Below, piece after piece: positions 1 through 48,224 of a DNA stretch of 48,224 bases. The stretch comes from a bacterium (GTDB taxonomy: Bacteria; BMS3Abin14), in assembly GCA_029210545.1 (NCBI GenBank), contig JARGFV010000004.1, positions 1,392 to 49,615 of the forward strand, written 5' to 3'. The translations under genes were made by a program, and so were the position numbers. The notes under the pieces are model-generated. The model was not told the origin of the DNA and did no database searches. It saw nothing but the letters and a program-made list of their open reading frames with translations. Position 1 is the stretch's first letter. Each line of letters begins with the position of its first letter.

Positions 1-634
1 ATGCTGTGCAGAGCTCCAGCCTGGGCCGGGTCATCGTGGCATTCTGAACAAAGCTCCGGGCCGGATTTTACCAGAAGAGAGCCGTTCTTCGAGGAATGGG
101 GATCGTGGCAGTCCACGCACCCTCCGTCCGCGGCGGCCTCGTGGACCACAGCCTGTCCGGAAGGGTCATCGTGGCATCCGACACACAGGTCGGCCGGGGC
201 CTCTGTGAGAAGGGAAGGGTTGTTCGAACTGTGGGGGTCGTGGCAGCCGGAACAGCCCTCATCCTCGATGATGGGGTGCAGATCGCCCTTTTCCGCAGGG
301 TCGTCGTGGCATTCGAAACAGAGGGTTGCCGGATCCTGGACCAGGAGCGTCTTGTTGGCTGATCCGTGGGGATCATGGCAGATCAGGCATCCCTCGTCCT
401 CGATGATGCTGTGCAGAGCTCCAGCCTGGGCCGGGTCATCGTGGCATTCTGAACAAAGCTCCGGGCCGGATTTTACCAGAAGAGAGCCGTTCTTCGAGGA
501 ATGGGGATCGTGGCAGTCCACGCACCCTCCGTCCGCGGCGGCCTCGTGGACCACAGCCTGTCCGGAAGGGTCATCGTGGCATCCGACACACAGGTCGGCC
601 GGGGCCTCTGTGAGAAGGGAAGGGTTGTTCGAAC
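1..634 (-). repeat. 405-bp internal duplication in the cytochrome gene
   Basis: Bases 1-229 are identical to 406-634, an offset of 405 bp. That equals 135 codons, or three two-haem modules (six haems). After position 229/634 the copies diverge while the haem motifs stay in register. The left copy may continue outside the window. Perfect identity over 229 bp suggests a recent in-frame expansion of the haem array, or gene conversion between modules. Confidence 0.95.
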
Positions 635-953
635 CATGGGGGTCGTGGCAGCCCAGGCACCCGTCATCCTCGATAACAGGGTGGATCTTCATCCCCTCGG
701 CCGGTTCATCGTGGCACTGGAAACACAGGGCATTTCCTTCCTCGACCAGGACCAGATTGTTGGCGTCGCCGTGATCGTCATGGCACGACTCGCAGTCAGT
801 CTCCTCGAAGGGAGAATGGACGGCCTTCATCCCCGAGATCTTCTGGGACCATTCGGCATGGCATGCGGCACAGTCGGCAGCCTGCGCGGGAGCGGTGAAT
901 ACCGCGGCAGCCAGAACAGCGCAAAAAAATACGAATGGTATTTCCCTGGACAT
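1..953 (-). CDS. Multihaem cytochrome c, doubled-CXXCH type (3' end outside window)
   Basis: Reading leftward from an ATG at 953, the product starts MSREIPFVFFCAVLAAAVF and has a signal peptide ending in AQA, so it should be exported to the periplasm or cell surface. The first CXXCH follows at once (CAACH, residue 28). Thirteen CXXCH motifs lie in this frame, with first Cys codons at 872, 794, 725, 659, 590, 524, 455, 389, 320, 254, 185, 119 and 50. From 725 on the spacing alternates strictly between 66 and 69 bases. The alternating CxxCHDDP and GCxxCHDPH blocks match the paired-CXXCH family, whose members carry electrons through covalently bound c-type haems. A GAGGGG ribosome site sits five bases before the ATG. 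The gene is cut by the window edge, so its full haem count is unknown. Partner and redox role cannot be read from the sequence. Confidence 0.93.
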   Translation of the reverse strand, partial: MSREIPFVFFCAVLAAAVFTAPAQAADCAACHAEWSQKISGMKAVHSPFEETDCESCHDDHGDANNLVLVEEGNALCFQCHDEPAEGMKIHPVIEDDGCLGCHDPHGSNNPSLLTEAPADLCVGCHDDPSGQAVVHEAAADGGCVDCHDPHSSKNGSLLVKSGPELCSECHDDPAQAGALHSIIEDEGCLICHDPHGSANKTLLVQDPATLCFECHDDPAEKGDLHPIIEDEGCSGCHDPHSSNNPSLLTEAPADLCVGCHDDPSGQAVVHEAAADGGCVDCHDPHSSKNGSLLVKSGPELCSECHDDPAQAGALHS

Positions 954-1020
954 TTCGTCCCCTCACAAATGATATTGCCAAATAGTAAATCGTTAACAAA
1001 GGTTTACCCATGTGTCAATC

Positions 1021-1072
1021 TTGACAGGGTCGTAAAAAGTTACGGTGGAACTTTGACAGGGTCGCAAAAAGT
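1021..1072. repeat. Two copies of a GTCGYAAAAAGT intergenic motif
   Basis: TTGACAGGGTCGTAAAAAGT at 1021-1040 recurs with one change at 1053-1072. The reverse strand reads GACTTTTTGCGACCCT, which is the 3' end of the 82-bp repeat family seen at 42561-42970 and 48142-48217. These are probably remnants of that family. The rest of 954-1248, between exbD and the cytochrome gene, shows no gene that I can support. Confidence 0.7.
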
Positions 1073-1248
1073 CTCATCGAGCCACTTTGCGGATTCATCA
1101 ATCTTGTCTGGAAAGGGCGCTTCTTTCGGAAGGACAGCAGAGCAGACTGATGTGAGAGCAAATCGGCTTAAAGGAAATAGCAAGGGAGGGTACCGGTGTC
1201 AAGTGTCTATAAAATTTGTTCGGCCCCTTAATGTACCAAAAATCGTAG

Positions 1249-1689
1249 TCAGGGAGCAGCCATGCCGTCTGCCCGCACGGTACCCAGGGAGACGCGGGCG
1301 GCGCCACGGTCCCTGAGAAGTTCCAGGAGCGAAACTACCGTCTGCACCGACGCCCGCCGGTCGGAGAGGATCTCGAAGGGGGTCTGAAGGAACGCATCGT
1401 CCTGGCGATCGAGGAACAGGCCCAGTTCCCGCAAGGTCATGGACTTACCTGCCAGCATAATGGTCCCATCGGATCGGACGGTGAGGCGATGGGTTTGCCG
1501 GGCAGCGATGGCGTGGGGTTTGTCGGTGACCGGGAGGTCCACCTGGATCCCCTCGTGGACCACGAAGCGGGAGGTCAGCATGAAAAAGAGGAGGAGCAGG
1601 AAAACGATATCGATGAGGGGTGTCATCCCCAGCTCGAGGACCGGCCGGCGGGGGGTCCTGAACCCCGGCACGTTATTCATGGACCGCAT
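1249..1689 (-). CDS. Biopolymer transport protein ExbD/TolR family
   Basis: The 146-residue protein has a short cytoplasmic N-terminus, one membrane helix (about residues 25-42, MTPLIDIVFLLLLFFMLTS) and a periplasmic domain. The Asp in the PLIDIVFLLLLFF helix is the conserved proton-path residue of ExbD/TolR. Family members form the energy-coupling motor with ExbB/TolQ and transmit proton-motive force to TonB or TolA. The start at 1689 has a GGAG site seven bases upstream and overlaps the 3' end of exbB by 17 bases, which implies translational coupling. An alternative ATG at 1680 lacks a good site. No tonB or tolA gene is in view, so TonB and Tol roles cannot be separated. Confidence 0.88.
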   Translation of the reverse strand: MRSMNNVPGFRTPRRPVLELGMTPLIDIVFLLLLFFMLTSRFVVHEGIQVDLPVTDKPHAIAARQTHRLTVRSDGTIMLAGKSMTLRELGLFLDRQDDAFLQTPFEILSDRRASVQTVVSLLELLRDRGAARVSLGTVRADGMAAP

Positions 1690-2284
1690 CGGAAAGCTCC
1701 GTTGCCATCCGGTTCAGTTCCCCTTCCACCCGTTCGATACGTCCCTGGAACAGGTTGTGGAACAGGAGGCAGGGGATGGCTACCGTGAGACCGGCCGCGG
1801 TGGTGAGCAGCGCCTCCCATATCCCCCCTGCCAGTAAAGCCGGGCTCACCGCCGAACCATGGCGCTCGATGACCATGAAAGCCCGTATCATTCCGATAAC
1901 CGTACCCAGCAGGCCGAGGAGAGGAGCCAGAGCGGCCACCGTGGCAAGACCCCTCAGGGATGTTTCCATGCGGCGTACAAGGTCGGAGGCGGCGAGAGCG
2001 AAAGACGCCCTGATCCCCCCCACCCCCTCATGGTGGCGTGAGAGGGCCTCCAGAAGAACGCGGCCGCCGGCCACTTCATGATCGACCATGTCACGGACCC
2101 CGGTAAGGTCACCCCTTCGAAGGGCGCTCTTTACACCTTCGGGAACGGTGAACCCCTCCAGCCGCATCTTCCGGTAACTGTAAAGCCGGTCGAAAATGAG
2201 GGCAAGCCCCACGATGGAGCAAAGGACGATGGGGATCATGAGGACTCCGCCCCGGCCCAGGAGGTCCAGCCATGTGCCGCTCAT
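1673..2284 (-). CDS. MotA/TolQ/ExbB proton channel family protein
   Basis: Starting at the ATG at 2284 (MSGTWLDLLGRGG) the product is 203 residues. It has an N-terminal helix (about 15-32, VLMIPIVLCSIVGLALIF), a cytoplasmic loop, and two further helices around residues 108-130 and 150-175. The stretch LATVAALAPLLGLLGTVIGMIRAF is the signature of the ExbB/TolQ/MotA channel. It should form the inner-membrane proton channel with the ExbD encoded just downstream. The frame is open further upstream to 2392, but those residues look like untranslated leader. The chosen ATG follows a GGGG site and gives the usual family length. Confidence 0.87.
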   Translation of the reverse strand: MSGTWLDLLGRGGVLMIPIVLCSIVGLALIFDRLYSYRKMRLEGFTVPEGVKSALRRGDLTGVRDMVDHEVAGGRVLLEALSRHHEGVGGIRASFALAASDLVRRMETSLRGLATVAALAPLLGLLGTVIGMIRAFMVIERHGSAVSPALLAGGIWEALLTTAAGLTVAIPCLLFHNLFQGRIERVEGELNRMATELSDAVHE

Positions 2285-2422
2285 GTCAGCGCCCCGCCGC
2301 GGCGTATCGGGCGCCGGCTGTTGAAAAAGATCACGAACATGGTTGACACACTCCTCGTGTTCGGAAACTATTTTGATCCAGGATACAGGCAAGGTTCTCG
2401 GCAGGCTCCTGGATTTAATTTA

Positions 2423-2452
2423 TTGGAAAATGCTACACTAATGTCATATAAA
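2423..2452 (+). promoter_or_regulatory. Possible sigma-70 promoter for the REC-PilZ gene
   Basis: TTGGAA (2423-2428) and TATAAA (2447-2452) are separated by 18 bases in an AT-rich stretch about 50 bases before the start codon at 2503. This is pattern matching only; a TACACT at 2434 is an alternative -10. Confidence 0.35.
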
Positions 2453-2502
2453 AACGAGTTAAATTCAAGCGGTCGGCAACCGGAAAAGGGCGATTATAAG
2501 TT

Positions 2503-3210
2503 ATGCACATCCTGCTGGTAGACGATACCGAACTTTTTCTGGATCTCGAGAGAAGCTACCTCGAGAGGGATTCCTTTACCTTCAGTATCGCCAGGTCCGG
2601 GGACGAGGCGCTGGAAATCCTCAGGCAAAAGAGACCTGACCTGGTGATCCTGGACCTCATCATGCCCGGCATGGAAGGTGATGCCGTGTGCAGGGAAATA
2701 AAGGCCCATCCGGCTACCCGCAACATCCCCGTCATCATGGTAAGTTCAGCGACCCGGGAGGAGTTCAAGGACCGCTGTTACGCAGCCGGCTGCAACGCCT
2801 TCGTGGCGAAGCCTCTCAAAAGGGATGAGCTTCTCGAGGCCATCGAAAGGGTCATTGTCATCGCCAGGAGGACAAATCCGCGGGTGCCGACCCATCTACC
2901 CTCCAACGTCCGTCACGGAGAAAGGGAGCTGGACGCCTGGATCCACACAATCTCCGTCGGGGGGCTGTTCATTGAGATCGATCCGCCTCCGGAGTCCGGG
3001 GAGGTCCTCGACATAGTCTTCTCCCTGCCGCAAAGGAGCTCCACTATCCGATCCATGGTTCAGGTGCGGTGGTCGGGACGGGTCAGGGCCGACGGAGCTT
3101 CCGGCGTGGGTGTCCAGTTCCTCGATATCGAGGAGACCGACAAGGCCGCTATCGGGGATTACGTGGAGAAAAAGCTGTCCAGCGTGGGATCGCTGAAGGG
3201 CTTCGCATAA
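2503..3210 (+). CDS. Response regulator with C-terminal PilZ domain
   Basis: The 235-residue protein is a receiver domain (about 1-118) fused to a PilZ domain (about 120-230). Receiver residues visible are the acidic pair D7-D8, phospho-acceptor D51 in LVILDLIMPGM, and the Lys in FVAKPLK. The PilZ part keeps an RxxxR motif (RTNPR), the arginine pair that binds c-di-GMP in the family. Its second motif reads TISVGG instead of the usual D/N-x-S-x-x-G, so the acidic/Asn position is altered. It has no DNA-binding domain. It probably links phosphorylation by an unseen histidine kinase to a c-di-GMP-responsive output. A paralogue with an intact NLSEGG motif is at 43073-43792. The ribosome site is weak. 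Confidence 0.88.
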   Translation: MHILLVDDTELFLDLERSYLERDSFTFSIARSGDEALEILRQKRPDLVILDLIMPGMEGDAVCREIKAHPATRNIPVIMVSSATREEFKDRCYAAGCNAFVAKPLKRDELLEAIERVIVIARRTNPRVPTHLPSNVRHGERELDAWIHTISVGGLFIEIDPPPESGEVLDIVFSLPQRSSTIRSMVQVRWSGRVRADGASGVGVQFLDIEETDKAAIGDYVEKKLSSVGSLKGFA

Positions 3211-3270
3211 TTTAAATGGGTCAGAAACCTGCGCGGGTTTCTCCGGCAGGCTCCTGACCCATTTAAATTA
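3208..3270. repeat. Perfect 17-bp inverted repeat overlapping a stop codon
   Basis: TAATTTAAATGGGTCAG at 3208-3224 is exactly complementary to 3254-3270. The 29-base loop holds a second small hairpin (AAACC...GGTTT, 3225-3240). The TAA stop of the REC-PilZ gene is the first triplet of the left arm. It could cap the mRNA 3' end or act as a weak terminator. There is no T-run directly after it. Confidence 0.8.
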
Positions 3271-3278
3271 TTATTGTT

Positions 3279-3315
3279 AAAAACGGGGCCGATAAATACC
3301 GGCCCCCCCGTTTTT
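3279..3315 (-). terminator. Bidirectional intrinsic terminator after the Cys-rich peptide
   Basis: AAAAACGGGGCCG (3279-3291) pairs with CCGGCCCCCCCGTTTTT (3299-3315) around an AT-rich loop, giving a GC stem with A/T tails on both sides. On the minus strand it starts at the stop codon of the small peptide gene and ends in TTTTT. On the plus strand it can also terminate the REC-PilZ transcript. Confidence 0.8.
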
Positions 3316-3377
3316 CAGCAGGAGCTGCAGCACTTGCAGAGCCCCTTGCTCTCCTTCCTGATCTTGATCAGCTTCAT
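3315..3377 (-). CDS. 20-residue Cys-rich peptide, putative radical-SAM substrate
   Basis: The ORF from the ATG at 3377 encodes MKLIKIRKESKGL followed by CKCCSSC, a basic leader-like half and a terminal block with four Cys in seven residues. AAAGGAGGTGATC lies eight bases before the ATG and is an almost complete match to the anti-Shine-Dalgarno end of 16S rRNA, far stronger than at neighbouring genes. The TGA abuts an intrinsic terminator. The gene follows the radical SAM/SPASM gene on the same strand with 87 bases between. Size, Cys-rich core, context and strong initiation signal fit a RiPP precursor of the sactipeptide/ranthipeptide or 'geopeptide' kind. No transporter or peptidase gene is adjacent. 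A metal-binding peptide is the alternative. Confidence 0.75.
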   Translation of the reverse strand: MKLIKIRKESKGLCKCCSSC

Positions 3378-3436
3378 AACGATCACCTCCTTTAAAGACT
3401 AATTCCAGATATATATTTCCAGTTTACTAGGCCTTT

Positions 3437-3464
3437 TTGAAATTTGGAATATGGAATCTGGAAT
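3437..3464. repeat. Heptanucleotide tract (TTGGAAT-like, 4 units)
   Basis: Units TTGAAAT, TTGGAAT, ATGGAAT and CTGGAAT follow in exact 7-bp register and stop one base before the stop codon of the radical SAM gene. This is one of at least ten heptamer tracts in the window. Confidence 0.75.
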
Positions 3465-4646
3465 TTATTTAACTCCCCTAAAGTAGCACTGCACCGCGTC
3501 GGGGGCCAGTTTCGACCCCCCCAGCACCTCGGCCCTGTACCGGCATCCCCCCGCGCACACATCCTTGAGTTCACAATCACAGGCAAGGGTGCCCAGGGGA
3601 ATGTGCTCCACTTTCGACCATACCTCTGCCAACCCGTCCACCAGAACGTTGCCTGCGGGATGGTCGAAGTAGAACCCGCACTTGGCCGCTGTTCCGTCGG
3701 GCGCCACCGTCATGAGGGCCGAACCGCAGGCGAGGCCCGCTGATCCCCCATGGAAACCTCCCCCGTAAGCGAAACGCAGTTTTTCGCTGGCCGTTCTTAA
3801 CGCCGCCCCTGCAGCCGGATGGTCATGCCAGCGCCCCGCGGGGCACGGCACGTCGATGCTCCACTCTTCCACATTGAACCGTTCCAGGAGCCGGGACATG
3901 GCCTCGAACTGCTCCAGGTTGCCGTCGTGGACCATGGTCCCCACCGCCACCGGGACCCCGGCCTCCCGCAGGGCCATGATCCCCGCCACCGCCCTGTCGA
4001 ATGATCCCGCTCCCCGCAGGGCGTCGTGCCCCTCGCCCATCCCGTCCAGTGAGACCTGGACCTGGTGGAACCGCTCGCCAAGCCGGCAGGCCTCGACAGG
4101 CCCTATCCACTCTCCGTGGGTTATGAGCACTGCCCTGAATGGCGCTTCAGGCAGCAGATCGGCCAGGGCTTCGAATTCAGGGTGAACGGCGGCCTCACCC
4201 CCTGAAACCATAACCTTGAGCCCCTGCATAACGGCGAACTGGTCCAGGACCGAACGGAAGGTTCCAACGCTCATGTCGACAGGACGGGGAGGTCCCAGGT
4301 AGCAGTGACGGCACGCCTTGTCGCACCGGCCGGTGACCTGTACCTCCAGATATCGCAGAGACGGATCGGCTGATCGCCCGGGCACCTGGACGGACACCTT
4401 CCGGGGCATTTCCTGGAGAAGGCCGGCTTCGGCCAGGAGACCGGCCGCTTCGGGATCGTCAGCGCCTTCGGACAGGGCAAGGATCCTCCCCAACGATTCG
4501 TCGTCAAGGAGGTACAGCTCGTCCGCGGCCGCGTCGTAGATGTGCGGCTCTTCGAGGCGTTTGAGGTAGCAGTGATTTTTGAGAGTCAATTCAAGATTCA
4601 AAAGGTTCACAACGTGCAATATAAGCCTAAATGCACTTGTGTGCAA
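3465..4646 (-). CDS. Radical SAM/SPASM peptide maturase
   Basis: The protein of about 393 residues has three parts. Residues 20-85 form a small N-terminal region with the pattern YDAAADELYLLDDESL, reminiscent of PqqD-like precursor-recognition domains. The radical SAM core begins near residue 98 with CDKACRHC (C108, C112, C115), which ligates the [4Fe-4S] cluster that cleaves SAM. The C-terminal SPASM region (about 300-393) has CGSAL, KCGFYF, CDCELKDVCAGGC and a final CYF, enough cysteines for auxiliary clusters. SPASM enzymes typically crosslink or otherwise modify ribosomal peptides. The Cys-rich 20-mer just downstream is the likely substrate. The start is uncertain: no ATG exists near the 5' end. 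TTG at 4646 and GTG at 4610 are options, both without a clear ribosome site. Confidence 0.85.
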   Translation of the reverse strand: MHTSAFRLILHVVNLLNLELTLKNHCYLKRLEEPHIYDAAADELYLLDDESLGRILALSEGADDPEAAGLLAEAGLLQEMPRKVSVQVPGRSADPSLRYLEVQVTGRCDKACRHCYLGPPRPVDMSVGTFRSVLDQFAVMQGLKVMVSGGEAAVHPEFEALADLLPEAPFRAVLITHGEWIGPVEACRLGERFHQVQVSLDGMGEGHDALRGAGSFDRAVAGIMALREAGVPVAVGTMVHDGNLEQFEAMSRLLERFNVEEWSIDVPCPAGRWHDHPAAGAALRTASEKLRFAYGGGFHGGSAGLACGSALMTVAPDGTAAKCGFYFDHPAGNVLVDGLAEVWSKVEHIPLGTLACDCELKDVCAGGCRYRAEVLGGSKLAPDAVQCYFRGVK

Positions 4647-4696
4647 AACCAGGTTATAGCCTACTCGCCAGTTTTCTCTTTTTTGAATCTTGAATT
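4588..4696. repeat. 16-bp inverted repeat spanning the radical SAM 5' end
   Basis: AATTCAAGATTCAAAA (4588-4603) is exactly complementary to TTTTGAATCTTGAATT (4681-4696). The arms carry TTGAATC/TTGAATT heptamers. The left arm encodes N-terminal residues of the radical SAM protein; the right arm lies in the divergent intergenic space before hflX. The promoter and start of the maturase therefore sit in the 77-base loop. Confidence 0.75.
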
Positions 4697-4773
4697 TGGG
4701 ATTGCTTCCTCCTTGCGGGGAAACACGTTAGGGGCTACCATCCTCGCCAGGAGGAAGGCGCAGGGAGGAAGCC

Positions 4774-6438
4774 ATAGCAAAGATCGAAGGCAAGACCACC
4801 GGCCTGCGGGGCAACCAGGTAAAGCGCATCGAGCGCCTGGGCAGGTCCAAACCACGAGCAGGAGAGATCGTACCGCCCGAGACGGTCCGGCGGCTGGCGG
4901 AGCTGTCCCGGGAGACCAACCGGCAGCTCGGGCTCCTCATGGACCGGCGGGGCCAGGTCACCCACATCCTCGTCGGCGACCGCAGCAGCGTTTTCATCCC
5001 CGACCTTCGTCTCTATCGCTTTTCCCCCGGAAACCTCCGGGGCCTTCGCCTCGTCCACACCCATCTTGAACCCGGCGGCCTCACCCGGGAAGACCTTACC
5101 GACCTGAGCATGGTCCGCCTGGACATCGTCGTCGCCGTGGAGGTCCAGCCCGACGGCTTGCCGGGCCAGACCCACCTTGGCTACCTCGTGCCGTCGGGAG
5201 ACCAGCGGTGGACCATCCGGTCCTTCCCGAACCCCCACGAGATGCGCGACGACCCCCTGGAACTCATCGAGCTCGCGGAAGAGCAGATGCGGCGGCAGAT
5301 CCGCGGGATCGTCACCGAGGGGGTGTCGCGGGTCATGCTGGTAGGGATCACCGGCGATTCGACCGAAAAGGCTGAAGAGTCCATGGCGGAGCTTGCCGAA
5401 TTGGCACGTACCGCCGGTCTCGTGGTGGCCTCCACCCTCCTCCAGACGCGAAAGAAACCGGACCCGCGCACCGTCATCGGGCAGGGCAAACTGGGAGACG
5501 CCAGCATCGCCGCCCTGGACCTGGCCGTGGACACTCTCGTGTTCAACCGGGACCTGTCGCCCTCCCAGCTGCGCGCCATCACCGATGATACCGAGCTCAA
5601 GGTCATCGACCGCACCATGCTCATCCTGGACATCTTCGCCCAGCACGCCCGGAGCCGCGGCGGCAAGATCCAGGTGGAGCTGGCCCAGCTGCGCTACCTG
5701 CTTCCCCGGCTGGTGGGCAAGGGAACCGCCCTGTCCAGGCTCGCCGGCGGTATCGGTACCCGGGGGCCGGGTGAGACCAAGCTGGAGGTGGACCGGCGCC
5801 GCATCCGCCAGCGCATCGGCAAACTGGAAAAGGACCTGTCCCGCCTGACGAAGGAAAGGAAGACCCGCCGCAAACAAAGGGGCCAGGACCCGGTCCCCAT
5901 CGTTTCCATCGTGGGCTACACCAACGTGGGGAAGAGCACCTTGTTAAACACCCTGACCGGAAGCGACGAGGTGGCCGAGGACAAGCTCTTCGCCACCCTG
6001 GACCCTGTAAGCCGCCGCCTGACCACTTCAGAAGGTCCCCTGTGCGTCCTCACCGACACGGTGGGCCTCATCCACGACCTGCCTCCGGAGCTGGAGCGCG
6101 CCTTTGCCGCCACCTTCGAGGAGATCGGGGACGCCGATCTCATCCTCCACCTTGCCGACGCCTCCGTCCCCGACCTGGGTGAACAGATCGCGACGGTGGA
6201 AGAGACGCTGGAATCCCTCGGCCTTTCATCCATTCCGGTAATGCTGGTCCTCAACAAGTCCGACCTCGTGGACAGCGGCGTCCTGCCCAACCTTCGCAAA
6301 AGGTACGGTGCCCTGACGGTGAGCGCTCTCAAAAGGGAGAGCCTGGGGCAACTGCTGAGAGAGGTAAAGAAGCGGCTGGAAAAGGGCAAGGAGCCAGCAT
6401 TCAGGAGCCGGGAGCCAGGAGAAGATCAAAAGCATTAA
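4774..6438 (+). CDS. hflX: GTPase HflX, with apparent ATA start
   Basis: HflX is a ribosome-associated GTPase that rescues or splits stalled ribosomes under stress. The HflX-specific N-terminal domain is followed by a glycine-rich linker (RLAGGIGTRGPGETKLEVDRR) and a G domain from about residue 380 with GYTNVGKST (G1), DTVG (G3) and NKSD (G4). The conserved N-terminus (AKIEGKTTGLRGNQVKRIER) begins directly after ATA at 4774, which has GGGAGGA four bases upstream. No ATG, GTG or TTG lies in frame between the TAG at 4729 and the ATG at 4939. Starting at 4939 would remove about 55 family-conserved residues. Either ATA is the start or it is an ATG carrying a one-base change. The last 15 codons run into heptamer repeats. 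Confidence 0.92.
   Translation: MAKIEGKTTGLRGNQVKRIERLGRSKPRAGEIVPPETVRRLAELSRETNRQLGLLMDRRGQVTHILVGDRSSVFIPDLRLYRFSPGNLRGLRLVHTHLEPGGLTREDLTDLSMVRLDIVVAVEVQPDGLPGQTHLGYLVPSGDQRWTIRSFPNPHEMRDDPLELIELAEEQMRRQIRGIVTEGVSRVMLVGITGDSTEKAEESMAELAELARTAGLVVASTLLQTRKKPDPRTVIGQGKLGDASIAALDLAVDTLVFNRDLSPSQLRAITDDTELKVIDRTMLILDIFAQHARSRGGKIQVELAQLRYLLPRLVGKGTALSRLAGGIGTRGPGETKLEVDRRRIRQRIGKLEKDLSRLTKERKTRRKQRGQDPVPIVSIVGYTNVGKSTLLNTLTGSDEVAEDKLFATLDPVSRRLTTSEGPLCVLTDTVGLIHDLPPELERAFAATFEEIGDADLILHLADASVPDLGEQIATVEETLESLGLSSIPVMLVLNKSDLVDSGVLPNLRKRYGALTVSALKRESLGQLLREVKKRLEKGKEPAFRSREPGEDQKH
6389..6423. repeat. Heptamer tract in the 3' end of hflX (AGGAGCC)
   Basis: AGGAGCC at 6389, AGCATTC, AGGAGCC at 6403, GGGAGCC at 6410 and AGGAGAA at 6417 are in 7-bp phase. 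GATCAAA recurs 21 bases apart just after (6424 and 6445). The tract encodes the poorly conserved C-terminal tail of HflX. The rest of 6439-6600 shows no gene. Confidence 0.65.
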
Positions 6439-6581
6439 GAGCCAGATCAAAAGCCTTCACACATAGTACACAAAGGCGACCGCTCCCAGGTCTAGTCACA
6501 GAGGGCCGCAGGGAAAGGCTTAAACAGGGAGGGGGAACGTGAACACCAAAGGCTTGACCTGTTTCCAGCTCTCAGCTGGCA

Positions 6582-6609
6582 GGTTTCCACTTTCTACTTT
6601 CTATTTTCC
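6582..6609. repeat. Heptamer tract (ACTTTCT-like, 4 units)
   Basis: GGTTTCC, ACTTTCT, ACTTTCT and ATTTTCC follow in 7-bp register. They run across the stop codon of the LysM-protein gene (6601-6603) into its last codons. Confidence 0.65.
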
Positions 6610-7542
6610 ACGGGCCCTCTCATAGAGGGCCATCATCTCCGGATTCACATAGGCCGGATCGGGTTTGAAATCCGGGTCCAGTTCGCGGGCCGCCTTCAGG
6701 TCGGCAAGGGCATTGTCCATTCTGCCGAAGGCGTACTGTCCGGCGGCGAGAAGGCGCAGGGCCCTGGCCTTTTCCTTGGCATCCAACCCCTTCGCGGCAT
6801 CGTTTCCCATCGTCCAGGCATCCCCGTATTGCCCTGACCTGAAAGCGGTCTCGGCCTGGTCGAGGAGGGCCAGGGATCTTTGCCTTTGAGGGTCTTCCTT
6901 CGGAGCCGGGGCCGGTGGACTCTTCTTAATGACGGGCTTTAGAGGCGTGGCGGGCCTGGACGGTTCAGCCGCTCGTTCCGGTGCCGGCCTGGACAGGACA
7001 TAGGGGACCAGGAGCCGGGACCCGGCCGCGACGCGGGCAGGATCAGCAATGGCGCTGGCTGTGAGGATGGGATGGAACTGCCTGGGATCCCCGTAGAAAC
7101 GCTCCGCCACCGCCGAAACGCTTTCTCCCCGCTTGAGCCGGTAGGGAAACAGGAACGGCACCGTCAAACGGGTGCCCGCAGGAACCCGCGAGGGGTCTTT
7201 TATTTCGTTGGCCCAGACGAGAAGGGTGTAAAACCCTGGATCACCCCACACTCTGCTGGCCAGGGCGCTGAGGCTCTGTCCCTTCCCAAGGGTGGTCACG
7301 CCGGCGTAGGGCAGCCGGAGCAGGTGCCCCGGAGCCACCCTGGTGGGATCCTCGATCCCGTTATAAAGGCTCACGATCTCATAGAGGCCTGCGTCCCCGT
7401 AGGCATCCTTGCAGATGAGGGAGAGGGACTGGCCCTGTTGGACCGTCCTTGGCACATCCTCTGCCCGGAGTCCTCCAGGCGCCAGCAGACACACAGTGAT
7501 GATCGCGGAGGCCGCAACCAGGGTCCGTCGGGCAAAGATCAC
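6601..7542 (-). CDS. LysM and TPR-like periplasmic protein
   Basis: The 313-residue protein starts at a GTG (7542) with a GGAGGG site six bases upstream, overlapping the kinase stop by four bases. A signal peptide (residues 1-27, ending LRA-ED) directs export. Three LysM modules follow (about 32-80, 83-130, 133-180), each with the pattern GQSLSxIAxxxYGDxxxYxxIxxxNxIxDPxxVxPGxxLxxP. A Pro/Lys-rich linker (185-220) leads to a helical region (about 222-310) with TPR-like repeats. LysM modules bind peptidoglycan glycan chains. As the last gene of an FHA-kinase-LysM operon it may present cell-wall information to the kinase, or be an envelope protein under its control. This last point is inference. 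Confidence 0.82.
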   Translation of the reverse strand: MIFARRTLVAASAIITVCLLAPGGLRAEDVPRTVQQGQSLSLICKDAYGDAGLYEIVSLYNGIEDPTRVAPGHLLRLPYAGVTTLGKGQSLSALASRVWGDPGFYTLLVWANEIKDPSRVPAGTRLTVPFLFPYRLKRGESVSAVAERFYGDPRQFHPILTASAIADPARVAAGSRLLVPYVLSRPAPERAAEPSRPATPLKPVIKKSPPAPAPKEDPQRQRSLALLDQAETAFRSGQYGDAWTMGNDAAKGLDAKEKARALRLLAAGQYAFGRMDNALADLKAARELDPDFKPDPAYVNPEMMALYERARGK

Positions 7543-8813
7543 TTTTGACCCTCCGCAAGATCCACCGTGACCGTTTCTTCAACTCCCGCCTTCAGATCCA
7601 GCGTCACTGTTTTCTTCCCCAGGTGGGGGTTTCTCAGGACCATGGTGTGGCGTCCCGGCGCGATCGCAAGCGGCCTGGCCCTGGGTGTATAGCCCTGCGA
7701 TTTTCCATCCAGCAGAATTTCTGCCCAGGGATAGGCGATGACGGTGACAGGAACGGTCTGTACCGCTGCCGGAGACGGCGCGGTCCCCCCGGGCAGTCCC
7801 GGTTCCGGAGGCGGCTCGCGGGGCCACAGCACGAGAGCGAGGATGAGAACGGCCGCCGGCAGCAGGAGCAGGAAGACCCGCGATTTTTTCGCGGCGGGCG
7901 TGGACTCCACCGCCAAAGGCATCGTCACCTCTTGACCACCCTGAGGAAGCCTCACGGAGGCCACCAGGGCTGAAACGGCCTGGGCAGTGGAGGGCGCCCG
8001 CCTTGCCAGGGACCTTTCCAGAGCCGCTGCCATCTCGTCCATGGTGGCGAACCGCTTGGTCGGCTTTTTCCGAAGCGACTTCATGATCACCCGTACCAGG
8101 CGGCGGGGAACCCTCGGGTTACGTTTCCGGATCCTGACCGGACGACTCCTGACGATGGCGTGGGTCACAGCCACGTCAGACGGCCCGGTGAACGGCTTGA
8201 CGCCGGTCAGCGTCTCGTAAAGGACGACACCGAGGCTGAAGATGTCCGATGGCGGGCCTACCGGTTCGCCCTTGATCTGTTCCGGCGACATGAACGACGG
8301 GGTGCCGATGACCTGGCCGGTCGTGGTCAGGTCGGCCGAGCCGGAGACGAGGACGATGCCGAAATCGGCCAGCTTGACGCTGCCCTGGGCCGAAAGCATG
8401 ACGTTGCCCGGCTTGACGTCCCTGTGCACGATCCCCCGTTCGTGGGCGTAGCTGAGCGCCTTGCACAGGGCGATACCGATCCGGACCGCGGTCATCGGCT
8501 CCAGGGTGCCCGCAACAGCCAGGGCTTCCTTGAGCTCGAGGCCGTCCACGAACTCCATGGCGATATAGGCCTTGTTGGACCTTTCCCAGAAATCGTGGAC
8601 CGTAATGATGGAAGGGTGATCGAGGGAGGCGGCCGCTCTGGCTTCCAGTTGAAAGCGCTCAAGGGCTTTGGGGTCGGGACCGGCCCGGGAAAGATCCAGT
8701 TCCTTTATGGCGACGATGCGGTCGAGAGACTCCTGCCGGGCACGGTACACAACGGCCATACCGCCCCGTCCTATCTCTTCCAGGACGTTGTATTTACCCA
8801 GTTTTTTATTCAT
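7539..8813 (-). CDS. Membrane Ser/Thr protein kinase with PEGA domain
   Basis: The 424-residue protein starts at the ATG at 8813 (MNKKLGKYNVLEEIGRGG); the longer open frame upstream overlaps the FHA gene and is not expected to be translated. A Hanks-type kinase domain (about 7-265) shows the glycine loop GRGGMAVVY, K37, HRDVKPGN with catalytic D132, DFG at 150-152, the SPEQ activation segment and DIFSLGVVLYE. One membrane helix follows (about 320-340, VFLLLLPAAVLILALVLW). A periplasmic PEGA domain comes last (YPWAEILLDGKSQGYTP). So the kinase is cytosolic and the sensor faces the envelope. It sits between an FHA protein (14 bases upstream) and a LysM protein (4-base overlap). FHA domains read phospho-Thr, so the first gene is a likely substrate or adaptor. 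Confidence 0.9.
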   Translation of the reverse strand: MNKKLGKYNVLEEIGRGGMAVVYRARQESLDRIVAIKELDLSRAGPDPKALERFQLEARAAASLDHPSIITVHDFWERSNKAYIAMEFVDGLELKEALAVAGTLEPMTAVRIGIALCKALSYAHERGIVHRDVKPGNVMLSAQGSVKLADFGIVLVSGSADLTTTGQVIGTPSFMSPEQIKGEPVGPPSDIFSLGVVLYETLTGVKPFTGPSDVAVTHAIVRSRPVRIRKRNPRVPRRLVRVIMKSLRKKPTKRFATMDEMAAALERSLARRAPSTAQAVSALVASVRLPQGGQEVTMPLAVESTPAAKKSRVFLLLLPAAVLILALVLWPREPPPEPGLPGGTAPSPAAVQTVPVTVIAYPWAEILLDGKSQGYTPRARPLAIAPGRHTMVLRNPHLGKKTVTLDLKAGVEETVTVDLAEGQK

Positions 8814-8827
8814 ATTTCGACTGGGAT

Positions 8828-9241
8828 TCAGCCTGTGGGAGAGATGAGAATGGGGCTGCCGTCCGGAGCGGTAAGAAGGAACTGAAACACCTGCTTCCCG
8901 ATGGTGATCTTGTCGCCATGGCGAAGGATCCGTTTTTCCTCCAGATGGCCGTTTATCAGGGTGCCGTTGGTGCTTCCCATGTCCATGATGTAAAATTCCC
9001 GGCCGAAGGGCTGGATCGCGGCATGCCTTCGGGACGCGTCCGGGTCCTCCAGGCGGATCTGGCACTGGGGATCGCGGCCCAGGATCGTCATCCTGTCGTC
9101 CAGAACGGGGTAATGGGTTCCGGCCTTGCTGCCCGTTAAAGGCACGAGGTGGGCTCTTTGTTCCGGATCCTTCGCGACGGTTCGCTCCCGCCTGGGCATC
9201 GTATGCGTCGGTTCGAACCCTCTGTCTTTCCCCCTTGGCAT
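8828..9241 (-). CDS. FHA domain protein
   Basis: From the ATG at 9241, with GGAGG eight bases upstream, the 137-residue protein has a short N-terminus containing several Thr residues and then an FHA domain (about 35-130). The phosphopeptide-binding residues are visible: GRDPQCQI, S/RRHA and STNGTLING. FHA domains bind phosphothreonine. The Thr-rich segment THTMPRRERTVAK near residues 12-25 resembles the N-terminal kinase site of GarA/OdhI-type proteins; that comparison is inference. The gene leads the FHA-kinase-LysM operon. Confidence 0.87.
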   Translation of the reverse strand: MPRGKDRGFEPTHTMPRRERTVAKDPEQRAHLVPLTGSKAGTHYPVLDDRMTILGRDPQCQIRLEDPDASRRHAAIQPFGREFYIMDMGSTNGTLINGHLEEKRILRHGDKITIGKQVFQFLLTAPDGSPILISPTG

Positions 9242-9354
9242 GCCTTTGACCTCCAACCGGAGAGAACCGGCGAACCTGCTGCCGGCCAGTTTCAGGGATC
9301 GTACCCCTGTCAGAGTTTGCTACCATAGTTGCCGCCATAAGGTCAAACGAGAGC

Positions 9355-9519
9355 CCATACCCGAAATCCGCGATTGGTCTGGGCCGGCCTCCGGTCGGAG
9401 CGTCTGAGAGGCTGTTTTTTCGCTTTGGGTCCGATGAACCGGTCTAATTGCCGTCAGGTGCTGTCGACCAGCGCCGAAGCCCCGGCCAAAAGGGCCCAAT
9501 CAGCGGATTTCGGGTATGG
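9355..9519. repeat. Long inverted repeat beside the IS remnant
   Basis: CCATACCCGAAATCCGCGATTGG (arm 9355-9377) is complementary to 9496-9519 apart from one inserted base and one mismatch, with a loop of about 118 bases. It lies downstream of the decayed transposase gene and may be an IS end or a small non-autonomous element. No gene is supportable in 9242-9582. Confidence 0.65.
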
Positions 9520-9582
9520 TTCCCCCCTGCCTGCGGCAGCCAGGCTCAGGAACACGTAACCCGCTGTTTTCAGAACCGTCCG

Positions 9583-10101
9583 CTATGCCATGGACACGAT
9601 GCGGATCCTCCGGCGGATCATCTGGAAAAATCCATAATACGCCCGCCGGATTTTCAGAGAGATCTGGCCGGCGTGACGCGCAACCTTGCCCGCCACCTGG
9701 TACAATCGCCAACGCGCCGTCCGGAGTTGATGATGACGCCACTCCTCGGGAAGGACCTTCAGCTCGAACAAACGGAACAGGTCCCCCTGAACCGGACGCC
9801 GCACCACCACCAGGCGAAACGCCTCGATAAAATCCAGGTTCCTCGCGCCGGGGCTGTCATTGCCCTCCCGAAACTCATCGAACACCACCAATCCGTTCTC
9901 GGCAAGGTGACCCACCATCGGCATCACAAACTGGGACGGACGATAACCGGCCCCGCTACCCGGCAGTGGCATATGGCTGTCAACAAGCTCGGGTAGTCCA
10001 AGGCCGTGTGCAAACTCGCCAAAAAGGGCCAAACCGGCATGAGGAGTAATCGTATCGTGGGTCGTTTCAAGCTTGAAAGGAAGCAGCGTTTTCGTTATCA
10101 T
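9583..10101 (-). pseudogene. IS1380-family transposase remnant with internal deletions
   Basis: The 172-residue frame matches three separated parts of an IS1380-type DDE transposase. The N-terminus has HAGLALFGEFAHGLGLPEL and LPGSGAGYRPSQFVMPMV. A middle piece reads NGLVVFDEFREGNDSPGARN. The C-terminal piece reads LKVLPEEWRHHQLRTARWR and HAGQISLKIRRAYY. Full family members are roughly 430-470 residues, so more than half is missing and the pieces are joined in frame by deletions. Large parts of the DDE catalytic core are gone, so it should be inactive. It sits at the border of the glycan cluster and may mark how that cluster was acquired. Confidence 0.8.
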
Positions 10102-10175
10102 TTCATCACCTTGTTGGTTATTTGTGGAAAGTTCGTTCGGTTAACGTAACCTACCATACCAACAAGGTTTTTTAT

Positions 10176-10215
10176 CCCCAAAATCGCGAAAACCAGATCA
10201 ATCGCGATTTTGGGG
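10176..10215. repeat. 13-bp hairpin at the outer edge of the IS remnant
   Basis: CCCCAAAATCGCG (10176-10188) is exactly complementary to 10203-10215 around a 14-base loop. It lies 5' of the transposase remnant and may be part of the element's end. Confidence 0.65.
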
Positions 10216-10276
10216 CGCCAGGGAGATGATTTATGAGTTCACGGCTGAGAGATAACCAGGACGAATGAGTTCTTAA

Positions 10277-11416
10277 ATGGATAGGGAGATCGCATACGAT
10301 TGCCAATTTTTTCTGGGGGACCGTCCATGCAAATGGCACAAGGTGGAGGGCTGTCTGTGCCACTGCAAACATTATGCGAAGATCCGTAAAAAATTTCTCA
10401 TTATCAAGCTCGATGCAATAGGTGACGTACTTAGGACAACCTGCATTCTCCCGGTCATTGAGCAGTTATAGCCTGGTTCCACCATAACCTGGATCACCCG
10501 TCGGGAGGCTGTACCGATACTTGAGAACAACCCCTACCTGACAGAGATCATCCCATTCGGTACCGATGCACTGGTTCACCTTTCCACAAGGAATTTTGAT
10601 TGGGTCATCAATCTGGACGCTGGTAAAACTTCCTCGGGATTGGCAGCCATGGCTCGAGGAAAAACAAAGACCGGTTACCAGCTCCATGAAAACGGCTTTG
10701 TCACAGCTTCGAATCCTGAAGCGGAGGATTGGCTCCGACTGGGGCTTTTTGACGACCTGAAAAAGGCAAACATAAAGTCTTATCAGGAGGTCATGTGTGA
10801 GATTTTGGGTATTCCCAGGGAAGAGATGAATTATGTGCTTGATCTCAGTGACGAAGAGTATGGGTCAGCACGGGAAGACCTGTTGAATAAGGGAATCGAT
10901 CTTTCCCGACCTATCCTTGGTATTCACACTGGTGGTGGCAGCCGATGGAAACTAAAGCAATGGACAGAAAAAGGATTTGTAGAGCTGATCGACCTTGTCG
11001 AGGCCAATATGGGCAGGGAGGTCCAGATCCTTTTACTAGGTGGCCCTGAGGAAAAAGAAAGGAACAAACAAATAGCTTCAACTGTGAAACCACCAGTTTT
11101 TGATACTGGCACTGACAATCCTCTGCGTCATTTCGCCGCAATAGCAAGTCATTGCCAGGTTGTTCTCTCGGGCGATTCACTGGCCATGCATGTAGCCCTG
11201 TCTGTGGGCTGCCGTGTAGTTGTTCTGTTCGGCCCCACGAGCTCTGCCGAGATAGAACTTTTTGGACGTGGAGAGATGATCGTTCCGGACCTCGATTGTC
11301 TGGTCTGTTACAGGAATACCTGCGAAATAAAACCGAACTGCATGGATTCCATCAGTGCAAAGATGGTTTACGAGGCCATACAGAGGCAACTCGTCGCCGT
11401 TTCTGAAGTGAGCTGA
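10277..11416 (+). pseudogene. GT9 heptosyltransferase-like gene interrupted by an amber codon
   Basis: One frame runs from the ATG at 10277 to TGA at 11416, about 379 codons, with a single in-frame TAG at 10469-10471. The product begins with a Cys-rich stretch (CQFFLGDRPCKWHK...CLCHC) followed by LIIKLDAIGDVLRTT, the GT9 nucleotide-sugar fold start. After the TAG it continues PGSTITWITRREAVPILENN and ends with the GT9 motif SGDSLAMHVALSVGCRVVVLFGPT. Relatives usually have Tyr before PGS, so TAY to TAG is the likely change. The downstream part alone lacks the N-terminal domain. GT9 enzymes add heptose or related sugars to LPS core. It could be a real nonsense mutation, a read error or a suppressed codon. 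Its base composition is AT-richer than the neighbours. Confidence 0.85.
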
Positions 11417-11428
11417 GGACTGGACCTG

Positions 11429-12592
11429 ATGAGCACCCCTGGAGCTGCCGGCTACATTCACCTCATCATCTACGATGACCCATCACCCGAAGGGGGTGGT
11501 ATCCAGAACACGGCTTACTGGATAGGACGCAAACTGGAGGATAAAAACCTTTCGGTTGTCGTAGCCGGTCTTGAAAAATATCTCAATTCCCCAGCTTATG
11601 AAGGAACGACTATCAAGTTTTTTAAATTGAAAAGACCTTTTCGCACTAAAAACACCACCGATCTCCGGTTGTTATGGCTGCTCATCCGGCTTCGTCTGAG
11701 GTACGGAAAACGAGTCGTCCTCTATTCACTCGTTATCAACAACGTCAAGGTGTACCGCTGGCTTAAGTACTTCCTTGGCTGGAAGTGTGTCAGCTTCCTT
11801 CATGGCAACGAAACACTCCGACTGCTGGCCCAAAGACCTGATACCTTAAGGAAAAACATTCTCGCCTGCACCTGTGTCATCGCCAACACCCGGTACACAA
11901 AGACCCTCGTCGAGAGGTTGGGCGAATTTCCCAACCTCTGGATTCTTCCCCCCGGGATCCCTGTCGAAAACTTTCAGGGTCCCGATCAAACCTTTCACCG
12001 GGAAAAGCTGGGATGGCAAGACCGCAAAGTTATCCTGATGTTAAGCCGCCTTGTCAAACGAAAGGGGCATCTGACGGTAATAAAAGCGGTTTCGAAAATA
12101 AGGAGCAAACACCCTGAAGTGCTTCTTGCCATTGCCGGGTCAGGAGGATATCGAGCAGATATTGAACAGTTGATCAGCGAGTATGGTCTCAATGAAAGTG
12201 TATCCCTTTTGGGATTCGTCCCTGAAAAGGATAAACCGGAACTCTATGCCGCATGTGATGTGTATTGCATGCCCAGCGAGATAGATGAAAGGGCCTTTGA
12301 CGTTGAAGGCTTCGGCATCACCTTCATCGAAGCCGGTGCTATGGGTACGATTGTCATCGGTTCGGACACGGGGGGCATCCCTGACGCTATCGAACAGGGT
12401 AAGACGGGCTTTCTTATACAACCCGGCGACGATGAACAGCTCGCGGCTATCCTGGACGAGATCTTCTCAAATCCCGCCGAATTCGACGGGATGCGCCAGT
12501 ATGCCAGGATGCGGGCAGTCAATCGTTTCAGCTGGGATTCTCATGCTACAAGGATGCTGGAATTGATCGAGGGATCGATGAACGGCAGCTGA
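11429..12592 (+). CDS. Glycosyltransferase family 4
   Basis: The 387-residue protein has the two-domain GT-B fold. The N-terminal acceptor half has the glycine loop SPEGGGIQNTAYWIG (about residues 18-32). The C-terminal donor half has VILMLSRLVKRKGH and the EX7E motif EGFGITFIEAGAMGTIVIGSDTGG. GT4 enzymes retain anomeric configuration and use nucleotide sugars; the sugar cannot be told from sequence. It should act on the cytoplasmic face of the inner membrane during LPS or polysaccharide assembly. It starts 12 bases after the broken GT9 gene and shares its lower GC content, suggesting joint acquisition. Confidence 0.87.
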   Translation: MSTPGAAGYIHLIIYDDPSPEGGGIQNTAYWIGRKLEDKNLSVVVAGLEKYLNSPAYEGTTIKFFKLKRPFRTKNTTDLRLLWLLIRLRLRYGKRVVLYSLVINNVKVYRWLKYFLGWKCVSFLHGNETLRLLAQRPDTLRKNILACTCVIANTRYTKTLVERLGEFPNLWILPPGIPVENFQGPDQTFHREKLGWQDRKVILMLSRLVKRKGHLTVIKAVSKIRSKHPEVLLAIAGSGGYRADIEQLISEYGLNESVSLLGFVPEKDKPELYAACDVYCMPSEIDERAFDVEGFGITFIEAGAMGTIVIGSDTGGIPDAIEQGKTGFLIQPGDDEQLAAILDEIFSNPAEFDGMRQYARMRAVNRFSWDSHATRMLELIEGSMNGS

Positions 12593-12664
12593 TCATCTTG
12601 TACTGTTATTTGTGTGAATTCTGAAGCTCACTATTAGCAAGAATTGGGAGCGTTTAACCACTTT

Positions 12665-13693
12665 ATGGATAAAGTTCTGATCGTACGGCTTTCTGCCATC
12701 GGCGACCTGGTCATGGCCTCGCCGCTCATCGGGGCCTTCAAAAGGACCTGGCCCCAGGCCAGGCTCACCTGGCTCGTCGAGGAAACATCGAAAGCTGTTC
12801 TCGAAGCCAACCCGGGTCTTGACGAGATCATTGTCTGGCCCAGGGCCAGGTGGAGAAAACTTTTAAGGGACAGGCGGTACCTCACTCTTTTGAAGGAGAT
12901 CCGTTCATTTGTGGCGGACCTGAGAAAGCGCCGTTTCGATCTTGCAGTTGATGCCCAGGGCCTTTTAAAGAGCGGAATATGGGTGTGGCTTTCCGGTGCT
13001 CGGGAGCGTGTGGGTATCGGTTCCAGGGAAGGGAGCCGATTTCTCATGACTGAAGTCATTTCCCGTGAAGGGGCCTCGGACGGACTCAGCTCCCAGTATC
13101 TCCTGCTGGCTGAAGCCCTGGGCCTTGAAACGGAACCGTTCGAAATGGAAATGGCCCTTTCCGATGACGCTGAAAAGTATGCACGTCAGTTCAAGAGATC
13201 CATCGGTTCCGAATACATCGTTTTTGCTCCCTTCACAACCAGGCCCCAGAAACACTGGATACAAAAAAGGTGGCCTAAGGTAGCGCACCACCTTTTTTGT
13301 GAACTTGGCCTAAAAACCGTGATCCTTGGGGGCTGGGGAGATGTGGAAGCCGCTGACCGTATGGCAGAAAATGCGTCTGGAATTATCAACCTGGCGGGGA
13401 AAACCTCCCTGCAGCAGGCCGGGGCTGTGATCGCCCGCTCATCGCTGCTCATCGGGGTGGACACCGGTCTGACCCACATGGGGATCGCCCTGGAGGTCCC
13501 GACCATCGCCCTTTTCGGCGCGACGCGGCCCTACCTGGACACAACGGGCACCTCAGGCGAAGTCCTGTATCACAAACTTGACTGCTCTCCATGCCGACGG
13601 AGTCCCACATGCGATGGCGACTTCACCTGCATGAAGGCCATATCTGCGGAAGAGGTCATCCGGACCGCCCGGCGTCTTCTGACGGCACCATGA
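12665..13693 (+). CDS. GT9 heptosyltransferase-like protein
   Basis: From the ATG at 12665 (MDKVLIVRLSAIGDLVMASPL) the product is 342 residues, normal for LPS heptosyltransferases. The N-terminal domain starts with the SAIGD motif. The C-terminal domain has IGVDTGLTHMGIALEVPTIALFGATRPY, in which the DTGLTH segment contacts the ADP-heptose donor in the family. The role is probably transfer of heptose (or a similar sugar) to Kdo or inner core. An upstream TTG at 12644 is possible but unlikely. The stop overlaps the next start (ATGA), so the two are co-translated. Confidence 0.85.
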   Translation: MDKVLIVRLSAIGDLVMASPLIGAFKRTWPQARLTWLVEETSKAVLEANPGLDEIIVWPRARWRKLLRDRRYLTLLKEIRSFVADLRKRRFDLAVDAQGLLKSGIWVWLSGARERVGIGSREGSRFLMTEVISREGASDGLSSQYLLLAEALGLETEPFEMEMALSDDAEKYARQFKRSIGSEYIVFAPFTTRPQKHWIQKRWPKVAHHLFCELGLKTVILGGWGDVEAADRMAENASGIINLAGKTSLQQAGAVIARSSLLIGVDTGLTHMGIALEVPTIALFGATRPYLDTTGTSGEVLYHKLDCSPCRRSPTCDGDFTCMKAISAEEVIRTARRLLTAP

Positions 13694-14823
13694 GAAAGCC
13701 GATGCGGATTTTGCACGTGGAAACCGGCATGAACCTTTACGGGGGCGCCCTCCAGGTTTCCTATCTCCTGAGGGGCCTTTCGGGCCATCCGGATGTCCAT
13801 AATGTTCTCGTCTGCCCTAAGGGAAGCGCTATCGCCGGTGCAGCATCAGACAGCGTCGACACCCTTTATGCCGTGCCTGCCGGCGGTGACCTCGACCTCG
13901 CTTTCCTGGTCCGCATGGTTTCCATCCTCAGGCGGGAACGGCCCGACATCGTCCACCTGCACAGCCGCAGGGGGGCCGACGTCCTGGGGGGGGTGGCTGC
14001 CCGCGTCACCGGAACCCGCTGCCTGCTGACAAGACGGGTGGACAACCCCGAGTCCGGGCTTGCCGTAGGTTTGAAATACCGGCTCTACGACCGGGTTATC
14101 ACCATATCGGAGGGGATCAGGGAGGTCCTGGCCTCGGAGGGGGTGCCGCCGGGGAAGATCACGTGCGTTCCCAGTGCCGTGGATCCTGACCGCTACACAG
14201 GTCCGTGGGACAAGAGCACCTTTCAGGAGCAGTTCGATCTTCCTTCCGATGGGCCTGTATGCGGCGTGATCGCCCAACTCATTGACCGAAAAGGACACCG
14301 GTTCCTGATCAAGGCGATCCCGGAAATACTGGACACCGTACCGGATGCCACCTTCCTCTTTTTCGGCAAGGGGCCTGAGGAAGCTGAGCTGAAAGAACTA
14401 TGTCGCGAGTCAGGGGTTGTCGACAAGGTCCGCTTCGTGGGCTTCAGGGAGGACCTGGATGACTATCTGGGGTGTCTGGACCTGGTCATCCACCCTGCGC
14501 TCATGGAAGGTCTTGGAGTCTCCCTTCTCCAGGCAGCGGCGGCAGGCGTCCCCATCGTGGGAACCAGGGCCGGCGGGATCCCGGAGGCCGTGGTGGACGG
14601 GGTGAACGGCGTTCTCGTTGAGCCCGGCGACCCTGTGAGCCTCGCCCGGGCCGTCGTCAGGCTCCTGACCGACCGTGACCTGGCCGCCGGTCTGGGCGTC
14701 GGCGGGCGGAAACTTGTCCGGGACAGGTTCTCCGTAGAGGCCATGGTGAATGGGAACCTGGCAGTGTATCAGGAAATGATGGGGACAGGTTCCAGGTTCC
14801 AGGTTCCAGGTTCCAGGTTCTAG
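13690..14823 (+). CDS. Glycosyltransferase family 4 with repeat-derived C-terminus
   Basis: The gene starts at the ATGA overlap (13690) and encodes 377 residues with a GT-B fold. The N-terminal half has NLYGGALQVSYLLRGL and the C-terminal half VIAQLIDRKGHRFLIKA and EGLGVSLLQAAAAGVPIVGTRAGGIPE. The second Glu of the EX7E motif is replaced by Gln, an unusual change at a position that normally contacts the donor. The last residues (GSRFQVPGSRF) are encoded by a 7-bp tandem repeat, and the stop codon lies inside it. A gain or loss of one repeat unit would change the C-terminal tail. The natural end of the protein was probably a little upstream of the repeat. Confidence 0.85.
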   Translation: MRKPMRILHVETGMNLYGGALQVSYLLRGLSGHPDVHNVLVCPKGSAIAGAASDSVDTLYAVPAGGDLDLAFLVRMVSILRRERPDIVHLHSRRGADVLGGVAARVTGTRCLLTRRVDNPESGLAVGLKYRLYDRVITISEGIREVLASEGVPPGKITCVPSAVDPDRYTGPWDKSTFQEQFDLPSDGPVCGVIAQLIDRKGHRFLIKAIPEILDTVPDATFLFFGKGPEEAELKELCRESGVVDKVRFVGFREDLDDYLGCLDLVIHPALMEGLGVSLLQAAAAGVPIVGTRAGGIPEAVVDGVNGVLVEPGDPVSLARAVVRLLTDRDLAAGLGVGGRKLVRDRFSVEAMVNGNLAVYQEMMGTGSRFQVPGSRF

Positions 14824-14835
14824 GTTCCTGGTTCT
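14787..14835. repeat. Heptanucleotide tandem repeat AGGTTCC x7
   Basis: Four perfect AGGTTCC units are followed by AGGTTCT, AGGTTCC and TGGTTCT, in exact 7-bp register. The tract overlaps the 3' end and stop (14821-14823) of the GT4 gene. It is the longest heptamer array in the window. Bases 14836-14989 show no gene. Confidence 0.92.
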
Positions 14836-14989
14836 GGTGCACCAGTGCGCCGGATCACATGTGCACTTCTTTTTCAGCTGAAAGCGGCATTTCCTTTGCC
14901 ACATTGACATAGGCTCCCATTCCATCTATTTAGGGAATTAAATTTTCACCACGATTCCGGTAACTTTATTCCGTCACAGGACAAAGGTA

Positions 14990-15646
14990 ATGCTGCTTTC
15001 AGTCAAATACAACTTCCTGTTCGTCCACATCGCCAAGACCGGGGGCACCAGCGTGCGGGCCGCACTGGCGCCGTTGAGGTACCGCGACCCTCTTTTCCTG
15101 CCTCAGTTCATCGCCAGCCGCTTGAGCCACATGACGGGTCACCGCATCGCCAGCAAACTTCCCCGCCACGCGAAGATCATCGCCGCGAAGGAGATGCTGC
15201 CCAGGGAACTTTTCGACAAGTTGTTCAAGTTCGCCTTCGTGCGCAACCCCTGGGACCTGCAGGTCAGTTCGTGGCATCACCTGCAGCGGGAACGTCCACA
15301 TCTTTTGAAGGGAATCCCGGATTTTGACACTTTTATCCGGTGGAAACTGGACACGGATCGGCCCTACCAGTACCACATCGACACCTCCATCGAGCTTCAG
15401 ACCGACTACCTGAAAGACCTGGACGGCCGCATCCTGGTCGACTTTATCGGGAAGTATGAGAACCTCCAGGGAGATTACGAGGAAGCGTGCCGCAGGATCG
15501 GTATCGATCCTCCTCCCCTGCCCCACAAGAGGAAGGCGAAGGACCGTGCTGTATATCGCAGTTACTACAATGACAGCCTTGCAGAGCTCATTTCCGTTCA
15601 TTTCAAAAAAGATATCGAGACTTTCGGATATTTTTTTGGCGCCTGA
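14990..15646 (+). CDS. Sulfotransferase family 2 protein
   Basis: The 218-residue protein has the two PAPS-binding signatures. LFVHIAKTGGTSVRAAL (about residues 9-25) is the 5'-phosphosulfate loop, and FKFAFVRNPWDLQVSSW (about 79-95) is the 3'-phosphate segment. Such enzymes move sulfate from PAPS onto hydroxyls of sugars or lipids in the cytosol. It sits between a GT4 and a fucosyltransferase gene, so a sugar of the surface glycan is the likely acceptor. A second sulfotransferase is at 17536-18315. No PAPS-synthesis genes are in the window. Confidence 0.86.
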   Translation: MLLSVKYNFLFVHIAKTGGTSVRAALAPLRYRDPLFLPQFIASRLSHMTGHRIASKLPRHAKIIAAKEMLPRELFDKLFKFAFVRNPWDLQVSSWHHLQRERPHLLKGIPDFDTFIRWKLDTDRPYQYHIDTSIELQTDYLKDLDGRILVDFIGKYENLQGDYEEACRRIGIDPPPLPHKRKAKDRAVYRSYYNDSLAELISVHFKKDIETFGYFFGA

Positions 15647-15661
15647 AGCAAAGATAACCTG

Positions 15662-16534
15662 ATGGTGATCATACGACTGACTGGGGGGTTGGGTAACCAG
15701 ATGTTTCAGTATGCCGCCGGCAAGCGTCTGAGTCTTGCCAGGGGCGTCGAACTGAAGCTGGATATCAGACGCCTTCGAGGAAATTCCTATAGAAAATACC
15801 ACCTGGATGTTTTCCATGTCTCCGAGAAGTTTGCCACCGAAGAAGAGATACGGAAGCTAATACGCGGAAAAATTTCGACATGGCTGCTCCTGCCATTCCG
15901 GCAGAAGCTCGGTGTAAGTTTCATGCCTCCGGTTTTTTACCCTGAAAGACAATACACTTTTGATCCGCTGGTGTTGGAACTTGAGGATAATGTCTTCCTG
16001 AAAGGACGCTTCCATTCCGAAAAATATTTCGCTGATGTAGCTGATATCATCGTTGAAAAATACAAATTGAAATCGGTTTCAGCCAGGGCGGGATTTCTGC
16101 ATGCTGAGATCGTCGGATGCGATTCTGTGAGTGTCCATGTCCGCCGGGGAGATTATGTTGCCAAACCTCAGAACCTTGCCAGATACGGGACCTGCGGTAA
16201 GGAATATTACGAAGAGTGCATCCGAAGAGCTCTGGAAGTCAGCGACAAGTCAAGGTTTTTTGTTTTCAGTGATGAACCGGACTGGGTACGGGCGAACATG
16301 TCCTTTCCTGAAAATACATTTTTCACGACCAGGGAAGGGTTAAGCTGTGACGCGGAGGAACTGTTTCTCATGAGTTCGTGCCGTCAGCACATCACGGCAA
16401 ACAGCACCTTCAGCTGGTGGGGCGCCTGGCTGGACAGGAGTCCCCAGAAGATAGTGTACACTCCAAAGAGATGGTTCTTGGCCGAAGACCTGGACACACA
16501 AGATCTCATTCCTGAAACGTGGATAAGGGTTTGA
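15662..16534 (+). CDS. Alpha-1,2-fucosyltransferase, GT11 family
   Basis: The 290-residue protein begins VIIRLTGGLGNQMFQYAAGK, the GT11 N-terminal signature. It carries the GDP-fucose motif HVRRGDY near residue 160 and NSTFSWWGAWL near 245. GT11 enzymes transfer fucose from GDP-fucose in alpha-1,2 linkage and are common in O-antigen clusters. The start lies 15 bases after the sulfotransferase stop, so they are probably one operon. Base composition is lower in GC than the flanking genes, consistent with transfer. No GDP-fucose synthesis genes are seen here. Confidence 0.93.
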   Translation: MVIIRLTGGLGNQMFQYAAGKRLSLARGVELKLDIRRLRGNSYRKYHLDVFHVSEKFATEEEIRKLIRGKISTWLLLPFRQKLGVSFMPPVFYPERQYTFDPLVLELEDNVFLKGRFHSEKYFADVADIIVEKYKLKSVSARAGFLHAEIVGCDSVSVHVRRGDYVAKPQNLARYGTCGKEYYEECIRRALEVSDKSRFFVFSDEPDWVRANMSFPENTFFTTREGLSCDAEELFLMSSCRQHITANSTFSWWGAWLDRSPQKIVYTPKRWFLAEDLDTQDLIPETWIRV

Positions 16535-16577
16535 ACCGGGAAATGGACTCCGCATCCTGAAGCTGAAAAACACCGAC

Positions 16578-17486
16578 ATGCCATATTTCACGCTGTTCAT
16601 TCCCGCATATAACCGGGCGGTGTCGCTGAGCGAGACCCTCCAGAGTGTGGAGGACTCCTCGTGCAAGGATCTGGAAGCCCTCGTTGTCGATGATGGATCC
16701 ACGGACGATACCCGGGGGACTGTCGAACTTTGGGGCGGAAAGGGCTCCTTCAAGATCGTTTATCTTTACCAGGAAAACATGGGCAAGACAGGGGCCCACA
16801 ACACCGCCCTTGAACACGCCCGGGGTTTGCTGTTCATGACCCTGGACGCAGGAGACATCCTTCTGCCGGACGGGTTGGCCCGGCTAAGGGAACAGTGGGA
16901 GGCGATCCCGGCCAGTGACAGAAAGACCATCGCCGGTATCGGGGCTCTATGTATCCGTGAGAACGGGGACATCGCCGGCCGGCCCTACCCTGATGAGGGT
17001 AAGGTTGCCAACTACCTGGAGATGCTCGAATACACGGGCGAAAAAAGGCAGGCGATCCTGACCTCCGTCATGAAGAGATACCCCTACCCGAGGATTCCGG
17101 GAGAGAAACACATTCGACCCGATATCATTCTCAAGCGGATGGCCCATGAGTACAGGCTTCGCTTTGTGAATATCCCCGTTCAGGTCAACGTAAGGGAGAA
17201 GGGCGGTATCACCGCCAATATCCGAAGGTACCGGATGAGCAACCCTGGCGGTTTTCGCCTTTATTTTCTTGAAGAGATCACCCTTCATAGGGAATACTAC
17301 GGCCGGGCCAAGCGTTTCAGTGACCAATGGAGGTACATCAGGTTCTCCCTGCACGCCGGGATCGGTCTGATACGCCAGGCCAGAGAAGTACAAAACCTTC
17401 CCTTGTGGTTGTCGGCACTACCACAGGGAGTCTTTAAGTTTCTGTTGGACCATCTTCGGCGGCAGTTTGACAGGACGAAAAACTGA
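16578..17486 (+). CDS. Glycosyltransferase family 2 (GT-A)
   Basis: The 302-residue protein starts FTLFIPAYNRAVSLSETLQSV and has VVDDGSTDDT (about residues 36-45), the nucleotide-binding part of GT2. The usual DxD/DDD metal site appears as LDAGDILLPDG. A mixed helical C-terminal region follows. GT2 enzymes invert and transfer a single sugar from a nucleotide donor. The donor and acceptor are unknown. It is flanked by fucosyl- and sulfotransferase genes on the same strand. Confidence 0.85.
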   Translation: MPYFTLFIPAYNRAVSLSETLQSVEDSSCKDLEALVVDDGSTDDTRGTVELWGGKGSFKIVYLYQENMGKTGAHNTALEHARGLLFMTLDAGDILLPDGLARLREQWEAIPASDRKTIAGIGALCIRENGDIAGRPYPDEGKVANYLEMLEYTGEKRQAILTSVMKRYPYPRIPGEKHIRPDIILKRMAHEYRLRFVNIPVQVNVREKGGITANIRRYRMSNPGGFRLYFLEEITLHREYYGRAKRFSDQWRYIRFSLHAGIGLIRQAREVQNLPLWLSALPQGVFKFLLDHLRRQFDRTKN

Positions 17487-17535
17487 GACCGGAGCCACCG
17501 ACCACAGTGGCACCGGGATGACAAGGGTTCCCTGA

Positions 17536-18315
17536 ATGAGCATAATCCAGAGCATGGCCCATAGTCGCAGCGGCCTGGGAACCATATTTATTCACATACC
17601 AAAAACAGGGGGCACTTCGGTATCCAACGCGTTGAGGCAATACTACCGTTTATCCCAATTTCATATCAAATCCAGGGCCTCGGCACTGGCGGCGATCCCC
17701 GACATCGAGTCGAGGTCCGGTGAACCAGGGCTTTACGAGGACGTACAGAAACTGAGGATAAACCTTATCCTCTACTGGGCCTTTGCCGGAAAAAAGTTCC
17801 TAACCGGACACGTCTGGAACGACAGGCGTCTCGTGGAGTTGAAGAAACTTGACTATGTCCTTATAACCTGTCTCCGCAACCCTCTGGATCGCTGGTTCTC
17901 AGCCTACTTTTACGATCGTCACAAAACCGGTTCCCACGCCCGGATCGAAGAGGACATCGATGATTTCCTCCAGTCAGAACGGGCGCAAAGCATGGGAACC
18001 ACCTATGTCCGTTACGTTGGAGGCCTGCGGGAAGCTGGTGATTACTCCTCACCAGCGGCCCTGGCAGATGCCATCGAGATGCTCGGGTTCATAGACATCG
18101 TCGGTTTCCTGGAAGATCTTGACCTGCTGCGTTCCCAGGTCATGGCGCGCCTCGGCGTCAGGTTGCGATTCCCGCATCGAAGGCGCTCCCCGGTAGACGT
18201 GACCTATCAGAACAGGATCAAGGGATCAGAACTTATCCGCAAGACCGTGGAGTCCATCTGCGCGCCGGATCTGGAGCTATACGAACACGCCCGTACTTCA
18301 GCTAAGGGCCGATAG
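17536..18315 (+). CDS. Sulfotransferase family protein
   Basis: The 259-residue protein has TIFIHIPKTGGTSVSNALRQ (about residues 16-35), the PAPS 5'-phosphosulfate loop, and YVLITCLRNPLDRWFSAYFY (about 110-129), the 3'-phosphate segment. It is only distantly similar to the sulfotransferase at 14990, so the two probably sulfate different positions. Its context, among glycosyltransferases, points to a sulfated surface glycan. Confidence 0.84.
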   Translation: MSIIQSMAHSRSGLGTIFIHIPKTGGTSVSNALRQYYRLSQFHIKSRASALAAIPDIESRSGEPGLYEDVQKLRINLILYWAFAGKKFLTGHVWNDRRLVELKKLDYVLITCLRNPLDRWFSAYFYDRHKTGSHARIEEDIDDFLQSERAQSMGTTYVRYVGGLREAGDYSSPAALADAIEMLGFIDIVGFLEDLDLLRSQVMARLGVRLRFPHRRRSPVDVTYQNRIKGSELIRKTVESICAPDLELYEHARTSAKGR

Positions 18316-18365
18316 CACGGGTAACCTGATGGAAGATCATCCTGTGATGGTTGAGGGTGGAAAAA

Positions 18366-19238
18366 ATGACACCAGCCAAGAGAAGCAAAGGTTTTTTCAG
18401 ACCCCTTTCCAGCGATTATTATAAATCGTTCAGGAAGTACATCATTCCTGTCTCCATTGTCCTGGGGGTTGCGGGAGGTCTCCTGTGGTACATCGTTGGT
18501 TCCCTGAGCTGGGTGATCCTCATCCCCGTCACCGTTGCCGCATTTCTTTTTCTTCTTTTGGAAGTGATCCGTCAGGTCAGCCTCATTACTCACAACCTTT
18601 ACCAGTCAGGCATTTACCAGATGCAGTCTATCCAGGCGATATACACGATGCTCGACCCGAAGCTACCGCTCCCCTCCATGGCCAGGTGGGCAGGAAACCC
18701 CGATTTCTGTCAACTCCTGATGAAACAGATCCTGATCGCCCATCCCCGGATCGTCTTCGAACTCGGCAGTGGGGTCTCAACCGTGGTCGCCGGTCTGACA
18801 CTAAAAAAAACAGGAGGCAGGATTCTTTCCCTCGAACACGACCTGAAATTCAGGACCGAGACCCAGGTGGAGTTGGCCAACCACGGGATTTTGGAACTGG
18901 CCAGTATTTATCACAGCCCGCTGAAGGAGGTTGCCACCGACTCCGGTTCCTTTCGATGGTACGACCTGTCGGTCCTGGATGAGATCCCCCCTATCGACCT
19001 TCTCGTCATAGACGGCCCCCCCACCACTATTCAGCCCCTTTCCCGATACCCCGCGCTCCCGCTGCTTTACGACAGGTTGTCTCCGGAAGCCGTCATTTTC
19101 CTCGACGACGGGAAACGGGGAGATGAAAAACGGATCGTGACCATGTGGCTGGAAATGTTCGACGATCTGGAGGCCAAATATGTCGAAACCGAGAAGGGGG
19201 CCTATCTGATCACCCGACAGGGGGACCGACCTACCTGA
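18366..19238 (+). CDS. Membrane-anchored SAM-dependent methyltransferase-like protein
   Basis: The ATG at 18366 follows GAGGGTGG and gives 290 residues. Two membrane helices lie near the N-terminus (about 20-70, IIPVSIVLGVAGGLLWYIV and VILIPVTVAAFLFLLL). The rest is a class I methyltransferase fold: VFELGSGVSTVVAGL is the SAM-binding motif I, SLEHD follows as the acidic loop, and DLLVIDGPP is motif post-II. It resembles glycan-cluster methyltransferases. A target on the same surface glycan, such as O-methylation of a sugar, is plausible but unproven. Confidence 0.72.
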   Translation: MTPAKRSKGFFRPLSSDYYKSFRKYIIPVSIVLGVAGGLLWYIVGSLSWVILIPVTVAAFLFLLLEVIRQVSLITHNLYQSGIYQMQSIQAIYTMLDPKLPLPSMARWAGNPDFCQLLMKQILIAHPRIVFELGSGVSTVVAGLTLKKTGGRILSLEHDLKFRTETQVELANHGILELASIYHSPLKEVATDSGSFRWYDLSVLDEIPPIDLLVIDGPPTTIQPLSRYPALPLLYDRLSPEAVIFLDDGKRGDEKRIVTMWLEMFDDLEAKYVETEKGAYLITRQGDRPT

Positions 19239-19338
19239 TCTTCAGGCCGTTAAACCCGGTCAGATTCGGCCAGAAAATCATGGGGATCCAGGCTGCCTGC
19301 GGGCCATGATGATCCCAGGGAAGGCCTGGACAACTACC

Positions 19339-20124
19339 ATGAAAAAGTCCCTGCTATTCACCGGTTGCGCCCTGCTTCTCCTTCTTTCAACAGTTCTTTT
19401 CGTGGAACTGTCCTTTTCAAGGATCGAAGTTGCCCCTTTTTACGACAGCTGTTTGAAAGTCTGGGGTCACAAGGGGTACACCAGCTCCCACGAAAAGAAC
19501 TCGCTGGAGAGTTTTCAGCACGCCTTTGAAATCGGGGCTGCGGGGGTCGAGTTCGACATCCGCTACGATACCGCCCTGGACGACTCGTTCATCGTATCCC
19601 ATAACTTTCCATACGCTCTGAAAAGCGGGAAACTGCTCACCCTGGAAGAAGTTCTCGGAAAGCTGGGGGACAAAGGCTATTTCTGGCTGGATATCAAGAA
19701 CTTGAGGGAATTGAGCGGAAACGATACGGTAAAGGCTGCCGACAGGATGCTGGACCTCCTTGAAAAGTACAGACTCAGTGACAGGATCATTGTCGAGTCG
19801 AAGATCGCCAGAAAACTGGCGATCTTCGCGGACCGGAAGATCTTCACAAGCTTATGGATCACTCCGGGGAGGAACGACGGCTGGCTCGACAGCCGGTTGA
19901 AAATGCTCCTTTACAAAATCCGGTTCCTGAGGGGAGGTTTTTCGGCCTTCTCCATGAATTACGTGAATTTTTCTCCCTATGTTCAGAACTCCCTCGGCCA
20001 CGTTCCGGTCCACCTCTTCACCATCAACGACCTCGATGAGATCAGGGAATACATGCCCATAACAAACGTGAAGATCATCCTCTCCGACGAGAATTTCTTT
20101 TCACTGGACAGCTGCGATGAGTGA
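19339..20124 (+). CDS. Glycerophosphodiester phosphodiesterase-like protein
   Basis: From the ATG at 19339 the protein has 261 residues, with an N-terminal signal or membrane anchor (KKSLLFTGCALLLLLSTVLF). A GDPD-type TIM barrel follows. It keeps VWGHKGYTSSHEKNSLESF (catalytic His and the NT-like loop) and GVEFDIRYDTALDDSFIVSHN (Glu/Asp metal ligands and second His). Such enzymes release glycerol-3-phosphate from glycerophosphodiesters. It acts in the periplasm if the signal is real. An ATG at 19306 is an alternative start. The stop overlaps the next gene by eight bases, so it is coupled to a phosphoglycerol-transferase-like gene. Confidence 0.82.
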   Translation: MKKSLLFTGCALLLLLSTVLFVELSFSRIEVAPFYDSCLKVWGHKGYTSSHEKNSLESFQHAFEIGAAGVEFDIRYDTALDDSFIVSHNFPYALKSGKLLTLEEVLGKLGDKGYFWLDIKNLRELSGNDTVKAADRMLDLLEKYRLSDRIIVESKIARKLAIFADRKIFTSLWITPGRNDGWLDSRLKMLLYKIRFLRGGFSAFSMNYVNFSPYVQNSLGHVPVHLFTINDLDEIREYMPITNVKIILSDENFFSLDSCDE

Positions 20125-22195
20125 GCCGTCACGACTTCAAGACCCCCGAAAACAGGGGCCCTGGAGGAAAGCGGGGAAGCTGGCCGCCGGCGCGCTGTTC
20201 GACCCGCCGATCCAGACCCGGCTCTTTTTCCGCGGGATCTTTCTCCTCCTTTTCGTCATGACATTCCTGCGACTTATCTTCCTGCTGGTGAACCGGGAAG
20301 CCTTTTCAGGGATCGGCGCAGCAAAACTCTCCCTGTCCTTTCTCAACGGTCTCCGCTTCGACCTTCACATGCTCCTCATCCTTTTCGGCCTTTTCTTTCT
20401 GTTCCTGCACATACCAGGCATGTGGAAATACCGGTTTCCATGGGTAAAGCACATCCTCTGGATCCCCCTCGCGCTCTTCCTGCCGGCAGTGGGCCTGATT
20501 CTCTTTGACGTCCACTACTACGCCGACGCCGGAAGGCACCTGTCCTACGAGATCTTCACGGTCCACAGCGACCGTTACGACATCGTTTCCACCGCCGGAA
20601 TGGCCTCGAAATACGGCTGGACGATCCTGTTTTTAGCAGCCTTGTCCGCACTTCTGGTCTTTGGCTGGAAAAAGGTCCTCGGAAGGGGACCTGGCGGCAA
20701 AGCCTCTGCCGACAATTCACCGGCCCGGGAAACGGTGTGGATGGCCCTGTTCCTGGTATTCCTGCTGCTTGGCCTGCGCGGCACCATTAAAGGCAGGCCC
20801 CTCAGGATGAGCAACGCCTTCACGCAGGGCAGGACAGAACTGGGCCACCTTGCCCTCAACCCCCTTTTCACCGTCTGGCAGAGCGTTCTCGAAGGAGGAA
20901 GTGAGGTCCCGGTTTTCCTCCCCGGGGATAAGGCTGTGGAAAACGTGAGGCGGTTACTGGGAACGTCACGGACAGTCTGGTACGGCGATGAAACACCCCT
21001 TTTCAGGAAAACGGCCGTTGCGGACGGACCCGCCCGGGAGCGGTACAACGTCGTTTTCCTGACCATGGAAAGCTGGTCGCCCCGCTACTTGGGCGCCTAC
21101 GGAAACGATCAGGGCACCACCCCTGAATTTGACAGGCTGGCAGCCGACGGGCTTCTTTTCGAGAACTTTTACGCGGTGGGCAACCGGACCATCGAAGGGT
21201 TGGGAGCGATCAACCTCGGGATCCCGGGATTCAACCGTTCCGGGGGGCCCACGGCGGGATCGTTCCTTTCGGGCTCCCTGGAGCAGAACAGCTACAGGGG
21301 CATCGGGCACATCCTGGCTGAGGCCGGTTATACGAGTGTCTACATGCACGGCGAGAGCAGCAGCAACTTCAGGCACGCAAGTCTTCCGACCCTCGCGGGT
21401 TTCGACAAGCATCTCGGCAGGAGCGAACTGGGACTCACTCCCGAAGATACCAGCGGTCCGTGGGGCGGCTGGGACCATGTTCTCCTGGACAGGCTTTACG
21501 ATATTGCCCGAAGTGAGCCGGAACCGTTTTTCACCTTGTGGATATCCCTCACCAACCACTCCCCCTTCACCCTTCCGGACGACACTTTCAAAAAGGCGCC
21601 GCCAGGGGACGCCGAAGGCGATTTCAGGGACTCGATCCGCTACACCGACCATTACCTGGGACGCTTCATCGAGCGCATGCGCGGGGAGGACAGGTTCGGC
21701 AGGACAATATTCCTCATAACGGCGGACTACTCGGCCAGGAACACCGCCACCATGGAGGACAGGTACCACATCCCCCTTCTTCTGTACGCTCCCGGCATTA
21801 TCGAACCCGGCCGGGATGAAAGGGTCGCCAGCCAGCTGGACATTATCCCCACCCTGGTGGACCTCCTTGGCCTTGGGGGGTATCATCACGCCATGGGCAT
21901 ATCTCTCCTGGACCATGAGAAGGACAGGTTCGCCTTCCTGAACTTTGCCCAGGGATACGGCTGGATCACGGGCCGTGAGATCCTGGAGGTCGATCCCGAC
22001 GGCAGGCCCCTTGGCATCAGGAACATGGATACCGGCGAGAGAGTGACAACCGACCTCCTTTCCAGGACTCAAGATCTGCTCTCCTTTGTGCAGGTGGGGA
22101 GATCGCTTCTCATCGAGAACCGGCTCGCTCCCGCCCCCTGGAAGATCACTGGAAGCATCGATCCTACCCCTCTCGACATGGGGAAAACCCGATGA
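20117..22195 (+). CDS. LtaS/OpgB-like phosphoglycerol transferase (sulfatase superfamily)
   Basis: The 692-residue protein has about five N-terminal membrane helices (residues 30-220) and a periplasmic alkaline-phosphatase/sulfatase domain (about 310-590). NVVFLTMESWSP is the metal-site start. NRTIEGLGAIN holds the Thr expected as nucleophile. The metal ligands at the far end appear in FLITADYSARN. LtaS and OpgB/MdoB relatives move glycerol phosphate from phosphatidylglycerol to a lipid or periplasmic glycan. It overlaps the GDPD gene (ATGAGTGA) and the following GT4 gene (ATGA). The simplest reading is glycerophosphate decoration of the surface glycan, with GDPD as editing enzyme. A phosphoethanolamine transfer role is less likely. 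Confidence 0.83.
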   Translation: MSEPSRLQDPRKQGPWRKAGKLAAGALFDPPIQTRLFFRGIFLLLFVMTFLRLIFLLVNREAFSGIGAAKLSLSFLNGLRFDLHMLLILFGLFFLFLHIPGMWKYRFPWVKHILWIPLALFLPAVGLILFDVHYYADAGRHLSYEIFTVHSDRYDIVSTAGMASKYGWTILFLAALSALLVFGWKKVLGRGPGGKASADNSPARETVWMALFLVFLLLGLRGTIKGRPLRMSNAFTQGRTELGHLALNPLFTVWQSVLEGGSEVPVFLPGDKAVENVRRLLGTSRTVWYGDETPLFRKTAVADGPARERYNVVFLTMESWSPRYLGAYGNDQGTTPEFDRLAADGLLFENFYAVGNRTIEGLGAINLGIPGFNRSGGPTAGSFLSGSLEQNSYRGIGHILAEAGYTSVYMHGESSSNFRHASLPTLAGFDKHLGRSELGLTPEDTSGPWGGWDHVLLDRLYDIARSEPEPFFTLWISLTNHSPFTLPDDTFKKAPPGDAEGDFRDSIRYTDHYLGRFIERMRGEDRFGRTIFLITADYSARNTATMEDRYHIPLLLYAPGIIEPGRDERVASQLDIIPTLVDLLGLGGYHHAMGISLLDHEKDRFAFLNFAQGYGWITGREILEVDPDGRPLGIRNMDTGERVTTDLLSRTQDLLSFVQVGRSLLIENRLAPAPWKITGSIDPTPLDMGKTR

Positions 22196-23340
22196 TTTCT
22201 CACTCCAGGAAGCACATCGCCATTTTTGTCTCGTACTCGGGACAGGGCGGCGTCGAGCATGTCATGAACCTTTTGTCCCGCGAATTTGTCGCAAAAGGTG
22301 TCCGGGTCGACCTGGTGCTTTCACGGGCCGCCGGCGCACACCTTGGATCGATACCCCGGGGGGTGAACATCGTCGACCTGAGAACCCGCCACACCTATTC
22401 AGCGATTTTTCGCCTCGCAAAGTACCTCAGGACAACCCCCCCCGATGCCCTCCTGGCTGTAAAACACCGGGGTATCCTCACGGCCGTCCTCGCCCGTTTC
22501 ATCTCGGAGTACAAAGGCATGTTGGCCGGCAATATCCATACCAACGTTTCTGCCAGCCTGAAGCACAGCAGCTGGCTGAAAAGAACAGGCTACATTTCGG
22601 GAATGCGCCTGTTCTACAAATGGACAGACCTGGTCATCGGGGTTTCCCAGGGCGTGGCTGACGACATCATGAAGATCACCGGGCTTCCTCCACAAAAGGT
22701 CATCACCATCCACAACCCTGTCGTAACGGAAGAACTGTTTTCAAAGGCCGCCCTTCCGGCGGACCACCCATGGTTCAAGGAGACCGGGGTGCCCGTTATC
22801 CTCGGGATGGGAAGGCTGACAAAACAGAAGGATTTCCATACCCTGATCCAGGCTTTCGCCATGGTCAGGAAAGGTCGCCAAGGTCGACTCATGATCCTGG
22901 GAGATGGTGGTGACCTTGAAAGTTTGAAGGAGTTGGCAGAGAAGCTGGGAGTCGCCGGGGATGTTGAGTTCCCTGGATTTCAGAAAAACCCGTTCCCCTA
23001 TCTCGCCGGGTCATCCCTTTTCGTCCTTTCATCCAGGTGGGAAGGGTTCGGCATGGTCCTGGTGGAGGCCCTCGCCCTGGGCGTGCCGGTCGTGTCCACC
23101 GACTGTCCCAGCGGACCGAGAGAGATCCTCGAGAACGGGCGGTATGGGTTCCTCGTTCCTGTGGAAGATCCAATGGCCCTTTCAAGGGCCATTGGAAATA
23201 CCCTCGACAATCCCATTCCATCCGATGTTCTTGAAACGGCAGCCTCCAGGTACACAACGGAACGGATAAGTGAGGACTATTTACTTACCCTTTCGGAGGG
23301 ACCTTCCCGCAGCGGGTATTCCCCGGGGTCCGCAGACTGA
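22192..23340 (+). CDS. Glycosyltransferase family 4
   Basis: The 382-residue protein has a GT-B fold with the N-terminal loop SYSGQGGVEHVMNLLSREF and C-terminal motifs VILGMGRLTKQKDFHTLIQA and SRWEGFGMVLVEALALGVPVVSTDCPSGPREIL, an intact EX7E motif. It is coupled to the phosphoglycerol-transferase gene by ATGA. Its last 64 bases overlap the 3' end of waaA on the other strand, so the glycan cluster and the LPS block converge here with no spacer. Confidence 0.88.
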   Translation: MISHSRKHIAIFVSYSGQGGVEHVMNLLSREFVAKGVRVDLVLSRAAGAHLGSIPRGVNIVDLRTRHTYSAIFRLAKYLRTTPPDALLAVKHRGILTAVLARFISEYKGMLAGNIHTNVSASLKHSSWLKRTGYISGMRLFYKWTDLVIGVSQGVADDIMKITGLPPQKVITIHNPVVTEELFSKAALPADHPWFKETGVPVILGMGRLTKQKDFHTLIQAFAMVRKGRQGRLMILGDGGDLESLKELAEKLGVAGDVEFPGFQKNPFPYLAGSSLFVLSSRWEGFGMVLVEALALGVPVVSTDCPSGPREILENGRYGFLVPVEDPMALSRAIGNTLDNPIPSDVLETAASRYTTERISEDYLLTLSEGPSRSGYSPGSAD

Positions 23341-24605
23341 GTGCCGGGAAGGAGGATGGCAAGGATCGCGTCAAGGTTCCTGCGGGAAGCTCCTTTCGTA
23401 CTTTCAGATCCGATCCGCGCCTGTTTTCCCATCTTTTCCCTGTACACCCCGTCCGATAACAGGTTCTCCAGCTCCAGGCCGAGGGCTGTCTGGTCATCCA
23501 CGACACGGCATCCGCCCGAATCCACGAGGGTCTGCGCGATCTCGCGGAAATTGTGGAGATGCGGACCGGTGAGCACCGGGACTCCGTGCATGGCCGGTTC
23601 CAGCAGGTTGTGCCCGCCGACCGGGACCAGGCTGCCGCCGACAAAGGCGGCGTCCGCCAGGGCGTAAAATCCGTCGAGAACCCCCATTGCGTCCACGAGG
23701 AGGAAGTCTGCATCGGGTGTGCCGCCGTCCCCTGTCCCGGAGAAGCGCTCCCACGAAACTCTTTTCCGGTCCAGAAGAGAAGCGACCGTGTCGAACCTTT
23801 CAGGGTGGCGCGGAACGATGGCTGTCCGGATCCGGCGGCCCTTCAGGGATCTGACAGCTTCCAGGATCGCCTCTTCCTCGCCCTCGTGGGTGCTGCCCGC
23901 AACAAAGAGGAACCCGGATGAGGCCCATCGAGTCACCTCTTCCGGGAGGGGTACTGGCTGAGGCACCCGGTCGTACTTCGTGTTCCCGGTGACAGCCACC
24001 GTTTCCGGCCTTGCGCCCAGTTCCAGGACCCTGCGGGCGTCCTCCTCACTCTGCATGAGGAACAGGGATACACCCCGCAGAAAGGGCCTGAAAAACCATC
24101 GGAATTTCAGGTACCGGGGAAAAGAGGTATCCGAGATGCGCCCGTTGACCAGGACCACCGGGACATCTCTCCGGGAACAGGCACTGAAGAAATTAGGCCA
24201 GATCTCGGTCTCGGCAGTGACGAAGATCTCCGGCCTGACCTTGTCCAGTGCCCTGCTTACAGCAAAGGGAAGATCGAGTGGAAAGAAGAAGATCCGCTGA
24301 ACAAACCCGCACTCCCGCTTCGCCGTCTCCTGGCCGGTGGGCGTGACGGTGGAAAGGACGATCCGCCCCGCAGTCCGTTCGTCCTCCTGGAGGAGGGAGA
24401 GCATGGGCTCGATGGCGAGCACCTCCCCTACGGAGACGGCGTGGCACCAGATCACCGGCCCATCCGGTTCAGGCGCCCGGCCCATGCGCTGGGCGAATCC
24501 GCGCCGGCGTTTTCCAACAAAAAGGAACTGGTAAACGATCCAGGGCAGGCCCAGGATGAGAAAGGCGAACAGGAGCAGATTGTACAGGACGGTCCTCAGG
24601 CCCAT
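23277..24605 (-). CDS. waaA: 3-deoxy-D-manno-octulosonic acid transferase
   Basis: WaaA (KdtA) adds Kdo from CMP-Kdo to lipid IVA on the cytoplasmic face of the inner membrane. The 442-residue product has an N-terminal membrane anchor (about 5-27) and the family motifs IWCHAVSVGEVLA, ETEIWPNFF and the donor-site run FVGGSLVPVGGHNLLEPAMHGVPVLTGPH. The last 20 or so residues extend beyond typical homologues and come from the 64-base overlap with the convergent GT4 gene. It is the last gene of the LPS block. Whether it adds one or two Kdo units cannot be told. Confidence 0.94.
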   Translation of the reverse strand: MGLRTVLYNLLLFAFLILGLPWIVYQFLFVGKRRRGFAQRMGRAPEPDGPVIWCHAVSVGEVLAIEPMLSLLQEDERTAGRIVLSTVTPTGQETAKRECGFVQRIFFFPLDLPFAVSRALDKVRPEIFVTAETEIWPNFFSACSRRDVPVVLVNGRISDTSFPRYLKFRWFFRPFLRGVSLFLMQSEEDARRVLELGARPETVAVTGNTKYDRVPQPVPLPEEVTRWASSGFLFVAGSTHEGEEEAILEAVRSLKGRRIRTAIVPRHPERFDTVASLLDRKRVSWERFSGTGDGGTPDADFLLVDAMGVLDGFYALADAAFVGGSLVPVGGHNLLEPAMHGVPVLTGPHLHNFREIAQTLVDSGGCRVVDDQTALGLELENLLSDGVYREKMGKQARIGSESTKGASRRNLDAILAILLPGTQSADPGEYPLREGPSERVSK

Positions 24606-24608
24606 GGG

Positions 24609-25409
24609 CTATTCCTGCTCGGAGAGCACCTGGGCCGGGGAGACGGATACCCCATCAGCCAGTACGTAGCTTTTTAGCTCCGCGTCGATACTGCCGACGC
24701 GGACCTTGCTTTTCATGAGGATCGGGATCCGGTATTGATCCCGTGTCACCCAGATGATGAGGTCTCCCGTTCTCCGGAACAGCCCCTCGTACTTGAGTTT
24801 CGGGTGGATCTTCCATGTGCGGAAGGTGCCGGCCCTGACCTTGACCTCTTCCTCGGCCAGGATATCCACCTCGAGTTCCCAGTTTTTCTTTCCCTCGAAA
24901 ACCCTGAGGTTCACAGGTTCCCCCACCACCAGATCCATGTTGCGCAGCGCGTAAAGAGAGGAAAGGTTGTCCTGAGTCCCCACGGGGATCTCGTAAACCT
25001 GGCTCTGGACTTCGTCCTTGTTTGTGATGATCCGTGTCACCGTCAGGGCGTTCTGGTCGAAAATGAGAGTCCGTTTCCTCCTCTTTCCACCTTCCCGCAT
25101 GTTGAAATCGTATTTGCGCGTCAGGCCATCGGCGGGGTGGATATGGGTCTCGTAACGGTTCCGGACCTTGTAGACCACATCCACCAGGCTCCTCGATTCG
25201 GCGGTCGAGATGACCCGGTACAGGACGGCTCCATCCACCACATCCCCTTCCACGATCTCCATGACCGAATCCCCGGCAGGAATACCGGCCCATTTCAGGA
25301 CGTATTCGAGCCGCTCACCCGGCCCGAAGGCCGTCACCCCTTCCGCCGGGAGCAGCGACGACGCTCCCAGTAGCAGGATCAATGACATGAGTATAAGGAT
25401 GACTCTCAC
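24609..25409 (-). CDS. DUF3108 domain protein, exported
   Basis: The 266-residue protein starts at a GTG (25409) that overlaps the gmhB stop. It has a signal peptide (VILILMSLILLLGASSLLPAEG) and a DUF3108 domain: LEYVLKWAGIPAGDSVMEI at the start, a repeated beta pattern, then IWVTRDQYRIPILMKSKVRVGSIDAELKSY near the end. It probably forms a periplasmic beta structure. The function of the family is not established. Its place between gmhB and waaA suggests an envelope role. Confidence 0.8.
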   Translation of the reverse strand: MRVILILMSLILLLGASSLLPAEGVTAFGPGERLEYVLKWAGIPAGDSVMEIVEGDVVDGAVLYRVISTAESRSLVDVVYKVRNRYETHIHPADGLTRKYDFNMREGGKRRKRTLIFDQNALTVTRIITNKDEVQSQVYEIPVGTQDNLSSLYALRNMDLVVGEPVNLRVFEGKKNWELEVDILAEEEVKVRAGTFRTWKIHPKLKYEGLFRRTGDLIIWVTRDQYRIPILMKSKVRVGSIDAELKSYVLADGVSVSPAQVLSEQE

Positions 25410-25972
25410 TTTCCTTCCTCCTTCAGGATGTGCATCACGGCGGCCGCAAGGTCCCGGACCCGGACCGTCCCCACGGGGAGGTTGCCTTCGACATCCTTAC
25501 CCGTCTCCACCAGTACCGTGTGCAGCCCGCTTTGATCACCCATGAACACATCCCTGGCCGTGTCACCGATCATCCAGGAGCGCCCGGTGTCCACGCCAAG
25601 GTCTCCCGCCGCACGCCGGGCCATCAGGTTCTGCGGCTTCCTGCACTGGCACCCGTCGTCAGGGTGGTGGGGGCAGTAGTAGACAGCATCGATCCGCAAA
25701 CTGTGCTCAGACAGCATCTTCATCATGGCCAGGTTGACGGCAACAGCGGTCCCCTCGTCGAAGTAGCCCCTGGCGATGCCGGACTGGTTGGTCAGGACCA
25801 CGAGGAGATACCCCGCCTCCTGAAGCCTTTTCATCGCTTCGACAGCCCCGGGATAAAAATGGACCCCCCCCGGATCGCCCAGGTAGCCGGTCTCGTCGAT
25901 GATGGTCCCGTCCCGGTCGAGGAAGACAGCCGGGCGCCGAGCTTCTGTTGTTTGCACTGGTTGGGGACTCAT
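25406..25972 (-). CDS. gmhB: D-glycero-beta-D-manno-heptose 1,7-bisphosphate 7-phosphatase
   Basis: GmhB removes the 7-phosphate from heptose bisphosphate in ADP-heptose synthesis for LPS core. The 188-residue HAD protein has the catalytic FLDRDGTI (DxD), the TNQSGIARG motif II, and the zinc-binding loop CPHHPDDGCQCRKP, which separates GmhB from histidinol phosphatases. MIGDTARDVFMG is the last HAD motif. It fits with the heptosyltransferase-like genes at 10277 and 12665. Other heptose genes (gmhA, hldE) are not in the window. Confidence 0.93.
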   Translation of the reverse strand: MSPQPVQTTEARRPAVFLDRDGTIIDETGYLGDPGGVHFYPGAVEAMKRLQEAGYLLVVLTNQSGIARGYFDEGTAVAVNLAMMKMLSEHSLRIDAVYYCPHHPDDGCQCRKPQNLMARRAAGDLGVDTGRSWMIGDTARDVFMGDQSGLHTVLVETGKDVEGNLPVGTVRVRDLAAAVMHILKEEGK

Positions 25973-26017
25973 AACAAAATCTCCAATGATTTTTTTGACA
26001 GAAGAAACCAGCCCTTA

Positions 26018-26083
26018 GTAAGGGGGTATGGGTGTCAAGGGGTATGGGTGAAAAACCACATTTTTACACCCTTACTCCCTTAC
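26018..26083. repeat. 18-bp imperfect inverted repeat between gmhB and lpxL
   Basis: GTAAGGGGGTATGGGTGT (26018-26035) pairs with 26066-26083 with two mismatches. GGGTATGGGTG is also directly repeated at 26024 and 26040. This hairpin lies in the only sizeable gap (137 bases) between lpxL and gmhB and could attenuate or protect the transcript. Confidence 0.6.
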
Positions 26084-26109
26084 ATCCCTACTTCCATGCC
26101 TGTGGCTTC

Positions 26110-26991
26110 TCAGGGCCGCGGTCTCGTCCTCCACCTGTCGTGGAGCCAGGTCCACTGGTCCGGATGGCGCCTGATGGCCTTTTCCGTCCACCGGGTATAG
26201 GCTGCCGTCCTTTCCAGGATATCGACCTCCTGGTTATCGTGGCTCTCTGTCACGATGGGTTCATCGAACACCACCGTGTGTCTCCCGTCCGCCCTGAAGA
26301 TGTGCACCGGCACGACCGGCGCCCCGGTCCGGCGCGCGATAATGGCCAGGCTGGAAAGGGTACAGGCCTGCCTGCCGAAAAAAGGAACGAAAACACCTTC
26401 CTTCCTGCGGGCGTTCTGGTCGAGGACGAACCCGACAACCCCTCCTTTTTTCAGCTGTTTCAGGCTCTCCTTCATGGTTCCCCTGCCCATGAGCATCCTG
26501 ACCCCTGACTTTTCACGGTAACCCATCCAGATCCTGTTAAGGGCATCGCTGCGGCTGACCTTGGTGATAAGGGCAAGGGGGTAGCCCTTCATGGCTATGG
26601 CCGCGCTGAGATAATCCCAGTTGCCGAGGTGGGCCGAAAGCAGAAGCACTCCCCTCCCCTGGTCGAGGGCAGCCCGGAGTTTCTCCTCGCCCTCCACGGT
26701 GACCCGGTCCAGGAGTTCCCGGGGAGGGAGGGTCGGCAGCCGGAAGAACTCGGCGATGTTCAGGCCCAGGTGCCCATAGGAGCGCCGTACGATCTCCCGT
26801 CTTTCCGGGGCTTTGAGCTCGTCGCCGTAAGCCAGGCGGACATTTTCAAGGGCGAGCCGTCTTCTCGAACCGATAACATGGTAGATGAGCATCCCCAGCC
26901 ATCGCCCAAGGCCCAGGGCCCCCTTTTCGGGAAGGGCACAAAAGAGGGCCGAGGTCAACGCCAGCAGCGTTTTTTCAAGCTGATATCTCAT
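26110..26991 (-). CDS. lpxL: Kdo-lipid A acyltransferase, LpxL/HtrB family
   Basis: From the ATG at 26991, which overlaps the lpxK stop (ATGA), the product has 293 residues. It has an N-terminal hydrophobic segment and an LPLAT catalytic domain with LLLSAHLGNWDYLS (the H-x4-D dyad) and GVVGFVLDQNARR. LpxL-type enzymes add secondary acyl chains to Kdo-lipid A from acyl-ACP. The frame is open further upstream but that part is antisense to lpxK's end. Which position and chain are acylated is unknown. Confidence 0.88.
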   Translation of the reverse strand: MRYQLEKTLLALTSALFCALPEKGALGLGRWLGMLIYHVIGSRRRLALENVRLAYGDELKAPERREIVRRSYGHLGLNIAEFFRLPTLPPRELLDRVTVEGEEKLRAALDQGRGVLLLSAHLGNWDYLSAAIAMKGYPLALITKVSRSDALNRIWMGYREKSGVRMLMGRGTMKESLKQLKKGGVVGFVLDQNARRKEGVFVPFFGRQACTLSSLAIIARRTGAPVVPVHIFRADGRHTVVFDEPIVTESHDNQEVDILERTAAYTRWTEKAIRRHPDQWTWLHDRWRTRPRP

Positions 26992-28064
26992 GAAAGGGGC
27001 TTTCCGGATGTACTGCCCACGAGGGCGAGCACCGGCTCGAGGAGAGTATCCCCGCCGCCGTGGACCTTGGTCTCCACGGCCAGGGCGAAACATGGCATTG
27101 ACCTTTTCCCGACCGGCGGCAGCCTCACCGCATCCTTTTCGGTAGTTACAAGGGCCGCGGCTCCCATCTCTCCGGCTCTTTCGATAACGCGATCGATGTC
27201 CCTATCGGTGTATGGATGGTGATCGGGGAAGACCATCATGTCGAGGACATCGAGCCCGGACTTTTCGAGACTGCGTCTGAACCCTTCGGGACTGGCGATC
27301 CCGCAAAAGGCAAGAAAAGGGCCTGCTGACCCAGGATCATCGTGTTTATCACTGTCTCCATCCAGGGATAAAAGCCCGGTGGAATGATAATCGGTCCATG
27401 CCACAGGCGCTGCTGTATACCCGCGCAACATTCTGGTGAAATCGCCATCCGGGTTCGATGCCCTTGTCACCACGACAATATCGGCATCGGCCAGTCGGAA
27501 AAGGGGTTCCCTCAGGGTGCCGGCCGGCAGGAGCATACCGTTTCCAAAGCGCATGATATTATCCACGACCAGGATATCGAGATCCCTTTCAAGCCGCCTG
27601 TGCTGAAAACCGTCATCCAGGATGAAAAGGTCCACGTCGTGATGCCGAAGAACCGCGAGACCCGCCTCATACCGGTCAGCCGCGACCGCAACGGTGACCT
27701 CGCCCAGCCTGGCAGCCATCAGGAACGGTTCGTCCCCAACCAGCTGCCAGGGCTGTCGGAGGTCGACGAGGGAAGGTCCCGATCCTTTACGGCCATAACC
27801 ACGGGACAGGATAGCCGGCCGTACACCCCTGTCCCTGAGTGCGCCTGCAAGCCAGAGTACGAAGGGAGTTTTCCCTCCACCACCTGCCGTCAGATTCCCG
27901 ACACTTACAACAGGACGCGGCAGCTTCCTCCTCCTGAGGATGCCTGCACCGTACAGGGCACGGTGGATCGATGCGAGCACCCCGTACAGGAGAGAAATCG
28001 GAATGAGCAAAGGCAAAAGGACTGCCGGAGGCCTTCGTAACTGAAAGTTTATCGGAAGACGCAC
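26988..28064 (-). CDS. lpxK: Tetraacyldisaccharide 4'-kinase
   Basis: LpxK phosphorylates the 4' position of the tetraacyl disaccharide to give lipid IVA. The 358-residue protein has an N-terminal membrane segment (PAVLLPLLIPISLLYGVL). The P-loop follows as SVGNLTAGGGGKTPFVLWLA (about 57-76). DLFILDDGFQHRRLERDLDILV is the conserved DDGFQH catalytic segment. The length is normal. It is translationally coupled to lpxL. Confidence 0.95.
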   Translation of the reverse strand: MRLPINFQLRRPPAVLLPLLIPISLLYGVLASIHRALYGAGILRRRKLPRPVVSVGNLTAGGGGKTPFVLWLAGALRDRGVRPAILSRGYGRKGSGPSLVDLRQPWQLVGDEPFLMAARLGEVTVAVAADRYEAGLAVLRHHDVDLFILDDGFQHRRLERDLDILVVDNIMRFGNGMLLPAGTLREPLFRLADADIVVVTRASNPDGDFTRMLRGYTAAPVAWTDYHSTGLLSLDGDSDKHDDPGSAGPFLAFCGIASPEGFRRSLEKSGLDVLDMMVFPDHHPYTDRDIDRVIERAGEMGAAALVTTEKDAVRLPPVGKRSMPCFALAVETKVHGGGDTLLEPVLALVGSTSGKPLS

Positions 28065-28079
28065 AGTTCCGGCCCTTTT

Positions 28080-28108
28080 ATTGATGGACCCGCAAAAAGT
28101 CCATCAAT
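28080..28108. repeat. 10-bp perfect hairpin with CGCAAAAA loop
   Basis: ATTGATGGAC (28080-28089) pairs with GTCCATCAAT (28099-28108). The loop CCGCAAAAA contains the GACTTTTTGCG core (reverse strand) of the repeat family found elsewhere in this window. It separates the Trm112-like gene from lpxK. Confidence 0.8.
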
Positions 28109-28109
28109 T

Positions 28110-28277
28110 TCAGATCTCTTCCGCCTCGTCGATGAGCATGACAGGGATGTCGTCTTCAACCCTGTATCTCAACTTGCAGCTGTGACAGACAAGGGAACTC
28201 CCGCCGTTTTCCGGCTGCACGGCCCCCTTGCACCTGGGACAGGCCAGGATGTCCAGAAGTTCCTGATCGATGGGCAT
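28110..28277 (-). CDS. Trm112/UPF0434-family small zinc protein
   Basis: This 55-residue ORF starts MPIDQELLDILACPRCKGAV and has a second pair VCHSCKLRYRVEDDIPVML, giving the CxxC...CxxC zinc site of the Trm112/YcaR family. AAGGAG lies before the ATG. Homologues are often found in LPS operons next to lpxK and kdsB. Trm112 itself partners methyltransferases; the bacterial role is not settled. Confidence 0.9.
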   Translation of the reverse strand: MPIDQELLDILACPRCKGAVQPENGGSSLVCHSCKLRYRVEDDIPVMLIDEAEEI

Positions 28278-28297
28278 GTTCTGCTCCTTGCAAAAAA

Positions 28298-28396
28298 GTT
28301 TACGGTTTACGGTTTACGGTTCACAGTTTCAACCACTTCCATCCTATTTTAAACGGTTCGGGTCTGACTGTTAACGGTGAACTGTGAACCGTTAAC
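28298..28396. repeat. Two heptamer tracts forming a hairpin (GTTTACG/GTTCACA)
   Basis: GTTTACG x3, GTTCACA and GTTTCAA run from 28298 to 28332 in 7-bp register. TGTTAAC, GGTGAAC, TGTGAAC and CGTTAAC run from 28369 to 28396. CGGTTCACAGTT in the first block is complementary to AACTGTGAACCG in the second. The second block includes the stop codon of the following DUF374 gene. Confidence 0.8.
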
Positions 28397-29078
28397 TTAT
28401 CTTCCTTCCCACCATCTCGTCCGCCCTCTCCTGGAGGTCGAGCAGTGTTTTTTTGACCATGGCACTATCCCTGGCCATGGCGGCGTCGCTGGTGTCCCCG
28501 TCCAGGGCTATGGGGGGCCCGAAAAGGACCACACCCCTGCTGAACGGCCAGGGCAGGAGGTAAAGGTCCCATGCTCCGGAAAAGATATGGGCCGGCCTGG
28601 CCGAAGAGGTCATCGGGATGATGGGGCACCCCATTTTTTTCGCCAGGTACACCGCGCCGGGCTTCACCTCGTGGATCGGTCCCTTGGGGCCGTCCACGGC
28701 GAAGGTGGCGTGGAACCCCTCATCCATCTTCCTTTTCAGGCCGATGAGTCCACGCGCGCCGCCCCTCGAAGCCGATCCCCTGACAACCGCATACCCGAGC
28801 CTCGACATGACACTTGCCTGGAGCTCCCCGTCCCGGCTCAGGCTGGACAGGACGGACAGTTTACGGCCCACCAGAAAACCGGTGAGGAGAAACTGACGAC
28901 CATGAAAAAACGCCAGGATCACCCTCTGGCCGGTCCCTTCCAGACAATCGAGATGCTCCAGACCCTCGCTGCGCACCCTCATGGTGGCCGTCACCGTACG
29001 GATGATCCCCCTCACAAGGGGCGGTATGAAGGTTGCCGTGAACCAGGAACTTTTTTTAGGGCCTGCCGACGAGTTCAT
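28392..29078 (-). CDS. DUF374 lysophospholipid acyltransferase-like protein (copy 1)
   Basis: The 228-residue protein has an LPLAT-like fold. It shows ILAFFHGRQFLL (the His of the acyltransferase motif), AVDGPKGPIHEVKPGAVYLAKKMGCPIIPM and GAWDLYLLPWPFSRGVVLFGPP. DUF374 proteins are predicted acyltransferases of the inner membrane; some act on lipid A precursors in late steps. It overlaps the next paralogue upstream by 23 bases, and the two are clearly similar along their length, which indicates tandem duplication. The stop codon lies in a heptamer repeat. Confidence 0.85.
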   Translation of the reverse strand: MNSSAGPKKSSWFTATFIPPLVRGIIRTVTATMRVRSEGLEHLDCLEGTGQRVILAFFHGRQFLLTGFLVGRKLSVLSSLSRDGELQASVMSRLGYAVVRGSASRGGARGLIGLKRKMDEGFHATFAVDGPKGPIHEVKPGAVYLAKKMGCPIIPMTSSARPAHIFSGAWDLYLLPWPFSRGVVLFGPPIALDGDTSDAAMARDSAMVKKTLLDLQERADEMVGRKIS

Positions 29079-29760
29079 CGGCCCCCCTCGTCAGCTTTTC
29101 CAGGACCTTCTCTACAAGCCGGCAGTCTCTCTGTATGGCTTCATCACTCAGATCCTGGTCCAGCACCATGATCTCACCGAATTTGACCAGCGTCCTGGAA
29201 AAGGGCATGGGGAGAAGGTAACGGTCCCAGACGGATGTGAACAGGGCTGACGGGGATGCCGATGTCGTGACCGGGACGAGGGGGATACCGAGCTTCTTGG
29301 ATATGTACACGGCTCCGGGCTTGACAACCCCATAAGGGCCCCTGGGCCCATCCACGGCAAAGGCTCCCACCATCCCCTTGCGGACAAGCTTGATCATTCC
29401 GGCCAGAACGCGGGCGCCGCCCCCCTTGCTGGAGCCCATAACGGTCGTGACCCCGAAACCGGCCAGCACGCGGGACTGGATCTCGCCCATATAGCTGATA
29501 CCGGTCATGACGACCACCGGCCACCCCCTGAGTTCGTGGACGAGGAGGAGCTGCCTTCCGTGGAAGAACGCCAGGACGAAGGGCTGCCCGTCCTGCACCA
29601 TTTTCATCACCGGGCCCTCGCCCGAAAACCTCCCCCTCAGCGTAAAACCCAGCGCCCTGATCAGGGACCGTACCAGGGGTGGGAAAACCGGCAGAACGTT
29701 GTACGCCTGACGCTTGCGGAACTCCCTAAACCACCTGGTTTTCTGGTTCCTGGTCTCCAT
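29056..29760 (-). CDS. DUF374 lysophospholipid acyltransferase-like protein (copy 2)
   Basis: From the ATG at 29760, with AGGAAG nine bases upstream, the protein has 234 residues. An ATG at 29769 is also possible. It shares with copy 1 the blocks FVLAFFHGRQLLL, SKGGGARVLAGM, AVDGPRGPYGVVKPGAVYISKKLG and DRYLLPMPFSRTLVKFG. Its 5' end overlaps the msbA 3' end. Two adjacent DUF374 genes plus LpxL suggest more than one late acylation of lipid A. This is inference. Confidence 0.84.
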   Translation of the reverse strand: METRNQKTRWFREFRKRQAYNVLPVFPPLVRSLIRALGFTLRGRFSGEGPVMKMVQDGQPFVLAFFHGRQLLLVHELRGWPVVVMTGISYMGEIQSRVLAGFGVTTVMGSSKGGGARVLAGMIKLVRKGMVGAFAVDGPRGPYGVVKPGAVYISKKLGIPLVPVTTSASPSALFTSVWDRYLLPMPFSRTLVKFGEIMVLDQDLSDEAIQRDCRLVEKVLEKLTRGADELVGRP

Positions 29761-31498
29761 GGGCCCCATCTTCCTCTATCAAGAGTGAATACAGGCGCGA
29801 GTACTCCCCTTCAGCTGCGAGGAGCTGGTCGTGTCGGCCCGATTCCACGATCCGTCCGTCCGAAACAACGATGATCAGGTCAGCGTCGGTCACCGTAGAG
29901 ATGCGGTGGGCGATGACGAGGGTCGTCCTCCCCTCGACGAGGTTCTCAAGAGCTTTCTGGACAAGGTGCTCTGACTCTGTGTCCAGGGAACTTGTCGCCT
30001 CATCGAGGATAAGGATCGGTGAGTTTTTGAGGATAGCCCGCGCGATGGACAGCCTCTGCCGCTGGCCGCCGGAAAGCCGGCTTCCGCGCTCACCGATGAC
30101 GGTATCGATCCCCCCTGGGAGCGCTGCCACGAAATCGTGGACGTAAGCTGCATCCAGGGCCCTTTGAAGGTCCTCCTCGGAAACGCCCTCCATCCCGTAG
30201 CAGATGTTGTTCCGTATGGTGTCGTTGAAGAGCACAACTTCCTGGGAAACGATGGAGATCTGCCGGCGAAGGCTCTTCTGGGTGACATGGCGGACATCGT
30301 GATCATCGACGAGGACAGATCCCTCGGTGGCATCGTAAAAACGGGGGATGAGGTTGACCAGGGTGGTCTTGCCTCCTCCGCTTGTGCCGACAATGGCCAG
30401 TTTGGTGCCTGGTTCAACATCCAGTTCAATATTTTTCAGGACCCACTCTTCCCCGTACCTGAAGCTCACACCCTCGAACCGGATACGGCCTGAGCTGTAA
30501 GGCAGCTCCACGGCATCGGGTGCGTCGGCGATCTCCGGAGAGATATCCAGGATCGCGAAAACACGCTCGGAGGCTGCAAGGCCCTGCTGAATGATGTTGT
30601 TCACCGAAGTAATGTGCTTGACCGGCTCGTAAAGCATCATGAGGGCAGCGAGGAAGGAGAAGAACTCTCCCACCGTCATCCGGCCATTCATCACGGTCAT
30701 GCCGCCGATCCAGATGATAAGGGCCACGGACGCGGCGCCGATGAACTCCATGACAGGGTTGGACAGGGCCTTGACCCTCTGTATCTTGATAAAGGTCTTG
30801 ACCAGCCGCTCGTTCTCTCCCTTGAACCTCGCGAGTTCCTTTTCCTCCGTCCCGAACGCCTTGATCAGCCCCGCTCCCGAGATGCGCTCCTGCATGAGCT
30901 TGCTCAGATCACCCATGCGCTCCTGGCTTTTCCGGCTGGCTTTCTTCATGCTTCTTCCGAACCTGGTCAGGGGGTAAAAGGAAAGGGGCAGTCCGATAAT
31001 GGCTAAAAAACCCAGCTCCGTATTGCGGTAAAAAACGACCGCCGTCAGGCCCACGATGGTAAAGACGTCGCGGACCGCTCCCACCAGCGCCTCGGTGATG
31101 GCATTCTGCATCATGGACACATCGTAGGTGACCCTGGACATGAGCACCCCCGTCGGGGTCTCGGTGAAAAAGGACATGGAAAGACGGTGCAGGTGCTCGT
31201 AGAGCTCGTTCCGTATATCCTGGACGATCTTAAGCCCTGTCCAGCTCATGAGGTAGGTGCGGACGTAGCGGAAAAAACCTTTGAAAAGGTAGATGACGAT
31301 GATGGCGGCGGGCACCAGCAGCAGCATCTCCCTGTCGCCGGCGATAAAAACGTCATCCAGGACGTTCTTGATAAGGAGCGCCGCCATGGCCGTCATGCCG
31401 GCCACCCCCACCATGGCGATCCCCGAGATGACGAGTTTATCCATGTAGGGGCGGACATACCGCAGCAGGCGCTTGTAAACCCTTATGGACTGTTTCAT
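29726..31498 (-). CDS. msbA: Lipid A export ABC transporter MsbA
   Basis: MsbA flips core-lipid A across the inner membrane. The product of 590 residues begins at the ATG at 31498 that overlaps the lpxB stop (ATGA). Six membrane helices fill residues 20-300 (e.g. LVISGIAMVGVAGMTAMAAL). The ATPase domain has GTSGGGKTTLVNL (Walker A, about 375), LSGGQRQRLSIARA (signature) and ILILDEATSSLD (Walker B). The fused half-transporter form works as a homodimer. Placement among lpx genes supports MsbA over a generic exporter. Confidence 0.92.
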   Translation of the reverse strand: MKQSIRVYKRLLRYVRPYMDKLVISGIAMVGVAGMTAMAALLIKNVLDDVFIAGDREMLLLVPAAIIVIYLFKGFFRYVRTYLMSWTGLKIVQDIRNELYEHLHRLSMSFFTETPTGVLMSRVTYDVSMMQNAITEALVGAVRDVFTIVGLTAVVFYRNTELGFLAIIGLPLSFYPLTRFGRSMKKASRKSQERMGDLSKLMQERISGAGLIKAFGTEEKELARFKGENERLVKTFIKIQRVKALSNPVMEFIGAASVALIIWIGGMTVMNGRMTVGEFFSFLAALMMLYEPVKHITSVNNIIQQGLAASERVFAILDISPEIADAPDAVELPYSSGRIRFEGVSFRYGEEWVLKNIELDVEPGTKLAIVGTSGGGKTTLVNLIPRFYDATEGSVLVDDHDVRHVTQKSLRRQISIVSQEVVLFNDTIRNNICYGMEGVSEEDLQRALDAAYVHDFVAALPGGIDTVIGERGSRLSGGQRQRLSIARAILKNSPILILDEATSSLDTESEHLVQKALENLVEGRTTLVIAHRISTVTDADLIIVVSDGRIVESGRHDQLLAAEGEYSRLYSLLIEEDGAHGDQEPENQVV

Positions 31499-32649
31499 AA
31501 TGCCTGATCCCCATCCGCCTGGCCGTCGTCGAACCCGAAGACGGCAGCGCATTGGCCCGCAGCCAGCCGGGACGCCTCCTCGCCCTTCAGGACCTTTTTC
31601 ATCTCCACACCGGCGGCGAGATAGTCGCGCCTGGCCTCCTCGTTCCCGATGAGGTTCAGGGCAGTAGCGGCAAGCCTTTCAGGGGTGACTTCGTCCTGGA
31701 GAAGCTCGGTGACCACCTCCCGGCCGGCGACGATGTTGGGAAGACTGAACCTGGGGAGTTTGAAGAGCCTTTTCGCGATGTGGTAGGTGAGACGGGCCAT
31801 CCGGTAAGCCACAACCTGCGGAACACCCAGCAGAAAAGCCTCAAGTGTGGCCGTACCGGAGGCAACAAGGGCCAGGTCAGACAGCACGAGGGCCTCCCTC
31901 GAACGGCCGTCGATAATCGTGGCCTTCACACCCGACTGATCGATCATCCGCTCCATTTCCGCCCGTGGTATGGTGTGGGCCCTCGGCACCAGGATGCGGA
32001 CCTTCCCCCCCAGATCCCGGGACAGGAGTGCGGAAGCCTCGAGGAAAACCGGCAGGAGCATCCGCACCTCCGGGTTCCGGCTGCCGGGCAGGAGGCTGAT
32101 GACCGTTTCGTCCTCTGCCAGTGCCAGTTCCTCCCGAAGGGGGCCGGCGTCGGTGGCAGCCAGAAGTTCCATCAGCGGGTTACCGACATAGGTCACCGGT
32201 ACCCCGTGGGATCGATAGAACTCCTCCTCGAAAGGGAAGATGGCCAGGACCCTGGCCACCAGGGAATCCATCTCGACGATGCGCCCCTTCCCCCAGGCCC
32301 AGAGCTTCGGGGCCACGTAGTAGACGACCGGGATACCCAGTTTCTTTGCCTCGCGGGCCAGTTCGATATTGAACCTGTAGAAGTCGATAAGGACCAATCC
32401 ATCCGGTTTCTGGGCTTTCATGGCGCTTTTGGCCTTCTCCAGGACCTTCCTTAACCGTCTCAGATCCCGGAGCACTTCCCAGATCCCCATGACCGACAGT
32501 TCCCTGATGTGCACGGTGAGATCCACACCGGCCGCGGCCATGGCATCTCCCCCGATACCGGAAAGTCTCAGACCGGGGTCTGATCCCCGAAGCGCGCCGG
32601 CCAGCAGCCCACCGTACATATCCCCGGAAGCCTCTCCGGCGAAGATCAT
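31495..32649 (-). CDS. lpxB: Lipid-A-disaccharide synthase
   Basis: LpxB joins UDP-2,3-diacylglucosamine and lipid X to form the lipid A disaccharide (family GT19). The 384-residue product starts MIFAGEASGDMYGGLLAGAL, the family N-terminus, and shows YYVAPKLWAWGKGR, YVGNPLMEL, ISLLPGSRNPEVRMLLP and SGTATLEAFLLGVPQVVAYR. Start at 32649 overlaps the lpxI stop (ATGA); GGAGGG lies just upstream. Confidence 0.95.
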   Translation of the reverse strand: MIFAGEASGDMYGGLLAGALRGSDPGLRLSGIGGDAMAAAGVDLTVHIRELSVMGIWEVLRDLRRLRKVLEKAKSAMKAQKPDGLVLIDFYRFNIELAREAKKLGIPVVYYVAPKLWAWGKGRIVEMDSLVARVLAIFPFEEEFYRSHGVPVTYVGNPLMELLAATDAGPLREELALAEDETVISLLPGSRNPEVRMLLPVFLEASALLSRDLGGKVRILVPRAHTIPRAEMERMIDQSGVKATIIDGRSREALVLSDLALVASGTATLEAFLLGVPQVVAYRMARLTYHIAKRLFKLPRFSLPNIVAGREVVTELLQDEVTPERLAATALNLIGNEEARRDYLAAGVEMKKVLKGEEASRLAAGQCAAVFGFDDGQADGDQAL

Positions 32650-33497
32650 CACCCTCCGGTCCAAAGGACCTCCCCGCTTTTGTCCTCCCTGCAGGAAAGC
32701 AGGGTGACTCCACCCTCGGAGCAAACCGAGACGACTTCCTCGAACCCGAGGATCGTACAGCGTCCACCCTCCACGACGAGGGCACCGCCGCCCTCGGCTA
32801 TCCGGGCAACCGTTTCCTTCCCGACAGTGGGCACGTCGTACCGGAAATCGTGGTTTATCGCAGCCAGTTTCACGACGGTGATCCCCCCGCCTGCCACCTC
32901 GATCGCCCGCCTTATGACAGCATCGGTGCCTTCCATGGCTTCCACGGCGACCACCGAACGGTCCTTGACCACCACGGTCTGGCCGATATCAAGATCGGCT
33001 ACGGATCTGGCGATCCGCCACCCGAAAACCAGGTCCTGATCGAGATCCTGGGAGGGGGCCGGTCCCGCGAGATGGCCGACCGGGGGCATGAGGTCCGGCA
33101 CGATCTCGTCTAAAGCCAGCACTTTCATCCCGTTGTCACGAAAAAGGTCCACGATTCCGCCCAGGATGGTGGATGCCCGGTGATCGGCCAGCTCCTCCAG
33201 GAACGTCCGGAAAAACCCGTCAAAGGTGTCGGCCTTGAAAACCTCCGCGTGAGCGACCCTTCCGGCAAGGACGATCCCCGTAACTCCGCGGGTTTTAAGA
33301 CCGTCAAGGAGTTCCCGCAAGTCGTGGATCCGGAACCAGCCGGTCTCCCATCGGTCGTCCTCCACGATCTGGTCCGCGGCTCCCTCCAGGGCGGCAACGT
33401 AGAGGTTCTTTCCGGCCTGGGCGAGAGAACGGGCTACGTAGCCGGGCAGTTCACCGGCCCCGGCGATGATCCCGATCTTCACCGGGGATGGTGTCAC
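32649..33497 (-). CDS. lpxI: UDP-2,3-diacylglucosamine pyrophosphatase LpxI
   Basis: LpxI (DUF1009) hydrolyses UDP-2,3-diacylglucosamine to lipid X; it replaces LpxH in many alpha- and deltaproteobacteria. The 282-residue product starts KIGIIAGAGELPGYVARSLA and contains GWRIARSVADLDIGQTVVVKDRSVVAVEAMEGTD and KLAAINHDFRYDVPTVG, typical of the family. It starts at a GTG overlapping the lpxA stop. Position between lpxA and lpxB fits the pathway order. Confidence 0.94.
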   Translation of the reverse strand: MTPSPVKIGIIAGAGELPGYVARSLAQAGKNLYVAALEGAADQIVEDDRWETGWFRIHDLRELLDGLKTRGVTGIVLAGRVAHAEVFKADTFDGFFRTFLEELADHRASTILGGIVDLFRDNGMKVLALDEIVPDLMPPVGHLAGPAPSQDLDQDLVFGWRIARSVADLDIGQTVVVKDRSVVAVEAMEGTDAVIRRAIEVAGGGITVVKLAAINHDFRYDVPTVGKETVARIAEGGGALVVEGGRCTILGFEEVVSVCSEGGVTLLSCREDKSGEVLWTGG

Positions 33498-34294
33498 CTG
33501 GTGAACCCCCTTTGCGAACCATCCATGAAACCGAGAAGATGCCGGACGTGATCGGTGTTTTCCACTTCCTGCCTGACTTTATCGATGGCTTCGTCCATGA
33601 CCAGTCCCGAGCGGAAAAGGATCCGGTAGGCCTTCTTGAGGGCGGAGATCTCACCCGGGGTGAACTGTTTTCTTTTGAGCCCCTCGAGGTTGAGCCCCAC
33701 GAGCCGGGCCCTGTCACCCTGTGCCGTGGTGTAAGGGGGGACGTCCATGACAACAATGGAACCGGCCGCGACAAATGCCATGGTGCCGACGCGGCAGAAC
33801 TGGTGGACTCCCGCGTAACCTGCCAGGAAGGAGTTGTCCTCCATGGTCACGTGACCCGCAATGGTGGCGCCGTTGGCAAGAATGACCCTGTCACCGATAA
33901 CACAGTCGTGGGCAACGTGGCAGTAGGCCATGATAAGGTTGCCGCTTCCGATCCTGGTGACCATATTGTCACCCTCGGTGCCCTTGTGGATGGTGACGCA
34001 CTCACGGATCACGTTGTCGTCTCCGATGATCAACTCGCTCTCCTCCCCCCTGTATTTCAGGTCCTGGGGAGGGGCGCCCACGGATGCGAACTGGAATATC
34101 CTGTTGTTCTCACCGATGGTGGTCCGGCCGTCCAGGACAACGTGGGGACCGATCCTGGTCCCGGCCCCTATGCGGACCTGGTCGCCGATGACAGCGAAAG
34201 GGCCTACCTCGACACCGCTGTCGAGCTGGGCCCCCGGACTCACCGCTGCCCTAGGGTCCACAAGGGTGGCCTGTTTCCGGCCGCCGTTGGTCAT
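33494..34294 (-). CDS. lpxA: Acyl-ACP:UDP-N-acetylglucosamine O-acyltransferase
   Basis: LpxA performs the first step of lipid A synthesis. The 266-residue protein from the ATG at 34294 (GAAGGA site) is a left-handed beta-helix of hexapeptide repeats (e.g. VGPFAVIGDQVRIGAGTRIG) and ends in a helical domain. AYCHVAHDCVIGD holds the catalytic His expected in the family, and NLEGLKRKQF follows near the C-terminus. The residue controlling chain length cannot be judged by eye. Confidence 0.95.
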   Translation of the reverse strand: MTNGGRKQATLVDPRAAVSPGAQLDSGVEVGPFAVIGDQVRIGAGTRIGPHVVLDGRTTIGENNRIFQFASVGAPPQDLKYRGEESELIIGDDNVIRECVTIHKGTEGDNMVTRIGSGNLIMAYCHVAHDCVIGDRVILANGATIAGHVTMEDNSFLAGYAGVHQFCRVGTMAFVAAGSIVVMDVPPYTTAQGDRARLVGLNLEGLKRKQFTPGEISALKKAYRILFRSGLVMDEAIDKVRQEVENTDHVRHLLGFMDGSQRGFTR

Positions 34295-34295
34295 C

Positions 34296-34778
34296 TCAGT
34301 GTCCTTCCGCCGTCTTGTCGGCAGCCTCGGCACGGTCCACCAGCATGGCCTTCATCTCCGCCTCGGCCACCAGGGTCCCGTCCACGTAACCTTTCGTCCG
34401 GAAGCTGGCGATGGACCCCCGGTTCCGGGTCATCTTCACTTCATGCCTGAGTTGGTCACCCGGCACCACCGGCCGCCGGAACTTGACCTTGTCGATGGAC
34501 ATGAAATACACCACCTTGTCCGCAAGTCCGCTGCTGTCGCCTTCCCCGCTGATGATGCTGTGGAAGGCGAGGATGGCGGCTACCTGGGCCATGGATTCGA
34601 CGATAAGCACACCGGGCATCACGGGGTGTCCCGGAAAGTGCCCGATAAAGAACTCCTCGTTGATGGTCACGTTCTTGATCCCGACCGCCATGTCGCCCGG
34701 AACCAGCTCGAGGATCCTGTCAACGAGCAGGAACGGGTACCGGTGCGGGATGGTCTTCATTATCTGGCTAATATCCAT
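34296..34778 (-). CDS. fabZ: 3-hydroxyacyl-ACP dehydratase FabZ
   Basis: FabZ dehydrates 3-hydroxyacyl-ACP in fatty acid synthesis and competes with LpxA/LpxD for their substrate. The 160-residue hot-dog fold protein has IPHRYPFLLVDRI and the active-site helix GHFPGHPVMPGVLIVESMAQ. From the ATG at 34778 it has GGAGG seven bases upstream and overlaps the lpxD stop. The lpxD-fabZ-lpxA order is the classical one. Confidence 0.96.
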   Translation of the reverse strand: MDISQIMKTIPHRYPFLLVDRILELVPGDMAVGIKNVTINEEFFIGHFPGHPVMPGVLIVESMAQVAAILAFHSIISGEGDSSGLADKVVYFMSIDKVKFRRPVVPGDQLRHEVKMTRNRGSIASFRTKGYVDGTLVAEAEMKAMLVDRAEAADKTAEGH

Positions 34779-35827
34779 CAGCTGTCCTCCCCCTCTCGAC
34801 TCCCTCCCTGGAGTTTGTTGACCTCTTTTTCCAGAGCGGCCACCCGCTTCCTCAGGCTTGCGATGTTCCCGAGAGCAGCTGCGGTCCGCCTCCATTCCCG
34901 GACATCCACAGCAGGGATGAGTCCTGCCACCTGGGACCCCGCCGGAACATCCTTAACAACGGCAGCCCTCCCGTAGACGAGCGACCCCTCACCTATCGTC
35001 AGATGTCCCGCGGCCCCCGACTGCCCCGCCATGGTGACGTTATCCTCGAGAACGGTGCTGCCCGCGATGGCGACCTGGGCCACCAGGATGCAGTTTTTCC
35101 CTATCCGGACGTTATGTCCGATCTGTATCAGGTTGTCCAACTTTGAGCCGGCGCCGATCACCGTCTCCCCCATGACCGCCCGGTCGATGGTGCACCCGGC
35201 TCCGATCTCAACATCATCCTCTACCCTGACCGTCCCGGCGTGGATGATCTTCCGGTGGCCGGCTTTCTCACTGGCAAAACCGAAACCGTCGCTGCCTATC
35301 ACGGTCCCGGCGTGAACGATCACCCGTTGGCCCACAACCACCTCTTTCTCGATCACCACGTTGGGGTGAAGAACCGCATCGTCATCGACCAGCGCTCCCG
35401 GACCCACGTAGCACCCGGGCATGAGGGTGACCCTGGAGCCGATCCTCGCTCCGTCACACACCACAGCAAAGGGGTGGAGGCTGGGATCGCTGCCGATCCG
35501 GGCTCCAGGATGGACGGAGGCAAGTGGGCTGATCCCGGCGGCATCATACGGCTGCGCGTAAAAGCTCTCCATGGCAAGGGCAAATCCGAGGTACGGATCA
35601 TCGGTGCGGATGAGGTTCAGACCCGGCGCTTCCTGGCTTCTGGAAACGATCACAGCACCGGCCCTCGTCGTTTGGATGGATGCGGCGTACTTCGGGTTCG
35701 AAAGGAAAGAAACCTGGTCGGAAGAAGCTGTGTGCAGCGGCGCCACGCCCGCAAGTTCCAGGTGAGGATCACCTATAAGCTCCCCACCTATTCTTTCGGC
35801 CAGTTGGCCAAGGGTGATCTTTGCCAC
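34778..35827 (-). CDS. lpxD: UDP-3-O-acylglucosamine N-acyltransferase
   Basis: LpxD adds the second primary acyl chain in lipid A synthesis. The 349-residue protein has the N-terminal uridine-binding domain (TLGQLAERIGGELIGDP; VSFLSNPKYA), a hexapeptide beta-helix (e.g. VNHAG-like VIVHAGTVIGSDGFGFA with conserved catalytic GSDGFGFA) and a C-terminal helix. The start is a GTG at 35827, two bases after the skp stop. Confidence 0.95.
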   Translation of the reverse strand: MAKITLGQLAERIGGELIGDPHLELAGVAPLHTASSDQVSFLSNPKYAASIQTTRAGAVIVSRSQEAPGLNLIRTDDPYLGFALAMESFYAQPYDAAGISPLASVHPGARIGSDPSLHPFAVVCDGARIGSRVTLMPGCYVGPGALVDDDAVLHPNVVIEKEVVVGQRVIVHAGTVIGSDGFGFASEKAGHRKIIHAGTVRVEDDVEIGAGCTIDRAVMGETVIGAGSKLDNLIQIGHNVRIGKNCILVAQVAIAGSTVLEDNVTMAGQSGAAGHLTIGEGSLVYGRAAVVKDVPAGSQVAGLIPAVDVREWRRTAAALGNIASLRKRVAALEKEVNKLQGGSREGEDS

Positions 35828-35829
35828 TG

Positions 35830-36357
35830 CTATTGACCGACCTGGTAACGCTCGTTGTAGATCTTGACGACCTGTTCGGTAATATCCATGGCATCCTCGT
35901 AGAAGATGACCCCGCTGCCGTTTTTCTCCAGGATGAGGGTGAACTTTTCCGCCTCAGCGATCTCCTGGGCGATCTTGACCAGGCCCTCGAGGATCCGTGT
36001 CGACAGGAGCTGGTTCTCGCGCTCTTCTTCATCCTTGGCAGCGGTCACAAACTCGATGAGCTCCGACCTTTTCTGGAGATATTTCTCCTTGAGCTCTGCC
36101 TGGGCAGTCTCGCTGAGCACCGGGCTCTTGATCTTTTCCTCCATGAGATCGAGGTCGGCTTTCATCCGGTCGACCTCTTCCTGTTTGGTCGTGTGCTTCT
36201 TCTTCAGGCTTTCCTTCGCCGCCTGCCCTTCTGCAGTGGCGTTGAGGGCGCCCTGCAGATCGACGATCCCTATCTTGACCATAGTGGCCGCCTGGACCGA
36301 CACCGCACCGAAGATCAGGGATGCCGCGGCGAAAAGTATCATCATATTCCTGCGCAT
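35830..36357 (-). CDS. OmpH/Skp-family periplasmic chaperone
   Basis: The 175-residue protein has a signal peptide (MMILFAAASLIFGAVSVQA) and a long coiled-coil region (about 40-130, rich in Lys and Glu), then EKFTLILEKNGSGVIFYEDAMDITEQVVKIYN, typical of OmpH. Skp trimers hold unfolded outer-membrane proteins for the Bam complex. AAGGAGGT lies before the ATG. It lies between bamA and lpxD, as in many proteobacteria. Confidence 0.9.
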   Translation of the reverse strand: MRRNMMILFAAASLIFGAVSVQAATMVKIGIVDLQGALNATAEGQAAKESLKKKHTTKQEEVDRMKADLDLMEEKIKSPVLSETAQAELKEKYLQKRSELIEFVTAAKDEEERENQLLSTRILEGLVKIAQEIAEAEKFTLILEKNGSGVIFYEDAMDITEQVVKIYNERYQVGQ

Positions 36358-36388
36358 GGGTCCGTACCTCCTTGAAAGGTATAACCGA

Positions 36389-36416
36389 GTTTACGGTTCA
36401 CAGTTTACGGTTTACA
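36389..36416. repeat. Heptamer tract (GTTTACG, GTTCACA, GTTTACG, GTTTACA)
   Basis: Four units in 7-bp register lie between skp and bamA. The same heptamers occur at 28298-28332 and 42383-42417. Confidence 0.8.
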
Positions 36417-36444
36417 GTGATTCTTCATACTTTTTCAGCGAAAG

Positions 36445-38700
36445 CTAAAAAAGTGTTCCGATGGAAAACTCCCAGCCCGGCTGGGTCTCATCCGGTTTCG
36501 GGTCCAGGTTAAAGCCCCACTCCAGCCGGAGGAGGCCGATGGGCGCGGACCATCTGAACCCGAACCCGGCACCGAACCTGAGGTCGCGGCCTTCGACTTT
36601 TTCATCTTCAGCCCAGACGTTCCCGCCGTCGAGGAAAAGCATACCCTTGATGTTGGCGTCCCTGATGAGCGGGTAGGCGGCCTCCAGGTTCATGAGGATG
36701 GACTTTGTCCCCCCCACCGGTTCTCCATCTTCCAACGGGCCGACCTTCCGATATTCGAACCCCCTGATCGTGTAAAGACCGCCCAGGAAGAACCGCTCGG
36801 TAACCGGGACTTCACTATCGCCGTACGGTTCGATCACTCCCAGTTCCAGGTGGGCGAGGCCGACAAGGTCCCCTGCGATGGGGTTATACATGCTGCCCTC
36901 GGCCTGGTAACGTACGAAATCGTTGGTACCGCCCAGGGGGCCGCCGGCAAATTCGGTGGATAAGGACAGTTTGAAACCCTCCCTGGGATCCATAGGGAAA
37001 TCCCGGGAGTCGTAATTATACCCCAGGTGGACAGAGGACGTTGTGCTTTCACCTTCCTGTTCCAGGATCAGCGCGCTGGCATCCAGAGCGATGTCGTAAA
37101 CGTCGTAGTCCACGTATTTGTATCGGGCTGACAGGTTTGAAAAATCGTCGAGCCTGTATCCCAGCCTGACGCTTCCTCCCCGGCTGTTCTGGCTGTATTG
37201 AGTGTATTCGTTGGTCTTGTCGAAAAGGTCCACTCCGAGGGAGAACACCCCGGAAAAGAGCCGGGGCTCGCTGAAGCTGATGCTGTAGGTGGAGGAATCC
37301 CCGCCCGCCTCGATATTCAGGTTCAGTCTCTGCCCTCTCCCCGAGAAGTTCCCGAGGGCCAGCTGAAGCGTTCCCACAAGCCCCGAGACACTTGAGTATG
37401 CCGCTCCGGCCGACAGTGAACCTGCCGTCCCCTCTCCGACGGTGACATGGACGTCCGCCAACCCGTCTCCCACGTCGGCCGGCCGGATTTCGACCTTGGA
37501 GAAAAAACCAAGCCCGCGGATGAATTTTTTTGAATCGTCCAGCCCTTTCTGGCTGTAAAGGTCCCCCTCGACCAGCCGCATTTCACGCCTGATGACGTAA
37601 TCCCGTGTTTTCACGTTCCCTGCCACGTGGATCCACCGGATGTGCACCAGGGGCCCCCGGGCAAGGACCAGGTCCAGGTTGACCACACCTGTGGAAGGGT
37701 CCCGGTTGAAAAGGGGCTCGATCCTGGCCCATGCGTACCCCTGGTCCCGGAAGCTGTCCTCGTACATCCGCATGTCCTGGAAGATCCCGCTCCGGACAAA
37801 GATGTCCCCCGTCTGGATGCTGGGCCGGGACCGGGTGAACTCCGGCGGACCGTCCCAATCCCCGGTGAACTTCGTTTCTCCCAGTTTATACTCCGGGCCT
37901 TCCTCCACCCGGATGGCGATATACATCCCTTGCCCCTCCGGGTGAACCCTGACTTCCGGATCATGGACCACGATGTCGAGGAACCCCTTCTCCATATAAA
38001 GCAGCTGGATCCTTTTCAGGTCATCGGCCATGCGGAGATCGTCATATCCACCGGCATCCGACATGAAAGAAAGGGGCCCGATCTCCCTGGTCTGCATGAC
38101 CTTCCGGATCTCGTGGTCCTCCACAAACCGGTTTCCGATGATATCGACCTCATGAATGAGGCTCTTTTCCGATTCCTCGACAAGGTACTTTACGACGGCA
38201 CCGCCCTCCACCTCCTCGAGGCCGGCTGTCACGACAACCCCGTGATAACCGGAAGCACGATAGACTCCCTTGATCGCCTCGACGTCAGCGGGTATCCCGG
38301 CCGGATCGGCAAAGGAAAAGGCCTTGAGCTTCAGGACCTTTTTCAGATCGGCCTCGGAGATCTCCTTGTTGCCCGATATCAGGACCCGCCGGATCATGGG
38401 GAACTCTTCAACGCGAACGGTGAGGATCACTCCCTCTTCTCCGGCCTCTTCCTCGATGGACACCCTTGAAAAGGTACCCAGACGATAGAGATCCTTGACG
38501 CTTCTGGTGACCAGGGCGTCCTGGAACGGATCACCTGCCGAGAAGGACAGCGTCCCCTTGATGCTCGACGCGTCTACCCTCTGGTTGCCCTCGACCCTGA
38601 TCTCACGGACAACGGGCACACCCGCGGCCCGGGCTGCAAGGACGTTTCCGACTGACATAATAATGAGCAATGTGGTTATGACCGATCTTGTCCTGTTCAA
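36445..38700 (-). CDS. bamA: Outer membrane protein assembly factor BamA
   Basis: BamA is the core of the machine that inserts beta-barrel proteins. The 751-residue protein starts at a TTG (38700) with AGGAGCG eight bases upstream, has a signal peptide ending near ARA, five POTRA domains (about 28-410; e.g. VREIRVEGNQRVD, IRRVLISGNKEIS, IHEVDIIGNRFVE) and a C-terminal 16-strand barrel. IRGFEYRKVGPL holds the conserved RGF loop. The last residue is Phe (FSIGTLF), the usual barrel end signal. Confidence 0.95.
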   Translation of the reverse strand: MNRTRSVITTLLIIMSVGNVLAARAAGVPVVREIRVEGNQRVDASSIKGTLSFSAGDPFQDALVTRSVKDLYRLGTFSRVSIEEEAGEEGVILTVRVEEFPMIRRVLISGNKEISEADLKKVLKLKAFSFADPAGIPADVEAIKGVYRASGYHGVVVTAGLEEVEGGAVVKYLVEESEKSLIHEVDIIGNRFVEDHEIRKVMQTREIGPLSFMSDAGGYDDLRMADDLKRIQLLYMEKGFLDIVVHDPEVRVHPEGQGMYIAIRVEEGPEYKLGETKFTGDWDGPPEFTRSRPSIQTGDIFVRSGIFQDMRMYEDSFRDQGYAWARIEPLFNRDPSTGVVNLDLVLARGPLVHIRWIHVAGNVKTRDYVIRREMRLVEGDLYSQKGLDDSKKFIRGLGFFSKVEIRPADVGDGLADVHVTVGEGTAGSLSAGAAYSSVSGLVGTLQLALGNFSGRGQRLNLNIEAGGDSSTYSISFSEPRLFSGVFSLGVDLFDKTNEYTQYSQNSRGGSVRLGYRLDDFSNLSARYKYVDYDVYDIALDASALILEQEGESTTSSVHLGYNYDSRDFPMDPREGFKLSLSTEFAGGPLGGTNDFVRYQAEGSMYNPIAGDLVGLAHLELGVIEPYGDSEVPVTERFFLGGLYTIRGFEYRKVGPLEDGEPVGGTKSILMNLEAAYPLIRDANIKGMLFLDGGNVWAEDEKVEGRDLRFGAGFGFRWSAPIGLLRLEWGFNLDPKPDETQPGWEFSIGTLF

Positions 38701-38704
38701 AAGA

Positions 38705-39400
38705 TCATCGCTCCTGGTGAAGATGGCCGTCCCTGATGTGGAACCTGCGGTGGAACCTGGAAGCCATCTCCCGGTTGTGGGTCACCACGAGGAACGTGGT
38801 TCCGTGGGTGCTGTTGAGCTCGAGGAACAGGTCCTGGACCGACCTGGCCGTCCTGTCGTCCAGGTTTCCGGTAGGCTCATCGGCAAGGACCGTAGATGGG
38901 CTGTTGACGAGGGCCCTTGCCACCGCCGCCCTTTGCTGCTCCCCTCCCGAAAGTTCCCCGGGGCGGTGGTCCATCCTCTCGGCGAGACCCACCTGTTCGA
39001 GGAGTCCGGCTGCGCGGCCCTGAACGGACTGCGGATCCCGCCCCGCGATGATCCCCGGCATCATGACGTTTTCCAGACAGGTGAACTCGGAAAGAAGGTA
39101 GTGCATCTGAAAAACGAACCCCACCTTCCGGTTGCGGAAAGCCGCCAGAGCGGGTTCTGAAAGTCTGAAAATGTCCTGGCCCTCGTAAAGGACGCTGCCG
39201 GAGGTGGGACGGTCCAGCCCGCCGGCCAGGTGAAGGAGGGTGCTCTTCCCGGCCCCGGAAGCGCCGAGGATCCCGACCACCTCTCCCTTTTCGAGGGCAA
39301 GGTCCACCTCCCTGAGGACCTCGATCTTTTTCCCACCCTTGGTGAAGGTCTTGGTGAGGCCCTTCGTCTCGAAAACCACCTGGTTCCGTAGGTCACTCAT
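38705..39400 (-). CDS. lolD: Lipoprotein-releasing ABC transporter ATPase LolD
   Basis: LolD energises release of lipoproteins from the inner membrane to LolA. The 231-residue ATPase has GASGAGKSTLLHLAGGLDRP (Walker A), the Q-loop VFQMHYLLSEFTCLENVMMP typical of LolD, LSGGEQQRAAVARAL and TVLADEPTGNLD. It overlaps the permease gene by eight bases (ATGAGTGA). Its stop lies in the ribosome site region of bamA, so the three are one transcript. Confidence 0.93.
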   Translation of the reverse strand: MSDLRNQVVFETKGLTKTFTKGGKKIEVLREVDLALEKGEVVGILGASGAGKSTLLHLAGGLDRPTSGSVLYEGQDIFRLSEPALAAFRNRKVGFVFQMHYLLSEFTCLENVMMPGIIAGRDPQSVQGRAAGLLEQVGLAERMDHRPGELSGGEQQRAAVARALVNSPSTVLADEPTGNLDDRTARSVQDLFLELNSTHGTTFLVVTHNREMASRFHRRFHIRDGHLHQER

Positions 39401-40604
39401 ACCTGAGGATCTCCACGGGGTTGAGAAGGGAGGCCCGCCTTGCCGGATAGACAGTGGCCACGAAGGACACGGTGACCGCTGCCAGGCAGATAGCCAGGAT
39501 ATCCAGGATCTGGACCTTGACCGGGAGGGTCGTGACGTAATAAACGCTGGCGGGCAGTTCCACGAACTGGTAGTTGGCCAGGACGTAGCAAAGTACGAGC
39601 CCCATGGCCAGTCCCAGGACTGTGCCTCCCAGGCCGATAATGAGCCCTTCCAGCATGAAGATGCGCCCGATGTTCTTCCTCGTAGCCCCCATGGCCTTGA
39701 GAATGGCGATCTCCCTGCCCTTCTCCATGACCACCAGGATCAGCGTACCGATGATGTTGAACGCGGCTACCACGATAATGAGGGTCAGGATGATGAACAT
39801 GGTGATCTTCTCGAGCTTCAAAGCGGAAAACAGATTCTGGTTCATCTCCCGCCAGTCGCGGACCCAGTAGGAGTACCCCACCGTTTTCTGAATCCGATCG
39901 GAGATCTCATGGGTCATGTAGATATCGTCTGTTTTTACAGCGATCCCGCTCACCGACTCGCCCATGTCGAAGAAGGAGCGGGCCGCCCCAAGGGTCACCA
40001 GTACCAGGCCCGTATCATATTCGTACATCCCGGTGTCGAAAATCCCGCGCACGGTGAACCTTTCCATGAGGGGCACCATCCCGAATGGGGAAGAGATCTC
40101 CGACGGGGAGACCAGGGTCACGGTATCCCCGGCCTTGAGCCCGTGCTGTCGGGCGAGCTCCACGCCGATGGCGATCCCGTCATCGGTAAGCTCGGCCATG
40201 GATCCCCGGATCATGTCAGCGGCCAGTTCAGTGACCTGGGCCTCTAAAGCGGGGTCGATCCCCCGCACGACGACCCCGGTCACGGCTCCCTCCACCTTGA
40301 GCAGGGATTGACCCATGACATAGGGAGCCGCGGCCACGACCCCTTCCTGCTCCAGGATCTCGGCCATGACCTTGTCTACCCGGGAGATCCCGTCCACACC
40401 GGTGACCAGGATATGGGAGGTGGTCCCCAGGATCCGGTCCTGCATGTAGGAGGAGAACCCCGTCATGACGGCGATGACCGTGATAAGCGCCGCTACCCCG
40501 ACCATGACGCCCAGGACCGAGATCACGGTGATCACGGACACGAAGGCGTTGCTCTTGCGGGAACGCAGGTGGCGCATGGCCACCATCCACTCAAAAGATC
40601 TCAA
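39393..40604 (-). CDS. Lipoprotein-releasing ABC permease LolC/LolE
   Basis: The 403-residue permease has one N-terminal helix (about 22-48, AFVSVITVISVLGVMVGVAALITVIAVM), a large periplasmic MacB-like domain, and three C-terminal helices (about 265-395) including ILTLIIVVAAFNIIGTLILVVMEKG and EIAILKAMGATRKNI. This is the LolC/LolE/LolF topology. Only one permease gene is present, as in species with a LolF-like homodimer. The start is a TTG (40604) with AAAGGAAA upstream; no ATG lies close. Confidence 0.91.
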   Translation of the reverse strand: MRSFEWMVAMRHLRSRKSNAFVSVITVISVLGVMVGVAALITVIAVMTGFSSYMQDRILGTTSHILVTGVDGISRVDKVMAEILEQEGVVAAAPYVMGQSLLKVEGAVTGVVVRGIDPALEAQVTELAADMIRGSMAELTDDGIAIGVELARQHGLKAGDTVTLVSPSEISSPFGMVPLMERFTVRGIFDTGMYEYDTGLVLVTLGAARSFFDMGESVSGIAVKTDDIYMTHEISDRIQKTVGYSYWVRDWREMNQNLFSALKLEKITMFIILTLIIVVAAFNIIGTLILVVMEKGREIAILKAMGATRKNIGRIFMLEGLIIGLGGTVLGLAMGLVLCYVLANYQFVELPASVYYVTTLPVKVQILDILAICLAAVTVSFVATVYPARRASLLNPVEILRYE

Positions 40605-40676
40605 AGAATTTCCTTTCGGGCCTTGGATCAGAAAACCTTTTCACTTTTGCCTTTCTCTGTGTAACTCTGTGGGACG

Positions 40677-40698
40677 GGCGGCCTACCAGCGGGCCGCC
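40677..40698. repeat. GC-rich hairpin between lysS and lolC/E
   Basis: GGCGGCC (40677-40683) pairs with GGCCGCC (40692-40698) over an eight-base loop, in the 143-base gap after lysS. It might be a weak terminator or processing site; no T-run follows in the sense direction. Confidence 0.5.
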
Positions 40699-40747
40699 TC
40701 TGTGCTCTCTGTGTGTCAATGCTTATGTTTTCCTCTTACTACTCCGG

Positions 40748-42244
40748 CTATTCCGCCCGCTGGTGGGGGAACAGGATCACATCCCGGATGGACGCCGAAT
40801 CGGTTACCAGCATGACGAGTCGGTCGATGCCGATGCCCTCGCCGGCCGTGGGAGGCAGGCCGTACTCCAGGGCCCTGATATAATCCGAATCCATCCTGTG
40901 GGCCTCCTCGTCCCCTGCCGCGAGTTCCTCAACCTGCTGCCGGAACCGCTCCTCCTGGTCCCTCGGATCGTTGAGCTCGGAAAAACCGTTGGCGATCTCC
41001 ATGCCGACGGTGAACAGTTCGAAACGCTCGGCTACTTCAGGACGGGCGTCGCTTCTGCGCGACAACGGGGACACGACGACCGGATAATCGTAGACGAAAG
41101 TGGGATCGATGAGTTCCGGTTCCACGAAATGCTCGAAGAGCTTGAGGTGGACCTTGCCCAGGGGATCCTTGTCGGACACCTGAACATGGCTCTTCCTCGC
41201 AAAGGCCAGGGCCTTGGCCTTGTCTGTCTCCATTGCCTCCGTGAACCCGTCAATGGACCGCAGGGCGTCGCCAAAAGCCAGGCGGACGAAGGGCTTCCCG
41301 AAATCCAGTTCCCGGCCCTGGTAGGACAGGACCGGCGAACCGGTGGCCCCCTCCACGGCAGATCTCAGCAGCCCCTCCGTGAACTCCATCATGTCCAGGT
41401 AATCGGCATAGGCCATGTAGAACTCCAGCATGGTGAACTCCGGGTTGTGCATTGTGGAGATCCCCTCGTTGCGGAAGTTTCTGTTGATCTCGTAAACCCG
41501 CTCGAAACCTCCAACCACGAGGCGCTTCAGGTAAAGTTCAGGGGCCACCCTCAGGAACAGGTCCATGTCCAGGGTGTTGTGATGGGTGATGAAAGGCCTT
41601 GCAGCGGCGCCTCCGGCGATGGGCTGCATCATGGGGGTCTCCACCTCCAGGAACCCGTTTTCGTCCAGATAATCCCTGATACCCCGGATAAGGGCGGTCC
41701 GTTTTTTAAAAACCTCCCGGACTTCCGGGTTGGCGATGAGATCCACGTACCGCTGCCGGTACCGGATCTCCACGTCTTTGAGACCGTGCCATTTCTCGGG
41801 AAGAGGCCGAACGGCCTTGGTGAGAAGGACGATAGTGCCGGCCTCGATGGTGAGTTCTCCTGTCCGGGTCACGAAGGGCGTGCCCGTTATCCCCACGATG
41901 TCACCCACGTCCCACTGCTTGTAACGGGCGTGGGCCTCCTCGCCCAGGACGTCCTTTTTTATGAAGACCTGGATCCGGGCCGAAGAGTCCTCCAGCTGGA
42001 GGAAGGCGGCTTTGCCGAAATCCCGGATGGCCATGATACGGCCTGCCAGGGTGTAGCTCTTCCCGGTTTCGGGAACCTTTGCCGGCTCGATACCATCCAT
42101 GTCGGCGTGAACCTGGGAGGCCATATTCTCCCTTTTAAAATCATTGGGATAGGGGTTTACACCCGACCCCCGTATCAACTCGACCTTCTCTTTTCGAGCC
42201 GTCAGAATACGGCTTTCTGACTGGATATCGGGTTCCTTCGACAT
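40748..42244 (-). CDS. lysS: Lysine-tRNA ligase (class II)
   Basis: LysS charges tRNA-Lys. From the ATG at 42244 (AAGGGGAA upstream) the product has 498 residues: an OB-fold anticodon-binding domain (about 60-165, e.g. [21 protein letters not shown]) and the class II catalytic core with [51 protein letters not shown] and the final motif [10 protein letters not shown]. Longer N-terminal starts are possible but weaker. It heads the block leading to lol, bam and lpx genes. Confidence 0.96.
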
Positions 42245-42321
42245 ACGTTCCCCTTGCATGTCCGCGGCGCCGGTGGTCCCCACGCCCGACACGCTCCTAA
42301 GTTGTTGATATTAAACAATTC

Positions 42322-42350
42322 AAGATAATAGAGAGGGGGTCAAAGGTCAA
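42322..42350 (-). promoter_or_regulatory. Likely sigma-70 promoter of lysS
   Basis: On the minus strand TTGACC (42350-42345) and TATCTT (42327-42322) are 17 bases apart. The start codon is about 78 bases downstream. It follows directly after a hairpin terminator, which supports a new transcription unit here. Confidence 0.5.
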
Positions 42351-42355
42351 GCAAA

Positions 42356-42380
42356 ACCTCGGATGCGGGGCATCCGAGGT
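42356..42380. terminator. 11-bp GC-rich hairpin, terminator-like on both strands
   Basis: ACCTCGGATGC (42356-42366) pairs perfectly with GCATCCGAGGT (42370-42380) around a GGG loop. On the minus strand TTTTGC follows; on the plus strand CAGTTTTC follows. It separates the repeat array from lysS. Confidence 0.75.
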
Positions 42381-42382
42381 CA

Positions 42383-42438
42383 GTTTTCAGTTAACAGTTT
42401 ACGGTTTAAAGTTGATGACTTCGCAAAAAGTCATCAAC
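42383..42438. repeat. Heptamer tract running into a GTTGATGACTT hairpin
   Basis: GTTTTCA, GTTAACA, GTTTACG, GTTTAAA and GTTGATG follow in 7-bp register (42383-42417). The last unit begins a perfect 11-bp hairpin: GTTGATGACTT (42411-42421) and AAGTCATCAAC (42428-42438), with CGCAAA in the loop. This is the same CGCAAAAAGTC core as at 1061, 28091 and 48151. Confidence 0.8.
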
Positions 42439-42460
42439 GCGCCCCGCGTGGGGCGCCCAA

Positions 42461-42530
42461 ATCAATGACAAGCCGCGCCTGGGAAGGGCGCCCGGATCGA
42501 TGTACAGCCGCGCCCGGGGAGGGCGCCCGG
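42461..42530. repeat. Two 35-bp GC-rich tandem units
   Basis: Units 42461-42495 and 42496-42530 differ at a few positions; both end with the block GGGCGCCCGG. They follow a palindrome (GCGCCCC...GGGGCGC, 42439-42456) and precede the 82-bp array. No coding role is seen. Confidence 0.8.
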
Positions 42531-42560
42531 ATCAGTGACTGAAATACAGGTCACTGAGCC

Positions 42561-42970
42561 GTGAGGGAACCGGAAACCACGCTTTTCGGTTCCCGTTGAG
42601 CAAAAGTCCCACCAGGATCTTTTGCGATTATCAGAAGTCACTGTGAGGGAACCGGAAACCACGCTTTTCGGTTCCCGTTGAGCAAAAGTCCCACCAGGAT
42701 CTTTTGCGATTATCAGAAGTCACTGTGAGGGAACCGGAAACCACGCTTTTCGGTTCCCGTTGAGCAAAAGTCCCACCAGGATCTTTTGCGATTATCAGAA
42801 GTCACTGTGAGGGAAGGGAAAACCACGCTTTTCCCTTCCCGTTGAGCCAAAGTCTCGCACAGACTTTGGTGATCTATCAGCAGTCATTGTAAGGAAAGGG
42901 AAAACGACGCTTTTCCCTTTCCCCAGGACATTAATGAGCCAGGAAAAGTCCCGGATTGGACTTTTTGCGA
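42561..42970. repeat. Five tandem 82-bp units, each with two hairpins and compensatory stems
   Basis: Units begin at 42561, 42643, 42725, 42807 and 42889, exactly 82 bp apart. The first three are identical as read; the last two diverge. Each unit starts GTRAGG and carries two hairpins. In hairpin 1 the stem GGGAACCG/CGGTTCCC of units 1-3 becomes GGGAAGGG/CCCTTCCC in unit 4 and GGAAAGGG/CCCTTTCC in unit 5, while the loop (AAAMCRACGCTTTT-like) is kept. In hairpin 2 GCAAAAG/CTTTTGC becomes CCAAAGTC/GACTTTGG, then an AAAAGTCC/GGACTTTT stem. Both sides change together, so the pairing is what is conserved. Unit 5 is interrupted in its middle compared with the copy at 48142. Confidence 0.93.
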
Positions 42971-42980
42971 CCCTATCAAA

Positions 42981-43082
42981 GATAAACCTTTCCTTTTTGC
43001 CGGGCAGGACCTCGTCAATGGCGGGACCTGGATGGGGATCACCCGTACCGGCAGGTTCGCCGCCGTCACAAATTACAGGGAG
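42981..43082 (+). pseudogene. Remnant of an NRDE/TANGO2-family (DUF833) gene
   Basis: In the plus frame starting at 42981 the translation reads DKPFLFAGQDLVNGGTWMGI, then TRTGRFAAVTNYRE to 43082. The pattern AGxDLxxGGTWxGxTRxGRFAAxTNxR is the best-conserved core of NRDE/TANGO2 proteins (normally about 250 residues). Nothing recognisable of the family lies on either side. The 5' side is replaced by the 82-bp array and the 3' side by the REC-PilZ gene, whose stop overlaps the fragment by 10 bases. Confidence 0.75.
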
Positions 43083-43792
43083 ACCGCCAAAGAACCGATA
43101 CTGCCTGATCTGATCTTGCTGATATGATCCCGGATCGCCTCGAGGTCCTCCGCGCTGACTACCTGGAAACTGATCCCGTAACCTGGAAAACCGTCCGCAG
43201 TCAACCGTCCGCTCCAGCACACCTTGGCCGACACATTGCACATTCCAGATGTCCCGGGGATCTGGAACTGGAGACGAACCGTACTTCCCATGTGAAGGGT
43301 CTCATCGAAGGCCAGGAAAGCCCCGCCCTCCGAGAGGTTCCGTATAGATCCTGCCTCCTTGTGATCGCCGACCTTGACCAGGCATGGCCAGTTGACATCG
43401 ACACGCAACTTGTCTCTGACCGAGAGGTTGAGCTGCTCTTCTACGGCATGGCTGAGTTCATCCTTCTTGACGGGCTTTGTCAGAAAGGCCTGGCAGCCGG
43501 CATCGAGGCATCTTTTTCTGTCTTCCGGCTTCTGGGCGGCGGAGAGCATGATGACAGGAATAGAGCTGGTATCGGGATCACCCTTGAGAAGACGGCATAC
43601 CACATCACCGTCCATGCCGGGCATGTGCAGGTCCAGGACAATGAGATCAGGCTCGACAGCCCTGGCCTTTTGAAAGGCCTCATCCCCATTGGTCGCCGTA
43701 TGGATCTCGAAGGACCGCCTGGTCAGAAAAGTTTTTTCCAACTGGAGAAAAAGGTTCACATCGTCTACCAGCAGAAGTTTTCTGTTTTCCAT
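43073..43792 (-). CDS. Response regulator with C-terminal PilZ domain
   Basis: From the ATG at 43792 (AAGGAGGGG upstream) the protein has 239 residues. The receiver domain shows the acidic pair in LLLVDDVNLF, phospho-acceptor Asp in LIVLDLHMPGM (about residue 54) and Lys in FLTKPVKK. The PilZ domain has RxxxR (RDKLR) and NLSEGG, the intact c-di-GMP-binding motifs. It is a paralogue of 2503-3210 with the same architecture. A diguanylate cyclase gene starts 125 bases away on the other strand, so the two may share a control region and a signalling circuit. The C-terminal codons run into the NRDE remnant. Confidence 0.9.
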   Translation of the reverse strand: MENRKLLLVDDVNLFLQLEKTFLTRRSFEIHTATNGDEAFQKARAVEPDLIVLDLHMPGMDGDVVCRLLKGDPDTSSIPVIMLSAAQKPEDRKRCLDAGCQAFLTKPVKKDELSHAVEEQLNLSVRDKLRVDVNWPCLVKVGDHKEAGSIRNLSEGGAFLAFDETLHMGSTVRLQFQIPGTSGMCNVSAKVCWSGRLTADGFPGYGISFQVVSAEDLEAIRDHISKIRSGSIGSLAVSL

Positions 43793-43917
43793 GATCCCCT
43801 CCTTCTCAGGAAAGCAGCCATATACATGGTTACATAATTGTAACTTAACCGACAGAAACGTCCTGGTCAAGTGAAAATTATGATAAGATAAATTACTTTT
43901 TGTTCCGGGAGGTGACA

Positions 43918-44814
43918 ATGAAAGACACCTTTTACATGCAACTCATGGACAACCTTTACGACGGGGTCTATTTCGTCGACAAGGATCGCATCATCACCTA
44001 CTGGAACAAGGGTGCCGAACGGCTGACCGGTTATTCCAAAAGCACCGCCCAGGGGCGCTCCTGCTCCGACAACTTCCTCGCCCACGTCGACGATACCGGT
44101 AAACGCCTCTGCGATGACGGCTGTCCCCTCCATGAGGTTCTCACGGACGGTCAACCTCGTGAACAGGACCTCTACCTCCACCACCGCGACGGTCACAGGC
44201 TCCCGGTCTCTGTACGGGTCTCCCCCATCACCGACGATGGCGGCCGGATCATTGGCGCAGTGGAAATTTTCAGCGACAACTCCATTCATGTCGCCAACCA
44301 GCGCCGCATCGACGAACTCGAGCAGCTGGCTCTGCTGGATACGCTGACACGCATCGGAAACCGTCGATATCTGGAGATGACACTGGAATCGAAGCTGGCC
44401 GAAACAGCTCGTTACAATACCCAGATCGCCATTTTCTTCATGGATATCGACAACTTCAAGGATATCAACGACACCTGGGGCCATGATGCAGGTGACGAGG
44501 TGCTGAAGGTCGTGTCGCGGACGCTCAACGGCGTTATCCGTCCCATGGATATCCTGGGGCGCTGGGGCGGCGAGGAGTTCATAGCCGCTACAACCAACAT
44601 CAATCGCGGCACTGCCAGGTCAATAGGGGAGCGTTTCAGAAAGCTCATCGAGAGAAGCAGTGTTCCTGTGAACGATCAGAGGATCACCTTCACGATAACG
44701 GTGGGAGCCACCATAGCCAGGCCCGACGACGATCTGGCCTCCATCGTCAAGAGAGCGGACCAGCAGATGTACAAGGCGAAAAGGGCGGGTAAGAACCGGG
44801 TGGCGGTCGGCTGA
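43918..44814 (+). CDS. PAS-GGDEF diguanylate cyclase
   Basis: From the ATG at 43918 (GGGAGGTGA upstream) the protein has 298 residues. A PAS domain (about 5-125) begins FYMQLMDNLYDGVYFVDKDRII and contains the Cys pattern GKRLCDDGCPLHEVLTDG. The GGDEF domain (about 135-298) has LTRIGNRRYLE, FFMDIDNFKDIND and the active site GGEEF. RPMD lies five residues before GGEEF, so the RxxD inhibitory site is present and product feedback is expected. No membrane helix is seen; it is a cytosolic sensor. Its product c-di-GMP is the ligand of PilZ domains such as the divergent neighbour. Confidence 0.93.
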   Translation: MKDTFYMQLMDNLYDGVYFVDKDRIITYWNKGAERLTGYSKSTAQGRSCSDNFLAHVDDTGKRLCDDGCPLHEVLTDGQPREQDLYLHHRDGHRLPVSVRVSPITDDGGRIIGAVEIFSDNSIHVANQRRIDELEQLALLDTLTRIGNRRYLEMTLESKLAETARYNTQIAIFFMDIDNFKDINDTWGHDAGDEVLKVVSRTLNGVIRPMDILGRWGGEEFIAATTNINRGTARSIGERFRKLIERSSVPVNDQRITFTITVGATIARPDDDLASIVKRADQQMYKAKRAGKNRVAVG

Positions 44815-44824
44815 TCTGCCACAC

Positions 44825-44852
44825 TGATCTTAGATCTCTTATCTCTTATCAC
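44825..44852. repeat. Heptamer tract (TTATCTC-like, 4 units)
   Basis: TGATCTT, AGATCTC, TTATCTC and TTATCAC are in 7-bp register between the convergent GGDEF and ackA genes and include part of the ackA stop codon. Confidence 0.6.
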
Positions 44853-45979
44853 TTCGTTATCAGTTTTCGAACCTCTTCGTAGATCATCCGGTCCTCATCC
44901 GTGGGGACGACGAAGATCCGCACGGCCGACCCTTCACCTGTGATCTCTCTTTCCGCCCCCACCGTGCGGACGTTGGCGTCCGGATCGATGGAAAAACCCA
45001 GGGGCCCGAGCCCCTCGAGGGCCTCGGATCTGACCTCCGGTGAATTCTCACCGATGCCTCCTGAGAAAACCAGGGCCTGGGCGCCTCCCAGGACACCGTG
45101 ATACGCGGCGATATACTTTTTCAACCTGTAGTTAAAGACCGAAAGGGCCAGGGCGGCTCCCTCGTGCCCCTCCGCCCTCGTCTCGATAAGATCCCGCACG
45201 TCGGCCGACAGTCCGGAAAGCCCCTTGAGGCCGCTTTCACGGTTCAGCAGATCGTAGACCTGCCCATCGGACATCCTTCCGCCTTCCGGTGAAAGGAGGT
45301 AATGGACGATGGCAGGATCCAGGTCACCGCTTCTCGTTCCCATGACCAGCCCTTCAAGGGGGGTAAAACCCATGGATGTGTCCACGCACCTCCCGTTGAG
45401 GACCGCCGCAATGGAACACCCGGCCCCCAGGTGACACGTGATGACCCTTTCGAGGCCGCCCTCCCCTTTTCCCGCGAGCGCGAGGGCGCGGCAGTGGATG
45501 TACTGGTGGCTGATCCCGTGGAAACCGTAGCGCCGGATCCGGTGCTTTTTGGCAAGTTCCATGGGGATGGCGTAGTTGTGGGCATGGGAAGGGATGGCGC
45601 TGTGAAAGGAAGTGTCGAAGACGGCGACCTGCAGGGCTTCCGGGGCCATCCGGGCAGACTCCTCGATCCCCATGATATTGGGCGGGTTGTGGAGAGGGGC
45701 GATTTCCGCGTACCCACGGATCCCCGCAAGGACGTCCTCATCGATGATGACAGGCCCCCTGAACCGCCGGCCCCCGTGAACGACCCTGTGGCCCACCGCC
45801 CTGAGAGAGGAAAGCCCTCCGGGAAGGAGTGCTTGTATTTGCTGGAATATCCCGGCCAGGCTGCCGCGGTGGTCGGTGACCCGTTCGGTAACTGAGTGAT
45901 GGATCACTTCACCGGAGTCTTCACCATAAAGGGTGACCTTGATACTGGACGATCCGCAGTTAAGTACAAGGAAAGACAT
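44849..45979 (-). CDS. ackA: Acetate kinase
   Basis: AckA interconverts acetyl phosphate plus ADP with acetate plus ATP. The 376-residue product, from the ATG at 45979, has FLVLNCGSSSIKV (phosphate-binding), GHRVVHGGRRF, PLHNPPNIMGI, VAVFDTSFH, YGFHGISHQYI, CHLGAGCSIAAV and FSGGIGENSPEVR, all as in the family; the length is slightly below the usual 400. No pta gene is adjacent. The start lies one base after the stop of the glycosyltransferase gene, so the pair is co-translated. The ribosome site is weak. Confidence 0.95.
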   Translation of the reverse strand: MSFLVLNCGSSSIKVTLYGEDSGEVIHHSVTERVTDHRGSLAGIFQQIQALLPGGLSSLRAVGHRVVHGGRRFRGPVIIDEDVLAGIRGYAEIAPLHNPPNIMGIEESARMAPEALQVAVFDTSFHSAIPSHAHNYAIPMELAKKHRIRRYGFHGISHQYIHCRALALAGKGEGGLERVITCHLGAGCSIAAVLNGRCVDTSMGFTPLEGLVMGTRSGDLDPAIVHYLLSPEGGRMSDGQVYDLLNRESGLKGLSGLSADVRDLIETRAEGHEGAALALSVFNYRLKKYIAAYHGVLGGAQALVFSGGIGENSPEVRSEALEGLGPLGFSIDPDANVRTVGAEREITGEGSAVRIFVVPTDEDRMIYEEVRKLITK

Positions 45980-45980
45980 A

Positions 45981-47255
45981 TCAGGCAGGCTGTCCGCAGG
46001 TTTCCCCGTTTCGGATATCCTCGTCAACCGCAGCCCAGCGTTTGAGAAGGTACGGCTTTGCATCCTCGAAGAACTTCGCCTGCCTCTCTACCTCCTGCTC
46101 CGCCTCATCGTCTGACATGTGCTCAACCGCCCTGGCGAAACTCGCGACCCGTGCGTAGTAAAGGGGGGTCAGAAGCTCAACGAGTTTGAACCGGTTGGAC
46201 TGCCAGCAGTGATAGGTCGACGCGGCATCGTAAAGGATGTGGGCCCACTTGCCTACGTCGAGTTCGAAGCCGTCCCCGGCTTCGGCCAGTTCCCTGACCT
46301 CCCGGAACGATTCCTTGCTGAGGATGGTCTCCCACAGGGGACTGAACTGCCTGTACCCGTTCCTGAAGGCGTCGATGAGACCCTGGATGTTGATGGGAAA
46401 CTTTTCCGGCTCCGTTTCGATGGCCTCTCCCACAACAGGGACATTTTCACTGCCCTTGACGTCCCACCAGAACGACCGGTTATCTTCCATCAGGCTGAAC
46501 AGGGTCGCCACCACCTGCCGGAACATGGGGCCCAGGCTCTCGGAAGGGTCCTTCACATCGTGGACTTTCGCTCCCAGCCGCGTCTGGCAGACCTTGAACC
46601 CCTTGACCAGGGCCATGGTGGTCAGCCAGATATCGATGCCGAACCTCCCCACGTCGGTATCCCAGACATCGCGGTTGTACAGGTAGTTGACCACGTCGGC
46701 GGAAAAGGCGAAATCCCCGCCGATTGGCTGGCGGACCTGTTTCCCGTAAAGGGTCCGGGTCATGTTGTAGATGATGTTGTTGGTGATGGTCCCGTCCAGC
46801 TTGAAACGCTTGTAGTAGGGAGCCACGAACTGGTAATCGTCACTCAGGATTGGACACAGGAGGTTATTGATCCACTGGGGGCTGATGCTCCGCAGGTCTG
46901 AATCCACGACAACGCACGCCTTGGCGTTGAGGAAACGGGCAACTTCCAGAACAGCGCGCAGTGCTGACCCCTTGCCGGGAACACCCCTGTAGATGGTTAC
47001 CAGGATCTCCTGGAAGGGCGCGACCTCCACCGCCCGTGCCTCCTCCCTGGAGTCATCCACGGATCCACCGTCGGAAACGACGATCACGGAACGCTTCTCA
47101 GGGAAATATTTGTGCAGGCCCAGGCTGACCTGCCGGATGACATGACTGATGGTGCTCTGGTTATTGTAGCAGGGGATCCCTACGATAAGATCGACCTCTT
47201 CGATCTGTTCCACGCGGTTGCGCGCCTCGTCCCTGAGTGCCGTAAGGTATTTCAT
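45981..47255 (-). CDS. GT-A glycosyltransferase, GT81/glucosylglycerate-synthase-like
   Basis: The 424-residue protein starts at an ATG with CGGAGG upstream. The GT-A domain has LIVGIPCYNNQSTISHVIRQ, VIVVSDGGSVDDSREEA and the metal site VVVDSDLRSISPQWI. QPIGGDFAFSADVV and FGIDIWLTTMALVKGF follow, patterns shared with glucosyl-3-phosphoglycerate and glucosylglycerate synthases. These make compatible solutes or lipopolysaccharide precursors from NDP-glucose and (phospho)glycerate. The C-terminal 130 residues are helical. Substrate assignment is tentative. Confidence 0.75.
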   Translation of the reverse strand: MKYLTALRDEARNRVEQIEEVDLIVGIPCYNNQSTISHVIRQVSLGLHKYFPEKRSVIVVSDGGSVDDSREEARAVEVAPFQEILVTIYRGVPGKGSALRAVLEVARFLNAKACVVVDSDLRSISPQWINNLLCPILSDDYQFVAPYYKRFKLDGTITNNIIYNMTRTLYGKQVRQPIGGDFAFSADVVNYLYNRDVWDTDVGRFGIDIWLTTMALVKGFKVCQTRLGAKVHDVKDPSESLGPMFRQVVATLFSLMEDNRSFWWDVKGSENVPVVGEAIETEPEKFPINIQGLIDAFRNGYRQFSPLWETILSKESFREVRELAEAGDGFELDVGKWAHILYDAASTYHCWQSNRFKLVELLTPLYYARVASFARAVEHMSDDEAEQEVERQAKFFEDAKPYLLKRWAAVDEDIRNGETCGQPA

Positions 47256-47294
47256 CCCTGCCTCCGGTTATAAAATTAATAAAATCCTAAATCT

Positions 47295-47323
47295 ATAATA
47301 TCACTACATTTTTTCTGCTTCAA
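47295..47323 (-). promoter_or_regulatory. Likely sigma-70 promoter for the GT81-like gene and ackA
   Basis: On the minus strand TTGAAG (47323-47318) and TATTAT (47300-47295) are 17 bases apart. The gene starts 40 bases downstream, through an AT-rich stretch. The -35 overlaps the acylphosphatase stop. Confidence 0.5.
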
Positions 47324-47601
47324 CTGGTAATTCGAAACGTGTCGAAGATACCTGTGGCGTTATCCCATTCGATATCCAGACCGGCAACGACCGCCGCTGG
47401 AGGGCCTGAACGGGCCCACTGGATGAGGGCTTCGAGGCGATCCCCTGCCCCCTCCGCGACGATCTTCACCGTGCCGTCCGGGAGGTTCTGCACGGTCCCG
47501 GCGAGACCCAGTTCCAGAGCCTTTCTCCTCGCCGAATCCCTGTAGCAAACACCCTGGACACGGCCATGGACAAGGATCGTAATGCGTTGCATCGTGTTCA
47601 T
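47320..47601 (-). CDS. acyP: Acylphosphatase
   Basis: The 93-residue protein has VHGRVQGVCYRDSARRKA with the catalytic Arg, and TVQNLPDGTVKIVAEG with the catalytic Asn. Acylphosphatases cleave carboxyl-phosphate bonds such as acetyl phosphate or 1,3-bisphosphoglycerate. It has AAGGAG six bases before the ATG. It lies just upstream of a gene pair that includes acetate kinase, so both ends of acetyl-phosphate turnover are close by. Confidence 0.94.
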   Translation of the reverse strand: MNTMQRITILVHGRVQGVCYRDSARRKALELGLAGTVQNLPDGTVKIVAEGAGDRLEALIQWARSGPPAAVVAGLDIEWDNATGIFDTFRITS

Positions 47602-47655
47602 GATGCGCTCCTTAACTGCATAGCTATGGACTAAGGTCTAAGAAGTCAGATTTTC

Positions 47656-47683
47656 TTAGCTCATAGCACTTAGCACCAAGCAC
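47656..47683. repeat. Heptamer tract (TTAGCAC-like, 4 units)
   Basis: TTAGCTC, ATAGCAC, TTAGCAC and CAAGCAC follow in 7-bp register between acyP and trmO. GACTAAG/GTCTAAG at 47629-47642 is a further heptamer pair. Confidence 0.65.
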
Positions 47684-47687
47684 TCAT

Positions 47688-48104
47688 TTAATCATCCAAC
47701 CTACCTATATGCGGCTTGATGTCCAGCACCGGGGTCCCGTCCACGGCGTCGATGCCCCTGACGTGCAGCCGCCCGCCATCCACCTTCAGAAGATCCACCG
47801 TGTAGACGGCGATGGGGTTGGGGCGGACAGGGCTGCGCGTGCCGAAAACGCCGGAAAGGGGCTGGGTCGTATCCCCCCTGGGATGGACTTTCAGGGTGTT
47901 TCTGGGGGCGAGGTGCAGCCAGCATGTCACGAGGAGCTGGTCCCACCGGCCGATGCCGTCGAGGGCTTCGGCAAACTCAGGCTGGGCCTCGATAACGGCC
48001 TCCAGGGCCGCATCCCGGCCCTGGCGCGGCGCCGACGCCCTTTCCATAAGGGATGATCGAACGTACCCCACAATAACCGCCTCCACGCGATCTATCTCGT
48101 TCAT
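47688..48104 (-). CDS. trmO: TrmO/TsaA-family tRNA methyltransferase
   Basis: TrmO methylates N6-threonylcarbamoyladenosine at position 37 of some tRNAs, using SAM. The 138-residue protein has the short beta-barrel domain of the family with VGYVRSS at the start, WDQLLVTCWLH in the middle and GVFGTRSPVRPNPIAVYTVDLL near residues 84-105, the signature region. DGTPVLDIKPHIGRLD forms the end. AAGGAAG precedes the ATG. It is shorter than two-domain TrmO proteins, so it is the single-domain type and function is less certain. Confidence 0.88.
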   Translation of the reverse strand: MNEIDRVEAVIVGYVRSSLMERASAPRQGRDAALEAVIEAQPEFAEALDGIGRWDQLLVTCWLHLAPRNTLKVHPRGDTTQPLSGVFGTRSPVRPNPIAVYTVDLLKVDGGRLHVRGIDAVDGTPVLDIKPHIGRLDD

Positions 48105-48141
48105 GATGCACTTCCTTCACTGAGAACCAAGGACTAAAGGT

Positions 48142-48217
48142 GATAGAGTCGCAAAAAGTCCAATCCGGGACTTTTTGCTCCACGGAAAGGGAAAAGCGTC
48201 GTTTTCCCTTTCCTCAC
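48142..48217 (-). repeat. Further copy of the 82-bp hairpin element, opposite orientation
   Basis: Read on the minus strand this matches unit 5 of the array at 42889: hairpin 1 has the same 30 bases (stem GGAAAGGG/CCCTTTCC, loop AAAACGACGCTTTT-like). Hairpin 2 is intact (GCAAAAAGTCC...GGACTTTTTGC) and ends GACTCTATC. It reaches almost to the window edge, so more units may follow outside. Confidence 0.92.
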
Positions 48218-48224
48218 AAATCAA

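Follow-up and report, generated by a model that had tools for sequence, protein, structure and literature searches.

Several described pathways pair a short peptide with a radical SAM enzyme. SCIFF peptides are short and cysteine-rich, are accompanied in many genomes by a single radical SAM enzyme carrying RRE and SPASM domains, and have been argued to be non-antimicrobial (PMC8326336). An N-terminal domain followed by a radical SAM core and a SPASM domain is the layout of the maturases CteB and SuiB (PMC8326336, PMC6231123), and SkfB, the sporulation killing factor sactisynthase, carries an N-terminal peptide-binding domain ahead of its radical SAM core (PMC6231123). In the PQQ (PqqA/PqqD/PqqE) and mycofactocin pathways, a very short precursor and a SPASM enzyme give rise to an intracellular or periplasmic redox cofactor. 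Precursors of the PqqA type are only slightly longer than 20 residues. The geopeptide (TIGR04280) and GeoRSP (TIGR04303) enzymes are likewise radical SAM maturases, with small peptides as their presumed substrates.

Here we analysed a locus in a 48,224-nucleotide stretch of bacterial DNA (the window; contig JARGFV010000004.1, GTDB lineage BMS3Abin14), in which a gene for a radical SAM/SPASM enzyme is followed by a 20-codon open reading frame with a cysteine tail. As in the SCIFF/ranthipeptide pair CteA and CteB, a short cysteine-rich peptide accompanies a single radical SAM enzyme; however, SCIFF has six cysteines in about 45 residues, whereas the present system has three or four in 20, includes an accessory protein and is found in other hosts. 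The enzyme shares the domain layout of CteB and SuiB, and it shares with SkfB, its best profile match among solved structures, the order of N-terminal domain and core. SkfB differs in having a Twitch domain and a toxin-like secreted peptide, in place of which the present system has a seven-cysteine SPASM pattern, a putative 20-residue substrate and no export genes. Its peptide also lacks the Glu-Tyr or Val-Tyr core of the PQQ and mycofactocin precursors, the tail being based on cysteine.

The first-pass annotation, made from the window's sequence, had described the open reading frame as lying 3′ of the radical SAM/SPASM gene on the same strand, with a near-complete anti-Shine-Dalgarno match and an intrinsic terminator directly behind it. 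All of these elements were recovered (Table 1). The two genes are separated by 87 nt, the terminator hairpin begins 9 nt past the peptide stop codon, and the peptide genes of relatives have a strong Shine-Dalgarno sequence as well. As also annotated, no exporter or protease adjoins the peptide and enzyme genes in the window, where the neighbours are ExbB/ExbD-like genes, a convergent response-regulator/PilZ gene and a divergent gene for an HflX-type GTPase.

Table 1. Features of the peptide system in the window and, for the accessory protein, elsewhere in the same genome.
Feature	Position	Strand	Remarks
20-codon peptide gene MKLIKIRKESKGLCKCCSSC	ATG 3377, last codon to 3318, TGA 3317-3315	minus	conserved 20-mer, co-occurring with enzyme
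Shine-Dalgarno region AAAGGAGGTGATC of peptide gene	3393-3381	minus	13-base anti-Shine-Dalgarno match
Intrinsic terminator, directly 3′ of peptide stop	3276-3306 (hairpin 3306-3285 plus T tract)	minus	GC-rich, 9-pair hairpin
Radical SAM/SPASM enzyme, 393 aa, N-terminal PqqD/RRE-like region	3465-4646	minus	start uncertain: TTG 4646 or GTG/TTG at 4610-4589
Accessory protein in the window's own genome	contig C31, about 15683-16141		profile match, distant from enzyme

Three further features of the window were recorded. A 26-nt inverted repeat (3207-3271, arms 92% complementary) separates the PilZ gene from the peptide terminator; it is perhaps a two-way terminator, and its arm motif has no other occurrence within the window. 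Rfam gave sub-threshold miRNA matches only, on this repeat, and a non-coding RNA was rejected as a candidate. ExbD-like and MotA/TolQ/ExbB-like genes occupy 1249-2392 on the minus strand, and related genes are found near the enzyme in some relatives too. A long open reading frame at 1-953 (minus strand) contains repeated CxxCH-like stretches and a tandem duplication of 405 bp (89% match); its sequence resembles that of a multihaem cytochrome.

The window enzyme contains a Radical_SAM domain (PF04055, E=5e-15), detected in 19/19 family members, and the cysteines of its CxxxCxxC motif (C108, C112 and C115) are invariant in the family alignment. The seven-cysteine SPASM pattern is complete (C307, C323, C356, C358, C364, C368 and C387, invariant in 19 aligned sequences), with the Pfam SPASM model matching weakly in 6/19 enzymes. 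Comparison of the enzyme profile with solved proteins returned SkfB (6efn, E=9e-25) as the best match, together with PqqE (6c8v, E=1e-18) and CteB (5wgg, E=2e-14). An RRE in the N-terminal region is suggested only, because the PqqD-type models match this region weakly (best E about 0.002-0.02, in few members); the N-terminal domain had no match in the PDB, and structure prediction from three sequences gave a mean pLDDT of 46.

The comparison with TIGRFAM radical SAM maturase models recommended by the first-pass annotation gave no score above threshold: the enzyme stayed below the cut-offs for PqqE and the mycofactocin maturase and below that of each of the 25 best NCBIfam families listed, and a distant relative likewise reached none. 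The possible relation to geopeptides raised at that stage did not hold, since with TIGR04280 the enzyme reached 11.4 bits, the cut-off being 400, a score exceeded by three further radical SAM proteins encoded in that genome. Membership of GeoRSP was rejected as well (TIGR04303, 65.7 bits against a cut-off of 400). The 20-mer had no matching protein family model, a plasmid search returned no match, and motif and topic searches of open-licence papers found no description of it. The system looks like an undescribed member of the radical-SAM-modified peptides, and it is placed within that class because no new chemistry is proven.

Conservation was assessed across 386 genomes, many of the assemblies being fragmented or incomplete. 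Orthologues of the enzyme were present in five related genomes (53-65% identity where full length); the peptide was encoded just 3′ of the enzyme in three of them (MKLVKVSKKSRGLCKCCSSC, MKLIKVSKKSRGLCKCCSSC and MKLVKVKKESRGLCKCASSC) and distant from it in the other two. An enzyme profile search identified 20 positive genomes, including distant groups, and short open reading frames of the form [MVL]-K-[IL]-[KR]-K-[VI]-x-K-x5-CKC-x-SSC occurred near most of their enzymes. When the same 386 genomes were searched with a strict DNA pattern for the peptide, it was found in 19/20 enzyme-positive and 0/366 enzyme-negative genomes (Fisher's exact p about 3e-31, uncorrected for shared ancestry); an extra match in one enzyme-negative genome had a frame with an internal stop. 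The twentieth enzyme-positive genome (G296) encodes a variant 20-mer, MKITKVTPQTSTLCKCKSSC, which brings the peptide to 20/20.

Mean codon-position mismatch within the peptide gene was 0.61 at third positions, compared with 0.37 and 0.32 at the other two. Third positions thus differ far more than first and second positions, showing that the open reading frame is conserved as protein. The first-pass annotation had named a frame without conservation, with substitutions that ignore codons, as the observation that would count against it; the peptide is instead conserved residue by residue while third positions drift. The 20-codon open reading frame with its cysteine tail is a real gene, far beyond what chance would produce. 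In the classification used, the window, G182 and G053 belong to groups that count as separate phyla, and it is likely that the system is present in further phyla. One of these genomes (G182) has two peptide genes (L092:7920-7982 and L093:8469-8531), only one of which lies beside the enzyme.

Sampling was extended to a large phylum (that of G271 and G134), where the enzyme was present in 118/396 genomes, and the loci of 100 of these 118 were examined. A peptide was encoded at 69 of the 100 loci, without exception immediately 3′ of the enzyme gene in the same orientation, with a median gap of 44 nt. No peptide was found at the remaining 31, among which one lacked a called enzyme and four ended within 100 nt of it; the other 26 or so, with enough flanking sequence, were concentrated in certain families. 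One such family (f124) includes G134, whose peptide sits elsewhere in the genome. Peptide copies remote from the enzyme were demonstrated for G001, G002 and G134 only, and in G468 no remote peptide was present in the 400 kb scanned of 1.82 Mb (22%). In a further genome sampled later (G390), the enzyme, a 20-mer (MTIKRITRVSKGLCKCKNSC) and the accessory protein occur together. At one locus (G158, L106:4293-5590) the peptide gene begins with a TTG that overlaps the stop codon of the enzyme gene, an arrangement suggestive of translational coupling.

The peptide was 20 residues long in 90 of 91 copies from 90 genomes. The brevity that the first-pass annotation had called exceptional for a precursor is thus a fixed property of the family. 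The sole 19-residue member (MIKKVLKKLLNTCKCKGSC, G592, L188) is encoded immediately 3′ of its enzyme. Across 80 distinct 20-mers, Cys-14, Lys-15, Cys-16 and Cys-20 are invariant and Ser-19 is nearly so, each peptide containing three or four cysteines. The N-terminal half is basic and alternating (M-K-[IL]-x-K-[VI]-x-K). Basic residues and serine are conserved in addition to the cysteine codons.

A third component was found in the form of a small cysteine-rich accessory protein, about 80-160 aa and sometimes longer, which adjoins the enzyme in several genomes and in one (G108, L103:910-2343) is fused to the enzyme's N terminus. Its profile detected a member in 19/20 enzyme-positive genomes, the one without it being 73% complete, and in 0/366 others, where a single weak match broken by stops was not counted. 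Searches of the accessory protein against Pfam and NCBIfam gave no significant family, one member (L232) shows a weak C-terminal cupin match, and comparison of the enzyme and accessory profiles revealed no convincing relation (probability 12%).

The first-pass annotation had proposed the 20-mer as a precursor peptide paired with the SPASM maturase. Conservation and co-occurrence strongly support the pairing, and co-occurrence together with adjacency ties the two genes genetically; that the enzyme modifies the peptide, which residues would change and what the product might do are read from sequence. We favour a model, to which we assign a probability of roughly three in four, in which these loci encode a new family of radical-SAM-modified peptides, with the 20-mer as substrate, the accessory protein as a participant and a probably intracellular product. 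The N-terminal half of the 20-mer would serve for recognition and the CKCxSSC tail would be modified. The RRE-like N-terminal domain of the enzyme would hold the first half of the peptide (roughly 12 residues) as a beta strand, while the radical SAM/SPASM core acted on the tail, a cysteine cross-link being the simplest guess. The accessory protein may take part as a chaperone, as a cluster carrier or as the client of the product. The product itself would stay intracellular and act in redox chemistry or in the handling of metal or sulfur, in connection with Fe-S/ferredoxin metabolism and the shielding of that metabolism from oxygen.

Genomic context was consistent with such a duty in certain lineages. 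Three genomes from a single phylum (G053, G330 and G198) have the enzyme and peptide genes at the end of a run encoding a DsrE-like protein, an IscS-type cysteine desulfurase, an IscU-type scaffold and TusA. In the large phylum, one flank often encodes the accessory protein, a rubrerythrin-like protein and both subunits of a 2-oxoacid:ferredoxin oxidoreductase, and the other often encodes superoxide dismutase, nitroreductase and rubrerythrin; at least one of these neighbours was present at 41/100 loci, in seven families but chiefly in three. The lone peptide gene of G134 lies beside genes assigned by likeness to superoxide dismutase, nitroreductase and a ferritin-like protein. Other genomes have housekeeping neighbours only, and the sulfur, Fe-S and oxygen-defence contexts are limited to certain lineages, with no such hint from the window's own neighbours. 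Where they occur, these neighbours point to a putative metal, sulfur or redox duty. A more specific version of the model, which we regard as tentative, is that the product is an intracellular peptide cofactor, radical-modified at CKCxSSC, to which iron, an Fe-S cluster or persulfide sulfur binds; together with the accessory protein, it would serve ferredoxin-linked enzymes during oxygen stress.

The alternative that survives best, which we nevertheless consider unlikely, is that the peptide is an unmodified metal- or sulfur-binder and that the enzyme acts on another member of the pathway, such as the accessory protein. A free tail with three to four cysteines could bind metal by itself, the accessory protein is also cysteine-rich and tracks the enzyme equally well, and the peptide is sometimes distant from the enzyme. 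Against this, most loci have the peptide gene directly 3′ of the enzyme gene, with an overlap of the two in G158, and an N-terminal domain of this kind on a radical SAM/SPASM enzyme is typical of peptide maturases.

We give less credence to a secreted antimicrobial precursor, a sactipeptide-like bacteriocin, despite the fact that SkfB, the nearest solved relative of the enzyme, makes a sactipeptide. The tail hardly varies from one phylum to another, the leader is all but absent, and the shared neighbours include no recurrent exporter, protease or immunity gene. An intracellular factor is probably the better fit, because the tail is constant, the spread is wide and export genes are lacking; the same argument has been made for SCIFF.

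A regulatory leader peptide, acting as a cysteine attenuator, is very improbable. Although a short cysteine-rich open reading frame with a terminator immediately behind it recalls such a leader, it was rejected on gene order: the frame is downstream, not upstream, of the enzyme in the window and in 69 loci, and the next gene after it is convergent. Conservation of the basic residues and serine speaks against attenuation as well. A chance open reading frame or non-coding RNA segment can be dismissed, since the 20 codons, few as they are and without a matching family model, show protein-level conservation with third-position drift and co-occur with the enzyme.

The model of a radical-SAM-modified 20-mer would describe a system of a rare kind, as very widely distributed three-part peptide systems with no family model for either peptide or accessory protein are seldom met. 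It is easily overlooked because the precursor has only 20 codons and the parts are often unlinked. With one enzyme and a synthesisable 20-residue substrate, it is open to direct testing in vitro. A peptide of constant length with an invariant tail, occurring in several phylum-level groups, is more suggestive of a basic function of the cell than of a weapon, and that function may lie in the chemistry of Fe-S, sulfur and oxygen. If the cofactor reading is true, the peptide would be a further peptide cofactor of radical SAM/SPASM origin beside PQQ and mycofactocin, one that is widespread yet overlooked.
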